Position numbers and translations under genes: made by a program
Part shown: piece by piece, positions 1 through 54,107 of the stretch
Layout of the letters: each line of letters opens with the position of its first letter
How positions within the stretch are numbered: position 1 is the stretch's first letter
From: Rodentibacter trehalosifermentans
GTDB lineage: Bacteria; Pseudomonadota; Gammaproteobacteria; Enterobacterales; Pasteurellaceae
Length of the DNA: 54,107 nucleotides
Direction of reading: 5' to 3'
NCBI RefSeq assembly: GCF_002000545.1
Contig: NZ_MLHL01000056.1
Coordinates: 1-54,107 of the forward strand
The notes under the pieces: model-generated
Database searches by the model: none
Told to the model about the DNA's origin: nothing
The model's input: only the letters and a program-made list of their open reading frames with translations

Positions 1-35
1 TGTTATCAGGTTGTACCAAATCCGTAGGATTTTCG

Positions 36-145
36 GAGGGAGAGGGGAATAGGCGATATCACTGTAAAGCAGCACCTTCCCCTCTATCTGACGGAAATTG
101 CCGAACGCAATTTCCGTCGTCTCTCTCCCGCAAGCGGGCGAGAGG
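36..145. repeat. cluster of three inverted repeats at left edge
   Basis: Seen: GAGGGGAA near 46 pairs with TTCCCCTC near 77-84. A perfect 12-base stem spans 90-118 with a 5-base loop. A third hairpin at 121-144 pairs CCCGC with GCGGG and CTCTC with GAGAG. No ORF or ribosome site lies here. It looks like an intergenic palindromic element or the end of a transcript from outside the window; neither can be decided from this sequence. Confidence 0.5.
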
Positions 146-234
146 AAAGCATTATTATATTAATTAGAGTAAATTCACCCTGTCTTTTACTGAAATAATG
201 ATTTTGTGCGTTTTCTACATCATACCATTTTTAT

Positions 235-246
235 GACCGCACTTTT
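235..246 (-). repeat. DNA uptake signal (USS) 3' of pheA
   Basis: GACCGCACTTTT is the complement of the H. influenzae-type uptake signal core AAGTGCGGT. It sits just beyond the pheA stop codon. Matching cores recur many times between here and about 47.5 kb, which supports a naturally competent Pasteurellaceae host. Confidence 0.85.
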
Positions 247-248
247 CT

Positions 249-1406
249 CTAAGGATTCACCGGTTTTACAATCTCACTTGGATAGCAACCTAAGATTTTT
301 AGGTAATGACTATAATCTTTCAATTCTTCCAAAGCTTTTTGTACTTCCGGATGGTGAATATTCGCCTCGATTTCTAAATAAAACATTTCTTCCCAAGGCT
401 TGCCATAAATCGGGCGGGATTCAAGCTTTGTCATATTAATTTGGTATTTTTTGAAGACTAAAAGGGCATCAACTAAAGCCCCCGCTTTTTGTGGCGTTGT
501 CATTAGCAATAAGGTTTTTGTCGGAATCTGTGGTGAGACTTCACGAGGTGTTTTTGCGATAACAATAAAACGGGTAATGTTATTTTCTTGGTTGGCAATG
601 TTATTTTTTAACACCGTTAATCCATAGAGCTTGCCCCCGTCTTCATTTCCAAGTGCTGCAATATTGGGCTTATTTAAACTGGAAACCAACTGCATGGCGT
701 GCGAACTACTTTCGCAATACTCAATATGAACACGATCTAAACTTTGAATAAATTGGCTACATTGCTGAATCACTTGTGGGTGACTATACAAGGTATCAAT
801 TTGGCTTAAATCCTTTGTGCCATTGACTAAAACGCAATGTTTAATCGGATAAGCAAGCTCACCAATGAGGGATAAATCCGTATGCTGAAGCAGATCATAA
901 ACTTCATTAATCGCACCTGAGGTGGTATTTTCTAGAGGAAGAATACCCACATCGGCTTCACCGTTTTTCACTTTTTCAAAAACTTGATCAAATGATTGAC
1001 AACCTAATTCGACAAACTGTTTTTGGTAGCGAGCGGCATAATTGCGTGCCGCTAAATTAGAATAAGACCCCCGTTTTCCTAAAAAGGCAATATGCAAATT
1101 TTGGGCGCGTTGCTCATTTAATTTATTTTGTAAATAAACTTGCTGCGTTAATACAGAATCTTCAATGATCTTTTGGAAAATAGCCGTAATGTATTGGGGT
1201 TCAAGCTGATAGTTTTCATTCTCCGCAAAGCGGACGAGATCTTGTAAAAGCGTTTGCTCACGTTTTTCATCGCGTAAGGATTTTTGTGTAATTTCTTTAC
1301 TTCTTACGACATCAAAAGCCAAACGATGACGTTCAGAGAGTAACTTTAAAAGGTTCCGATCAATCTGTGTAATGAGTTGTCGAATTTCTGATAATTCTAA
1401 AGCCAT
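249..1406 (-). CDS. pheA: bifunctional chorismate mutase / prephenate dehydratase
   Basis: Converts chorismate to prephenate and then to phenylpyruvate, the committed steps of phenylalanine synthesis in the cytoplasm. The 385-residue protein has the full E. coli P-protein layout. Residues about 1-90 form the AroQ chorismate mutase helix bundle. Residues about 104-285 form the dehydratase, starting [12 protein letters not shown], with [15 protein letters not shown] and the catalytic ITRF motif near 280. A C-terminal ACT domain carries GALV and ESRP, the phenylalanine-binding motifs, so feedback inhibition is expected. The ATG follows the ushA stop by 8 bases with an AAGGAC ribosome site, so the two genes are probably cotranscribed. 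I see no pheL-type leader peptide. Confidence 0.95.
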
Positions 1407-1414
1407 ATTTGTCC

Positions 1415-3064
1415 TTATTTAAAAATGACTGCATCTTTAGGATCATATTTCGATGCATCAAGTGGGGCTTTTTGTGAATGTTTCCAAATATATTTGGCTA
1501 AAACTTCCGCATCAATAAAACCGGTATTTAAGAAAGTCGGATTCGTTGTTACCACCGGATAACCATCGCCTCCTGCGGCGTTATAGCTTGGCATAGAAAC
1601 ACGATAGGTTTTATTAAGATCTAATGGCTTACCTTGAATTTTCACCTCTTCAACTTTTTTGGCTTCTTTATTCACGACCATCGTAATACCGGAATATTGT
1701 GCATAAGCACCGGAATCCACTTCTTTTAGTGCCACCACGTTCAAATAATCAATCAACGCTTTGCCGGTTAAATCCACATAGCTCACAATATTACCAAATG
1801 GATGAACCTTAAGAATATCACGGTAGGTCACTTTGCCCGGTTGGATAGAATCCCGAATGCCTCCGGAATTCATAATGCCAATATCTGCCCCGGCACGTTC
1901 ACGTTGCGCCTCAGCAATGAGATGACCGAGATTGGTTTGTTGGAAACGAATAATATTACGATCGCCTTCTAACTTACCTTTTAATTCGCCTAACTCCCGA
2001 CCTAATAATTCATCGCCTTTATTTTGATAGACTTTTAACAAACCTTCCATTTCCGGATCTTGTGGGATTTCTTCACCGTAAGTGACATATTCGGTTTTGC
2101 CGTCTTCTTTTGTCACTTTTTTCTTCAAGTTCACAGGGATTAACTCATAATGGCGTAGTGTTAATTCACCATTTTTAAATTCAAAATCCGCACGTCCCAC
2201 ATATTTTCCCCACTCGTAAGCCTGCATGATCCAAGTGCCGTTTTGGAAATCCGGTTTACAAGGTTGGGTCGGTTTATAATCTTTGATCCACACGCCTTTT
2301 TCATCAACACATACCGGATCGTGGCTGTGTCCGCCAACAATCATATCAAATGCCCCTTTATCGAGATTACGGGCAAGAGAAACATCTCCCGGTGCATTGG
2401 AGCCATACTGTGCATCATAATAGTAGCCCATATGGGTTAAGGCAATTTTTACATCCGGTTTTTCCTGTTCGTTTAGGGCTTTCAATGTTTCTCTTGCCAA
2501 TTCTGTTGGATCTTTAAAAAGCACATTGCCCGTATATTCCGGGTTGCCTAATTTGGCTGTATCTTCCGTAGTTAATCCAACGACAGCAATTTTTAAGCCT
2601 TGTTTGTCTAAAACAATGTAAGGTTTAACCAGTGGTTGATTGGTTTTTTTATTAAATACGTTGGCAGATAAGAAAGGAAATTTAGCCCAAGACTCTTGCA
2701 TCGCAAGCATTTGTAAGGGGTTATCAAATTCGTGGTTACCTAATACCGTTGCTTCATAGCCCATTGCATTCATCGCTTGGATATCCGGTTCGGCATTTTG
2801 CATATCCGATTCCGGTACTCCGGTATTAAAATCCCCTGCATTTAATAAAATTACCGAGCCGCCTTTCTTCTCCACTTCGGCTTTTACTCGATTAATAATC
2901 GTTTTTTGTGCTGGGAAACCATACTCGCCTTTGCTATTTGGCCAGAAGTGTCCGTGGGTATCATTAGTGTGAAGCACAGTGAAGTGATAGGTTTTATCTT
3001 GCTCATATGCCATCGCCGTAGAAGTTGCAAGAACTAAAGGCAAAAAAGTAAATAATCTTTTCAT
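1415..3064 (-). CDS. ushA: periplasmic 5'-nucleotidase / UDP-sugar hydrolase
   Basis: Hydrolyses extracellular nucleotides and UDP-sugars so that nucleosides can be imported. The 549-residue protein starts with a signal peptide (cleavage probably after STAMA, about residue 19). The metallophosphoesterase motifs follow in order: [32 protein letters not shown] and GGHSHDP, which hold the two metals. The C-terminal substrate domain contains [10 protein letters not shown] and NAAGGDGYP. Length and sequence match E. coli UshA closely. The related Haemophilus NAD nucleotidase NadN belongs to the same superfamily and is the main alternative, but the YEQDKTY start and [10 protein letters not shown] segment favour UshA. 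It is the first gene of a probable ushA-pheA unit. Confidence 0.9.
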
Positions 3065-3109
3065 AAAAAACTCATCCTAAATTGACCGCTCTTTTCAAAG
3101 CAAAACAAT

Positions 3110-3142
3110 AAAAAAGCTATACTTCTTTGCAGAAATATAGCT
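3110..3142 (-). terminator. intrinsic terminator after lpxC
   Basis: On the minus strand AGCTATA and TATAGCT form a stem extended by TTTCT/AAGAA, followed by TTTTTTATT. It lies just past the lpxC stop, so it ends the dcw transcript before ushA. Confidence 0.85.
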
Positions 3143-3160
3143 CTTTCAATAAAAAAACCA

Positions 3161-4078
3161 TTAAATTAATACTTGAGTAGGAACAACATAGCCTTGTGGA
3201 ACTTGTTCTTTATCTTCAAAAGTCACAAACTCCCAGGCTTCTTGATTTGCAAGTACTGCACGCAATAACTTGTTATTTAATCCATGACCGGATTTATAAG
3301 CTTTAAAATCACCAATAATGTTATAACCAGCCATATAAAGATCACCGATGGCATCTAACATTTTATGACGAACCAATTCATCTTTAAAGCGTAAACCTTC
3401 TTCGTTCAAAATGCGGTAGTCATCTAACACAATAGCATTATCCAAACTACCACCTAATGCTAAACCTTGTGATTGAAGATATTCAATATCTTTCATAAAA
3501 CCAAAAGTTCTTGCTCGACTAATTTGGTGAACAAAGGCTTGGGTAGAAAAATCCATCATATAGTTACGCACGTTTTTACCAATCGCAGGATGTTCAAAAT
3601 CAATGGTAAAATCTAATCGGAAACCGTTATAAGGTTTAAATTCCGCCCACTTATCACCCTCCTCTACCCGTACTTTTTGCTTGATACGAATAAATTTTTT
3701 CGGTGCGTTTTGTTCTTCAATACCGGCATCTAAGAGCAAGTAAATGAATGGGCTGGCACTACCGTCCATGATCGGAATTTCAGGTGCATCCACTTCAATA
3801 ATAATATTATCAATACCAAGCCCTGCTAATGCAGCATTTAAATGCTCAACAGTGGAAACCCGTACGCCTTGTTCATTAATAAGGGCGGTACAAAGCATCG
3901 TGTCACGCACTGATTCCGCATTTGCCGGAAAAGTGACCGGCGGATTTAAGTCCGTACGGCAATAGATCACACCAGTATTCGGCATCGCAGGACGTAAAGT
4001 TAAAGTTACTTTTTTACCACTATGCAAGCCTACGCCTGTCACCTTAATGCTTTGTTTTAATGTTCTTTGTTTAACCAT
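3161..4078 (-). CDS. lpxC: UDP-3-O-acyl-N-acetylglucosamine deacetylase
   Basis: Zn-dependent enzyme for the committed step of lipid A synthesis. It removes the acetyl group from UDP-3-O-acyl-GlcNAc in the cytoplasm. The 305-residue protein has the family's standard length. The zinc ligands are visible in VEHLNAAL (about His79) and in [16 protein letters not shown] (His and Asp about residues 238-242), and a further catalytic His lies in [11 protein letters not shown]. It is the last gene of the dcw cluster, 38 bases after ftsZ, the usual position in gammaproteobacteria, and an intrinsic terminator follows. In E. coli LpxC level is set by FtsH proteolysis; no transcriptional control is visible here. 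Confidence 0.97.
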
Positions 4079-4116
4079 AATTTTTACCTTATTGTTTTAC
4101 AACAAGATCTCATTTG

Positions 4117-5409
4117 CTATTTATCGTTTTGATCCATCATTTTTGGATCAAATTTTTGAAAAGAAGATAAACGTTCAGTAATCGGTCTTTCCAATTCGCT
4201 ACGATATTCTTTTGGCTGTTGAACCGGCTCTTGGGAATAAGGACGAATCGGATCAGCCCGATCAGACGGATTGAATCGAGTAATTGTTTGCTCCTGTGTT
4301 CTTAATGAAATAGGCTGAGGACTCTCATCCGGATGATGTAAAGGTGTTTTTTTAACCTGAATTGTCTCATTTGGTGCAATTTCCCCTAACCCTGTCGCTA
4401 CAATAGTCACGCGAATTTCATCGCTCATTTCCGGCACCAATGTTGTACCAACAACGATAGTTGCATCTTCTGATGCAAAACTATGAATCGTATCGCCCAC
4501 AACATTAAATTCATCAAAGGCAATATCAAAGCCCCCGGTAATGTTGATGAGGATACCTTTAGCATTTGTTAAATCAACTTTTTCCAATAAATCGTTACGA
4601 ACAGCAATTCTCGCCGCTTCTTCTGCTCTTCCCTCACCCGGCGCACCTTTTGCCGAACCGAAACCTATCATTGCTTGGCCCATTTCAGACATCACGGTTC
4701 GCACATCGGCAAAGTCGACGTTAATCATTCCCGGAGAGGTAATCATATCGGAAATACCCATCACAGAGTTGCGTAATACATCATTTGCGGCAGCAAAGGC
4801 ATCAATTAATGTTGCATTTTTAGGGAGAACTTTTTGAATTTGTTGGTTTGGAATAATGATCATTGAGTCAACGTATTGTGCGAGATCTTTAATCCCCAAC
4901 TCGGCGAACTGCATACGTTTTTTGCCTTCAAAGACAAAAGGTTTAGTCACTACAGCAACAGTCAAGATACCTAATTCTTTTGCAATTTTCGCTACAACCG
5001 GTGCGGCCCCAGTACCAGTACCGCCACCCATACCGGCAGCGATGAAAACCATATCTGCCCCTTCAAGCATTTTACGGATTTCTTCTTGATCATCTTCAGC
5101 CGCTTTACGCCCTACATTCGGATTGGCACCTGCTCCAAGACCTTTTGTGGTAGCACCGCCAATCTGTACGGTTTGCTGAACTTGGCTTTTACGCAATGCT
5201 TGTGCATCAGTATTTACGGCATAGAAAATAATTTTCCCATGCTCTTCACTGTCAAACGAATTTTCCCCAAGAAAAGTCCCACCGATGTCTTGCTTAATCA
5301 TATTAGCAACCATATGGTTAACAGCGTTACCACCGCCACCACCAACACCGACGACTTTAATCAGTGCGCCTGATTGTTCTTCAAAATCACCGTAATCTGG
5401 GTATAACAT
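4117..5409 (-). CDS. ftsZ: cell division GTPase FtsZ
   Basis: Tubulin-like GTPase that polymerises into the Z ring and recruits the division machinery. The 430-residue protein shows [14 protein letters not shown] near the N-terminus and the GTP signature [12 protein letters not shown] near residue 125, then the T7 loop region [15 protein letters not shown]. It is about 45 residues longer than E. coli FtsZ. About 16 extra residues lie between NHMVANMI and IIFYAVNTD, a difference I also recall from H. influenzae. The C-terminal tail ends in [22 protein letters not shown] and lacks the usual DIPAFLR-like peptide that binds FtsA and ZipA. It lies between ftsA and lpxC as expected. Confidence 0.98.
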
Positions 5410-5492
5410 TTGTGTTCTCCGTTCCGCTAATACTCTGCTAGCGCATTAATAAAAGTTAAATTTTCCGTATTGTAGATGAAAAATCAAAATAA

Positions 5493-6767
5493 TCAAAATT
5501 CTGACCGCACTTTATTTGCAATTTTTTTAATCCAAGACCAGGTTGCACCTAGAAAATTGCCTTCAGAATGATCACTGCCGATAAGTTCATCATCGCTGTT
5601 GCTATGGCTGTATTGTAATAGCCCCACGACAGTTGAATATTGCGGACGATTAACATAATCGGTTAATCCCGTAATATTTAACGGACTACCAATTCTCACC
5701 TGACAACCAAAAACATCCATCGCACATTCTTTTAGATCTTCAATTTGTGCACCGCCACCGGTGATCACCACACCGGCAATTAATTCAAACTTAATATGTT
5801 TTCGCTCTAAATCTGATTTTAATTTATCTAATTCGTCTTTCACAACGCCAAGAAGTTCCGTATAACGTGCTGAAGTGATTAAAGATAAATCATTTTTTGT
5901 TAAAGAGCGGGGAGCTCGGCCTCCAATACCTGCCACTTCAATTTTTTTATCACCATGTAAACGTACCGGATATCTTGCACTGGCGTAGTTCACTTTTATC
6001 CGCTCGGCTTCCGCACGGGAAATCGTACAAGCATGGGCAATATCATTGGTCACAAGGTTTCCGGCATAAGGAATGACTTTACTAAAACGTAACGCCCCGT
6101 TAGTAAACACCATAACATTCATAGTGCCGGCACCAAAATCAACCAAGCAGACACCAAGATCTTTTTCATCTTCCGTTAGAACCGAATGAGTCGCCGCAAA
6201 ACCGGAAAACACCACTTTATCCACTTGCAAGCCACAACGTTCAACTGCTTTTTTCAAATTATTTTGCCAATCTTGATGACAAGCAATTAAATGAACCTGA
6301 GCATTTAAACGAACGCCTTGTAAACCAAGAGGATTTTTTATATTTAATTGGCGATCGACAGCATATTCCTGTGGAATCACGTGTAATAAAGAAACGCCTT
6401 CAGGTAATTTAATTGTACTTGCATTGTATAAGGCGGAATCAATTTCATCTTGAGTTACTTCGCTTTCGCCAATCGGCACAAATCCGTTTTCATTTAAACT
6501 TTGGATATGTTCACCGGTAATCGCTAAAGTCACGCTCATAATTTGACAATCAGCCATTGATTCTGCCGCCTCAATGGCTCGATGAATTGAATTTACTACG
6601 GCATCTAAATCCGTAATGCTACCACGATCAATTCCTTTTGAAGGGCAACTTCCCACACCAAGCACATTGACCACGCCATCGGGTAGCACTTCCCCCACAA
6701 CAGCAACCACTTTTGATGTGCCGACTTCAAGCCCAACAATTGCCTTTGTTTCTACTATTTTTGCCAT
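5493..6767 (-). CDS. ftsA: cell division protein FtsA
   Basis: Actin-like ATPase that tethers FtsZ polymers to the inner membrane and starts divisome assembly. The 424-residue protein begins with the phosphate loop [16 protein letters not shown]. Further conserved blocks are [13 protein letters not shown] (phosphate 2) and [13 protein letters not shown] (adenosine site). It ends in [19 protein letters not shown], a classic amphipathic membrane-targeting helix. It follows ftsQ by 23 bases and precedes ftsZ. An uptake signal (GACCGCACTTT) overlaps its stop region at about 5501. Confidence 0.97.
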
Positions 6768-6790
6768 TTCTTTATTACACCCACTGAATT

Positions 6791-7555
6791 TTATTTATCG
6801 ACCATTCCGACTGCCGCTCCCGAAGTATAGCGTAAATCCACATAATCAATTCGCTTATTTTCCGGGACTTCAATTTGCGGATAAATTGTCACAAAGCGCT
6901 CCAATTTATTTTTCCATGTACCCCGTCCAAGCTTCAGCACAATATCATTATCAAGAGTCACTTGCCAAGCACCTCGGTCATCAATTGTCACACCTTTTAC
7001 ATTTAAATTTTTGGCTTTAAAATCCGCATAGATTTGGTTCCAAGCCTCAAGCACCTTTAAACTTTGGTAATCGGGACCGCCTAAATAGGGCAATGTTTTA
7101 TTTTTTAGGCGTTCCATAGGTAATTGGAAAACCGTTCCCTCTTTCGTCAAGAATTCTGTTTTATTCCAAACCGCTACCGGAATATATTCCGTCAACCAAA
7201 TACTTAAACGGTTTGGCCAAATTTTACGAACCACGGCTCCTTTTACCCAAGGTAGTGTTTCCAACTGTTCTTGGATTAATTTAACATCTTGTCCCCAAAA
7301 ACCTTTCAAGGTTCCCATTTTAAGTAGCACATCTTGTACATCGGCATAATCGGTGAATTCGTTTTTTCCCACTAAGGCGTAGGCTGTAATTGGCTTAGAA
7401 TCAAATTGATCCAACCAACTTTGCCAATTTGAATAAACAAAATACCCGGTTCCGACACACAATAATACAATCAACAAACGAAGTTGTATGAGATATTTAA
7501 AAGTTGATTCACCATATCGAACATTTGATGTACTTTTGCGTTTCAGTACATTCAT
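6791..7555 (-). CDS. ftsQ: cell division protein FtsQ
   Basis: Bitopic membrane protein that links early and late divisome components by binding FtsB-FtsL in the periplasm. The 254-residue protein has about 26 cytoplasmic residues and a transmembrane helix at about 27-48 ([20 protein letters not shown]). A POTRA domain starts at [12 protein letters not shown] and contains [22 protein letters not shown], and a beta domain follows. The start overlaps the ddl stop by one base, so translation is probably coupled. Confidence 0.95.
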
Positions 7556-8475
7556 TATGCACTCAGCTCCAAAATTTTTACTACGAGTTGCTCAAAAGAA
7601 ATTCCCACCGTCGCTGCTGATTTTGGAAATAAGCTATGGCTGGTCATGCCCGGATTGGTATTAACTTCGACCAAACGAAAATCTCCTTTAGCATCACACA
7701 TCACATCAATACGGCTCCAACCACGACAACCTACCGCCTCATAAGCACGTTTTACCAATAAAGCCAGCTCCTGTTCACGTTCTGGTGTCAGCCCCGCAGG
7801 ACAGAAATACTGCGTGCTATCAGAAACGTATTTTGCTTCATAATCGTAAAACTCCCCTTCCGGTACAATACGCACTGCCGGTAACACTTGATTATCCAAT
7901 ACTGGCACGGTCAATTCATCACCGGCAAGCCATTCTTCAATCAAAATCGTATTATCAAATTTAAGCGCAAATTCAACCGCACTTTTCAGTTCTTCCACGG
8001 CATTGACTTTGGTAAGACCTACACTTGAACCTTCCAAAGAGGGTTTAACCATTAACGGCAAACCCAATTTTGCCACAATTGCTTGTGAATCTAATTGAGC
8101 GAAGGTTTCACGAGTCACCACCTCCATCTCAGCCACCGGCAAACCAAAAGCTTTCCACAACATTTTTGTACGCATTTTATCCATGGTTAACGCAGATGCC
8201 ATCACACCGCAACCGGTGTAAGGTAAACCGATTTGTTCCAATAATCCCTGCATTGTGCCGTCTTCACCGCCCCGACCATGCAAAATATTAAATACTCGGT
8301 CAAAACCGTCTTCTTTGAGATTTGCCACGTGATATTCTTTCGGATCAATAGGGTGGGCATTATAACCTTGTGCAATAAGTGCCTCTAACACCGCTTTCCC
8401 TGAATTTAACGAAACCTCACGCTCCGCAGAAGTTCCCCCCAATAACACGGCAATTTTTTCTTGTTTTAAATTCAT
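7555..8475 (-). CDS. ddl: D-alanine--D-alanine ligase
   Basis: ATP-grasp enzyme that makes the D-Ala-D-Ala dipeptide for the peptidoglycan stem peptide. I place the start at the ATG reading [14 protein letters not shown], 306 residues, because AAGGA lies 8 bases upstream. The frame also stays open to a GTG at 8493, which would add six residues, but that start would contain the ribosome site. Motifs seen: [16 protein letters not shown] near the N-terminus, [29 protein letters not shown], and the Mg/ATP site [17 protein letters not shown]. It is of the DdlB type, located between murC and ftsQ. Confidence 0.96.
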
Positions 8476-8544
8476 TTTTTTATCCTTTATCACTCTCTTT
8501 ATGACGTTTGATTTTATACTATTAGTGGCAATTTTTGTCTTAGA

Positions 8545-9972
8545 TTAATTTTTCCAGGACTCCGCTAAAGTTCTAGAAATTTTACTCACACTGCCCGCCC
8601 CTTGTGCCAATACCAAATCACCGTCTTGAATAATTTGATCAAGCACATCACCTAATTGTGTAGTATCAGACACTAAAATCGGATCCACTTTTCCCAAATT
8701 GCGGATTGAACGACAAAGGGCTTTACTATCCGCTCCAACAATCGGTGCTTCACCGGCAGCATAAACATCCAACATAATCAGTGCATCCACTTGTGAAAGC
8801 ACCTGAACAAAATCATCAAATAAATCGCGCGTGCGGGAATAGCGGTGCGGTTGGAAAATCATAATCACACGTTTGCCTTCCCAACCTTCACGGGCGGCTT
8901 TAATGGTTACGCCCACTTCTGTCGGATGATGACCATAATCATCTACCAAACGCACTTTTCCGTTCGGACGAATAAACTCGCCCAGTTGATCAAAACGGCG
9001 CCCCGCTCCTTGGAAATCCGCAAGTGCAGCTAAAATTGCTTCATTTTCAATGCCTTCTTCTTTTGCTACCGCCAATGCCGCTGTTGCATTTAAGGCATTA
9101 TGTTTACCCGGTACATTTAACAACACATTAATTCGTTCACCATTCGGGCAAATCACCGTGTAATGCCCTTGGAAACCTGTCTGTTCGTAATCTTCTATAC
9201 AATAGTCTGCCTGCTCACTAAAACCATAGGTGATCACTTGTCGCCCGACTTGCGGGGCAAGTTCCATCAACACGGGATCATCGGCGCACATCACCGCTAA
9301 ACCGTAAAAAGGTAAATTATGGAGAAACTTCACATAAGTGGCTTTCATTTTTTCAAAGTCGCCTTCATAAGTATCCATATGATCCGGCTCCATATTCGTC
9401 ACAACGGATACCATAGGCTGCAAATGTAAGAAAGAAGCATCACTTTCATCCGCTTCCGCAATCAAATAACGGCTTGCACCGAGATGAGCATTTTTTCCCG
9501 CTGATTTCACTAATCCGCCATTAACGAATGTCGGATCTAATTTTGCTTGGGTATAAATCATGGAAATCATCGCCGTGGTTGTTGTTTTCCCATGAGTCCC
9601 GGCAATCGCAATGCCATGACGAAAACGCATAATTTCCGCCAACATCTGTGCGCGCTGAATCACCGGGATACGGTTCTGTTTTGCAGCAACAAGCTCAGGG
9701 TTATCATCGCGAATAGCACTGGATACCACCACCACGCTCGCTCCTTCAATATTTTCAGCACAATGTCCGATAAAAACCTTCGCTCCTGCCTGTGCGAGGT
9801 GCTGTGTCACCGCACCGTCCGCAATATCCGAACCGGAAATCCGATAACCTTCGTTTAGCAAAATTTCGGCAATGCCGCTCATACCTGCACCGCCAATACC
9901 GATAAAATGAATTTGCTGAACCCGGCGCATCTCCGGAATGATTTTTCTAATTTCCTCGTGAGAATGTTTCAT
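8545..9972 (-). CDS. murC: UDP-N-acetylmuramate--L-alanine ligase
   Basis: Adds L-alanine to UDP-MurNAc, the first amino acid of the peptidoglycan stem. The 475-residue protein has an N-terminal nucleotide-binding domain with [16 protein letters not shown]. The central Mur ligase P-loop is [14 protein letters not shown] near residue 125, followed by [11 protein letters not shown] and [10 protein letters not shown]. The C-terminal domain contains [11 protein letters not shown] and [10 protein letters not shown]. Length matches the family. Here murG-murC-ddl-ftsQ are all collinear. Confidence 0.97.
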
Positions 9973-10019
9973 CTTGTTTTCTTTTTCCTTTAACTCTTTA
10001 GAAAATTTCCGACCATTCT

Positions 10020-10032
10020 AAAAGTGCGGTCA
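10020..10032 (+). repeat. DNA uptake signal (USS) between murG and murC
   Basis: AAAAGTGCGGTCA matches the H. influenzae-type uptake signal on the plus strand. It lies in the 95-base gap between murG and murC, one of the few non-coding stretches inside the cluster. Confidence 0.85.
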
Positions 10033-10067
10033 AAAATTCCAAAATTTTTTACATGAGTTTTTTTACA

Positions 10068-11126
10068 TTATTTTGCATTTTCAATAATCACATCCGCAAC
10101 ACGTTGTGCAGCAAATGGGGTAGCCATCGCTTTGGCTTTTATTGCCATTGCTAAAAGATCATCCCGAGTAAAATGTTGTAAATAATCAATTAAAATACCC
10201 GGTGTCAGATCAGCCTGTTCTACAATTTTAGCCGCCCCAACATCTGCGAGGTATTTCGCATTAAGATATTGTTGCTTGTCTTTATGTTGAAAAGGAACGA
10301 AAATTGCCGCCGCCCCTATCGCCGCCAATTCACATACCGTTAAGGCACCAGAACGACAAATCACTACATCTGCCCAAGCATAGGCTTCCGCCATATCGTC
10401 AATAAATTCGGTAATGTTTACTTGAGCGGCATTTTCGCCATAAAGAGCAATCACATTTTCGACATTCCCTTTCCCCACTTGATGGCGAACCTTTAATTTA
10501 TTCGAAAGTTGTGCCACTACTTTAGGTAGTGTTTCGTTTAACACCTTCGCCCCTTGGCTGCCTCCCACCACCAGTACTCTCAATTTTTCATCACGTCCGG
10601 CAAAACGCACTTGCGGTGTCGGCATAGAAAATAAATCCTGACGAACGGGATTCCCTACCACTTCGGCATCTAAAAAGGCTTTTGGGAAACCTTGCAATAC
10701 ACGGGTCGCAATCTTCGCCAACCATTTATTGGTTAAACCGGCAATGGCATTTTGTTCATGTAAAATAATAGGCACGCCACAAAGTTTTGCCGCCACACCA
10801 CCCGGACCGGAAACATAACCGCCCATGCCGAGCACCGCCTCCGGCTTTTCTTCTTGAATAATTTTTTTTGCCTGAAGAACTGCCCGTAAAATCGCATAAG
10901 GTGCGGTAAGGAGTGCTTTAATGCCCTTACCTCGAAGACCTGAAATTTGAATAAAACGAATAGGGATACCATATTGAGGAACAAGTTGGGCTTCCATCCT
11001 ATCTTTGGTGCCTAACCAACATATCTCCCATCCCTGTTTTTGTAATTTTTGTGCCACCGCAATGGCAGGGAAAATATGACCGCCTGTCCCTCCGGCCATT
11101 ACTAATAATTTTTTCTGTTTATTCAT
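10068..11126 (-). CDS. murG: lipid II synthase (GlcNAc transferase MurG)
   Basis: Peripheral inner-membrane glycosyltransferase that adds GlcNAc to lipid I, making lipid II. The 352-residue GT-B protein starts with [17 protein letters not shown], the glycine-rich acceptor loop. It also shows [14 protein letters not shown] and HEQNAIAG. The donor-binding domain has [16 protein letters not shown] and [23 protein letters not shown]. It starts 8 bases after ftsW ends, consistent with one transcript. Confidence 0.97.
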
Positions 11127-11134
11127 TGTTATTC

Positions 11135-12319
11135 CTAATCATCACGCAAACGTGCCTGCCCACCCCGTTGTAAACGATTTTCGTGGTCAATGCGAAGCAA
11201 AATACCAATGGTTGCCGACATAATAATAATACTTGAGCCCCCATAACTCACTAAGGGAAACGTCAATCCTTTGGTCGGTAACATTCCTAATGCCATACCT
11301 AAATTGACAAAACCTTGGAAGAAAATCCAAAATCCGATACCAAAGGCAAAAAATCCTCGGAAACGTTGTTCTAATTGTAAAGACTCACGTCCGATTTTGA
11401 GTGTTCGGAAAACTAATAGTCCGAGTAAAAACACGACGACGAAAATTCCGATAAAACCGAACTCTTCACCAATAATCGCCATAATAAAATCCGTATGCGC
11501 TTCCGGTAAGTAATCTAATTTTTGAATGGAATTGCCTAAACCTTCACCGGTAATTTCGCCCCGACCAAATGCCATCAGGGAGTTGGTAAGCTGAAATCCC
11601 GTACCATAAGGATCTTTGAAGGGTTCTAAGAAACCGGTAAAACGTTTTAAACGATAGGAGGCTGAAATAACTAACCAAAAAAGCAATAATGCCCCAGTTC
11701 CTATCAACGCAACAAATTGCCAAAAATTTGCGCCAACGATAAAGAGCATACCAAAAGTGATAATAAACAACACAACGGTACTACCCAGATCCGGCTGATA
11801 CAATAAAAATGCCCCCATCACCCCCATCACAATGAAAGGTTTAAAAGCACTCAGTTTATTTGACCGCACTTCATCATAACGGCGGGTGAAATAGCTGGCT
11901 AAAAAGCAAGTCAGTGCCAATTTTGCAAATTCTGCCGGTTGGAAATTCATTACCCCAAGGGAAATCCAACGTTTTGCCCCGTTTACCGAAGAACCGACAA
12001 TTAATACGGCAATTAATAACGCAATGGCGAGAAAGAAAAGTTTGGCATGCCATTTTTCCCATTTTGCCGTGGAAATTTGCATAGTGAAATAGCACGTCAG
12101 AAGAGAAAGAAAAACGTAAAGTGCATCACGTTTTGCAAAATAAAACGCATCATTAAATAATCTTGAACTGTAAGGAATAGAAGCCGATGTCACAGCAATC
12201 AAACCGATGATTAATAAAGTAACAAAGAGCAAGAATAACGCACGATCATAGAGTAATCCTTGAGGCGTAATTCTTATCCAATTTTCAAGATTCTGTTTAA
12301 TTTTCCGAAAAAATTCCAT
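11135..12319 (-). CDS. ftsW: septal peptidoglycan polymerase FtsW
   Basis: SEDS-family integral membrane glycosyltransferase that polymerises lipid II at the septum with FtsI. The 394-residue protein has about ten hydrophobic segments. The family motif region [36 protein letters not shown] is interrupted only by normal loop residues and includes the catalytic Asp loop area. The C-terminus has [18 protein letters not shown]. The position between murD and murG and the length support FtsW over RodA. Confidence 0.96.
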
Positions 12320-12330
12320 GGTTTTATTGA

Positions 12331-13644
12331 TTAACTTAATTTTGCTAAACGGGTAAATTCTTCACCGCGTTTTTCAAAGGAAGCGAACTGATCAAGGCTT
12401 GCACAAGCAGGAGACAATAATACAATATCGCCATCTTTTAAGGTCGGACGTAAACATTCTACCGCTTGTTCCATGGTGTCAAATAAACGGCTTTGTGATG
12501 AAAGTTTTGCCAATAATGCACCGTCCCGACCAAAACAATAGCAAATAATATTCGGTTGATTTATCAAGGTTGCCAATTCCGAAAAATCAGCCCCTTTACC
12601 ATCTCCACCCAGTAACAGATGCAATTTACCCTCCACAAATAAACCGGTCAGTGCGGCAACGGTACTGCCAACGTTCGTTGCTTTAGAATCATTGATCCAA
12701 CGCACTCCATTTGCTTGATGGACAAGTTGAAAACGGTGATCCAAACCTTTAAATTGACGAAGTGCGGTGCGAATTGCCGCTAAATTTATGCCTACCGATT
12801 GTGCCAATGCCACCGCAGCAAGAATATTCATATAATTATGCCGCCCCACAAGCCCCGCTTCTTCACAAGGTAAAATAACCTCATCTTTCGCCATTAAATA
12901 TTGTTTACCATTTTCGGTTTTCAGCCAATAATCCGCATTATGCTCGGCGAAAGACAAAATCTGTTTTGCTCGATTCTTCCCCTCCCCAAAAGTCAGTGGA
13001 TCTTCATTATTCACCACAGCAACAGCAGCATTTCGATAAATACGCAATTTGGCTTGACGATATTCTTCTAAATTTTCATAACGATCCATATGATCTTCCG
13101 TCACATTCAGCACCGTTGCGGCGGCGGCTTTTAAACTCTGCGTAGTTTCCAACTGGAAACTGGATAATTCCAACACATAGAGATCATAGCCACCTTCCAA
13201 TAACGACAGAGCAGGAATGCCGATATTTCCGCCCATTGCCACTTTTATCCCCGCTGCTTTTGCCATTTCGTACACCAGTGTCGTCACCGTGCTTTTACCG
13301 TTTGAACCGGTAATCGCCACAATCGGTTTCGTAGCAGCACGGCAGAATAATTCAATATCCCCCATCACTTCCACGCCTTTGGAAAGTGCGGTCTGAATTT
13401 CCGCTGTTTTTATCGAAAGCCCCGGACTGATGATAATAATATCGCTTTCATTTAACCACTGTTGATTTAAACTGCCTGTATGGAGAGAGATATTTTTAGG
13501 GAGTTTATCCACACCTGCTGGTTTTTCTCGGGTATCAATTACGCGAATATTCGCCTGTTGGGATTGAAGATAATCAATACAGGATAATCCTGTTTTCCCC
13601 AACCCGATAATCGTCACGATTTTATTTTGATATGAAATTGCCAT
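12331..13644 (-). CDS. murD: UDP-N-acetylmuramoylalanine--D-glutamate ligase
   Basis: Adds D-glutamate to UDP-MurNAc-L-Ala. The 437-residue protein has an N-terminal Rossmann-like substrate domain (IVTIIGLGKTGLSCIDYL). The P-loop is AITGSNGKSTVTTLVYEM near residue 110, and NVTEDHMDRYENLEEY and NDSKATNVGSTVAAL follow. The C-terminus contains LLSPACASLDQFASFEKRGEEF, diagnostic of MurD. The 85-base gap upstream holds a terminator-like hairpin listed separately. Confidence 0.97.
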   Translation of the reverse strand: MAISYQNKIVTIIGLGKTGLSCIDYLQSQQANIRVIDTREKPAGVDKLPKNISLHTGSLNQQWLNESDIIIISPGLSIKTAEIQTALSKGVEVMGDIELFCRAATKPIVAITGSNGKSTVTTLVYEMAKAAGIKVAMGGNIGIPALSLLEGGYDLYVLELSSFQLETTQSLKAAAATVLNVTEDHMDRYENLEEYRQAKLRIYRNAAVAVVNNEDPLTFGEGKNRAKQILSFAEHNADYWLKTENGKQYLMAKDEVILPCEEAGLVGRHNYMNILAAVALAQSVGINLAAIRTALRQFKGLDHRFQLVHQANGVRWINDSKATNVGSTVAALTGLFVEGKLHLLLGGDGKGADFSELATLINQPNIICYCFGRDGALLAKLSSQSRLFDTMEQAVECLRPTLKDGDIVLLSPACASLDQFASFEKRGEEFTRLAKLS

Positions 13645-13682
13645 TTTATTTTTCGTTCGTTTTTATTATTTGAAAATTCATA

Positions 13683-13717
13683 AAAAACAGACCGCTCTTT
13701 CAGCATCTGAAAGAGCG
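13683..13717 (-). terminator. terminator-like hairpin between mraY and murD
   Basis: A perfect 11-base stem, CGCTCTTTCAG with CTGAAAGAGCG around a 3-base loop, lies just after the mraY stop. On the minus strand it is followed by GTCTG and then TTTTTT. The stem includes a near-match to the uptake signal (GAGCGGTC instead of GTGCGGTC). It could reduce read-through inside the dcw operon, but the five bases before the T-run weaken the case. Confidence 0.55.
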
Positions 13718-13729
13718 AATCCTAATTTT

Positions 13730-14812
13730 TTAGCGTAATTTTAACGTTACTAATCCCATTAACACCAGCATCAAGGAAATAATCCAAAATCTTATAATTA
13801 CTCTCGGTTCCGGCCAACCTTTCAATTCAAAGTGGTGGTGAATGGGTGCCATTCGGAAAATTCGTTGCTTACGCAATTTGTAAGAGCCCACTTGTAAAAT
13901 CACTGAAAGGGCCTCAACCACAAAAACCCCACCCATAATCACTAATAAAAACTCTTGACGAACCAAAATGGCGACAACACCTAAAGCCCCACCTAGCGCC
14001 AATGAGCCCACATCCCCCATAAACACTTGTGCAGGATAAGTATTAAACCAGAGAAAACCTAATCCTGCGCCCACAATAGCCGTACAAAATACCACCACTT
14101 CGGAGCTATACTTAATATAAGGAATATGCAAATACTCGGCAAAATTCACATTTCCAGTCGCCCATGCAATTAAGGCAAAAGCACCGGCGACCAAGGCGGT
14201 CGGCATAATCGCCAAGCCATCCAATCCATCTGTTAAATTGACGGCATTCCCTGTCCCCACAATCACAAAATAGGATAACACGATATAAAAAAGCCCTAAT
14301 TGAGGCATAATATCTTTAAAGAACGGTACAACCAAACGGGTGGCATCCGTGCCTTGCCCCAACCAGTAAAGCCAAATAATCGCCACCAACGCTACAACGG
14401 ACATCCAAAAATATTTCCAACGGGCAATTAAACCATCGGTATTTTTTCGGGTAATTTTACGATAATCATCCACAAAACCAATTGCACCATAGCCAAACAA
14501 AACAAATAAGCAAACCCAAATATAAGGATTGGCTAAATTCGCCCAAAGCAACGTGCTAACGCCGATGGAGAAAAGAATCATCACTCCGCCCATCGTTGGT
14601 GTGCCTTTTTTGGCAAAATGGCTTTCAGGTCCGTCATTACGCACCTCTTGGCCGAATTTTAAAATCTGTAAGCGTTTAATCACCTTAGGTCCAATCCAAA
14701 GGGAAATAAAAAGTGCGGTCAATAACGCAAGAATTGCACGCACCGTAATGTATGAAATCGCATTAAACGCCGTTTCATAACGAACAAGAAATTCAGCAAG
14801 CCAAACTAACAT
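13730..14812 (-). CDS. mraY: phospho-MurNAc-pentapeptide translocase
   Basis: Integral membrane enzyme that transfers phospho-MurNAc-pentapeptide to undecaprenyl phosphate, forming lipid I. The 360-residue protein has about ten transmembrane helices. Catalytic and Mg-binding motifs are [13 protein letters not shown] (Asp pair), [28 protein letters not shown] and the cytoplasmic [19 protein letters not shown]. The start overlaps the end of murF by 7 bases, so the two are probably translationally coupled. Confidence 0.97.
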
Positions 14813-16179
14813 TTAATTTTATCCTTTAATGAATAAATCACATCTTCCATTTTCATTGAACGGGAACCCTTCCCTAGCACCACGACAGATTGATTATTTT
14901 CTATTTTTTCTTCAATAATCGGAATAAGAAAATCCACTATCTCTTCTTTGTTGGTGAAATGTTTTCCTAAAACCGCTTCAGAAATGACCGCACTTTCACT
15001 ACCAAAAGAACAAACCAAATCCAACTTTGCCGTTTTAGCGTATTGCCCTACTTCACGGTGAATTTCAAGGGAATTTTCCCCTAATTCTTTCATATCTCCC
15101 ACACACAAAATGCGAAAAGCAGAATAATTTTTAAGCACATCAATTGCCGCACATAAAGAATCCTGATTGGCATTATAGGTATCATCCAATAGAAGCAACT
15201 TGTCATTCACCCGAATCGGAAACAAACGCCCTTTTACCTGAGAACGTTGCTCTAATCCCTTTTTCACGTCCGCCAAACTCGCCCCCACATTCATTGCAAG
15301 TGCCGTTGCGGCTAAGGCATTTTTTACATTATGTTCACCTAAATAGGGTAAATGAATATCTATTTTTCCCTGTGGCGAAACCAAAGTAAAAGTGGAACCT
15401 TGTTTATGATATTGGATATTTTCAGCGTAAAAATCCTTTCCGTTAAAATATTGAATCGAATGTTTGCCAATTTCTTTTTGCCAAATATCAAGATGATTAT
15501 GTTCCGCATTGATAATTGCGATGCCATCGGTCGTTAAACCTCGATAAATTTCGCCTTTTGCTTGAACAACACCTGCTAAAGAACCAAAACCTTCCAAATG
15601 AGCCGGGGCGATATTATTGATTAACGCCACATCAGGCTGAGCAAGCATCGTGGTATAAGCAATTTCACCTTGATGATTCGCACCAAGCTCAATCACAGCA
15701 AAACGGTGTTTTTCCTCTAAACGCAATAAAGTTAGCGGCACACCGACATCATTGTTAAAATTCCCGTGCGTAAAAAGCACTGCCTCGGGGTTCCCTGCGG
15801 TATGTTGCAAAATGCCCGCTGTCATTTCTTTTACCGTAGTTTTACCGGAAGAGCCTGTCATCGCTACGGTATGGGGATTAATTTTTTCACGCAACCACCG
15901 CCCCAACTGCCCCAATGCCAAACGGGTATCTTTAACCACAAGTTGAGGAAGAGAAATATCTACATTCGCTTGTTGAACAACCAAAGCAACAGCACCTTGC
16001 GCCACTGCTTGGTGAAGATATTGATGGGCATCGAATTTCTCACCTTTTAAGGCAAAAAAAACGTGATTGGGAACGAATAAACGGGTATCTGTATTAATAT
16101 TTTCAACAATCACAGCCCCATCACCGATTAATTCGGCATTTAGCAGCTGAGCCAGTTGTTGCGTGGTTAAATTAATCAT
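14806..16179 (-). CDS. murF: UDP-MurNAc-tripeptide--D-alanyl-D-alanine ligase
   Basis: Joins the D-Ala-D-Ala made by Ddl to the stem tripeptide. The 457-residue Mur ligase has an N-terminal substrate domain ([26 protein letters not shown]), the P-loop [20 protein letters not shown] near residue 107, and [22 protein letters not shown] and [13 protein letters not shown]. The C-terminus carries [13 protein letters not shown] and [12 protein letters not shown], which set it apart from MurE. It follows murE by 17 bases. Confidence 0.96.
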
Positions 16180-16196
16180 AGCTAAATCAAATAAAT

Positions 16197-17666
16197 TTAT
16201 CGGCTTAAATAAGCGATTGCCGTTTCTTGATCTGAAAAATGCAAAGTTTCGTGACCAACAATATGATAATCTTCATGCCCTTTCCCTGCAATGAGGATAA
16301 GATCATCTTCACCAGCCCCTTCAATGGCAAATTCAATGGCTTGTTCACGATCAGAAATAAGACCCACATTGTCCATACGACTAAAGCCCGCCACAATATC
16401 CGCCTCAATTTTATCGGGATCCTCCGTACGTGGATTATCGGTAGTAACAATAACCCTATCCGCAAATTGCTCTGCGACTTTTGCCATTAACGGACGTTTG
16501 CCCACATCACGATCACCACCACAACCAAAAACACACCAAACTCTGCCGGTACAATGTTGGCGGGCTGCAATGAGAGCTTTTTCCAAAGCATCCGGTGTAT
16601 GTGCATAATCAACAATAACAGCCGGTTTTCCGTTTACTTTAATCATTTCCATTCTTCCACAAACTCCTTTTAATTTGGAAACATGGGTTGTTAAATCATC
16701 TAATGAATAACCTAACGCTAATAATGTTGCCATTACCAATAGTAAATTACTCACATTAAACGCCCCTATTAATGGGCTATGCAGCGCACCGTTTCCCCAA
16801 GTGGAGGCAAAATCAATGATTGCACCTTCTTGGGTAAACCGTACCGATGTAGCTTTTAGCCATTTTTCTCTGCTTGGATGAAAATTTACATCAGTACTCA
16901 CCGCAATACTATTTGGTAACTCATTTAACCACAAAGCCCCCACCGGATCATCTGCATTAATAATTTTCAGATCAGGTTTTAACTCAAAGAACAAGCGTTC
17001 TTTAGCTTGAGCATAGTTTTCCATCGTGCCGTGATAATCTAAATGATCACGACTTAAATTAGTAAAAATTGCAGCTTTAAAATCTAATGCGTCCACACGG
17101 TGTTGAACCAAACCGTGAGAAGAGACTTCAATTGCGGCAAAATCCGCCCCATTATCAACAAACGAAGCAAGTGAAGATTGAATTTCAATAGGCGAACCTG
17201 TGGTATTTTTAGCCTCAACAAGTTGCCCCAACAAACCGTTTCCAATTGTTCCCATCACCGCAGGTTTATTCCCTAACTGTTGAACCCACTGCGCTAACAG
17301 TTGGGAAATGGTAGTTTTTCCATTGGTACCGGTTACACCAACAAGCGTTAATTTTTTAGAAGGTGAATCATAAAATTTATCGGCAATTTCGGACAGGTTT
17401 GCCGACAGTCCATAGTAATAAACCACCGGTGTTTGATGTTGGTAGGTGAGAGATAAATGCTTGCCTTCATCTTCTGTTTCTGCAACAACCGCACTCGCGC
17501 CGGCTAAAATGGCTTGTTCAATAAAACGGGTCGCATCAATTTGATGTCCTTTTATTGCCACAAACAAATCGCCGTTTTTTACCTTTCGACTGTCTAAAAC
17601 CAACGCATTAATCTCAACTTCAGTTGAGTGTGGCGGTAAATCAAAAAGTGCGGTTAATTTTTTCAT
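16197..17666 (-). CDS. murE: UDP-MurNAc-L-Ala-D-Glu--meso-diaminopimelate ligase
   Basis: Adds the third residue of the stem peptide. The 489-residue protein has the MurE N-terminal domain ([23 protein letters not shown]), the P-loop [17 protein letters not shown] near residue 112, and [11 protein letters not shown]. The substrate-selecting motif reads DNPRTEDP, the form found in meso-DAP-adding enzymes, so the peptidoglycan should be the DAP type. It lies 9 bases after ftsI. An uptake signal (AAAAGTGCGGTTAAT) lies in the first codons at about 17647. Confidence 0.97.
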
Positions 17667-17675
17667 TGTTTTTCC

Positions 17676-19514
17676 TTAATTCACTCGCTCTGTCTGACCT
17701 TGTTCAACTTGACGAGGGGTCAGACGAACGGTACGTTTTGCCGTTTTATCGCTCGGCTGTGCATCCGGTGCAATCCCATTTGCACGCAACGCATAACCCA
17801 TAATACTTGAGAATACCGGCGCAGATACAGCGCCCCCATAATATTGTCCCGCTTTTGGATCGTTAATTAAAATGACTAAGGCATAACGCGGATCACTAAT
17901 TGGAGCAACACCGGCAGTAAATGCAACATATTTATTTACATAGCGACCATTTTCAATTTTGCGTGCTGTACCGGTTTTTACACCAACACGATAACCTTCC
18001 ACCATGGCACGCTTATTTTTAATCGCCACTTTTTCGAGCATATTCACAATTTCTTTTGTAGTTTTCTCAGAGAAAACACGTTGACCAATTACAGGAGGAT
18101 CCACTTTCGTAATAGAAAGCGGACGATAAATACCGAAACTTCCTAAAGTCGCATAGGCACGTGCCATTTGTAGAGGGGTTGCGGTAATACCATAACCATA
18201 AGCTACAGTCGCACGATCAATATCCGCCCAACGTTTACGATTGGCATTGAGCACACCGGCTTGTTCTCCGACTAATCCCAAATCCGTGGCTTTTCCTAAG
18301 CCTGCGGCCTGGTAGGTATCCATTAATGCACTTGGCGGCATACGCAATGCAAGACGGCTTACCCCACGGTTACTGGAATTAATTAAAATTTCGTCTAAAG
18401 TTTGCTGAGGACGAGGGGCAACATCCACAATTTCTTTACCGCTAACAGTAAAAGAACCCGTGTTAATTACTTCATTACGTTGTGCAACACCACGCTGAAG
18501 TGCGGTCAAAACGACAAAAGGTTTTACTGTCGAACCCGGTTCAAACACATCGGTAATCGCACGGTTACGCATTAACTCTGCTTTCACCCCCACACGATTA
18601 TTCGGGTTATAAGAAGGGGCATTTGCCATCGCCAGCACTTCACCGGTACGAACATCCACAAGTACCGCAGTACCGGATTCCGCTTTATTCTCTGCCACCG
18701 CTTTTTTGATTTCACGATAGACCATTGACTGTAATTTTTCGTCAATACTCAATGTCACATCTTGCGCATCGTATTTTTTCTGATCTGCAATATGTTCAAC
18801 TACGTTACCCCGTTTATCTTTACGAACCAAACGGGCGCCGTCTTTTCCCACCAGCATTGAATTAAAACTTTTTTCAATGCCTTCAATACCATTACCATCA
18901 ATATCCGTATAACCAATGAGATGGGCAGTTTCTTCTACTCGAGGATAAAAACGTCTTGGTTCATTTTCTAAGCTAATACCTTTAATTTTAAGCTCTCGAA
19001 CATATTGTGCTTTGCCGGCTTCCACTTGACGGGCTAAATATAAAAAACCGGATTTTGGATTTTTCTCAATTTTTTTGACAAGATCGTTATAGCTGATGTC
19101 CAGCACCTCTGCGAGGGCTTTAATACGTTCTTTATCGTTCAGCGAGCCTTCTTTAAGAATATGTTTTGGATCGGCCACCACCGCACTCATAGGTACGCTA
19201 ACCGATAATAATTGACCATTACGATCTAAAATTGAACCACGAACAGAAAGAATTTCATCTTTACGCAAAGAACGTTTGTCCGCTTCGCCTGAAAGGATAT
19301 CGGCATTAATAGATTGAACATACCCTGCACGGGCAACCAATGCCGCCAAACCTAAGAAAATAGCACTTGTCGCAATAATATAACGCCCACGCAAAAAACA
19401 CTTTTCAAATACCATTTTAGGCTTATTAGCTTTGACTGCCGCCGTAGAAGTGGTCAATTTTCTGATCGTCTTTTTAGACTTATTTGATTTTTTTGGCGAA
19501 TTAAACCGAACCAT
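17676..19514 (-). CDS. ftsI: septal transpeptidase FtsI (PBP3)
   Basis: Class B penicillin-binding protein that crosslinks septal peptidoglycan with FtsW and is the target of several beta-lactams. The 612-residue protein has a basic cytoplasmic start and a membrane anchor at about 45-65 ([20 protein letters not shown]). A non-catalytic pedestal domain follows, then the transpeptidase. The active-site motifs are PGSTVKPF (SxxK), SSNRGVS (SxN) and KTGTARK (KTG). Residues matching H. influenzae Arg517, Asn526 and Ser385 are Arg, Asn and Ser. The one matching Met377 is Ile (ILINSSN). Identity as FtsI is certain; resistance is not implied. Confidence 0.97.
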
Positions 19515-19547
19515 TTGCGCTTATCCTATTCCAACTAATCCCTTCTC

Positions 19548-19868
19548 TTACTCCAAAATAACAACCTCTTGGTTACTATCCACTCTTTTCATTTTTAATG
19601 TGCTGATAGCAATAGATTCAACTCTTGTGCTGTCACCTTCCGTTGCCTCTTGCAACTGTAGATTCCGATATTCATCTTCTAGTGCTTGACGTTGCAGAAT
19701 TAATTGACCATTCTCAGAAATTAATCCCCGGGTCTGATGGGTGACCCAAATTGTCGCCATCGCAGAAATTAAAATCAGTGATAATAATAAGATCACTAAT
19801 TTAGTTGACGAAAATAAATCTTCCATCAAAATATTTTGCAAAGGGTAACGCTCGCTATTTTCTAACAT
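19548..19868 (-). CDS. ftsL: cell division protein FtsL
   Basis: Small bitopic protein that forms a coiled-coil complex with FtsB and FtsQ and activates FtsWI. The 106-residue protein has a short cytoplasmic segment and a transmembrane helix at about 18-38 ([21 protein letters not shown]). The periplasmic coiled coil runs through [24 protein letters not shown]. FtsL sequences diverge strongly. The call rests on topology, length and the position between rsmH and ftsI. Confidence 0.93.
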
Positions 19869-19876
19869 TCCCCCTC

Positions 19877-20845
19877 CTAATTTATTTTTTCCGCTATGCG
19901 TAATACCGCACTTCTTGAACGTGGATTCGCTTGAATTTCGGCTTCTGATGGCTGAATCGCTTTGCCTATTATCTTCAATCTTTGATTTCGTTGAATTTGG
20001 TCTTCCCGTAGCGGCAAACCTTTAGGAATTGCCTCCCCTTTACTTTGCTTTTTCATAAAATGTTTAACCATTCGATCTTCTAAAGAATGGAAACTAATAA
20101 TGGACAACCGTCCTTGTGGCGCTAACATATCCAAGGCGGAATTTAACACGCTCTCTAATTCATCTAATTCGGAATTAATAAAAATTCGAATAGCTTGAAA
20201 ACTGCGGGTGGCTGGGTGTTTGTGTTTATCTTTGAAAGGTACTGATTGTGCAATCAACTCCGCCAGTTGTGTCGTACGTGATAAAAATTCTTCGCCATTT
20301 TTGACCGCACTTTTATTGTATTCCACAATGGCTGTTGCAATACGTTTGGCAAAACGCTCTTCACCAAAGGTTTTTAACACCCAAGTCAAATCTTCTACCG
20401 AAACCTGTTTTAACCATTCGGCTGCAGATAAACCTTGGGTAGGATCCATTCGCATATCAAGCGGACCATCTTTCATAAAACTAAAGCCACGCTCCGCTTC
20501 ATCAAGTTGAGGAGAAGACACCCCAAGGTCCAGCAAAATACCATCCACTTTGCCCACTAAATCTAATTTCTCACAAATTTCAGAAAGATGTGAAAAACTA
20601 CTGTGTTCAATATGAAAGCGAGGGTCTTGGATTTTTTGTGCTTCAGCAATCGCACGGGGATCACGGTCAATTCCAATAAGACGACCCTGTTGAGAAAGTT
20701 TTGAAAGGATTAAACGGGAATGTCCGCCACGACCAAATGTACCATCAATATAAATTCCATTTTCTTTCAACGCCAAACCGTCCACCGCTTCATTGAGTAA
20801 AACCGTGGTATGTTCAGGTGAAGAAAAGGAATGTTGCATTGTCAT
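19877..20845 (-). CDS. rsmH: 16S rRNA (cytosine1402-N4)-methyltransferase
   Basis: Methylates N4 of C1402 in the decoding centre of 16S rRNA with S-adenosylmethionine. The 322-residue protein has the SAM motif [14 protein letters not shown] near residue 33. [22 protein letters not shown] and [10 protein letters not shown] follow, and then [15 protein letters not shown] near the C-terminus. The start is uncertain between ATGs at 20845 and 20839; neither has a clear Shine-Dalgarno sequence. A terminator-like hairpin sits upstream, after mraZ. Confidence 0.95.
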
Positions 20846-20872
20846 CGCATTAGCTAATAAAAAATAAATTGG

Positions 20873-20905
20873 AAAAAGATAATTCGGTGCAAAGCACCGA
20901 TTATC
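20873..20905 (-). terminator. terminator-like hairpin between mraZ and rsmH
   Basis: On the minus strand GATAATCGGTGC and GCACCGAATTATC pair around a TTT loop with one bulged base, followed directly by TTTTT. It has the form of an intrinsic terminator, yet lies inside the dcw operon just after its first gene. It may act as an attenuator that separates mraZ output from the rest. Confidence 0.7.
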
Positions 20906-20932
20906 CTGCTAGTGCTGCTGTTCTTTTCTCAT

Positions 20933-21391
20933 TTAGAGTGACAGCATATTTAAATTCGAATCCATTGCAAATTCGGCAGTTGCCGCTACTGCAATATCTT
21001 CTTCAATTTGAGCGTTCCATTCTGTATCGCTCCAAATTTCAAATTTGTTTAATTGACCGACCAACATTAAGCCTTTTTCCAATTTTGCGTGTTGTCGCAA
21101 TGGTCCACTCAGTAAAATACGCCCTTGTGCATCCATTTCACATTCAGTGGCATAACCAAGCATCACACGTTGTAGACGACGTTGATCCGGATCAAAGTTA
21201 GAGAGTGAGAGGAGTTTTTGCTCAATTTTTTCCCATTCATCTAAAGGATAAAGCAACAAACAAGGCTGGCGAATATCAACGGTACAAACCATCTGACCTT
21301 GATTTTTTTCAATAATTTCGGCACGGTAACGAGTTGGGATAGCCACCCGCCCCTTGGAATCTAAATTTACCGCTGCCGCACCACGAAACAT
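20933..21391 (-). CDS. mraZ: transcriptional regulator MraZ
   Basis: DNA-binding protein with two SpoVT/AbrB-like domains that represses its own dcw promoter in E. coli. The 152-residue protein contains the paired signature blocks [15 protein letters not shown] (about residues 9-23) and [14 protein letters not shown] (about 80-93). A GGAG-poor but acceptable AAAGG ribosome site precedes the ATG. It is the first gene of the cluster, and its likely operator of three GTGGT repeats lies 37-61 bases upstream. Confidence 0.97.
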
Positions 21392-21427
21392 TTTTAAGCC
21401 TTTAGGAGTTTAAATTTTGGAAAAATC

Positions 21428-21490
21428 ACCACAAAAAACCACTTTTCACCACTTCTTCGTAAGTTTATCGGTTGTAAGATAAAGTTGCAA
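21428..21490 (-). promoter_or_regulatory. dcw promoter with triple MraZ-box repeat
   Basis: On the minus strand a sigma-70 promoter reads TTGCAA (21485-21490), a 17-base spacer, then TAAACT (21462-21467). Just downstream GTGGT occurs three times at 21448-21452, 21438-21442 and 21428-21432, exactly 10 bases apart. E. coli MraZ is known to bind three similar repeats with 5-base spacers. The repeats would overlap the transcription start, so MraZ should repress here. Confidence 0.75.
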
Positions 21491-21525
21491 GTTATTCCAA
21501 TGTAAAATTTAGTAAATTTTACCCA

Positions 21526-21562
21526 ATAAAAAACCGCTTAAACTTTTACTTAAGCGGTTTTC
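21526..21562 (-). terminator. intrinsic terminator after cstA-like gene
   Basis: AAACCGCTTAA and TTAAGCGGTTT pair around an 8-base loop, and on the minus strand a T-rich run follows. It closes the transcript of the carrier gene before the dcw promoter. Plus-strand reading also ends in several T residues. Confidence 0.85.
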
Positions 21563-21578
21563 CTCACTTTAAAATCAT

Positions 21579-23174
21579 TTATAGATTTGTAGTATTTACA
21601 TAGGCTTCTTCATCACGTTCACCTAATGGTTTTAACAGGGTGAAGAATAACAGGATACATAGCACCGTAGTTGCTAAACCAAGATAGACAGATAATTGAT
21701 AATCAAGGTTGAAACCAATTTTGTTGTAATACAAATAGGTCGCACATACGGTGGTTATAAACCACGCCGGGATAGAAGCCACCCAGTGGAATTTGTGGTA
21801 ACGATATAAATACGCTGCCGCAGTCCATAACATCACCATAGCAGTCATTTGGTTTGCCCAAGTGAAATAACGCCATAAGATACTAAAGTCCACCGTTGAA
21901 ACAAAATAGCCTAATACGAACAATGGCACCGCAATCATTAAACGTTTAGGAAGAGAACGTTGATCAATATTAAAGATTTCCGCTAATTGCAAACGGGCTG
22001 CACGGAAGGCTGTATCGCCAGATGTGATTGGAAGCACCACGACACCTAGCACCGCAAAGATACCACCAATGAAACCAAGGAAGTGTAATGAACTGTCATA
22101 GACGACTTTAGATGGCGAACCTGCTGAAATGGCATCTTGTAAGGCTTGTGGATTTTCATAGAATGCAAGTCCGACCATACACCATACTAATGCGATCACC
22201 CCTTCTGTAATCATCGCACCATAGAAAATGAAACGACCTTCGCTCTCATTTTCAGCACAGCGTGCCATAAGCGGTGTTTGTGTCGCATGGAAACCGGATA
22301 ATGCACCACAAGAGATGGTTAAGAATAATAAAGGCCAAATTGGCACATCACCTTTCACTTGGAAGTTTTGTGCAAATTTATCCCAAGTTAAACCTTGTCC
22401 GTCTGCATTAACAGTGCGGAAAAACTCAATAGGATCAGCCGCACTGAGGTGAGCAGAGACTAAACCATAGACCATTCCCACGGACATAAAGAGCAATAAT
22501 GCACCAAAGAGCGGGTAAATTCGACCGATGATTTTATCTACCGGTAATAAAGTGGCAAGAATATAGTAAGCAAAAATAATCACAGTCCACACCGCAACCA
22601 CTGTCGCTTTATCCATTCCCCATACTTTGATCCCACCGGCTTCTATCGCTTGATGAACAGCCTCAGCATCACCTAATTGCAATGCCCCCTGAGAAGCGCC
22701 TAGCACATCCATAGTAATGGTGCCCAGTAATTGTGCAGGGCTTGCCACGAAGACGACCCCAACCAATAATAAGAGCACTAATGCAAGAACGTTGATAAAA
22801 ACTTTAACAGGGCGACCTAAAAATTTCCCCGCCAAATAAGGCATGGTTGCCCCACCGTGACGAATACTTAACATACCACAAAAATAGTCATGCACCGCAC
22901 CGGCAAAAATACAGCCAATCACAATCCAAAGCATGGCAACCGGCCCGTATAACGCACCGAGAATTGGTCCGAAAATTGGTCCTGTCCCTGCAATATTCAA
23001 CAATTGAATTAACCAGATTTTGGTTTTAGACATGGGCATATAATCCACGCCATCATTGATTTGATAGGCGGGTGTTTGACGTTTAGGATTAATGACAAAG
23101 ATTTTTTCGATAATTTTTCCATAGATAAGATAGCCAAGAATTAAAATGGCTACACAAAAGAAAAACCACAACAT
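21579..23174 (-). CDS. CstA-family carbon starvation/peptide or pyruvate carrier
   Basis: Integral membrane carrier of the CstA family, whose E. coli members take up peptides or pyruvate. The 531-residue protein shows the family's N-terminal block QLLNIAGTGPIFGPILGALYG near residue 57 and then HDYFCGMLSIRHGG. GALSGFHATQTPLMARC and TSGDTAFRAARLQLAE come later. About 13 hydrophobic segments are visible. E. coli CstA and BtsT are near 700 residues, so this is the shorter family form. AGGTG lies about 7 bases before the ATG. A perfect CRP palindrome lies about 115 bases upstream. The substrate cannot be read from sequence. Confidence 0.88.
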   Translation of the reverse strand: MLWFFFCVAILILGYLIYGKIIEKIFVINPKRQTPAYQINDGVDYMPMSKTKIWLIQLLNIAGTGPIFGPILGALYGPVAMLWIVIGCIFAGAVHDYFCGMLSIRHGGATMPYLAGKFLGRPVKVFINVLALVLLLLVGVVFVASPAQLLGTITMDVLGASQGALQLGDAEAVHQAIEAGGIKVWGMDKATVVAVWTVIIFAYYILATLLPVDKIIGRIYPLFGALLLFMSVGMVYGLVSAHLSAADPIEFFRTVNADGQGLTWDKFAQNFQVKGDVPIWPLLFLTISCGALSGFHATQTPLMARCAENESEGRFIFYGAMITEGVIALVWCMVGLAFYENPQALQDAISAGSPSKVVYDSSLHFLGFIGGIFAVLGVVVLPITSGDTAFRAARLQLAEIFNIDQRSLPKRLMIAVPLFVLGYFVSTVDFSILWRYFTWANQMTAMVMLWTAAAYLYRYHKFHWVASIPAWFITTVCATYLYYNKIGFNLDYQLSVYLGLATTVLCILLFFTLLKPLGERDEEAYVNTTNL

Positions 23175-23232
23175 AAAAGCACCTCAAGAAATAATCATAC
23201 GATTGTTTAAAACGCTCTAAACAAGCCGGGGT

Positions 23233-23304
23233 ATTTTATGCTAAATTCTATTAAACCAAAAATTTAATTTACGAAATTTCCACAAAATTGTGACAAATCT
23301 CACA
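23233..23304 (-). promoter_or_regulatory. CRP site and candidate promoter upstream of cstA-like gene
   Basis: TGTGACAAATCTCACA at 23289-23304 is a perfect CRP core (TGTGA, six bases, TCACA). On the minus strand candidate -10 boxes TAGAAT (23245-23250) and TAAAAT (23233-23238) lie about 46-65 bases away, giving class I activator spacing for the cstA-like gene. E. coli cstA is known to need cAMP-CRP. The site also lies 70 bases before the divergent zinc-ribbon gene. Confidence 0.75.
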
Positions 23305-23372
23305 TTAACTATCACTTGGTTTTTCAGAATAAAATAATATCTTCTAAATCATACTTAATAAGGATTAAAGAA

Positions 23373-23606
23373 ATGGCACTCACTCGTTGCCCCGAATGCC
23401 GTAAAAAAATCAGTGAATCGGCTAAAATCTGTCCAAATTGCGGTTTTTCTTTTAAACAGGAAAATTTAGAAATCTATAAACAAAAATTAGAAGAAAGACA
23501 TTTGCAAAATACGGAAATTAACCGAAAAAGTACAAAACTTCACTTAATCTGGTTCTGTATTTTTGCCTTATTTCTTATTATTGCAAGCGTCATTACTCAA
23601 TCATAA
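23373..23606 (+). CDS. small zinc-ribbon protein with one C-terminal membrane helix
   Basis: A 77-residue protein of unknown function. CPECRKKISESAKICPNCG at residues 5-23 is a zinc ribbon of paired CxxC motifs. A short charged, probably helical stretch follows (about 30-52), then a C-terminal transmembrane helix (LIWFCIFALFLIIASVI). I chose the ATG at 23373 because AAGGATT lies 7 bases upstream; a TTG at 23316 in the same frame has no such support. It is divergent from the cstA-like gene and shares the CRP-site region. Tail-anchored zinc-ribbon proteins are common in Pasteurellaceae, but I know of no assigned role. Confidence 0.75.
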   Translation: MALTRCPECRKKISESAKICPNCGFSFKQENLEIYKQKLEERHLQNTEINRKSTKLHLIWFCIFALFLIIASVITQS

Positions 23607-23632
23607 AAAAATGGGTTGCGATTGCAACCCAT
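23605..23632 (-). terminator. terminator between zinc-ribbon gene and artM
   Basis: ATGGGTTGC and GCAACCCAT form a perfect 9-base stem with a 4-base loop. On the minus strand it is followed by TTTTTTT, making a strong terminator for the artPIQM transcript. Its plus-strand reading starts at the stop of the zinc-ribbon gene, so it may serve both. Confidence 0.85.
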
Positions 23633-23659
23633 TCATTCTCTTAAAATATTGACCGAACT

Positions 23660-24343
23660 TTATGCTTTTTTCGCATCCAAACGTTCAAAAGCAAGCACTT
23701 TATTCTCGAGCTTACGCAATAATAAGGTGGCGATGCCTGTAATCACAAGATAAATCCCCCCGGCAATACCATAGATCGTGAGAGCATCATACTCCGTACC
23801 GTAAAGCTGACGTGCATACCCCATAATATCCATAATCGTGATGGTTGAAGCCAATGCCGTTCCTTTAAATACCAAAATAATTTCATTACTATAAGAAGGC
23901 AATGCCCGCTTTAATGCATAAGGAATCAAAATTTTCAATGTTTGCACACGGCTTAACCCCAATGCGGCGCAGCCTTCCCATTGCCCTTTTGGAATAGCTT
24001 TGACAGCACCATGAAATAATTGCGTGGAATAGGCGGCGCTGTTTAATGCCAATGCCAATGCCGCACAAAACCAAGCGTTTGATAAGATATGCCAAAAAGG
24101 GCTTTTCACGATCCATTCAAACTGCCCCGGTCCGGCATAAATTAAGAAAAACTGCACAAGCAACGGTGTACCGGTAAACAAAGTAAGGTATAAATTGACC
24201 GCACTTTTCACCCATTTATTTTCCATAGAAAGCAAAAATGTGAGGAATAACGCAAAGAAAAAAGCAATCAATAATGAAACCACGGTCAATAGTAAACTCG
24301 TTGGTATCCCCTGCGCAATGACTGATAAATATTCTTGAAACAT
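23660..24343 (-). CDS. artM: arginine ABC transporter permease ArtM
   Basis: Inner-membrane permease of the polar amino acid family, working with ArtQ. The 227-residue protein has about five membrane helices. The EAA loop that contacts the ATPase reads GCAALGLSRVQTLKILIPYALKRALPSY near residues 128-155. The ATG shares one base with the artQ stop (TAATG), so translation is coupled. Substrate assignment as arginine relies on the four-gene order and an ARG-box-like site upstream. An uptake signal lies inside the gene at about 24198. Confidence 0.92.
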   Translation of the reverse strand: MFQEYLSVIAQGIPTSLLLTVVSLLIAFFFALFLTFLLSMENKWVKSAVNLYLTLFTGTPLLVQFFLIYAGPGQFEWIVKSPFWHILSNAWFCAALALALNSAAYSTQLFHGAVKAIPKGQWEGCAALGLSRVQTLKILIPYALKRALPSYSNEIILVFKGTALASTITIMDIMGYARQLYGTEYDALTIYGIAGGIYLVITGIATLLLRKLENKVLAFERLDAKKA

Positions 24344-25008
24344 TATTTTAGTCCTCTTTCAAAGCGGGTAAAACGTTGTTCTAGACGATGAATACCAAAC
24401 TGACTGATTAGTGTGACAACCAAATAAATTAATGCGGCAATACTATACCAAGTAAACGGTTGATGGGTATTAGTATTAATTAACTGCGCCTGACGCATTA
24501 AATCATCAACGCCAATAAGAGAAATTAATGCGGTATCTTTCAATAATACCAGCCATTGGTTACTTAGCCCCGGCAAAGCGTGACGCCAAACTTGTGGCAT
24601 AATAATATGCGTAAAAGTATAACCTTTGCTCAACCCCAATGCTGCGCCTGATTCCCACTGACCTTTAGGGATAGCCTGAATCGCACCACGCAGGGTCTGT
24701 GAAGCATAGGCGGCAAAAATAAGGGATAACGCAAACACGCCACAGCCAAATGCACTGAATTCAATATATTCGCCGGTCAGCATTTCCACCACTTCGGTTG
24801 AGCCAAAATACACGAGCAATACCACCAAAATTTCAGGCAAGCCACGCAACAGTGCCACAAGAACCACCATCGGTTTACCGATAAAATGGTTAGCCTCCAA
24901 AAGAGCGAAGACTATACTTAATAGCAAACCCACGATTAACGAACAGACCGCAAGCCCCAATGTCATTAGGGCTGCGGTAAACATTAAAGAAAGAAAATCG
25001 ACAAACAT
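24343..25008 (-). CDS. artQ: arginine ABC transporter permease ArtQ
   Basis: Second permease subunit of the arginine importer. The 221-residue protein has the HisMQ-type fold. It carries [22 protein letters not shown] near residue 55 and the EAA loop [28 protein letters not shown] near 140-167. It follows artI by 3 bases and runs into artM with a one-base overlap. The layout matches E. coli artPIQM. Confidence 0.92.
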
Positions 25009-25011
25009 AAA

Positions 25012-25734
25012 TTACTTCGTCATCCATTTATCATAGATTTTTTGATATTCGCCATTCGCTTTAATAGTCGCCAAACCTTTATTTAAACTTTCGGCGAGCG
25101 CTTTACTGGATTTATTCACTGCGATACCCAAACCATTGCCAAAATATTTTTTATTGGTGACTTTCTCACCGACAAACTGAATTTCAGGCTCTTTATCAAT
25201 CATATCCGCAAGTACGGCGGTATCACCAAAAATAATGTCAATACGCCCATTTTTTAAATCCAAAATCGCATCTTGTAAACTGGCATAGGCTTTCGGTGTG
25301 TATTGTTTCGTTTCCGCTACTGTATATTGTTGGAAAGTGGTGCCATTTTGCACACCGATATTTTTTGCTGTCTCAAGGGTCGCTTTGCCTTTTAATGCCA
25401 CATAACTTGCCGTACTGTCATAATAGGCATCAGAAAATAGCACTTGTTTTGATCGCGCTTCGGTAATATCCATCGCAGAAATCGCCGCATCAAAACGTTT
25501 TGCTCTTAAACTTGGAATAAGGGAATCAAAGGCTTCCCCTTTAAATTTACAGGTCGCTTGAATTTCTTGACAAATCGCCTTCGCTACATCTACATCAAAA
25601 CCGATAATTTCGCCTTTTTCATTGGTAAACTCAAATGGCGGATAACTTGGTTCCATGGCGAAAGTGATGTCTTGTGCATTTGCCATTGCTGCTGATCCCA
25701 ATAATACGGCGCTTAAAAGTAATTTTTTCATCAT
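25012..25734 (-). CDS. artI: periplasmic arginine-binding protein ArtI
   Basis: Solute receptor of the arginine importer. The 240-residue precursor has a signal peptide ([18 protein letters not shown], cleavage before QDITFAMEP). The amino-acid-binding signature [14 protein letters not shown] is at about residues 44-57. Arginine-type pocket features include [28 protein letters not shown]. It lies between artP and artQ. In E. coli there are two such proteins, ArtI and ArtJ; only one is present here. Confidence 0.92.
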
Positions 25735-25748
25735 AAGTCTCCTTATTT

Positions 25749-26480
25749 TTAATGTGAAAGATATTGTTTAAATTGTATGGTTTGTGGATGTTCAAAACAC
25801 TCAGCCGATCCCATTTCCACAATTTTGCCTTGTTCCATATACACCACTTTAGTGGCGACTTTTTGTGCTACATTCACTTCATGGGTCACGATCACCTGCG
25901 TAATGCCGGTTTCTTGTAATTCCTTAATAATATCCACTACTTGTGCGGTAATTTCCGGATCCAATGCAGCAGTGGGTTCATCAAATAGCAACACTTGCGG
26001 TTTCATCATCAGTGCCCGAGCGATTGCTACCCGTTGTTGTTGCCCTCCCGATAAATGGAGTGGGAAACGATCAGCATATTCTTCCAAACGTAAACGCTTT
26101 AATAATTCCATTGCTTCTGCTTTGGCTTGCGTTTCATTGATCCCAAGCACTTTCATCGGTGCTTCAATTAAATTTTCAATCACCGTTAAATGGGGCCAAA
26201 GGTGATATTGTTGAAACACCATACCCACATCTTGGCGTAACTGACGAATCGCTTTCGGATTTGTCGTGGCTTTTGATAAATCAAATTCATTATTGGCAAT
26301 GCTTAATTGCCCTGAGGTTGGGACTTCTAATAAATTCAACGTTCGGATTAACGTACTTTTCCCCGCACCACTGGGACCAAGTAATACCACCGTATCCCCT
26401 TCTTCCGCTTCCAAATTAATATCAAATAACGCTTGGGAAGTACCATAAAAAAAGTTTAAATTTTTAACACTGATAGCCAT
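25749..26480 (-). CDS. artP: arginine ABC transporter ATP-binding protein ArtP
   Basis: ATPase that drives arginine uptake. The 243-residue protein has Walker [15 protein letters not shown] near residue 34, the Q-loop VFQQYHLW, the ABC signature [15 protein letters not shown] near 143, Walker [15 protein letters not shown] and the H-loop VTHEV. It is the first gene of the operon. The 126 bases upstream contain an ARG-box-like palindrome, so ArgR control by arginine is likely. Confidence 0.95.
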
Positions 26481-26522
26481 TTCAACTCTCTTATTTCACA
26501 AATTGAACAAATATTACGTTTT

Positions 26523-26540
26523 TATGCATATTTATGCAAG
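26523..26540. promoter_or_regulatory. ARG-box-like ArgR operator upstream of artP
   Basis: TGCATATTTATGCA (26525-26538) is a perfect palindrome of two 5-base arms with a 4-base AT spacer. The ARG box consensus is TGAAT, four A/T, ATTCA; each arm here differs at one base. It lies 43 bases before the artP start, a position able to block transcription. Confidence 0.65.
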
Positions 26541-26550
26541 CACTGAAAAT

Positions 26551-26578
26551 AAAAAAATCCCAAAATAATTTGGGATTT
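26551..26578 (-). terminator. intrinsic terminator after gmhA
   Basis: AATCCCAAA and TTTGGGATT pair with a short A/T loop, and on the minus strand TTTTTTTA follows. It separates gmhA from the artP promoter region. Confidence 0.88.
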
Positions 26579-26606
26579 CCAAAACTATGCCAAAAATGAC
26601 CGCACT

Positions 26607-27230
<624 letters not shown>

Positions 27231-27343
27231 TTATAGTAGATAACATCTTTTATCTAGGGTCTGTGAATGTTTTGTTTTTTTACTGATCACGTATTATTTT
27301 CTCGATCAAGATCGCAAAATACATTTAAAACACTTTGAAAAAC

Positions 27344-27357
27344 AACCGCACTTTTTT
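27344..27357 (-). repeat. DNA uptake signal (USS) upstream of ligase gene
   Basis: AACCGCACTTTTTT matches the uptake signal core on the minus strand. The rest of the 204-base gap between the divergent gmhA and ligase genes shows no clear promoter or operator to my reading. Confidence 0.8.
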
Positions 27358-27395
27358 AGCCTTTAGTCAATTTTGACCCACAAATCAGGAATCTT

Positions 27396-28217
27396 ATGAA
27401 CTTACTCCGCACTATTTTTATATTGTTGGTTAGCATAAAAACTTATGCCGATATTGATGTAATGCTTCTAAAAAACTATGAAAACCAAAATATTGAAGGC
27501 TGGGTGATGTCGGAAAAACTTGACGGTGTGCGAGGCTATTGGGACGGAACGCAACTTCTCTCACGCCAAGGACAGCGGCTTTCTCCACCGGTTTATTTCA
27601 CCAAGGATTTCCCACCTTTTGCGATAGACGGTGAATTGTTTAGCGAGCGCAACCATTTTGAAGAAATTTCCTCCATAACAAAATCCTTCAAAGGTGATCG
27701 TTGGGAAAAATTAAAACTTTACGTATTCGATGTGCCTGATGCAAAGGGAGATCTATTTGAACGGCTTGATATGTTAAAAACCTATCTTTCCAGCCATCCT
27801 ACACCTTATATTCAAATCATTGAGCAAATTCCTATAAGGGACAAAACCCACTTATATGGATTTTTAAAAGAAGTGGAAAACCTACAGGGAGAAGGTATCG
27901 TACTGAGAAATCCCAAAGCGCCTTATGAACGAAAACGCAGTACGCAAATCCTTAAGCTAAAAACCGCCTACGATGAAGAATGTACCGTGATAGCACACCA
28001 CAAGGGCAAAGGGCAATTTGAAAATGTAATGGGATCATTAACCTGTAAAAATCATCGGGGAGAATTCAAGATCGGCTCGGGGTTTAATTTGAGTGAACGT
28101 GAAAGTCCCCCACCAATAGGCGCTGTCATTACCTATAAATATCGGGGATTAACAAATTCCGGCAAACCCAAATTTGCCACCTACTGGCGGGTGAGAGAAA
28201 AGCATCAGACAAAATGA
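27396..28217 (+). CDS. secreted ATP-dependent DNA ligase (LigE type)
   Basis: Seals nicks in DNA using ATP. The 273-residue protein starts with a signal peptide (LLRTIFILLVSIKTYA, cleavage before DIDVML), so it should act in the periplasm. Ligase motifs appear in order: motif I EKLDGVRGYW, with the adenylated Lys near residue 41, RLSPPVYF-type motif Ia region, IDGELF, EGIVLRNP (motif IV) and ILKLKTAYDEECTVI (motif V). An OB-fold tail follows. It matches the small H. influenzae ATP ligase. In a competent host a role in incoming DNA has been proposed for the family, but that is inference here. Confidence 0.92.
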   Translation: MNLLRTIFILLVSIKTYADIDVMLLKNYENQNIEGWVMSEKLDGVRGYWDGTQLLSRQGQRLSPPVYFTKDFPPFAIDGELFSERNHFEEISSITKSFKGDRWEKLKLYVFDVPDAKGDLFERLDMLKTYLSSHPTPYIQIIEQIPIRDKTHLYGFLKEVENLQGEGIVLRNPKAPYERKRSTQILKLKTAYDEECTVIAHHKGKGQFENVMGSLTCKNHRGEFKIGSGFNLSERESPPPIGAVITYKYRGLTNSGKPKFATYWRVREKHQTK

Positions 28218-28240
28218 AGGTCGGTTAAAACCGACCTATT
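28217..28240. terminator. hairpin between convergent ligase and miaB genes
   Basis: AGGTCGG and CCGACCT form a 7-base stem with a TTAAAA loop in the 28-base space between two convergent genes. The T-run is weak on both strands. Position suggests a shared terminator. Confidence 0.6.
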
Positions 28241-28245
28241 TGAAA

Positions 28246-29670
28246 TTATCCGTGATAACGCCCTACACCTAATTCATCTTCTTTTCGTGTCCGGTTCATC
28301 ACTTCTTGCGGTGATTGGGCAATACGTAATCCCATTTCCTCTTCGGTGCGCACCACTTCGCCACGTAAAGAATTAGTATAGACATCGGTGATTTTCACAT
28401 CGACAAATTTTCCAATCATCGCCGGTGAACCTTGGAAATTCACAATGCGGTTTGTTTCCGTTCGACCGGTCAGTTCCATAATGTCTTTTTTCGATGGGCC
28501 TTCCACCAACACCCGTTGCTCTGTTCCCAGCATACGACGGCTAAATTGTGCAGCTTGCTGATTAATGCGTTCTTGCAAAACATATAAGCGTTGTTTTTTC
28601 TCTTCTTCCGTCACATCATCAGGCATATCGGCAGCCGGTGTTCCCGGACGGGCAGAATAAACAAAACTAAAGCTCATATCAAAATTGACTTGTGCAATAA
28701 GATTCATAGTTTGCTCAAAATCTTCTGCGGTTTCTCCCGGGAAACCCACAATAAAGTCAGAGCTGATTTGAATATCCGGACGAACTGCGCGTAGTTTACG
28801 AATAATGGATTTATATTCTAATGCGGTATGGCTACGTTTCATCATCGTCAATACCCGATCCGAACCGGATTGAACCGGTAAATGCAAGAAACTCACTAAT
28901 TCCGGCGTATCACGATACACATCAATAATATCATCGGTAAATTCAATAGGATGGCTTGTGGTGAAACGCAAACGGTCAATACCGTCAATGGAAGCTACTA
29001 AACGAAGTAATTCGGCAAAACTACAAATCTGCCCGTCATGAGTCGGCCCACGGTAGGCATTCACATTTTGACCGAGCAAATTCACTTCACGCACGCCCTG
29101 TTCTGCCAATTGGGCAATTTCAAAGAGAACATCATCCAACGGTCGGCTGACTTCTTCACCACGGGTGTAAGGCACCACACAGAAGGTGCAATATTTGTTA
29201 CAGCCCTCCATAATGGAAACAAAAGCAGTCGGCCCTTCTGCACGAGGCTCCGGTAAACGATCAAATTTTTCAATTTCAGGGAAGCTGACATCCACCACCG
29301 AACTTTTGCCACCACGAATTTGGTTAATCATTTCCGGCAATCGATGCAGGGTTTGCGGCCCAAAAATAATATCCACATAAGGGGCACGATGGCGAATATG
29401 CTCTCCCTCTTGCGATGCCACACAACCGCCTACCCCTATCACTAAATTCGGATTATTTTTCTTTAATTCTTTCCAACGGCCCAACTGGTGGAACACTTTT
29501 TCCTGCGCTTTTTCACGGATAGAGCAGGTATTCAATAATAAAACATCCGCCTCTTCCGGTATATCGGTCAATTCAAGTCCATGGGTACTTAATAGCAAAT
29601 CCGCCATTTTTGATGAATCGTACTCGTTCATCTGGCAACCCCAAGTTTTAATATGTAATTTTTGCGTCAT
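28246..29670 (-). CDS. miaB: tRNA-2-methylthio-N6-dimethylallyladenosine synthase
   Basis: Radical-SAM methylthiotransferase that modifies i6A37 to ms2i6A in tRNAs reading UNN codons. The 474-residue protein has the N-terminal UPF0004 domain with three cluster cysteines ([34 protein letters not shown]). The radical-SAM motif CNKYCTFC lies near residue 157. A TRAM domain ends the protein ([25 protein letters not shown]). It appears to be a single-gene unit. Length equals the family's. Confidence 0.96.
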
Positions 29671-29766
29671 CTTTCCAAAATTATCATCAATCCAATAAAA
29701 ACAGTCGGCTATTGTACAAATTTGTGTTCATTCTTGCCAGCCAAAATTTTTACTGCGCCTAAACGT

Positions 29767-29782
29767 AAAAAGTGCGGTCAAA
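29767..29782 (+). repeat. DNA uptake signal (USS) between xseA and miaB
   Basis: AAAAGTGCGGTCAAAA is a full match to the extended uptake signal including the A-rich flank. It lies in the 150-base gap after xseA. A partial inverted ACACTTTT follows about 15 bases on. Confidence 0.88.
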
Positions 29783-29820
29783 ATTGAACACACTTTTACC
29801 TCTTTTACAGTATTTTTCCA

Positions 29821-31161
29821 TTAAATATTCTTTGTCTGAATTTCCACAACCCGGCTGACAATATCTCCATCAGCCACTTTTGTTGTGATAATGGTGTCTT
29901 TTTGTACATCTTTCACCCTTGTGATCGCCTTTCCATCGGCAGTTTGAGCAATGGAATAGCCGCGAGCGAGCACTTTTAAAGGGCTTAATACGTCTAATTT
30001 TCCACATAATATCGCCAGTTTATTTTGGCGTTCTGTCAGGTGGCGGCTTGCGTTGAAATGTAACCGCCCTTGCAATTGTACCCATTGTTGTTGATGACGC
30101 TGAAGGCGATAAGGTAAAGGGTTTTGTGCCAAACGAGAAGAAAGTGCGGTCAGCTTTTGTTGTGTTTTTTCAAACTGACGTTGCATTGCAAAGCCTAAAC
30201 GGCGAGCAAGTTGTTCGTGCTTCGCTTGTTGAAGACGCCATTGATTTTGTGGATGCTGATTTTGCAAACGCAATATAAGCTGTTTTAATTTTTGGCTTTT
30301 TTCGCTAAATAAACGATCAAAAGCCATATCCAAACGCTGTTTTCGATGGCGGAGCTGTTGAATTAGCTCTTCTTGATTTCGGCTCACTAATTCTGCCGCA
30401 GCAGAGGGCGTAGGGGCACGGAGATCCGCAACAAAATCCGCAATAGTCACATCCGTTTCATGACCTACAGCACTGATAATCGGCAGCTGAGAGCGAAAAA
30501 TGGCACGGGCTACGGCTTCTTCGTTAAAGCACCATAGATCTTCTAACGAACCACCTCCTCTTCCTACAATCAGCACATCGACTTCTTGTCTTGCATTCGC
30601 CAGTTCGATCATCTGCACAATCTCAGCCACTGCCTCCTTGCCCTGTACCGCTGTAGGATAAATCACCACCTTCAAACTGGGATCTCGACGTGCCAAAATA
30701 TGCAAGATATCTTGCAAGGCCGCCCCGGTTGATGAGGTAATCACCCCCACGGCTTTGCTAAAGTGCGGTAAATTTTTCTTGAGATTTTGAGCAAATAATC
30801 CTTCTGCCGCCAGTTTCATTTTCAGCGCTTCAAATTGCTGCTGTAGCAGCCCTTCTCCCGCCGGATGCATGGATTCAATAATCAGCTGATAATCGCCTCG
30901 AGGCTCGTATAAACTCACATTAGCCCGCACTAAAACCTGCATACCATTTTGCGGACGAAATGCCACACGCAAATTTTTCATACGAAACATGGCACAGCGT
31001 ACCTGGGCATTTTCATCTTTTAAGGTCAGATACCAATGCCCGGATACCGGCTGAGTAAAATTAGAAATCTCGCCGGTAAGCCAAATTTGGGAAAAATAGC
31101 TTTCCAACATTTGGCGTGTGGCACTATTAAGTTGGGAAACGGAATAAATCTTCTCAGACAT
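29821..31161 (-). CDS. xseA: exodeoxyribonuclease VII large subunit
   Basis: Catalytic subunit of a single-strand-specific exonuclease used in mismatch repair and recombination. I take the ATG reading [19 protein letters not shown] at 31161, giving 446 residues; an ATG two codons earlier is also possible. An N-terminal OB fold contains [23 protein letters not shown]. The nuclease core has [16 protein letters not shown] near residue 140, [21 protein letters not shown] and [30 protein letters not shown] long helical region with many Gln and Arg follows. The start overlaps the roxA stop. The small subunit xseB is not in this window. Confidence 0.95.
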
Positions 31162-32374
31162 TGTCATTGATTAATACCCAACCATCATCCAACCAATTAC
31201 AAATGCTGTCTAACAATAACACCATCGCCGTGTCAGGATCTTCTGTTTGATTTGTTAAATCCGTTAAAAATGCCCAATCTAACGCCTCACCATCGGCTAA
31301 ATGCTTCAAAACTTCCGTTTCAATCAAATTCAATTCGTCCAACCATTCACCGTTGGCATAAATACGAAGGGGATTTTCCGTATAAACTAACTTGCAATTG
31401 TTATCCTGACGGACTAATGCGCCTTCTTCTAAATCAGCACGCACCTCTTCAGGATCACTCATCTCTTCAGAGATCAAAAGTTCATAGCGGCGTTCACTCA
31501 CAGCCGTTGCCACCGCTTGTTTGAATAATTTGTCAAAGGCTTCAGAATGGGCGAGTTTATCTAAGAGTTGTTGTTTCATCATCTGAATATTTTCATCAGC
31601 AAGTTTGCCGGTACGCTGCACCGATTGGGTTAAGCGAAGCGGCAAATCAAATTCGCTTAAATTCAAATCCGGATCTTGATGGCAAAAACCTTTACTGATG
31701 CCCTCAATGAGATGCGTTAAATTCGGATAACGCAAGCCAAAAGAAAAGGTTAAACAATCCTCCTCAGCCACTCCATAATGCGCCATTCGTGCTGGAATGT
31801 AGAGAATATCGCCCGGGTTCATCACTTCATCAATCACTAAATCGCCCATATCGTCAAAAATACGAATCGGCTGATTCGGTTTAAATTCCGTGCTGGAATC
31901 ACACCATTTCCCCAACTGCCAACGGCGGCTGCCATAACCTTGTACTAAAAACACATCATATTCGTCATAATGTTTGCCTACCGAACCACCTTTTGGCGCA
32001 TAAGACACCATAATATCGTCCCGTTGCCATTGGGGAATAAAGCCAAATTTGTTCCAAAGCTGCCCCAATTGTGGCGACCACTGTTCCAAATTTTGCACCA
32101 GCACCGACCATTTCTGCGGGAGATTTTTAAAATCTTTTTCCGTTAGCGGGCTAAAAAACACTTTCCAATCATCATCGGCAAAGGTTTTCACCAAACGAGC
32201 GGTAGCATCTTCATTTTGCACCAACGCAATAATATCTTGCGGTTCAAACTGCCCGACAATTTCAGGCAACCCGTTGCGGATAATCAACGGCTTTTTCTGC
32301 CAATAATCTCGCAAGAAAATTTCAGGGGTGATGTTTTCAGGTAAGCAAAAATCAGTCTGGGAAAGTGCGGTCAT
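31154..32374 (-). CDS. roxA: ribosomal protein uL16 arginine hydroxylase (JmjC-type)
   Basis: Fe(II)/2-oxoglutarate oxygenase that hydroxylates an arginine of ribosomal protein L16, known from E. coli YcfD/RoxA. The 406-residue protein has a cupin core with the metal-binding [12 protein letters not shown] (His-x-Asp) near residue 123 and the distal His in [12 protein letters not shown] near 185. A dimerisation segment and a C-terminal winged-helix-like region follow. The ATG overlaps the upstream stop as ATGA, and its own end overlaps xseA, so rnfH-roxA-xseA form one coupled unit. An uptake signal lies at the start (about 32362). Confidence 0.9.
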
Positions 32375-32685
32375 TTTTGAACTCCTTTTTCTTTATTGGC
32401 TTGAGCGGCTTGTTCAGCGGCACGTTTACGGCGGATTTCTTTTGGATCAGCCAGTAAAGGACGATAAATTTCAATGCGATCACCCTCTTTTAAGAGATCG
32501 GTTAATTTTGCCGGACGACTGAAAATGCCGACTTTATTTTCACGCAAGTCAATATCGGTAAATTGTTGCAAAATACCGGATTGCAAAATGGCACTTTGCA
32601 CCATTGTGCCCTCTTCCACTTGAAAGGATTTTAAATAATAGCGTTCCGGCAAAGCATAGGCGATTTCAATATTAATCTGGCTCAT
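32371..32685 (-). CDS. rnfH: RnfH/RatB family ubiquitin-like protein
   Basis: Small beta-grasp protein of uncertain role; the family lies next to ratA or rnf genes in other bacteria. I take the start as MSQINIEIAYALPERYY, 104 residues, because homologues begin there. In-frame ATGs at 32688 and 32700 remain possible and no ribosome site decides it. Family blocks seen are IDLRENKVGIFSRPAKLTDLLKEGDRIEIYRPLLADPKEIRRKRA, broken here only by my reading. The C-terminus is basic. It overlaps roxA by 4 bases. Confidence 0.85.
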   Translation of the reverse strand: MSQINIEIAYALPERYYLKSFQVEEGTMVQSAILQSGILQQFTDIDLRENKVGIFSRPAKLTDLLKEGDRIEIYRPLLADPKEIRRKRAAEQAAQANKEKGVQK

Positions 32686-32844
32686 CATGGATTTCTTCAT
32701 CTTAAAATTTTGGGCTATTATAGCGGAAAAGAGCGGTCACAAAAAACAACGTTTTTTGAATGTTGGCTTGCCAAGGAGTCAAATAGAAGCGAACAAACGA
32801 GTAAGCAAGTTTGTGAATAATTTTAGCGATATTAAGGAAACAAA

Positions 32845-33261
32845 ATGAACTGGGTAGTTTTTGCCGTTGGTTCGGCATTTTTTGCAGGACTCACTGCGAT
32901 TTTAGGTAAATTGGGCGTGGAAGGGATGAACAGCAACCTCGCCACCTTTATACGCACTATCATAGTATTGCTCGTCACCGCCGGTATTATTTCCGCCCGT
33001 AATGAATGGCAATTGCCACAACATATCACGACAAAGCCCTTCACTTTCTTAGTCTTATCCGGTATCGCAACAGGATTATCTTGGTTATGCTATTACCGAG
33101 CCTTGCAACTTGCCCCAGCTTCTTGGGTCGCACCTATCGATAAATTAAGTGTGGTCATCGCCATTATTTTGGGCGTGGTGATTTTGGGTGAGCCATTGAG
33201 TTTGAAACTCATCATAGGAGGCTTATTGATTTTAGCGGGAGTGCTTGTTCTTGCGTTATAG
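32845..33261 (+). CDS. EamA-family half-size transporter
   Basis: A 138-residue inner-membrane protein with one EamA domain and about five hydrophobic helices. The protein begins NWVVFAVGSAFFAGLTAILGKLG. The loop YYRALQLAPASWVAPIDKLS and the end ILGEPLSLK-like VILGEPLSLKLIIGGLLILAG are typical of this drug/metabolite transporter family. Most members have two such domains, so this form presumably dimerises. AAGGAAAC lies 7 bases before the ATG. The substrate is unknown. Confidence 0.85.
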   Translation: MNWVVFAVGSAFFAGLTAILGKLGVEGMNSNLATFIRTIIVLLVTAGIISARNEWQLPQHITTKPFTFLVLSGIATGLSWLCYYRALQLAPASWVAPIDKLSVVIAIILGVVILGEPLSLKLIIGGLLILAGVLVLAL

Positions 33262-33333
33262 ATTGAGAATTTAGCGGCATTTCGCTACAATACGCCACTA
33301 TTTTTATTATTAGGCTTTTAATCATTACACAAT

Positions 33334-33918
33334 ATGTCTGAAATCAAACTCATCGTCGGACTTGGCAATCCCGGAGATAAATATGCGGAAACCCGCCATA
33401 ATGCCGGGGAATGGTTAATAGAACGTTTAGTCCACCGTTTCAATGCTCCACTTAATCCTGAAAATAAATTCTTCGGAAAAACAGCCCGCACTTTGGTGAA
33501 CGGAAAAGAAGTCCGCTTGCTTGTACCAACTACTTTTATGAATTTAAGCGGTAAAGCAGTGGCGGCGTTGAGCGGATTTTATCGTATTCAACCGGAAGAA
33601 ATTCTGGTGATTCACGATGAACTGGATTTACCACCGGGCAGTGCAAAGCTTAAACTGGGTGGCGGACACGGTGGGCATAACGGTTTGAAAGACATTGTAG
33701 CGAAACTTGGCAATAACAACAATTTCCATCGTTTACGTTTAGGCATCGGGCACCCGGGACATCGTGATTTGGTTGCCGGTTATGTGCTGAACAAACCCTC
33801 TCCGAGCGATCGTCAAGCCCTTGAAAAAGCCCTTGATGAAGCCACGGATTGCGTGGAGATGATTTTTAAAGACGGCATGGTGAAAGCCACCAACCGTTTA
33901 AACAGTTTTAAAATTTAA
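33334..33918 (+). CDS. pth: peptidyl-tRNA hydrolase
   Basis: Cleaves peptidyl-tRNA released from stalled ribosomes so that tRNAs can be reused. The 194-residue protein has [21 protein letters not shown] at the start, containing the catalytic His near residue 20 and Asn10. It also has [43 protein letters not shown] (catalytic Asp and His) and [11 protein letters not shown]. It is followed 46 bases later by ychF, a pairing common in bacteria. An uptake signal lies in the gap and with CCGC and TTTTTT makes a weak hairpin. Confidence 0.97.
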
Positions 33919-33964
33919 AAGTGCGGTCATTTTCGCCGCTTTTTTGACTTAATAAGGAAAAATT

Positions 33965-35056
33965 ATGGGATTTAAATGTGGTATCGTCGGTTTGCCAAAT
34001 GTGGGCAAATCCACCCTTTTTAATGCACTCACCAAAGCCGGTATTGAAGCGGCAAATTATCCATTCTGTACAATCGAACCTAACACTGGTGTTGTCCCTA
34101 TGCCCGACCCTCGCCTTGATGCGTTGGCGGAAATCGTAAAACCGGAACGTGTTCTTCCCACCACAATGGAATTTGTGGATATCGCAGGGTTAGTGGCTGG
34201 TGCGAGTAAAGGTGAGGGTTTAGGTAATAAATTCTTAGCCAATATCCGTGAAACCGACGCCATTGGCCACGTTGTTCGCTGTTTTGAAAATGACGATATT
34301 GTTCACGTTGCCGGAAAAATCGATCCGTTAAACGATATTGAAACCATCAATACCGAACTTGCCCTTGCGGATTTAGACAGCTGCGAGCGTGCCATTCAAC
34401 GTTTACAAAAACGGGCCAAAGGGGGCGATAAAGAAGCAAAATTTGAACTCTCTGTGATGGAGAAAATCCTTCCTGTGCTTTCTGAAGCAGGAATGATTCG
34501 TTCTGTTCCTCTCGATAAAGAAGAGCTTCATGCCATTAAAAGCTATAACTTCCTCACCCTAAAACCGACAATGTATATCGCCAATGTGAATGAAGACGGG
34601 TTTGAAAACAATCCATATCTTGACAAAGTTCGTGAATTTGCCGAAAAAGAAGGCTCGGTGGTTGTGCCAGTTTGTGCCGCCATTGAAGCGGAAATTGCAG
34701 AATTAGACGATGAAGAAAAAACAGAATTTCTACAAGATTTAGGCATTGAAGAACCGGGTTTAAACCGTGTAATTCGTGCCGGTTACGCCTTGTTAAATCT
34801 GCAAACCTATTTCACCGCCGGTGTGAAAGAAGTGCGTGCTTGGACGGTTTCTGTGGGGGCAACCGCACCGAAAGCCGCTGCCGTTATTCACACAGATTTC
34901 GAGAAAGGCTTTATCCGTGCTGAAGTCATCGCCTATGAAGATTTTATCCAATTCAAAGGGGAAAACGGCGCAAAAGAAGCAGGAAAATGGCGTTTAGAAG
35001 GAAAAGATTACATCGTACAAGACGGCGATGTGATGCACTTCCGTTTTAATGTATAA
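33965..35056 (+). CDS. ychF: redox-regulated ATPase YchF (OLA1 family)
   Basis: Obg-like P-loop protein that binds ATP and ribosomes. The 363-residue protein has G1 [18 protein letters not shown] at residues 8-25, switch region [15 protein letters not shown]3 [20 protein letters not shown], and NVNEDGF in place of the GTP-specific NKxD. This change explains its ATP preference. A helical middle domain and a C-terminal TGS domain ([31 protein letters not shown]) follow. AAGGAAAA precedes the ATG. A strong terminator follows. Confidence 0.97.
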
Positions 35057-35070
35057 ATTTAATCAACCAC

Positions 35071-35100
35071 GACCGCACGCTTAAAGTGCGGTCTTTTTTT
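35071..35100 (+). terminator. intrinsic terminator built from two inverted uptake signals
   Basis: GACCGCAC (35071-35078) and GTGCGGTC (35086-35093) form a perfect 8-base stem with a 7-base loop, followed by seven T residues. The two arms are oppositely oriented uptake-signal cores. It ends the ychF transcript. Confidence 0.93.
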
Positions 35101-35121
35101 AGAAAATTTTAGGGAAGCAAA

Positions 35122-36021
35122 ATGTCAAACATCATCATTTTAGACGGTGGTATGGGGCGTGAATTGGCACGTCGCAAAGCCCCTTTTCAACAACCTGAAT
35201 GGTCAGCACTCGCCCTCTATCAACAGCCAAGTGCTGTTCAATCCGTGCATGAGGATTTTATCAAAAGTGGCGCACAGGTGATTACCACCAACAGTTATGC
35301 TGTCGTGCCCTTTCATATTGGAGAGCAACGTTTTCAGGCTGATGGAAAAATGTTGGCAGATCTTGCCGGGCGTTTAGCTAAAAGTGCGGTTGAAAATTCA
35401 GATGTTTCTCATATCAAAATTGCCGGATCAATTCCGCCATTATTCGGTTCTTACCGTTTTGATTTATTCCAACCTCAACGGGTACAAGAGGTCGCTCAAC
35501 CAATCATTAACGGACTTTCGCCTTATGTGGATTTTTGGCTATGCGAAACCCAAAGTTCGGCGACCGAACCTCAAGCCATTAAACCTTTGCTGCCAAAAGA
35601 TGATCGTCCACTCTGGGTTTCTTTCACTTTACAAGACGATGAACCTACTAACGTTCCTCGTTTACGCTCTGGTGAAACCGTGCAAAGTGCGGTTGAAAAA
35701 ATGGTTGAATTAGGCGTAGAAGCGATTTTGTTTAACTGTTGCCAACCTGAAGTGATTCAACAGGCATTGCTCGTCACACAGGAAACGTTAAAAATCCATC
35801 ACGCAACAAATATTCGTATCGGTGCTTACGCTAATGCCTTTCCACCCCAACCGAAAGATGCCACGGCAAATGACGGGCTTGATGAAATCCGAGAAGATCT
35901 CAATCCACAACAATATCTCATTTGGGTAGAAAAATGGGTTGAAAGCGGTGCAACCATTATTGGTGGTTGTTGTGGTATTGGTCCCGAACATATCCAAGCA
36001 TTAGCAGAAAAATTTGGCTAA
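35122..36021 (+). CDS. homocysteine S-methyltransferase family protein
   Basis: Zinc-dependent methyl transfer to homocysteine, most likely from S-methylmethionine or S-adenosylmethionine as in E. coli MmuM. The 299-residue protein opens with LDGGMGRELARR, the barrel start of this family. The zinc cysteines are in LFNCCQPEV (about residue 214) and GGCCGIGPEHI (about 285). Other blocks are VITTNSYAVVP and VSFTLQDDEPT. No methionine-type operator is visible upstream. Two uptake signals lie inside the gene (about 35382 and 35685). Confidence 0.88.
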   Translation: MSNIIILDGGMGRELARRKAPFQQPEWSALALYQQPSAVQSVHEDFIKSGAQVITTNSYAVVPFHIGEQRFQADGKMLADLAGRLAKSAVENSDVSHIKIAGSIPPLFGSYRFDLFQPQRVQEVAQPIINGLSPYVDFWLCETQSSATEPQAIKPLLPKDDRPLWVSFTLQDDEPTNVPRLRSGETVQSAVEKMVELGVEAILFNCCQPEVIQQALLVTQETLKIHHATNIRIGAYANAFPPQPKDATANDGLDEIREDLNPQQYLIWVEKWVESGATIIGGCCGIGPEHIQALAEKFG

Positions 36022-36074
36022 GTTTTTATCAATGAACCAAAACCAACCATAAAATGAGATAAATTAAACAGATT

Positions 36075-36656
36075 ATGCAAACGATCAATCAAATCAAAAG
36101 GGCGATTATCAATGATCCTCAAAATCAAGATTTCACCGCTCGCCATATCGAACCGCTTTTTGCCGCTCCAAGCACAGCCTGCATTAATATTGTGGGTCAG
36201 GCGCCCGGTTTAAAAGCGGAACAAACCCGTCTTTATTGGAACGACAAAAGCGGGGATCGCCTGCGTGAATGGCTGGGGGTTGATCGTGATATGTTTTATC
36301 ATTCGGGGCTGTTTGCAGTGATCCCTATGGATTTTTACTACCCCGGAAAAGGCAAATCGGGCGATTTACCTCCACGCAAAGGTTTTGCGGAAAAATGGCA
36401 CCCTCAAATTTTAGCCACTTTACCCAATATCCAACTCACGATTTTAATAGGGCAATATGCGCAAAGATATTATTTACCGCAAAATGCCTTAAACGTGACG
36501 GAGACCGTAAAAAACTATCGTGAATTTCTACCGCACTTTTTTCCTTTAGTTCACCCTTCTCCACGTAATCAACTTTGGTTACAAAAAAATCCATGGTTTG
36601 AACAAGAAGTGATCCCAACATTACAACAATATGTGAAAACCATTCTCTCCATTTAA
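36075..36656 (+). CDS. uracil-DNA glycosylase superfamily protein
   Basis: A 193-residue protein of the UDG superfamily. Motif A reads IVGQAPGLKAEQT near residue 38 and motif B reads LVHPSPRNQLW near 160. Both form the uracil pocket in characterised members. I see only one cysteine, so the FeS cluster of family 4 enzymes is absent. Activity on DNA is not assured: this subgroup is mostly uncharacterised. It starts 53 bases after the methyltransferase and ends 27 bases before the antiporter. The ribosome site is weak. Confidence 0.8.
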   Translation: MQTINQIKRAIINDPQNQDFTARHIEPLFAAPSTACINIVGQAPGLKAEQTRLYWNDKSGDRLREWLGVDRDMFYHSGLFAVIPMDFYYPGKGKSGDLPPRKGFAEKWHPQILATLPNIQLTILIGQYAQRYYLPQNALNVTETVKNYREFLPHFFPLVHPSPRNQLWLQKNPWFEQEVIPTLQQYVKTILSI

Positions 36657-36683
36657 TTTTTTATTATTTTTTAGGAAAGCATT

Positions 36684-38099
36684 ATGTCAAACAAAAAAAT
36701 TGGCTTACTGTCTCTGACTGCATTAGTGTTAAGCTCAATGATTGGCTCCGGTATTTTCAGCTTGCCACAGAATATGGCGGAAGTGGCTGGGTCGGAAGCA
36801 CTCATTATTGGTTGGACGATTACCGGTATCGGGATTATTTTTCTCGGTCTCTCCTTCTTTTTCATTTCCCGTCTTCGTCCTGAGTTAGACGGAGGCATTT
36901 ACACCTATGCACGAGAAGGCTTTGGTGAACTGATGGGCTTTATGTCCGCTTGGGGTTATTGGCTCTGCGCAACTATCGGCATCGTGGGTTATTTAGTCGT
37001 TGCCTTTGAAGGCATAGGCACGTTTACCGATAGCCCAAGTGCGGTCATTTTCGGGCAAGGAAATACTATCGCTTCATTTATCGGCTCTTCCATCATTGTC
37101 TGGCTGGTACATATTTTAATTGCCAAAGGGGTAAAAGAAGCTGCCACCGTGAACCTAATTGCTACTTTTGTGAAAGTTTTTCCGCTGATCTTGTTTATTT
37201 TGCTTGCCCTGTGGTATTTCAATCCGGAAACCTTTAGCCAAGATGTGAAAGCTACTGCGTTAAATAATAGTGTATCCGACCAAGTGAAAAATACGATGTT
37301 GATTACTCTTTGGGTGTTTACCGGTGTTGAAGGGGCAGCGGTATTATCCGCTCATGCCAAAAAACGTTCCGATGTTGGGCTTGCCACCGTATTAGGCATT
37401 TTGATCGCCCTCGCCTTATATGTGGCAATCACCGTGCTTTCATTAGGGATTTTACCCCGTGAAACCATAGCCGCTATGTCAAATCCCTCAATGGCAGGAT
37501 TGTTGGAAAATATGATGGGCGGCACGGGAAAAATCATCATCACCGCCTGTTTAATTGTTTCCGTTCTCGCCTCTTACATCAGCTGGACAATGTTCTCTGC
37601 CGAAGTGCCTTATCGTGGCGCAAAAAATGGTGCTTTCCCCAAAATTTTAGACAAACTCAACCAAAACGGCACTCCGATTCATTCCCTTTGGTTTACCGGA
37701 TTTGTCGTACAGTTTTGTTTGTTATTGGTTTTGCTCACAGGTAAAAGTTATAACGCATTATTACTGATCTCAACTTCAATGATTTTAGTACCTTATTTTT
37801 TAATTGGCGCATATTTATTGAAGCTCTCAATTCAACAAAATTCCCCTTGGTATATTAAACTCACAGGTTTTCTGGCATCGCTCTACGGGCTATGGATTTT
37901 ATACGCCGCCGGACTGGATTATTTGCTGCTTTCCGTTCTGCTTTATGTGCCGGGAATCGGGTTATTTTTATATTCCCGCTATCAATACCAAGGCGGAAAA
38001 TTCAATCTGAACAAATGGGAAAAATTAGTGCTTGCCATCATCGCAGTACTCTTCGTTTGGGCGGTTTATAATGCCTTTACCAATGTTGATTGGGGATAA
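36684..38099 (+). CDS. basic amino acid antiporter (APC family, ArcD/LysP-like)
   Basis: A 471-residue inner-membrane exchanger with about 12-13 helices. The N-terminal block LTALVLSSMIGSGIFSLPQNMAE is the helix-1 GSGIF substrate motif of the APC superfamily. Other blocks include LDGGIYTYAREGFGELMGFMSAWGYWL and LWVFTGVEGAAVLSAHAKK. These fit the arginine/ornithine or lysine exchangers of the basic amino acid group. TTAGGAAAGC precedes the ATG. No decarboxylase or deiminase genes lie next to it, so the exchanged pair stays open. Confidence 0.85.
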   Translation: MSNKKIGLLSLTALVLSSMIGSGIFSLPQNMAEVAGSEALIIGWTITGIGIIFLGLSFFFISRLRPELDGGIYTYAREGFGELMGFMSAWGYWLCATIGIVGYLVVAFEGIGTFTDSPSAVIFGQGNTIASFIGSSIIVWLVHILIAKGVKEAATVNLIATFVKVFPLILFILLALWYFNPETFSQDVKATALNNSVSDQVKNTMLITLWVFTGVEGAAVLSAHAKKRSDVGLATVLGILIALALYVAITVLSLGILPRETIAAMSNPSMAGLLENMMGGTGKIIITACLIVSVLASYISWTMFSAEVPYRGAKNGAFPKILDKLNQNGTPIHSLWFTGFVVQFCLLLVLLTGKSYNALLLISTSMILVPYFLIGAYLLKLSIQQNSPWYIKLTGFLASLYGLWILYAAGLDYLLLSVLLYVPGIGLFLYSRYQYQGGKFNLNKWEKLVLAIIAVLFVWAVYNAFTNVDWG

Positions 38100-38107
38100 A
38101 TTTCAGG

Positions 38108-38190
38108 AAAAGTGCGGTTATAAATTCAGGTGTATATAATCATTTTTAATGAGTATTAAAAATGCTCCCGCTGAATTGCCGCACTTTTTT
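38108..38190 (+). terminator. long inverted repeat with uptake-signal arms after antiporter gene
   Basis: AAAAGTGCGG (from 38108) pairs with CCGCACTTTTTT (ending 38190), and inside it AATTCAG pairs with CTGAATT. The loop is about 40 bases. Followed by T residues on the plus strand, it probably terminates the antiporter transcript before the convergent sprT. Confidence 0.65.
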
Positions 38191-38204
38191 TACTTTATTT
38201 GTAA

Positions 38205-38714
38205 TCAATTATCCTTCATCAATACCAATCTCTCTTTACATCTTCGGCATAAATATTCTACTCCCTCTTTTAAAACTCGATGATGGCGGCGGAGGCTTAG
38301 AAGATGGGTTTGGCAGGCACAACGATATTCAAAAGTTTTTCCCTGAACATTTTTCACATCAAATTGGTGGCAAGTATCTGCCGGTAAATGAAAAACCCTA
38401 TTCATCACAGCCTGCCATTCTTTTCCATGGGGTTTAACCCGTCCGAATACTTGATACACAATGAGATGTGCCAATTCATGAGGCACCACTTGGTGAATAA
38501 ACTCGTGCGTATTTTCAATCAATAAAGTGCGGTTAAATTTGATTTCATTTTTTTGCAAATACGCCACTCCGGCTTTTACCCCCCGCAAATCATAATGGAC
38601 CGTCGGCATAGGAAAATCACGTTTAAAATACTGTTCCGCAAGACGCAAAGATCCCGCAAGTTTGCGCTGAACCTGCATTTTTAAATGACGAAATTGAGTC
38701 TGTGATGAAAACAT
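38205..38714 (-). CDS. sprT: SprT-like zinc metalloprotease domain protein
   Basis: SprT family member, related to the metalloprotease domain of Spartan. The 169-residue protein has [13 protein letters not shown], a HExxH zinc site, near residue 78, and [12 protein letters not shown] after it. A C-terminal zinc ribbon uses [13 protein letters not shown] and [10 protein letters not shown]. Length matches E. coli SprT (165). In E. coli the gene is next to metK-region genes, and here metK is also the next gene. The molecular role is not settled in bacteria. Confidence 0.92.
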
Positions 38715-38720
38715 AATATT

Positions 38721-38753
38721 AAGAAAAACAAAAAACCGCTAAAGCGCGGTTTT
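38721..38753 (-). terminator. intrinsic terminator in metK-sprT gap
   Basis: AAAACCGC and GCGGTTTT form an 8-base stem. On the minus strand TTTTTGTTTTTC follows. It lies only 7 bases before sprT, so it insulates sprT from minus-strand transcripts starting further right. Confidence 0.85.
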
Positions 38754-38866
38754 ATATGGTAATATATCCAGCGGTTGGTCAGGTTCGTTATTGCCTGACT
38801 GGCGGGTCAGACAGTAACTTAATCTCGATCAGCTTTGTTTAACAATTCTGAAAGGAGATGATGCTT

Positions 38867-38935
38867 ATGATAAAAATCTTACTTATGATATTTATCAGTT
38901 TAGCGTTGCTGTCTCACAGCTCCCCAGCTTGGTAG
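38867..38935 (+). CDS. 22-residue hydrophobic peptide, candidate type I toxin
   Basis: The ORF starts ATG at 38867 and stops TAG at 38933-38935. The peptide begins MIKILLMIF, continues as a hydrophobic helix of about 15 residues, and ends SSPAW. AAAGGAG (38851-38857) lies 9 bases upstream, a near-ideal ribosome site. In-frame ATGs at 38858 and 38861 are too close to it. Length, a single short helix and a polar/aromatic tail resemble Ibs-type membrane toxins. The upstream region 38771-38816 has two overlapping hairpins (GTCAGG/CCTGAC, CTGAC/GTCAG). I do not see a convincing plus-strand promoter. A leader or regulatory peptide is the alternative. Confidence 0.55.
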   Translation: MIKILLMIFISLALLSHSSPAW

Positions 38936-39020
38936 CAACCTAAACACCAACTAAGACAATAGCGCTATGCGCTATTGTCTTCCCAATATAATCACTTCCC
39001 TACAAAATTTCAAGCTTAGA

Positions 39021-40175
39021 TTATTTCACCCCGGCCGCTACGCGTAATTCCTCTGCGCGGTCGGTTTTTTCCCATGGGAATTGCTCACGGCCGAAATGGC
39101 CATAAGTCGCTGTTTCACGATAAATCGGTTTAATCAAATCAAGCATCTTAATTAAACCATAGGGGCGTAAATCAAAGAATTCACGCACTAATGCCACCAA
39201 CAATTCATTGGCCACTTTACCCGTACCAAAGGTTTCCACCATAATGGAAGTGGGTTCTGCTACGCCAATGGCATAAGAAAGTTGAATTTCACAGCGATCT
39301 GCTAAACCGGCAGCCACGATATTTTTCGCCACATAACGTGCGGCATAAGCGGCTGAACGGTCCACTTTTGACGGGTCTTTACCGGAAAATGCCCCACCAC
39401 CATGGCGTGCTGCGCCACCATAAGTATCCACAATGATTTTACGACCGGTTAGCCCACAATCGCCCATTGGCCCGCCAATTACAAAACGCCCCGTTGGGTT
39501 GATGAAAAATTTGGTGTCTTTTGCAAGCCATTCACTTGGCAATACCGGTTTGATGATTTCTTCCATCACCCCTTCGTGAAGATCTTTTTGATTAATTTCT
39601 TCTGAATGTTGAGTAGAAAGCACCACCGCATCCACACCGACAATTTTGTTATTTTCGTATTTTAGCGTTACCTGGCTTTTCGCATCGGGACGCAACCAAG
39701 CTAATTTACCGCTTTTACGCACTTCTGCTTGTTTTTGCATGAGGCGATGCGCATAAGTAATGGCGGCAGGCATGAATACCTCTGTTTCATTGGTGGCATA
39801 ACCGAACATAATCCCTTGGTCGCCCGCCCCTTGATCTAAAGGATTTTCACGATCCACGCCTTGATTAATATCTGCAGACTGCTTACCAATGGCATTTAAC
39901 ACAGCACAAGAATGGCCGTCAAAGCCCATATCGGAATGTTCATAACCAATATCACAAATGACTTTGCGGGTGAGATTTTCGATATCCACCCACGCCGATG
40001 TGGTGATTTCACCGCCCACTAATGCCATACCGGTTTTCACATAGGTTTCACAGGCTACACGGGCTTTGGGATCTTGTTTTAAAATTTCATCAAGTACCGC
40101 ATCAGAAATCTGATCGGCAATTTTATCCGGATGTCCTTCAGACACGGATTCCGAGGTAAATAAATAACTAGACAT
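39021..40175 (-). CDS. metK: S-adenosylmethionine synthetase
   Basis: Makes S-adenosylmethionine from methionine and ATP. The 384-residue protein begins [25 protein letters not shown], with the catalytic His near residue 14. It contains [13 protein letters not shown] (ATP/phosphate site), [24 protein letters not shown] and [16 protein letters not shown] near 260. Length matches E. coli (384). The promoter upstream carries three tandem met boxes, so MetJ repression by SAM is expected. Confidence 0.98.
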
Positions 40176-40195
40176 AATTTCTCTCTTTTCGATTT

Positions 40196-40247
40196 AGAAG
40201 TATTGACGTATAGACGGCTATAATACGAATTTTATTTGAAGAATCAA
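40196..40247 (-). promoter_or_regulatory. metK promoter with three tandem MetJ boxes
   Basis: On the minus strand the promoter is TTGATT (40242-40247), 16 bases, TATTAT (40220-40225). Directly after the -10 come three consecutive 8-mers, AGCCGTCT, ATACGTCA and ATACTTCT (40219 down to 40196). They match the met box AGACGTCT at 7, 6 and 6 of 8 positions. Tandem arrays of this form are what MetJ binds, and here they cover the start site. Confidence 0.8.
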
Positions 40248-40253
40248 GCCCTA

Positions 40254-40823
40254 TTATCGGGTAATATTTAACCAATTTAGCAAAATTTGCTCACCATATT
40301 CCGACATATAAGATTCCGGATGAAACTGGACACCATAAATCGGTAAAGATTTATGTTGCATTGCCATCACCACATTTTCATCACAAACGGCGGTGATCGC
40401 TAATTCTTCGGGAAAATGTTCAGCCTGCACAGCCCAAGAATGGTATAACCCAATATCAAATTCCATGGGTAATCCTAAAAACAACGGTGAATTTGACCGC
40501 ACTTTTAACGTCCGCTTTTGCCCATGGCGAACTTGTTCGAGGTTATAAAGCTTGCCACCAAAAAACTCACACAAAGTTTGATGCCCTAAACATACGCCAA
40601 GTATGGATTTTTGCTGATGATACCGCTCCAACATCGCAAAAAGTTGAGGATAAGCCCTTGGTACATCGGGCCCCGGTGAAATTAAGATATGGGTATAAGA
40701 TTCAGGCGTAGTTTCTTGAAGCGCTTCTACATTTCGCACATCAAAAACCACACCAAGGCGGCGAACCAGTTCCACTAAATTGAAAGTGAAAGAATCGTGA
40801 TTATCAATAATGAGTAATTTCAT
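40254..40823 (-). CDS. pabA: aminodeoxychorismate/anthranilate synthase glutamine amidotransferase
   Basis: Supplies ammonia from glutamine to the chorismate-binding partner, PabB, for folate synthesis. I take the ATG reading MKLLIIDNHDSFTFNLVELVRRLG at 40823, 189 residues, the normal family start; a TTG ten codons earlier keeps the frame open. The triad is LGVCLGHQTLCEFFGG (nucleophilic Cys near residue 78) and VQFHPESYMSEYG (His, Glu). The gene is divergent from pabB across 56 bases. TrpG-type use for tryptophan synthesis is possible, but pabB next door favours folate. Confidence 0.9.
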   Translation of the reverse strand: MKLLIIDNHDSFTFNLVELVRRLGVVFDVRNVEALQETTPESYTHILISPGPDVPRAYPQLFAMLERYHQQKSILGVCLGHQTLCEFFGGKLYNLEQVRHGQKRTLKVRSNSPLFLGLPMEFDIGLYHSWAVQAEHFPEELAITAVCDENVVMAMQHKSLPIYGVQFHPESYMSEYGEQILLNWLNITR

Positions 40824-40879
40824 AACTGCTCGGCTTTCGTTATAATCGGGCAATTTTACGCTAAATTAGAAATAGCACA

Positions 40880-41860
40880 ATGCAACATTTTATCCGCCAA
40901 GCCAATCATTATGGGGCAAACTCCCTCCCCTTCTTTTTTTTGATTGATTTTGAACAGCAAAAACCCTTAATTTTTCCTTTAGAAGAAGCGGCAAACCAAG
41001 GGATTTATTTTAATTTTCAAGGCAAAACCAACTATCTCGGTCAAGCCCAACAAGCTATTTATATTGAAAAACATCCTCCTGCCTTTGCCCAATATCAGAA
41101 AGGTTTTGATGTGGTAAAACAACAATTACAACAGGGAAACTCCTATTTACTAAACTTAACCTACCCCACTGAAATTACAGGCAATATTGATTTTGAATCG
41201 CTTTTTTATCAAGCAGATGTCCCTTATAAATTATGGCTAAAAAATCAATTTGTCTGCTTTTCACCGGAATGTTTTATCCATATCCGAGATAATAAAATTT
41301 TCACCTATCCAATGAAAGGCACCATCAATGCCAATTTACCGGATGCGGAAAACCGCTTGTTAAATGATGAAAAAGAACAGCGTGAACACTACACCATTGT
41401 AGATTTAATGCGTAATGATTTAGCGATAGTAGCAAGCAATATTCAGGTGACAAAATTTCGTTATGTGGAAAGCATTGCCACGCAAAAAGGCGAAATTTTG
41501 CAGACAAGTTCCAAAATTTGCGGTGAATTAGATGAAAATTGGCGGCACAAGATTGGCAATCTGCTTGCCACATTATTACCCGCCGGTTCAATCAGCGGTG
41601 CACCTAAAGAAAAAACCGTACAAATTATCCAACAAGCGGAACAGCAACCCCGTGGTTATTACACCGGGATTTTTGGGATTTTTGACGGTGAAAGCCTACA
41701 AAGTGCCGTAGCCATTCGCTTTATTGCTCAGAAAGGGGAGAAATATTACTTTCACAGCGGCGGCGGCATCACCATTCAAAGCCGTGTGGAAGAGGAATAC
41801 CAAGAATTGCTTGAGAAAGTCTATTTACCCGCGTTTTACCAAACTCAGGAGAAAAACTAA
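40880..41860 (+). CDS. pabB: aminodeoxychorismate synthase component I
   Basis: Converts chorismate plus ammonia to 4-amino-4-deoxychorismate. The 326-residue protein is shorter than E. coli PabB (about 450); the N-terminal half is reduced. The catalytic chorismate-binding core is complete: YLLNLTYPTEI, PMKGTINANLP, DLMRNDLAIVA, TLLPAGSISGAPKEKTVQII and HSGGGITIQSRVEEEYQELLEK. TATAAT at 40841-40846 is a likely -10. Its end overlaps the next ORF by one base. Confidence 0.92.
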   Translation: MQHFIRQANHYGANSLPFFFLIDFEQQKPLIFPLEEAANQGIYFNFQGKTNYLGQAQQAIYIEKHPPAFAQYQKGFDVVKQQLQQGNSYLLNLTYPTEITGNIDFESLFYQADVPYKLWLKNQFVCFSPECFIHIRDNKIFTYPMKGTINANLPDAENRLLNDEKEQREHYTIVDLMRNDLAIVASNIQVTKFRYVESIATQKGEILQTSSKICGELDENWRHKIGNLLATLLPAGSISGAPKEKTVQIIQQAEQQPRGYYTGIFGIFDGESLQSAVAIRFIAQKGEKYYFHSGGGITIQSRVEEEYQELLEKVYLPAFYQTQEKN

Positions 41861-42426
41861 TGTTTCCCCTGTTTGAAACCCTTGCCATTGAACAGGGCAA
41901 CATTCAAAACATTGAATATCATCAAGCCCGTTATGAACGAAGCTTACGCCAATTTTATGGTAAAAGTGCGGTCAAAATTTTCAATCTTTTTGAGCTAATC
42001 CGATTACCAACTCACTTACAAAATCAGTTGGTGCGTTGCCGTATTGATTACAATGCCCAAAGCATACAAATTCAATATTTTGAATATCAACGAAAAACCT
42101 ACCGCACTTTTCAACCAATAGTCTGTGATGACATTGATTACCACTTGAAATATACCAATCGGGATTTACTCAATGCCCTTTTTGCCCAGCGGGGAAATTG
42201 CGATGAAATTATGATTATTAAAAACGGAAAAGTGACAGATTGCGCCATTGGTAATCTCATTTTTCGCCAAGGCAACCAATGGTTCACACCTAATACCCCA
42301 TTATTAAAAGGCACGCAACGGGAAAAATTATTACGGGAAGGGAAAATTACCGAAGCCACCATTTATGCAAAAGATATTGAAAAATTTGATGAAATTCGGC
42401 TGATTAATGCGATGAACGGGTTGTGA
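41860..42426 (+). CDS. short class IV aminotransferase, PabC-like lyase candidate
   Basis: Related to the PLP-dependent lyase that releases 4-aminobenzoate from aminodeoxychorismate. The PLP lysine is probably in YHLKYTNRDLLNAL near residue 95, followed by DEIMIIKNGKVTDCAIGNLIF and TPLLKGTQREKLL. At 188 residues it lacks about 20 N-terminal and 60 C-terminal residues of E. coli PabC. H. influenzae has a similar short protein as I recall. Translation is coupled to pabB by a one-base overlap, so a folate role is likely. Activity in the short form is not proven by sequence. Confidence 0.8.
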   Translation: MFPLFETLAIEQGNIQNIEYHQARYERSLRQFYGKSAVKIFNLFELIRLPTHLQNQLVRCRIDYNAQSIQIQYFEYQRKTYRTFQPIVCDDIDYHLKYTNRDLLNALFAQRGNCDEIMIIKNGKVTDCAIGNLIFRQGNQWFTPNTPLLKGTQREKLLREGKITEATIYAKDIEKFDEIRLINAMNGL

Positions 42427-42442
42427 GTTAGGGCCGCTTGTA

Positions 42443-42462
42443 GGGACACACTACGTGTGCCC
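42443..42462. repeat. hairpin after pabC-like gene
   Basis: GGGACACAC and GTGTGCCC form a stem with a TAC loop and one unpaired base, between two convergent genes. There is no good T-run on either strand. It may be a weak shared terminator or a dispersed palindrome. Confidence 0.45.
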
Positions 42463-42512
42463 TCATTTTAACTTATTGCAATAATTGATTTTTATAATGG
42501 AGACATACTAGG

Positions 42513-44648
42513 CTATTTTTCCGTCACCACCCAACAATTATGAATTTGTTTATTGCGTTCAAAATCAAGTGGTAAGGTTTTGTGAGAAATCTCCAGCGCA
42601 TTAAGCCCCAAGGCTTCTAGCCCTGCAAAATCCATTTTGAAGCCTCGTTTATTGTTGGAAAAAATAATGGTGCCGCCTTGGCGTAAAATACGTTTTAAGT
42701 TCCCCATTAATTGAATGTGATCCCGTTGAACATCCCAACTGGCTTCCATGCGTTTTGAGTTGGAAAAAGTCGGAGGATCCACAAAAATTAAATCAAACTG
42801 ACGATCACATTTTTCCAGCCACTGCAGGCAATCTGCTTGGATTAATTTATGTTGCTTGCCTTCAAGATCATTGAGGATCAGGTTTTGTTCCGCCCAATTA
42901 AGGTAAGTATTCGACATATCCACTGTGGTGGTGGATTTTGCCCCCCCTAAAGCCGCATGGACGGTGGCAGAGCCCGTATAGGCAAATAAATTCAAGAAAT
43001 CTTTCCCTTTCGCAAGCTCGCCTAGCATTTTTCGGGTAAGACGATGATCCAAAAAGAGCCCGGTGTCCAAATAATCGGTCAAATTCACCCAAAGTTGTGC
43101 GCCGTATTCGTTCACATAAAAATACTCGCTTTTATTGGCTAACTTTTCATATTGGTTTGTGCCTTTTTGTTTTTGGCGGACTTTTAAAATGAGTTTATTG
43201 GTTTCCACACCTGTCACGTTCAAGGTTGCGGTCACCGCATCTAACAAACGTTGACGGGCTTTATTTTCATCAATATTCTTAGGAGCGGCATATTCCTGTA
43301 CCACGATATGATCGGCATAACGATCTACCGCCAAATTATATTCCGGCAAATCGGCATCATAGAGACGATAAGCCTCTACCCCCTGTTGTTTCGCCCATTT
43401 TTCAATTTTCTTGATATTTTTTTGCAAGCGATTGGCAAAATCCACCGCCACTTCTGAAGTGCGGTTAAATTCAAGGGCGTTTACCTCTGCATTTTCTTCA
43501 CTGATTCGAGCGGAAATCTGATAGTTTTTCTGCACACAATCCAGTGGTCCATTTTTTGCTTTAAATTGACGGTTTGCCCGCATTCTCAAGCAATCTAGCA
43601 AGGTTGGCTCACTACTCAAAATCGAGGCATTCCAACCACCAAAGGCTTTTTTCAGACGTTGTCCGAAAACAGAATAAAGGGCAATCAACGCCGGTGTTGT
43701 GCCTAAACGTTCCCCATAAGGTGGGTTACAAATCACCGTGCCGGTTTCATTTGGTGTCGGATTAATCAGTGCGCTCACATCACCTTGCTGCCATTTTATT
43801 AAATGCGCAACGCCGGCATTTTTTGCATTGCGTTGGGCTTTTTTGACCACCCGATGATCAAGATCGAAACCATAAAAGTGCGGTAAAATTTTGCCCTGTT
43901 TTTCTTTCGCCTCCGCAATGGCTTCATTTTTCACTTTTTCCCAAAGGGTTTGATTATGCCCTTTCCAAAAATCAAAGCCCCAATGCAGCCGGTGTAATTG
44001 AGGGGCGATATGAGCTTCCATTTGTGCCGCTTCAATAAGCAAGGTTCCGGAGCCACACATAGGATCCACCAACGGCATCCCCACTTCCCAACCGGAACGC
44101 ATCACCATTGCAGCAGCTAAGGTTTCACGCAAAGGGGCTTGACCGGTATCTTCACGATACCCCCGTAAATGCAATGCTTCCCCGCTCAAATCAAGGGAAA
44201 TCACGAATTCTTCACGATTCAAATAAGCATGAATACGCACATCCGGTTGCATTTTATCCACATTCGGGCGGGCTTTACCTTGGCGTTCAAAGTAATCCAC
44301 AATGCCGTCTTTCACCCGCATTGCGCCAAATTGAGTGTGGCGAATTTCTCGGTTAGTGCCGTTGAAATCCACAAAAAAGGTGACCCGCTCATCAAAGTGT
44401 GCAAGCCAGTTAAAGGCTGAAACCGCTGCATAGAGATCTAAATCACTGTAAATTTTGGTTTCAATTAAAGGCAATAAAATGCGTGAGGCAAGGCGAGACC
44501 AAAGTAAGGTGCGATAAAGGGTTTCCTCATCGGCTTGAAAATGCACACCGCCCTGTACCACTTTGGTATCCACAGCGCCGAGTTCTGACAGCTCAACCTT
44601 TAGCAGTTCTTCAAAGCCACGGGAGGTGGTGGCGAATAGTTGTTTCAT
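42513..44648 (-). CDS. rlmL: 23S rRNA m2G2445/m7G2069 methyltransferase RlmKL
   Basis: Two fused methyltransferases that modify 23S rRNA during 50S assembly. I choose the ATG at 44648 ([20 protein letters not shown]), 711 residues; the frame is open 16 codons upstream but family members start here. A THUMP domain lies at about 45-155. The RlmL domain has [14 protein letters not shown] near 195 and [12 protein letters not shown] near 310. The C-terminal RlmK domain has [22 protein letters not shown] near 540 and [16 protein letters not shown] near 615. Two uptake signals lie inside. Confidence 0.95.
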
Positions 44649-44725
44649 TTGGGATCTCAAGAAAAAAATTTTGGCGATTATAGCATAAGTTTCCATTCAA
44701 ATTAGGTGAGTATGGATTTCAGAAA

Positions 44726-44752
44726 CAAAAAATGGCGGGTTTCCCCACCATC
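44726..44752 (-). terminator. intrinsic terminator after znuA
   Basis: On the minus strand ATGGTGGG and CCCGCCAT pair around a GAAA tetraloop, followed by TTTTTTG. It separates znuA from rlmL. Confidence 0.9.
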
Positions 44753-44768
44753 TATCAAAACATTACGA

Positions 44769-45740
44769 TTATTTACCCAAGCACTGCGCATAACTGTCGG
44801 CCGTTGCTTGAAGGAAATTGGCATAGGAATTTATCCCTAGGGTTATCCCATCACCAAGGGGATCCAAACGCCCCACATTCACCGCCGAGCCTTTCGCCAA
44901 AGATTCAATCACTTTCGGGGTAAATTGCGGTTCCGCAAACAAACAGTTGACACGATGTTCAGCGATCTCTTCTTTGATATGGGCAAGGGTTTTCGCACCG
45001 GGTGCGACCAGTGGATTAATGGTGAAATAACCGGTTTGTTTTAAACCGTAGGCATCATTGAAATAACCGTAGGCATCGTGGAAAACAAAGAAACCTTTTT
45101 CTTTAAAAGGGGCGAGTTGGACTTTGATTTTATCGTTTTGTTCCGCCAAAGTGCGGTTGAAATCCGCAAGGTTTTTCTCAATCAAGGCTTTTTTAGTCGG
45201 GAATTGTACGATAAGTTTATCCGCCACTTTTTGTGCCACAATTTGGCTAATTGCCGGTGAATACCAAACGTGCCAGTTGGTACTTAATCCTTCGTCATTA
45301 TGATCGTGATGATGTTCATCCCCGGCTTTGTGTTCGTGTTTATGCTCATGTTTGTGATTGTGATCATGTCCGTCATCGTCATGAAAATGTTCGTGGTGTG
45401 CTTGGCTTAATAAAGGTTTAACCTCAGCAAGATCAGCAATGGTAATCACTTTTTGTCGGTCAATTTGGCTCACCGGTTTTTCTAAAAATGAATCAATGTC
45501 TTCGCCTACCCACAATACCAAATCCGCCGATTTCACTTTTTGAATATCGGATAATTTTAAACTGTAATCATGAGGAGAAGCACCTGTGGGTACAAGAACT
45601 TGGGTATCCGTTACACCATTTGCAACGGCTGAAGCAATAAAACCAAGAGGTTTTACCGATACCAATACATCCGCATTTGCCATCATCGGAAGGCTGAAAA
45701 GTGCGGTTGAAATGGCGCTTATTTTTAATATGGTTTTCAT
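44769..45740 (-). CDS. znuA: periplasmic zinc-binding protein ZnuA
   Basis: High-affinity zinc receptor of the ZnuABC importer. The 323-residue precursor has a signal peptide (cleavage after MMANA, about residue 23). A His/Asp-rich loop at about 115-150 (HEHFHDDDGHDHNHKHEHKHEHK and more) gathers zinc. Structural ligands are GASPHDYSLKLSD, WHVWYSP and FHDAYGYF. The znuB and znuC genes are not adjacent, which is also common in Haemophilus. An AT-rich Fur/Zur-like element lies just upstream. Confidence 0.94.
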   Translation of the reverse strand: MKTILKISAISTALFSLPMMANADVLVSVKPLGFIASAVANGVTDTQVLVPTGASPHDYSLKLSDIQKVKSADLVLWVGEDIDSFLEKPVSQIDRQKVITIADLAEVKPLLSQAHHEHFHDDDGHDHNHKHEHKHEHKAGDEHHHDHNDEGLSTNWHVWYSPAISQIVAQKVADKLIVQFPTKKALIEKNLADFNRTLAEQNDKIKVQLAPFKEKGFFVFHDAYGYFNDAYGLKQTGYFTINPLVAPGAKTLAHIKEEIAEHRVNCLFAEPQFTPKVIESLAKGSAVNVGRLDPLGDGITLGINSYANFLQATADSYAQCLGK

Positions 45741-45753
45741 TTTGTCTCCTTAA

Positions 45754-45774
45754 ATTGTTAATAATGATTCTCAA
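45754..45774 (-). promoter_or_regulatory. Zur/Fur-like element before znuA
   Basis: On the minus strand TTGAGAATCATTATTAACA lies about 15-33 bases before the znuA ATG. It resembles a Fur-family site (NATWAT-type hexamers), but the match is partial. Position over the leader and the gene's role make Zur the likely regulator. Confidence 0.4.
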
Positions 45775-45825
45775 AGAGATACCAAAGCCTACACTTTTTT
45801 AAATAAATTGCAATGATTTTGTATA

Positions 45826-45852
45826 AAAAGAAAGGCAACCTATGTTGCCTTG
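45826..45852 (-). terminator. intrinsic terminator after tcdA
   Basis: AAGGCAAC and GTTGCCTT form an 8-base stem with a 4-base loop, and on the minus strand TTTCTTTTTA follows. It ends the mltA-tcdA transcript. Confidence 0.88.
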
Positions 45853-45868
45853 AAGATTAGTGAAATAT

Positions 45869-46633
45869 TTATTTCCTCAACAATTTCTCTATCACTCTTG
45901 AAACGGCAAAAAAACCAAAGGTTGCGGTAATCATTGTGGCAGCCCCAAACCCATTGGCACAATTCATTGTGGCGGAGATTTCGCACCCTTCCCCTATTTT
46001 GGGAAAAATCAACGGTTGGGTGGAAAACACGGCATCGATACCAAATTTGCGTTGTGGATTTTGGGTAAAATTAAAATCTTTGCGTAAAACCGACCGCACT
46101 TTTGCCAACAGAGGGTCTTGAATCGTTTTACTTAAATCCGTAATTTGAATTTGTGCAGGATCCGTTTGTCCACCGGCTCCCCCCACAGTGATAATTTTTA
46201 TTTTATTGCGTTTGCAATAAGCAATCATCGCCGCTTTGGTTTTGACATTATCAATAGCATCAATCACATAATCGTAGCCGCGATTAAGATAGTCCGCCAG
46301 ATTATCAGGCGAAATAAAGTCATCAATAATATTAACGGTACATTCCGGATTAATCAGTTTCACCCGCTCCGCCATCACTTCCGTTTTGAGTTTACCGATA
46401 TTACCACTCAACGCCGGAAGTTGGCGGTTGATATTGGTGACACAAATATCGTCCATATCAATCAGGGTCAGTTGTCCGATCCCGGAACGGGCTAAGGCTT
46501 CCACCACCCACGAACCCACACCGCCAATACCGATAACACATACGTGCGCTTGGCGAAGACGTGCCAATCCCTCTGGGGTATAAAGCCGCCCGATACCGCC
46601 AAAACGTTGTTCATAATTATCTACACGTGCCAT
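45869..46633 (-). CDS. tcdA: tRNA threonylcarbamoyladenosine dehydratase
   Basis: E1-like enzyme that uses ATP to cyclise t6A37 to ct6A37 in tRNAs. I choose the ATG at 46633 (MARVDNYEQRFGGIGRLY), 254 residues, because it overlaps the mltA stop as TAATG and so is coupled. The nucleotide site is VIGIGGVGSWVVEALARSG near residue 32, with DMDDICVTNINRQL after it. Later blocks are DAIDNVKTKAAMIAYCK and GGAGGQTDPAQIQ. The C-terminus has a hydrophobic helix (GFGAATMITATFGFFAVS). Length matches E. coli TcdA/CsdL. Confidence 0.93.
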   Translation of the reverse strand: MARVDNYEQRFGGIGRLYTPEGLARLRQAHVCVIGIGGVGSWVVEALARSGIGQLTLIDMDDICVTNINRQLPALSGNIGKLKTEVMAERVKLINPECTVNIIDDFISPDNLADYLNRGYDYVIDAIDNVKTKAAMIAYCKRNKIKIITVGGAGGQTDPAQIQITDLSKTIQDPLLAKVRSVLRKDFNFTQNPQRKFGIDAVFSTQPLIFPKIGEGCEISATMNCANGFGAATMITATFGFFAVSRVIEKLLRK

Positions 46634-47760
46634 TATTGTAAAACCCAAACACGACCATAATGTTTTGAAAGCCCTGCAATATGCCCCGCTTGATCGCCAA
46701 TGCCACGATATAAATCAAAGTGATGCCCGTTCACCGCACCGCCCACATCCAATGCTACCATTAAATGCAATTTATGCGTGCCTTTCCAGTTGCCGTTATC
46801 ATCAATATCCGGCACTTCCACCAATAACACAGAACCTGACGGGATCACATTACGATCGGATGCCACTGCCGCCATTGGAACAAGAGGAACACCCGCAGAA
46901 CCTTTGACTTTCCCGCTCGGATCATTTTTAAAGAACACATAAGACGGATTACGTTCTAACAAACCTTGCACCCGTGAAGGATTCGCTTTGCCCCAGTCAC
47001 GAATCGCTTGAATTGACATTTTTTCTTTCGGAATTTCACCATCTTCCACCAGTAAACGCCCAACCGCTTGATATTTAAAGCCATTTTGTCCGGCATAGGC
47101 AAAATAATTCAGGTTTCCATTACCAAAATCCACGTAACCACTGCCCTGTACGCCGAGCAAGAAATTATCCAGCATCGAATCGCTATATGCCAACTCTAAC
47201 CCTTTTCCTTCCAATGCTCCTGCATAAATTTGCGCACGGGTAAAACGTTTGTTCGCCGGTAGCGCATAAATCGGGTGCTGATATCTCCCTTGCGGTGTGC
47301 GGCGGGCGTGAATGACCGGAGAATAATACCCCGTCATCAACACATTTTGATAACCGTCAAAACCTTTCATAATTTGCGGGGAAATGCCATATTTCGACAA
47401 TTCTCTCACATCCGCACCGGCAAGCACCCAATTGGTAATTTTTTGATAATTACCGTAGAAACGGTCGGACAATCTGCCAGAATAGGCTTTCACATTAGAA
47501 AGCTGTGTTAAAAAATCTCCTTGATTAATGACCGCACTTTGATTTTCTACACGAGACACCGGCGATAAAATCGGTTGTTGATAGCTGCGACCGCGATATT
47601 TTGCACCAAATTTTTGTGGGTCATCACCTGTTGGCGTAAGTATCGACGATCCATCTTTATTTGATATAGTTTTATTAGAAGAACCGCCACAAGCCACTAA
47701 AATTGAGGCAACAGCTAAAACACTGAAAACTTTAATACCAAAATTTTGACGAAATTTCAT
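46633..47760 (-). CDS. mltA: membrane-bound lytic murein transglycosylase A
   Basis: Outer-membrane lipoprotein that cleaves peptidoglycan glycan strands, giving anhydro-muropeptides. The 375-residue precursor has a lipobox LVACGG with the lipidated Cys at about residue 24. The MltA domain contains FDGYQNVLMTGYYSPVIHARR near 135-155 and the 3D catalytic domain with VALDVGGAVNGHHFDLYRGIG near 340, including the Asp pair. It is the first gene of the mltA-tcdA pair. An uptake signal lies inside at about 47529. Confidence 0.95.
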   Translation of the reverse strand: MKFRQNFGIKVFSVLAVASILVACGGSSNKTISNKDGSSILTPTGDDPQKFGAKYRGRSYQQPILSPVSRVENQSAVINQGDFLTQLSNVKAYSGRLSDRFYGNYQKITNWVLAGADVRELSKYGISPQIMKGFDGYQNVLMTGYYSPVIHARRTPQGRYQHPIYALPANKRFTRAQIYAGALEGKGLELAYSDSMLDNFLLGVQGSGYVDFGNGNLNYFAYAGQNGFKYQAVGRLLVEDGEIPKEKMSIQAIRDWGKANPSRVQGLLERNPSYVFFKNDPSGKVKGSAGVPLVPMAAVASDRNVIPSGSVLLVEVPDIDDNGNWKGTHKLHLMVALDVGGAVNGHHFDLYRGIGDQAGHIAGLSKHYGRVWVLQ

Positions 47761-47892
47761 ACTTTAATTCCTAACGAAACATGAATTTTTATAGGGTTGC
47801 ATACGCTATCAAAAATTATATAAAACCACTAGCATTATTTACCCAATCTATTCCTCCACTTCTCATCAATATTCTTAAATCTCAAATTTAAT

Positions 47893-47922
47893 ATTGATAA
47901 CTATTATCATTTTAAATATACT
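47893..47922 (+). promoter_or_regulatory. Fur-box promoter of TonB-dependent receptor gene
   Basis: A sigma-70 promoter reads TTGATA (47894-47899), a 17-base spacer, TATACT (47917-47922). ATTGATAACTATTATCATT (47893-47911) is a good Fur-box match that covers the -35 and most of the spacer. Iron-replete repression by Fur is therefore expected. Confidence 0.75.
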
Positions 47923-48031
47923 CATTAGGCTTTAACATAACTTTAACAGAACAAATACGCCGTAGTTCGTGGAAAAGCTAACATTAACCCTTTATTTTTA
48001 TTTAAATATGACATTTAAGGAGACACGGTAA

Positions 48032-51000
48032 ATGCCATTATTTCATCAATATATCCGACATAACAAAAAAATTGTCATCATCAAGGCTGTTTTCCTGAGC
48101 CCAACAATATTTATTCCCTTCGCTCTCGCTAATCCTCAAGAAAATGATATAGAGCAATTAGAAGAAATTACCGTTAAAGCTGATATCGGTGAGCTCTCAA
48201 ATAATTCAAAAACTGTTAAAACCACCGAACAGTTAGAAAAACAGCAAGTCAATGACATCCGAGATCTTATTCGTTACGATGCCGGTATTTCTGTTGTTGA
48301 ACAAAACAGAGGTGGAACATCAGGCTTTGCAATACGAGGCGTTGACAAAAATAGAGTGGCTATCACTGTTGATGGTATGCCACAGCTACAATCCCACACC
48401 ACGAATATCAGTGATTTTTATGAACCGGTCGGAAGTGGAGCAAGAAATGAGGTAGAACTCGAAAATATCTCTAGCGTTGAAATTGATAAGGGTAGCCAAT
48501 CATTCCTAGCCCGCAATGGTGCCCTGGGTGGCTCAGTTAACTTTAAAACGAAAAGCGTAGATGACATTTTATCCGAAGGAGAAAAGTTTGCGCTAACAAG
48601 TAAAACGGCTTACAGCAGTAAAAACAGCCAATTCATGCAATCATTAGGGACTGCATTTAATGTCGGGAATTTAAAAGGACTCTTTCAATACACCAATCGT
48701 AACGGCAAAGAAACAAAAATTCACAATGATGTAATGAATAAAAAAGTAGAACTTCGTCGTTTAGGCGTATACGTTGATAAATATCGACTTGACACCTCAA
48801 CACCAAACGAAGTGAATCCTAACGGCATATTCTATAAATGTGAAACCTGTACAGAGCCTTTTTATTTCTCTCGTTTTACCAAGTTTCACGATTTAAAAAG
48901 CGCTATGGACGACTATAAAGATTCCAATAAAGGGAGAGAATTTACCCCTGAAGAACTCAAACAACTTAAGCAAATGGTGCATCCAACAGAAATGGTTTCA
49001 GCCAAAGATTATACAGGTCCAGATAGAGAGGCACCGGATCCGCTAAAAAGCAAAACCTATTCTTATTTGGCACGCCTTGAATATGAAATTGCGCCAAACC
49101 AATTGCTCGGAGGAATCTTTGAGGATACAAAACAGCGTTACGCTACTAGAGATATGAAGGAACGTGCTTACTATTATGTTCCACCTCCGCCACCTTCAGT
49201 TCCGGATCCTAGACCTAAATACCCTAGAGCGCCTACAGGTGATGGTTTTTACTGCAAAGATTGTCCGGAAGGATATGATTGGGATGGATACTACAAGGCC
49301 TTTGATGAATATAAGAAAAAATTAATTGAATTCCGTGAAAAAAAGAAAGAATACGATAAATCAGGAGTAAATACCCCGGAAGATAAAGCGTGGAAAGCGT
49401 ATGATGAGTTAAAAAGAGAATATGATCAGACTATAAGAGATTTTGTAAATCAGATCCCACATCCCGGTAGCGGGGGAGCCTATCTTGACGATATAGCGAT
49501 GGGTCCGTATGCACCTTTGGCTTATACAAAAACTCGTTTTAGTACCGAAGAACATCGTAAACAACGTCAAAGCCTCTATTATATTATTGAACCTAAAAAT
49601 AAATGGGCAGATAAACTTGAGTTTAATTTGGATCTACAAAAAATCAGTATTGATTCGGATTATCGTACCTTGAGTTGTAGTAAATATCCAGTGGCAGATA
49701 AAAATTGTCGTGCAAGTCGAGATAAACCTGGCTCATCAGAAGATCTAGACAATGTATTCTATCAAGAAAAACGTTCACATTTAGGTCTAAAATATGATAA
49801 GACTTTTCAGTTTGAACCAATAACTTACCGCATAAATATGACCGCTGGTGCTACTCGTTATCAGGTTACACAGAATCACCACGCCTATGTCATGCGATAT
49901 GGCGGGCTAGAAAATGAACTGAGACCAAATAAAAATGGGGGACGATATGAAATTTATATTCCCCATCATCTAGGACGAGTAGATTCACGAGATCTCATGA
50001 GAGCCGATATATGTAGCAAAGATAGACGCTGTTCTTTCAAACTTAAAGGAAAAAATAAATATTTCAGTTTGTACAATCAGCTCTCTTTTGGAAAATATCT
50101 GGATATTGGCGGTGGTTTCCTTCGAGATCGTAACTTCGTCTCAGGGGATAAAACATTTTTGGTTTCAAGAGAATATGACAATACCACCTATAAATTTAAT
50201 GTTATGTTCAAACCCATTGAGCAAATTCATATCGCCTATCACTATTCTACAGGGTTTAGAAATCCAAGTAGTCAAGAAGTTTATGGCTGGTCACCTCATG
50301 GGAAAAGACCAACTGATCATTTAAAACCCGAAACATCGACTCATCGTGAAGTGAGTATAGGGTTTAAAGGTGATTGGGGATATGTAGAAGCCAATAAATT
50401 TATTAGTCGTTATGAAAATCTAATAAGTCGTGCAACAGAGAGAAAATCATCAATTAGGCAAGACTACAATTTCTCTAATGCAACGATTGAGGGATATGGC
50501 GTTCAAGGATACTTTGATCTTCACTCAATAATGCAGATGATCCCATCGGGTTTTAGCGCAAATATCACCTATGAGAAATCTAAACCTAAAAAAGCAACGA
50601 GAATAGACGATAATCTCATACATGGTACACTCTATCCATTTGATGCAATACAACCTGCTCGTGTTATTGTCGGACTTAATTATGATGCACCTTCTGAAAA
50701 ATGGGGAAGTTCTCTGATTATGACCTACTCGAAAGCAAAAGATGCTAACGAATTAGCCACAACAAGATTCCTTGCAAAAGATCCAAATCATCCAAACAAC
50801 AAGTTTAAGGTGACTCATATAGAAACGAAATCTTGGAAAACAATAGATTTGCTAGGCTATTATAAAATAGGAAAAAATATAACGGTTAATGCCGGTATAT
50901 ATAATCTTTTAAACAAACAATATAGCACTTGGGAATCCGTTCGTCGTAGCTCGACTAACTCAGTACACGCAGAAAGTCAGTATGGAAGTATTGCTCGCTA

Positions 51001-51049
51001 TGCAGCTCCAGGACGAAACTATTTTGTAAGTTTAAATATGAAATTCTAG
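48032..51049 (+). CDS. TonB-dependent haemoglobin/transferrin/lactoferrin-family receptor
   Basis: Outer-membrane receptor for iron or haem from a host protein. The 1005-residue precursor has a long signal peptide (cleavage after FALA, about residue 34), TonB box EEITVKA, a plug domain with DIRDLIRYDAGISVVEQNRGGTSG, RGVDKNRVAITVDGMPQ and GSQSFLARNGALGGSVNF, and a barrel ending in a terminal Phe. YSTGFRNPSSQEVYGWS is closer to TbpA/LbpA than to Hgp proteins. It is about 90 residues longer than usual: a Pro-rich, charged segment fills about 381-480. AAGGAG lies 9 bases before the ATG. I see no CCAA-type repeat. The ligand cannot be read. Confidence 0.88.
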   Translation: MPLFHQYIRHNKKIVIIKAVFLSPTIFIPFALANPQENDIEQLEEITVKADIGELSNNSKTVKTTEQLEKQQVNDIRDLIRYDAGISVVEQNRGGTSGFAIRGVDKNRVAITVDGMPQLQSHTTNISDFYEPVGSGARNEVELENISSVEIDKGSQSFLARNGALGGSVNFKTKSVDDILSEGEKFALTSKTAYSSKNSQFMQSLGTAFNVGNLKGLFQYTNRNGKETKIHNDVMNKKVELRRLGVYVDKYRLDTSTPNEVNPNGIFYKCETCTEPFYFSRFTKFHDLKSAMDDYKDSNKGREFTPEELKQLKQMVHPTEMVSAKDYTGPDREAPDPLKSKTYSYLARLEYEIAPNQLLGGIFEDTKQRYATRDMKERAYYYVPPPPPSVPDPRPKYPRAPTGDGFYCKDCPEGYDWDGYYKAFDEYKKKLIEFREKKKEYDKSGVNTPEDKAWKAYDELKREYDQTIRDFVNQIPHPGSGGAYLDDIAMGPYAPLAYTKTRFSTEEHRKQRQSLYYIIEPKNKWADKLEFNLDLQKISIDSDYRTLSCSKYPVADKNCRASRDKPGSSEDLDNVFYQEKRSHLGLKYDKTFQFEPITYRINMTAGATRYQVTQNHHAYVMRYGGLENELRPNKNGGRYEIYIPHHLGRVDSRDLMRADICSKDRRCSFKLKGKNKYFSLYNQLSFGKYLDIGGGFLRDRNFVSGDKTFLVSREYDNTTYKFNVMFKPIEQIHIAYHYSTGFRNPSSQEVYGWSPHGKRPTDHLKPETSTHREVSIGFKGDWGYVEANKFISRYENLISRATERKSSIRQDYNFSNATIEGYGVQGYFDLHSIMQMIPSGFSANITYEKSKPKKATRIDDNLIHGTLYPFDAIQPARVIVGLNYDAPSEKWGSSLIMTYSKAKDANELATTRFLAKDPNHPNNKFKVTHIETKSWKTIDLLGYYKIGKNITVNAGIYNLLNKQYSTWESVRRSSTNSVHAESQYGSIARYAAPGRNYFVSLNMKF

Positions 51050-51085
51050 TTCGTTTGGCTATTTAGAACCGATTGATCCTTATAT

Positions 51086-51132
51086 AAATACCTGTTTCTG
51101 AGAAAATGCCGTCAAATACAGGTATTTTTTAT
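51086..51132 (+). terminator. intrinsic terminator after TonB-dependent receptor
   Basis: AATACCTGT (from 51087) and ACAGGTATT (to 51126) form a 9-base stem with a loop of about 22 bases, followed by TTTTATAT. Confidence 0.82.
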
Positions 51133-51227
51133 ATAAAAACTAGCCTATTAGATAAAATTAAGCGCACTAATTGATAAATATTCTGTTCATTTTAACAACA
51201 AACACACAATAAATTTTTGTTGAAAGC

Positions 51228-51255
51228 TTGCAAAATTTTTTGAATAGCGTATAGT
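51228..51255 (+). promoter_or_regulatory. promoter of initiator tRNA gene
   Basis: TTGCAA (51228-51233), 16 bases, TATAGT (51250-51255) lies 14 bases before the mature tRNA 5' end. A second possible -35, TTGAAA, begins at 51220. Confidence 0.7.
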
Positions 51256-51268
51256 GCACAACGTCAGA

Positions 51269-51345
51269 CGCGGGGTGGAGCAGCTTGGTAGCTCGTCGGG
51301 CTCATAACCCGAAGGCCGTCGGTTCAAATCCGACCCCCGCAACCA
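51269..51345 (+). tRNA. initiator tRNA-fMet (CAT anticodon)
   Basis: The 77-nt cloverleaf starts CGCGGGG and ends CCA encoded in the gene. The anticodon stem-loop is TCGGG-CTCATAA-CCCGA, with the three G:C pairs diagnostic of initiators. The first base C faces A at position 72, the mismatch that allows formylation and blocks elongation. The T loop GGTTCAAATCC is standard. Confidence 0.97.
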
Positions 51346-51351
51346 GATTTT

Positions 51352-51379
51352 AAAGCATCGATTTTATCGGTGCTTTTTC
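51352..51379 (+). terminator. intrinsic terminator after tRNA-fMet
   Basis: AAAGCA-CGAT pairs with ATCG-TGCTTT, with one unpaired position in each arm, and T residues follow. It lies directly behind the tRNA. Confidence 0.85.
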
Positions 51380-51486
51380 TTTCTCTTAATCACTTATCCT
51401 TTTAAATAACCCTTACCGACATAGGCTTCCACTTTATCTTTTAGATCTCTCTAAAGCCTTAAACTTCTCAATCAACCGTAGCCTGT

Positions 51487-51505
51487 GTGAAACACAGTTT
51501 CACAC
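51487..51505. repeat. hairpin after orphan immunity gene
   Basis: GTGTGAAAC and GTTTCACAC form a perfect 9-base stem with an ACA loop, 10 bases past the stop of the minus-strand immunity gene (stem starts at 51485). There is no T-run on the minus strand, so termination is uncertain. The remaining bases from 51380 to 51484 show nothing recognisable. Confidence 0.45.
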
Positions 51506-51514
51506 GCGGAAAAA

Positions 51515-51952
51515 TTAATTCGTGCGTACGTGGATTTCAGCAAGCCCTTTTGTTGTAGATACATCAAAATCTAGTTTTATAAATGGAAATTCTCTTTTAA
51601 AACGTTCCAATATATGTGGATTTCTTTCTAGTGCATCCAGTGCTTCCTCATTAGAAATTAGCATGTCAAAGATAGAACCAAATCTCTTAACTGTAATACC
51701 ATAAATAGCATTTATTTCATCATCATTAAGATTGCTACTCGGAACAAATCCAACCATATTATAAATATCAGACATATCTGAATCACGAAGATCTACTGAA
51801 TCCCAAATAAAATAAGGTAATTCTTCCAAATCAGAATCATTTATTAATGAATAAAAAAACTGCTTAAATTCATCATCAGTTATTGATTTCATTGCTTTAC
51901 ACAAAGTTATAAATCCCAAAATGGAAGAATTTTCTCTATTAAAACCTTTCAT
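51515..51952 (-). CDS. candidate immunity protein of displaced toxin module
   Basis: A 145-residue acidic, soluble protein I do not recognise. It has no signal peptide and no membrane helix. It is rich in Asp, Glu and aromatic residues (for example DDEFKQFFYSLINDSDLEELPYF). The ATG follows the displaced toxin tail's true stop (51965) by 12 bases, with AGAGG as ribosome site, the usual toxin-immunity layout. Composition and position suggest a cognate immunity protein that could still protect against siblings with the matching toxin. The frame is intact, unlike that of its partner. Confidence 0.6.
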   Translation of the reverse strand: MKGFNRENSSILGFITLCKAMKSITDDEFKQFFYSLINDSDLEELPYFIWDSVDLRDSDMSDIYNMVGFVPSSNLNDDEINAIYGITVKRFGSIFDMLISNEEALDALERNPHILERFKREFPFIKLDFDVSTTKGLAEIHVRTN

Positions 51953-51964
51953 CTTTAACCTCTT

Positions 51965-52560
51965 TTATTTACCTTTTTTCATGCCTTCCCAGCCAATATG
52001 TCCTGTTGGATTATGTACCGTTGATGGAACTAATTGTATTTTTCCTGTAACTAGGTGCATAAGGGTTATTACCTAATTTACTATCGAAAACATTACCAAT
52101 TAAAGTTCCTCCAGTTGTTTTAACAACATCATATTTTCCATCCTTAGCCCAATCTCCCATAACGCCTAAACCTGTTGCTGGGATTATCGGAATTCCGGCA
52201 GTTGTAGAGGCTAAACCGCCCGAATAAACCACATTCACACCTGAATTTTTTAGATTATCAAGTGTTAATGGTTTTCCATTTGCATAATCATATGCTTCAA
52301 CCCCTGCTTTAACACCTGCTGAGGTTGCAACACCTTTTAACACGCTTCCCACAGGTTGCTCACCCATTGATTTTAGCGAGTGACGTACATAGTTTCTTGC
52401 GCCATTAACGCCTGTATCTACTAAATCAACATAACTATACTGGGCTTGCAAATAAGCCCTACCCACTCTCCGCAATTGTCTCAAACATCGTTTTTCGCAT
52501 TTTGTGCCATATCTGTTGAAATGCCGGCACTGATGCTTTTCACTTCCTATTAGTGGTAAT
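51965..52560 (-). pseudogene. displaced CdiA-type C-terminal toxin module, frameshifted
   Basis: Reading right to left it begins with a remnant coding SISAGISTDMAQNAK, then a copy of the motif TMFETIAESG. The remnant and motif are in different frames because the A-run has 5 A where the intact copy has 4. The motif is followed by a TAG. A second frame is then open from 52484 to 52011 (157 codons: YVDLVDTGVNGARNYV to GNNPYAPSYRK). At the A-run 52039-52043 sense switches again to IQLVPSTVHNPTGHIGW and on to a stop at 51965. That tail resembles His-rich nuclease toxin ends. No start or signal is present: it is an inactive fragment. Confidence 0.7.
52461..52494. repeat. 34-base direct repeat, copy A (displaced module)
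   Basis: This stretch matches 53661-53694 at 33 of 34 bases; the only difference is at 52471 (C versus T). It codes for the end of MFETIAESG on the minus strand. The copies are exactly 1200 bases apart in the same direction and bracket the active toxin and immunity genes. Confidence 0.9.
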
Positions 52561-52579
52561 TTATTTTCGTTTTAAATCG

Positions 52580-52951
52580 TTATTCTTCAATTTCTCTATT
52601 ATTTAGAACCAAATTTAAATCATAAAGAAAATCTTTTTTTTCTTCTTCACCTAGATCAGCAACTAAATCATCAAAATTATGATTACGCAAAATATCTTGT
52701 ATTTCATTAAATACTATCTGATGACTTAATAGGTGTCTTGCACCATTAGTTATAATGAAAATTACATTTAGCATTAATCTTTCTATTGGTAAATCAAAGT
52801 GACCATCAAAGCTATCTAAAGCCCCCCCCCATTCATTAAATCCTTTATGCCAATTCCTTATTTTTCCTTCTTCAAATTTTCTTTGACACCAAATATAGGC
52901 ATCTTCAAAGAACCATTGTTTTAATATGTTGTATTTAATTCGTTCTTTCAT
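52580..52951 (-). CDS. candidate immunity protein for the deaminase-like toxin
   Basis: A 123-residue soluble protein I do not recognise. It directly follows the toxin: its ATG at 52951 overlaps the toxin stop codon region, so the two are translated together. It is rich in aromatic and acidic residues (WFFEDAYIWCQRKFEEG, DLGEEEKKDFLYDLN). The coding strand has a run of nine G at 52822-52830 (codons 41-44, WGGA). Slippage there would shift the frame and remove two thirds of the protein. The role as immunity protein is inferred from position. Confidence 0.65.
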   Translation of the reverse strand: MKERIKYNILKQWFFEDAYIWCQRKFEEGKIRNWHKGFNEWGGALDSFDGHFDLPIERLMLNVIFIITNGARHLLSHQIVFNEIQDILRNHNFDDLVADLGEEEKKDFLYDLNLVLNNREIEE

Positions 52952-54107
52952 TATTTTTCTCCATTGAGTTTAACCTGTTTCCCATTATTATCAAAAACAT
53001 TGACCTTAATATTTGGATAACTTTTACTAAATTGATCGACCACCCTCAAACAACTTAGGCAAGCAGGGCGCTCAGTAAAGATTGTTACATTACCTTTTGC
53101 TTGTCTATTTGATCCTAGTTGATCGGCTAGATTGGATAGTATCTTATACTCAGAATCTACCTTTCTATCTATTAAAAACCCTTTCTTATTAGGTAAACTT
53201 AAAGATGTGAATTTCGTTTTTCCCTCTCCAACAAAAACACCTTGGGCCTCTGTTATTTGACTATGTCCAGCTAATGTTTTAGTCGCTAATCCTTCAATAT
53301 TAATTTGAGCTACTGCTGCATTTCCTTTCCCTTGTAGACTAGATGGTAAAGTAGCTCTAGCCTCAGCCAACTGCTGACGATAATCAGATATCAGCAAAAC
53401 ACTACCTTCAGGTTTTTTACTTAAGTCTTTGATAACTTTTTCAAAGCCAGCTTGTTGCTGCTTTGCTAAATCCTCTTTTAATTTGGGATACAACGCTATA
53501 TTTTCTGCCCCTGCCGAAATCCTTGTGGTTTGATTTTCATACCCTGTCGTTTTACCAACAACCGGCAGTGCTTCATTTGCATTTATGCCTTTCGGTAGTT
53601 TGGTTTCAGCATAATTTAATATTGTTCCAGCCTTCGCTGTGCCACCAACCCCTACCGCATACCCACTCTCTGCAATTGTCTCAAACATCGTTTTAGCCAA
53701 CGGCTCCTTGTTGGCATAAAGCTCACCCAAACTAAACAACCCTGTGCCGCTTTGATAGTTTTGAGAAAGGGAGCTTGAGAGGTTATTTGCTTGATATCGG
53801 TATTTTCTCGCCAGCTGCCCGTCTTTATCACTCTCCTGATTGGCGTGATATTGCTCAAGTTCACGATAACGGTTTACCTCAGCCCTAGCATTACCATAAA
53901 CTTGGCTGACGGTTTCTTTACCCGCTTGCTGATAATAAGATTTTCCTTCTCTTATCGCTGAACTTAATACATAATCCGCCGTCGTTGTCGCATAGTTTTT
54001 ATCCCCGCGATTTACCCGATTGTATAAATCTTTATTCGCTATGACATATTGTGCATTAATCAAACTATTACGATATTCATCCGATTTTCGGTCTAATTCG
54101 GCAAAGA
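52951..54107 (-). CDS. CdiA/filamentous-haemagglutinin-like toxin, C-terminal part, deaminase-like tail
   Basis: Only the last 384 residues are visible; the frame is open to the window edge, so the real start lies outside (a TTG at 54063 is not a true start). A helical, Gln/Tyr-rich stem (YHANQESDKDGQLARKYRYQANNL) ends at TMFETIAESG, where the repeat lies. The last 70 residues read RKVDSEYKILSNLADQLG and VTIFTERPACLSCLRVV. The Glu is about 65 residues from the end and the two Cys 35 and 32. This is the Glu plus CxxC pattern of deaminase-fold toxins, most like the BURPS668_1122 group. An immunity gene follows. Confidence 0.75.
   Translation of the reverse strand, partial: FAELDRKSDEYRNSLINAQYVIANKDLYNRVNRGDKNYATTTADYVLSSAIREGKSYYQQAGKETVSQVYGNARAEVNRYRELEQYHANQESDKDGQLARKYRYQANNLSSSLSQNYQSGTGLFSLGELYANKEPLAKTMFETIAESGYAVGVGGTAKAGTILNYAETKLPKGINANEALPVVGKTTGYENQTTRISAGAENIALYPKLKEDLAKQQQAGFEKVIKDLSKKPEGSVLLISDYRQQLAEARATLPSSLQGKGNAAVAQINIEGLATKTLAGHSQITEAQGVFVGEGKTKFTSLSLPNKKGFLIDRKVDSEYKILSNLADQLGSNRQAKGNVTIFTERPACLSCLRVVDQFSKSYPNIKVNVFDNNGKQVKLNGEK
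53661..53694. repeat. 34-base direct repeat, copy B (in main toxin gene)
   Basis: Matches copy A at 52461-52494 with one difference. On the minus strand it codes in frame for the end of TMFETIAESG, at the border between the conserved stem and the variable toxin tail. Confidence 0.9.

Follow-up and report, generated by a model that had tools for sequence, protein, structure and literature searches.

A probable type I toxin–antitoxin module in the metK–sprT gap of Rodentibacter trehalosifermentans, with relatives on Pasteurellaceae chromosomes and plasmids

Features of the metK–sprT gap

In the window (the whole stretch of 54,107 nucleotides of R. trehalosifermentans DNA analysed here), metK (39021–40175) and sprT (38205–38714), both on the minus strand, flank a gap of 306 bases in which a first-pass annotation had described a toxin–antitoxin-like locus. 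Sequence reading and a motif scan found this locus where it had been placed. A 22-codon hydrophobic open reading frame (ORF), MIKILLMIFISLALLSHSSPAW, lies on the plus strand at 38867–38935 behind the Shine–Dalgarno sequence AAAGGAG (38851–38857), and an in-frame ATG at 38858 would extend it to 25 residues. On the minus strand, a TTGAAA-17-TATATT promoter runs from 39013 to 38985 and an intrinsic terminator occupies 38721–38753 (38753–38732 plus the T tail). Together these predict an antisense RNA of ~255 nt (38724–38978), close to the ~260 nt first proposed, that contains the entire ORF. This RNA had also been said to open with a 13-base hairpin: the 13-pair hairpin is there (38981–38953), but the description of the start is only approximate because the predicted first nucleotide (~38978) falls ~3 nt inside the first arm. 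The same hairpin would form the 3′ end of the toxin mRNA and the 5′ end of the antisense RNA; it is kept among relatives while its sequence varies. No convincing plus-strand promoter had been recognized, a point that we revise: an extended −10 element, TGgTAATAT, lies at 38757–38765, just beyond the antisense terminator, and predicts a toxin mRNA start at ~38772.

Isolated motifs do not stand out from chance in this region. Between 37000 and 40500 we counted three promoter-like sites, where shuffles average 9.4, and four terminator-like sites, where they average 3.7. Folding, by comparison with shuffles, exceeds chance on both strands (z = −7.24 for the plus-strand RNA and −6.64 for the minus-strand RNA). 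The case for a module rests above all on conservation, with folding in addition, and not on single motifs. On these grounds the gap probably holds a self-poisoning module, a 22-residue membrane peptide under a predicted antisense RNA. Elsewhere in the window, at 32731–32827 on the plus strand, Rfam family RF02902 (AaHKsRNA22, an Aggregatibacter small RNA) matched above its cut-off with 45.8 bits.

Distribution in chromosomes and plasmids

The element also occupies the metK–sprT gap of Haemophilus aegyptius, H. influenzae and H. haemolyticus, and one Haemophilus genome carries a tandem pair there. Actinobacillus copies lie at another site, next to a gene that by eye looks like gloA. The genome of the window itself holds two further copies, in tandem and 416 bases apart on contig C104; of this pair (C104:12103–12718; 2570–3300 of the fetched locus L037), one encodes an MPTWLRW... 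peptide, whereas the in-frame ORF of the other starts at a later ATG and has just 16 codons. A covariance model built on the leader of 19 of 26 distinct copies, with the window included, matched 24 of 140 Pasteurellaceae genomes (the window's own among them) in 10 of 43 genera; the window, as one of the 19 model sequences, scores 107.4 bits. Nine of 394 genomes matched in an order-wide leader search, five of them Pasteurellaceae (own genome included), and the four matches outside this family were short, with E values of 0.002–0.01, and were taken as chance. Many weak matches from the search with the gap span the terminator hairpin only and were left unused.

Plasmids carry the element as well. 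When queried with the window, Blast matched 9 plasmid records, and with the copy on pJR2 it matched 13 of 72,556, the latter from Pasteurella (4), Glaesserella (3), Actinobacillus (2) and, with one record each, Frederiksenia, Avibacterium, Aggregatibacter and Mannheimia. Four of the 13 matches cover only ~40% of the pJR2 query and represent sub-type B2, described below. Resistance genes are predicted (PLSDB) on three of the records fetched, pJR2, pB1006 and pCCK3259. The window had no match in 50,697 phage records, the leader pattern no exact match in viral contigs and the pJR2 copy no match in the E. coli genomes. A terminally redundant, plasmid-like contig of 3,319 bases (LBCX01000302.1) with a Rep-like ORF and the module belongs to an assembly labelled Bacteroidales bacterium Barb4, by contamination or transfer.

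Close relatives of the window's genome lack the element. It is absent from the metK site in all 14 congeners, and the leader model found nothing anywhere in these genomes. In 11 of them the metK–sprT gap, measured from sprT motif offsets, is ~55–58 bases long and contains a short terminator, two have another insert (~140–145 bases) and one has no sprT motif within 400 bases. A short hairpin resembling the antisense terminator could be seen by eye after metK in congeners too. In two congeners (L152 and L155) this site holds, again by eye, an insert other than the element, ~90 bases long and with inverted ends, which indicates that insertion here has happened repeatedly. One congener without the element has a metK 98.7% identical to that of the window. 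Judged from these comparisons, the element is an accessory insertion at the metK terminator. It may reflect old inheritance with many losses or an ancient transfer; metK (84.3–84.9% identity between the window and three Haemophilus loci) and the element (81–85%, four Haemophilus loci) are about equally diverged, so these data decide neither its age nor its donor.

Conservation of promoters and ORF

For comparison we aligned 26 distinct copies, the window's included, which were chosen by motif among the loci then collected; the structure alignment contains 25 of them and leaves out one copy (L023) with a large deletion. The plus-strand promoter, TGn(T/C)AnnnT, stands directly 5′ of the leader in 24 of the 26 copies, including that of the window. 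The best antisense promoter match reaches at least 10 of 12 positions in 18 copies, compared with 44 of 1,040 mono-shuffled stretches. Seven more copies score 9 of 12, a value that means little by itself because 342 of the 1,040 shuffles reach 9 or more; in L023, one of these seven, and in L011 (8 of 12) the best match lies at another position.

Hairpins persisting in relatives without the ORF had been named beforehand as the pattern that would speak against a toxin, and the relatives do not follow it: 21 of the 25 aligned rows keep an intact Ibs-like ORF of 21–22 codons and two keep an intact ORF for a different peptide. One of the other two rows has the 16-codon ORF from a later ATG and the other a premature stop. 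Across four ORF pairs, which overlap and share sequences, differences at codon positions 1, 2 and 3 sum to 18, 5 and 37. Under random change, the ORF would remain open without loss of hydrophobicity with probabilities of 0.14, 0.06, 0.04 and 0.01 for the four pairs, the constraint being non-significant for the window against Haemophilus alone (P = 0.14).

Alternative pairings in the toxin mRNA

The full-length structure of the toxin mRNA is paired in 93.4% of cells over the 25 rows, against 25.2–48.6% for slid versions, a comparison that favours the structure because it was derived from the same sequences. Changes on both sides of a pair occur in 64 cells (mean of 20.8 in shuffles, with 0 of 500 reaching 64) and in 11 pairs (shuffled 6.9, 4 of 500 as high); the number of further pair types was not raised over shuffles (495 of 500 as high). 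The leader hairpin (38787–38818, loop TGGCGG) is paired in 97.7% of cells, with both-side changes in 4 of its 12 pairs, and its complement folds alike in the predicted antisense RNA. Another hairpin combines the 3′ half of the ORF with bases past the stop codon (38898–38945); in one of its helices 98.0% of cells are paired, and both partners have changed in 3 of the 4 pairs. The hairpin that would hide the Shine–Dalgarno sequence (38822–38859) forms in the full-length fold of the window and is weaker than the other helices, being 84.0% and 85.8% paired across rows and having no both-side change in its outer helix.

The 5′ element of the mRNA (GGTTGGTCAGGT, 38773–38784) has two alternative partners, and both pairings are conserved. 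In the outermost helix of 7 bp, 5′ GG(U/C)UGGU pairs with ACC(A/G)(A/G)C(U/C) just before the 3′ hairpin (98.9% of cells paired); the partner in the window is ACCAACT (38946–38952), one pair alternates between UA (13 rows) and CG (12 rows), and the helix is formed in the window's own fold. RNAalifold prefers instead a pairing of 12 bp with AUCUCGAUCAGYU in the leader, which in the window corresponds to ATCTCGATCAGCT (38822–38834), the strand that faces the Shine–Dalgarno sequence in the full-length fold. This leader pairing is present in 99.7% of cells. As 8 of its 12 pairs are invariant, 16 of 500 shuffles score at least as high. It contains G–U in 100 of 300 cells (counted from the pairing table), which would be A–C mismatches on the opposite strand; the constraint thus acts on the toxin mRNA.

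Loci representing three peptide sub-types were searched for the two partners, and 12 of 13 were evaluated, one (L012) being dropped because the motif was not found. On the leader side, the expected partner gave the best duplex at 10 of the 12 loci (all except L084 and L024) even though its sequence differs, sub-type B3 having for example ATCTTACCGATC and AATTTGACTAATC. On the 3′ side, the expected partner did so at 9 of the 12; the exceptions are L136, L160 and the window itself, whose best downstream duplex is not the one with ACCAACT. In L024 the 3′ partner is misaligned in the 25-row alignment and was read by hand.

Minimum-energy folds at full length contain all seven end pairs in 14 of 25 rows and the 12-bp leader pairing instead in five (four plasmid copies and one C104 copy). 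After shortening of the 3′ end, a leader pairing of at least nine pairs appears in 22 of 25 RNAs, the window being among the three exceptions. A hok-like switch predicts that removal of the 3′ end opens the ribosome site, and when computed this was not uniformly borne out: accessibility of the Shine–Dalgarno sequence showed no consistent shift, with a gain exceeding 0.3 in four rows out of 25 and a loss of 0.14–0.17 in four Haemophilus rows. Folding therefore singles out neither pairing as the ‘on’ state.

Peptide sub-types

One RNA frame is found with at least three peptides. Sub-type B1, the window type, ends in SSPAW or similar; B2, with MPTWLKWVLLIVIILLLSGDTVQGIS and variants, occurs in the first C104 copy, in five other genomes and on four plasmids; B3, with MKLFRLFLILVIVLLLTADTPIAR and variants and with GTG or TTG starts, occurs in five genomes (the L136 peptide was read by eye). 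On C104 a B2 copy and a B1-type copy stand side by side. Most B2 and all B3 loci lie outside the 26-copy alignment because copies were picked by motif among the loci collected earlier.

We are somewhat inclined to group these loci into a type I superfamily of the Pasteurellaceae, whose single conserved, bistable RNA frame serves at least three interchangeable peptides (...SSPAW; MPTWLKW...SGDTVQGIS; MKLFRLF...TADTPIAR), joins an Ibs-like layout to end-pairing of the hok kind and travels between chromosomes and small plasmids. On the same slightly favoured reading, the shared frame would consist of the extended −10 element, a 5′ GGYUGGUC element with two partners, the leader hairpin, a 3′ ACCAACC and a fully overlapping antisense RNA.

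Proposed function and alternatives

Our preferred explanation, to which we give a probability of roughly 0.8, is a type I toxin–antitoxin module that has entered the metK terminator as an accessory insertion. At the level of sequence, the gap encodes a small hydrophobic peptide, which has a promoter and a ribosome site to itself, and a complementary antisense RNA that likewise has a separate promoter and terminator. The type I designation of the first-pass annotation is well supported by the comparison among relatives, and its ‘Ibs/Sib-like’ holds for the layout; membership in Ibs/Sib does not follow, the window having no Pfam or SIB_RNA match at E 10. Counting against the preferred explanation, the 3′ hairpin of the mRNA has no clean U tract on the plus strand.

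We propose that the plus-strand promoter would yield a short mRNA for the 22-residue membrane peptide, and this peptide would presumably damage the inner membrane. Transcription from the promoter on the other strand would yield the antisense RNA of ~255 nt over the whole mRNA, and pairing of the two would block translation and probably be followed by RNase III cleavage. A second safeguard may lie in the full-length mRNA itself, where 5′ GGUUGGU would pair with 3′ ACCAACU and the leader stretch AUCUCGAUCAG would mask the Shine–Dalgarno sequence; without its 3′ partner, the 5′ element GGUUGGUCAGGU could pair with AUCUCGAUCAG instead. An mRNA that escaped the antisense RNA would then stay inactive through end-pairing and the masked ribosome site, until processing, or loss of the antisense RNA, allowed the peptide to be made and the membrane to be damaged. 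By analogy with hok, such a switch would set the timing of toxin translation, and plasmid copies would gain a role in maintenance. The antisense block is suggested by layout and conservation and the end-pairing hold by covariation, while release of the peptide, and activity as a whole, are expected by analogy with IbsC and Hok. That the locus is expressed, toxic and repressed, and that the switch would open the ribosome site instead of closing it, are points that we infer; an excess of antisense RNA would be an inference from promoter consensus.

Other explanations account for parts of these observations. A non-coding antisense or 3′-UTR regulatory RNA of metK–sprT, in which the ORF is incidental, would fit the metK–sprT orientation of the antisense promoter and terminator and the strong hairpins. 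We consider it very improbable, since the element is absent from this site in every one of the 14 congeners, it occurs with its ORF on plasmids and at another Actinobacillus site, and the G–U asymmetry puts the conserved leader pairing on the strand opposite metK. Carriage by small plasmids might suggest an RNAI-like copy-number control RNA that strayed into chromosomes, and RNAI does match the antisense strand of three loci below threshold (22.2–23.0 bits, gathering score 47). Such an origin is scarcely credible given that the element is carried by pJR2 and pGD2107-2, for which a replication protein is annotated, and by a conjugative plasmid that has parA, and that chromosomal copies retain an open hydrophobic ORF.

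The patchy presence of the element, its tandem copies, its insertion at a terminator and its decayed copies (L018 and L023) would be in keeping with a functionless MITE-like repeat that spreads through terminators. Promoters, ORF and compensatory pairing are conserved across genera, which makes a functionless repeat highly unlikely. On these points we rejected metK 3′-UTR regulation, copy-number control and a functionless repeat alike, and retain the type I module as the best explanation.

If this explanation is correct, the 13 plasmid records would give a maintenance hypothesis for small Pasteurellaceae plasmids, and the end-pairing would be a further natural case, beside hok, of toxin timing by the ends of an mRNA. 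Among the matches listed in the literature searched, there was no account of such type I modules in Haemophilus, Pasteurella or Actinobacillus; an earlier description is possible.

Canonical Ibs/Sib-like loci in Pasteurellaceae

Canonical Ibs/Sib-like loci are present in Pasteurellaceae alongside the module. RF00113 (SIB_RNA) matched at E ≤ 1e-3 in 43 of 140 genomes, counted from the match table, with a best score of 55.6 bits against a cut-off of 56 and none above it; annotation by cut-off therefore misses canonical loci and the new modules alike. Matches per genome reached 8 (G011) and 11 (G087), many of them weak, and at the loosest settings weak matches also appeared in control genomes other than E. 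coli. An Ibs-like ORF is present in all of the best 20 canonical loci, which were fetched (L057–L076). The window's own genome holds a likely canonical locus at C80:11173–11324, which scores 31.4 bits to RF00113 and encodes the peptide MNIRLFIILIILLLVSSNAY, a match to PF13956 (Ibs_toxin) with 20.6 bits (cut-off 27).

In canonical ibs loci, unlike the module, it is the Shine–Dalgarno region that matches the predicted mRNA 3′ end by complementarity, in 18 of the 20 Pasteurellaceae loci and 4 of 4 E. coli loci (from L088 and L089), counts that carry no chance control. This suggests another end-pairing arrangement. In five of the canonical loci (L064, L070, L071, L074 and L075) the Sib-type promoter, by eye, overlaps the start of a small MAL... 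ORF, perhaps a prophage regulator.

Comparison with known systems

Ibs/Sib and hok serve as precedents for the module (PMC4147584, PMC8309996). According to the review PMC4147584, Sib overlaps the whole ibs ORF and its ribosome site and acts by means of two recognition domains, and 3′ cleavage allows hok mRNA to refold.

The module could be a true but divergent member of Ibs/Sib (E. coli ibsA–E/sibA–E; RF00113, PF13956) whose long leader is a local elaboration, a possibility that we take seriously with the odds against it. It shares the overlap geometry, with a predicted antisense RNA over the whole ORF and ribosome site, a tiny hydrophobic peptide whose end is alike (SSPAY and SSPAW), and repeated chromosomal copies, as in the C104 pair and the Haemophilus tandem pair (G059). 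SIB_RNA gave six full-length sub-threshold matches (22.2–26.6 bits, E 0.31–3.7, gathering score 56) on the antisense strand of five of 13 loci from Haemophilus and Actinobacillus, which recurred in a genome-wide search, and a profile of the canonical Ibs ORF region gave relatives scores of up to 18.7 bits, the highest of 1,040 shuffled decoys reaching 10.2. The window, with 3.8 bits, falls inside the decoy range of that profile. Its peptide, in both the 22- and the 25-residue form, matched 0 Pfam families at E 10, whereas two canonical-type peptides of the family match PF13956 with 20.6 and 16.8 bits (cut-off 27). SIB_RNA found nothing at the window (E 10) or at modules in six further sources (E 3), and only 14.6 bits (E 4) at the C104 copy. 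Short hydrophobic peptides may also converge. A remote common origin with Ibs/Sib is possible. The module differs further from Ibs/Sib in its peptide of 21–22 residues ending in SSPAW, its antisense RNA of ~255 nt compared with ~140, its long switch-like leader and its plasmid copies.

With hok/Sok of plasmid R1 the module shares plasmid carriage and a toxin mRNA whose 5′ end is complementary to its 3′ end and has an alternative partner, the end-pairing being indicated here by covariation and by folding, complete in the 14 minimum-energy folds given above. It differs in that its antisense RNA spans the whole mRNA, whereas that of hok/Sok covers the leader only. The window peptide, which has no Pfam match, is not of the Hok type. 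A coupled, overlapping frame like mok was considered and rejected, because leader frames are not conserved: by eye they differ between relatives, and no conserved upstream ORF was seen. ZorO–OrzO and TisB–IstR1 combine a short hydrophobic toxin with a structured leader and a hidden ribosome site, as the module does; their antitoxin RNA genes stand apart from the toxin ORF, whereas that of the module lies directly opposite.
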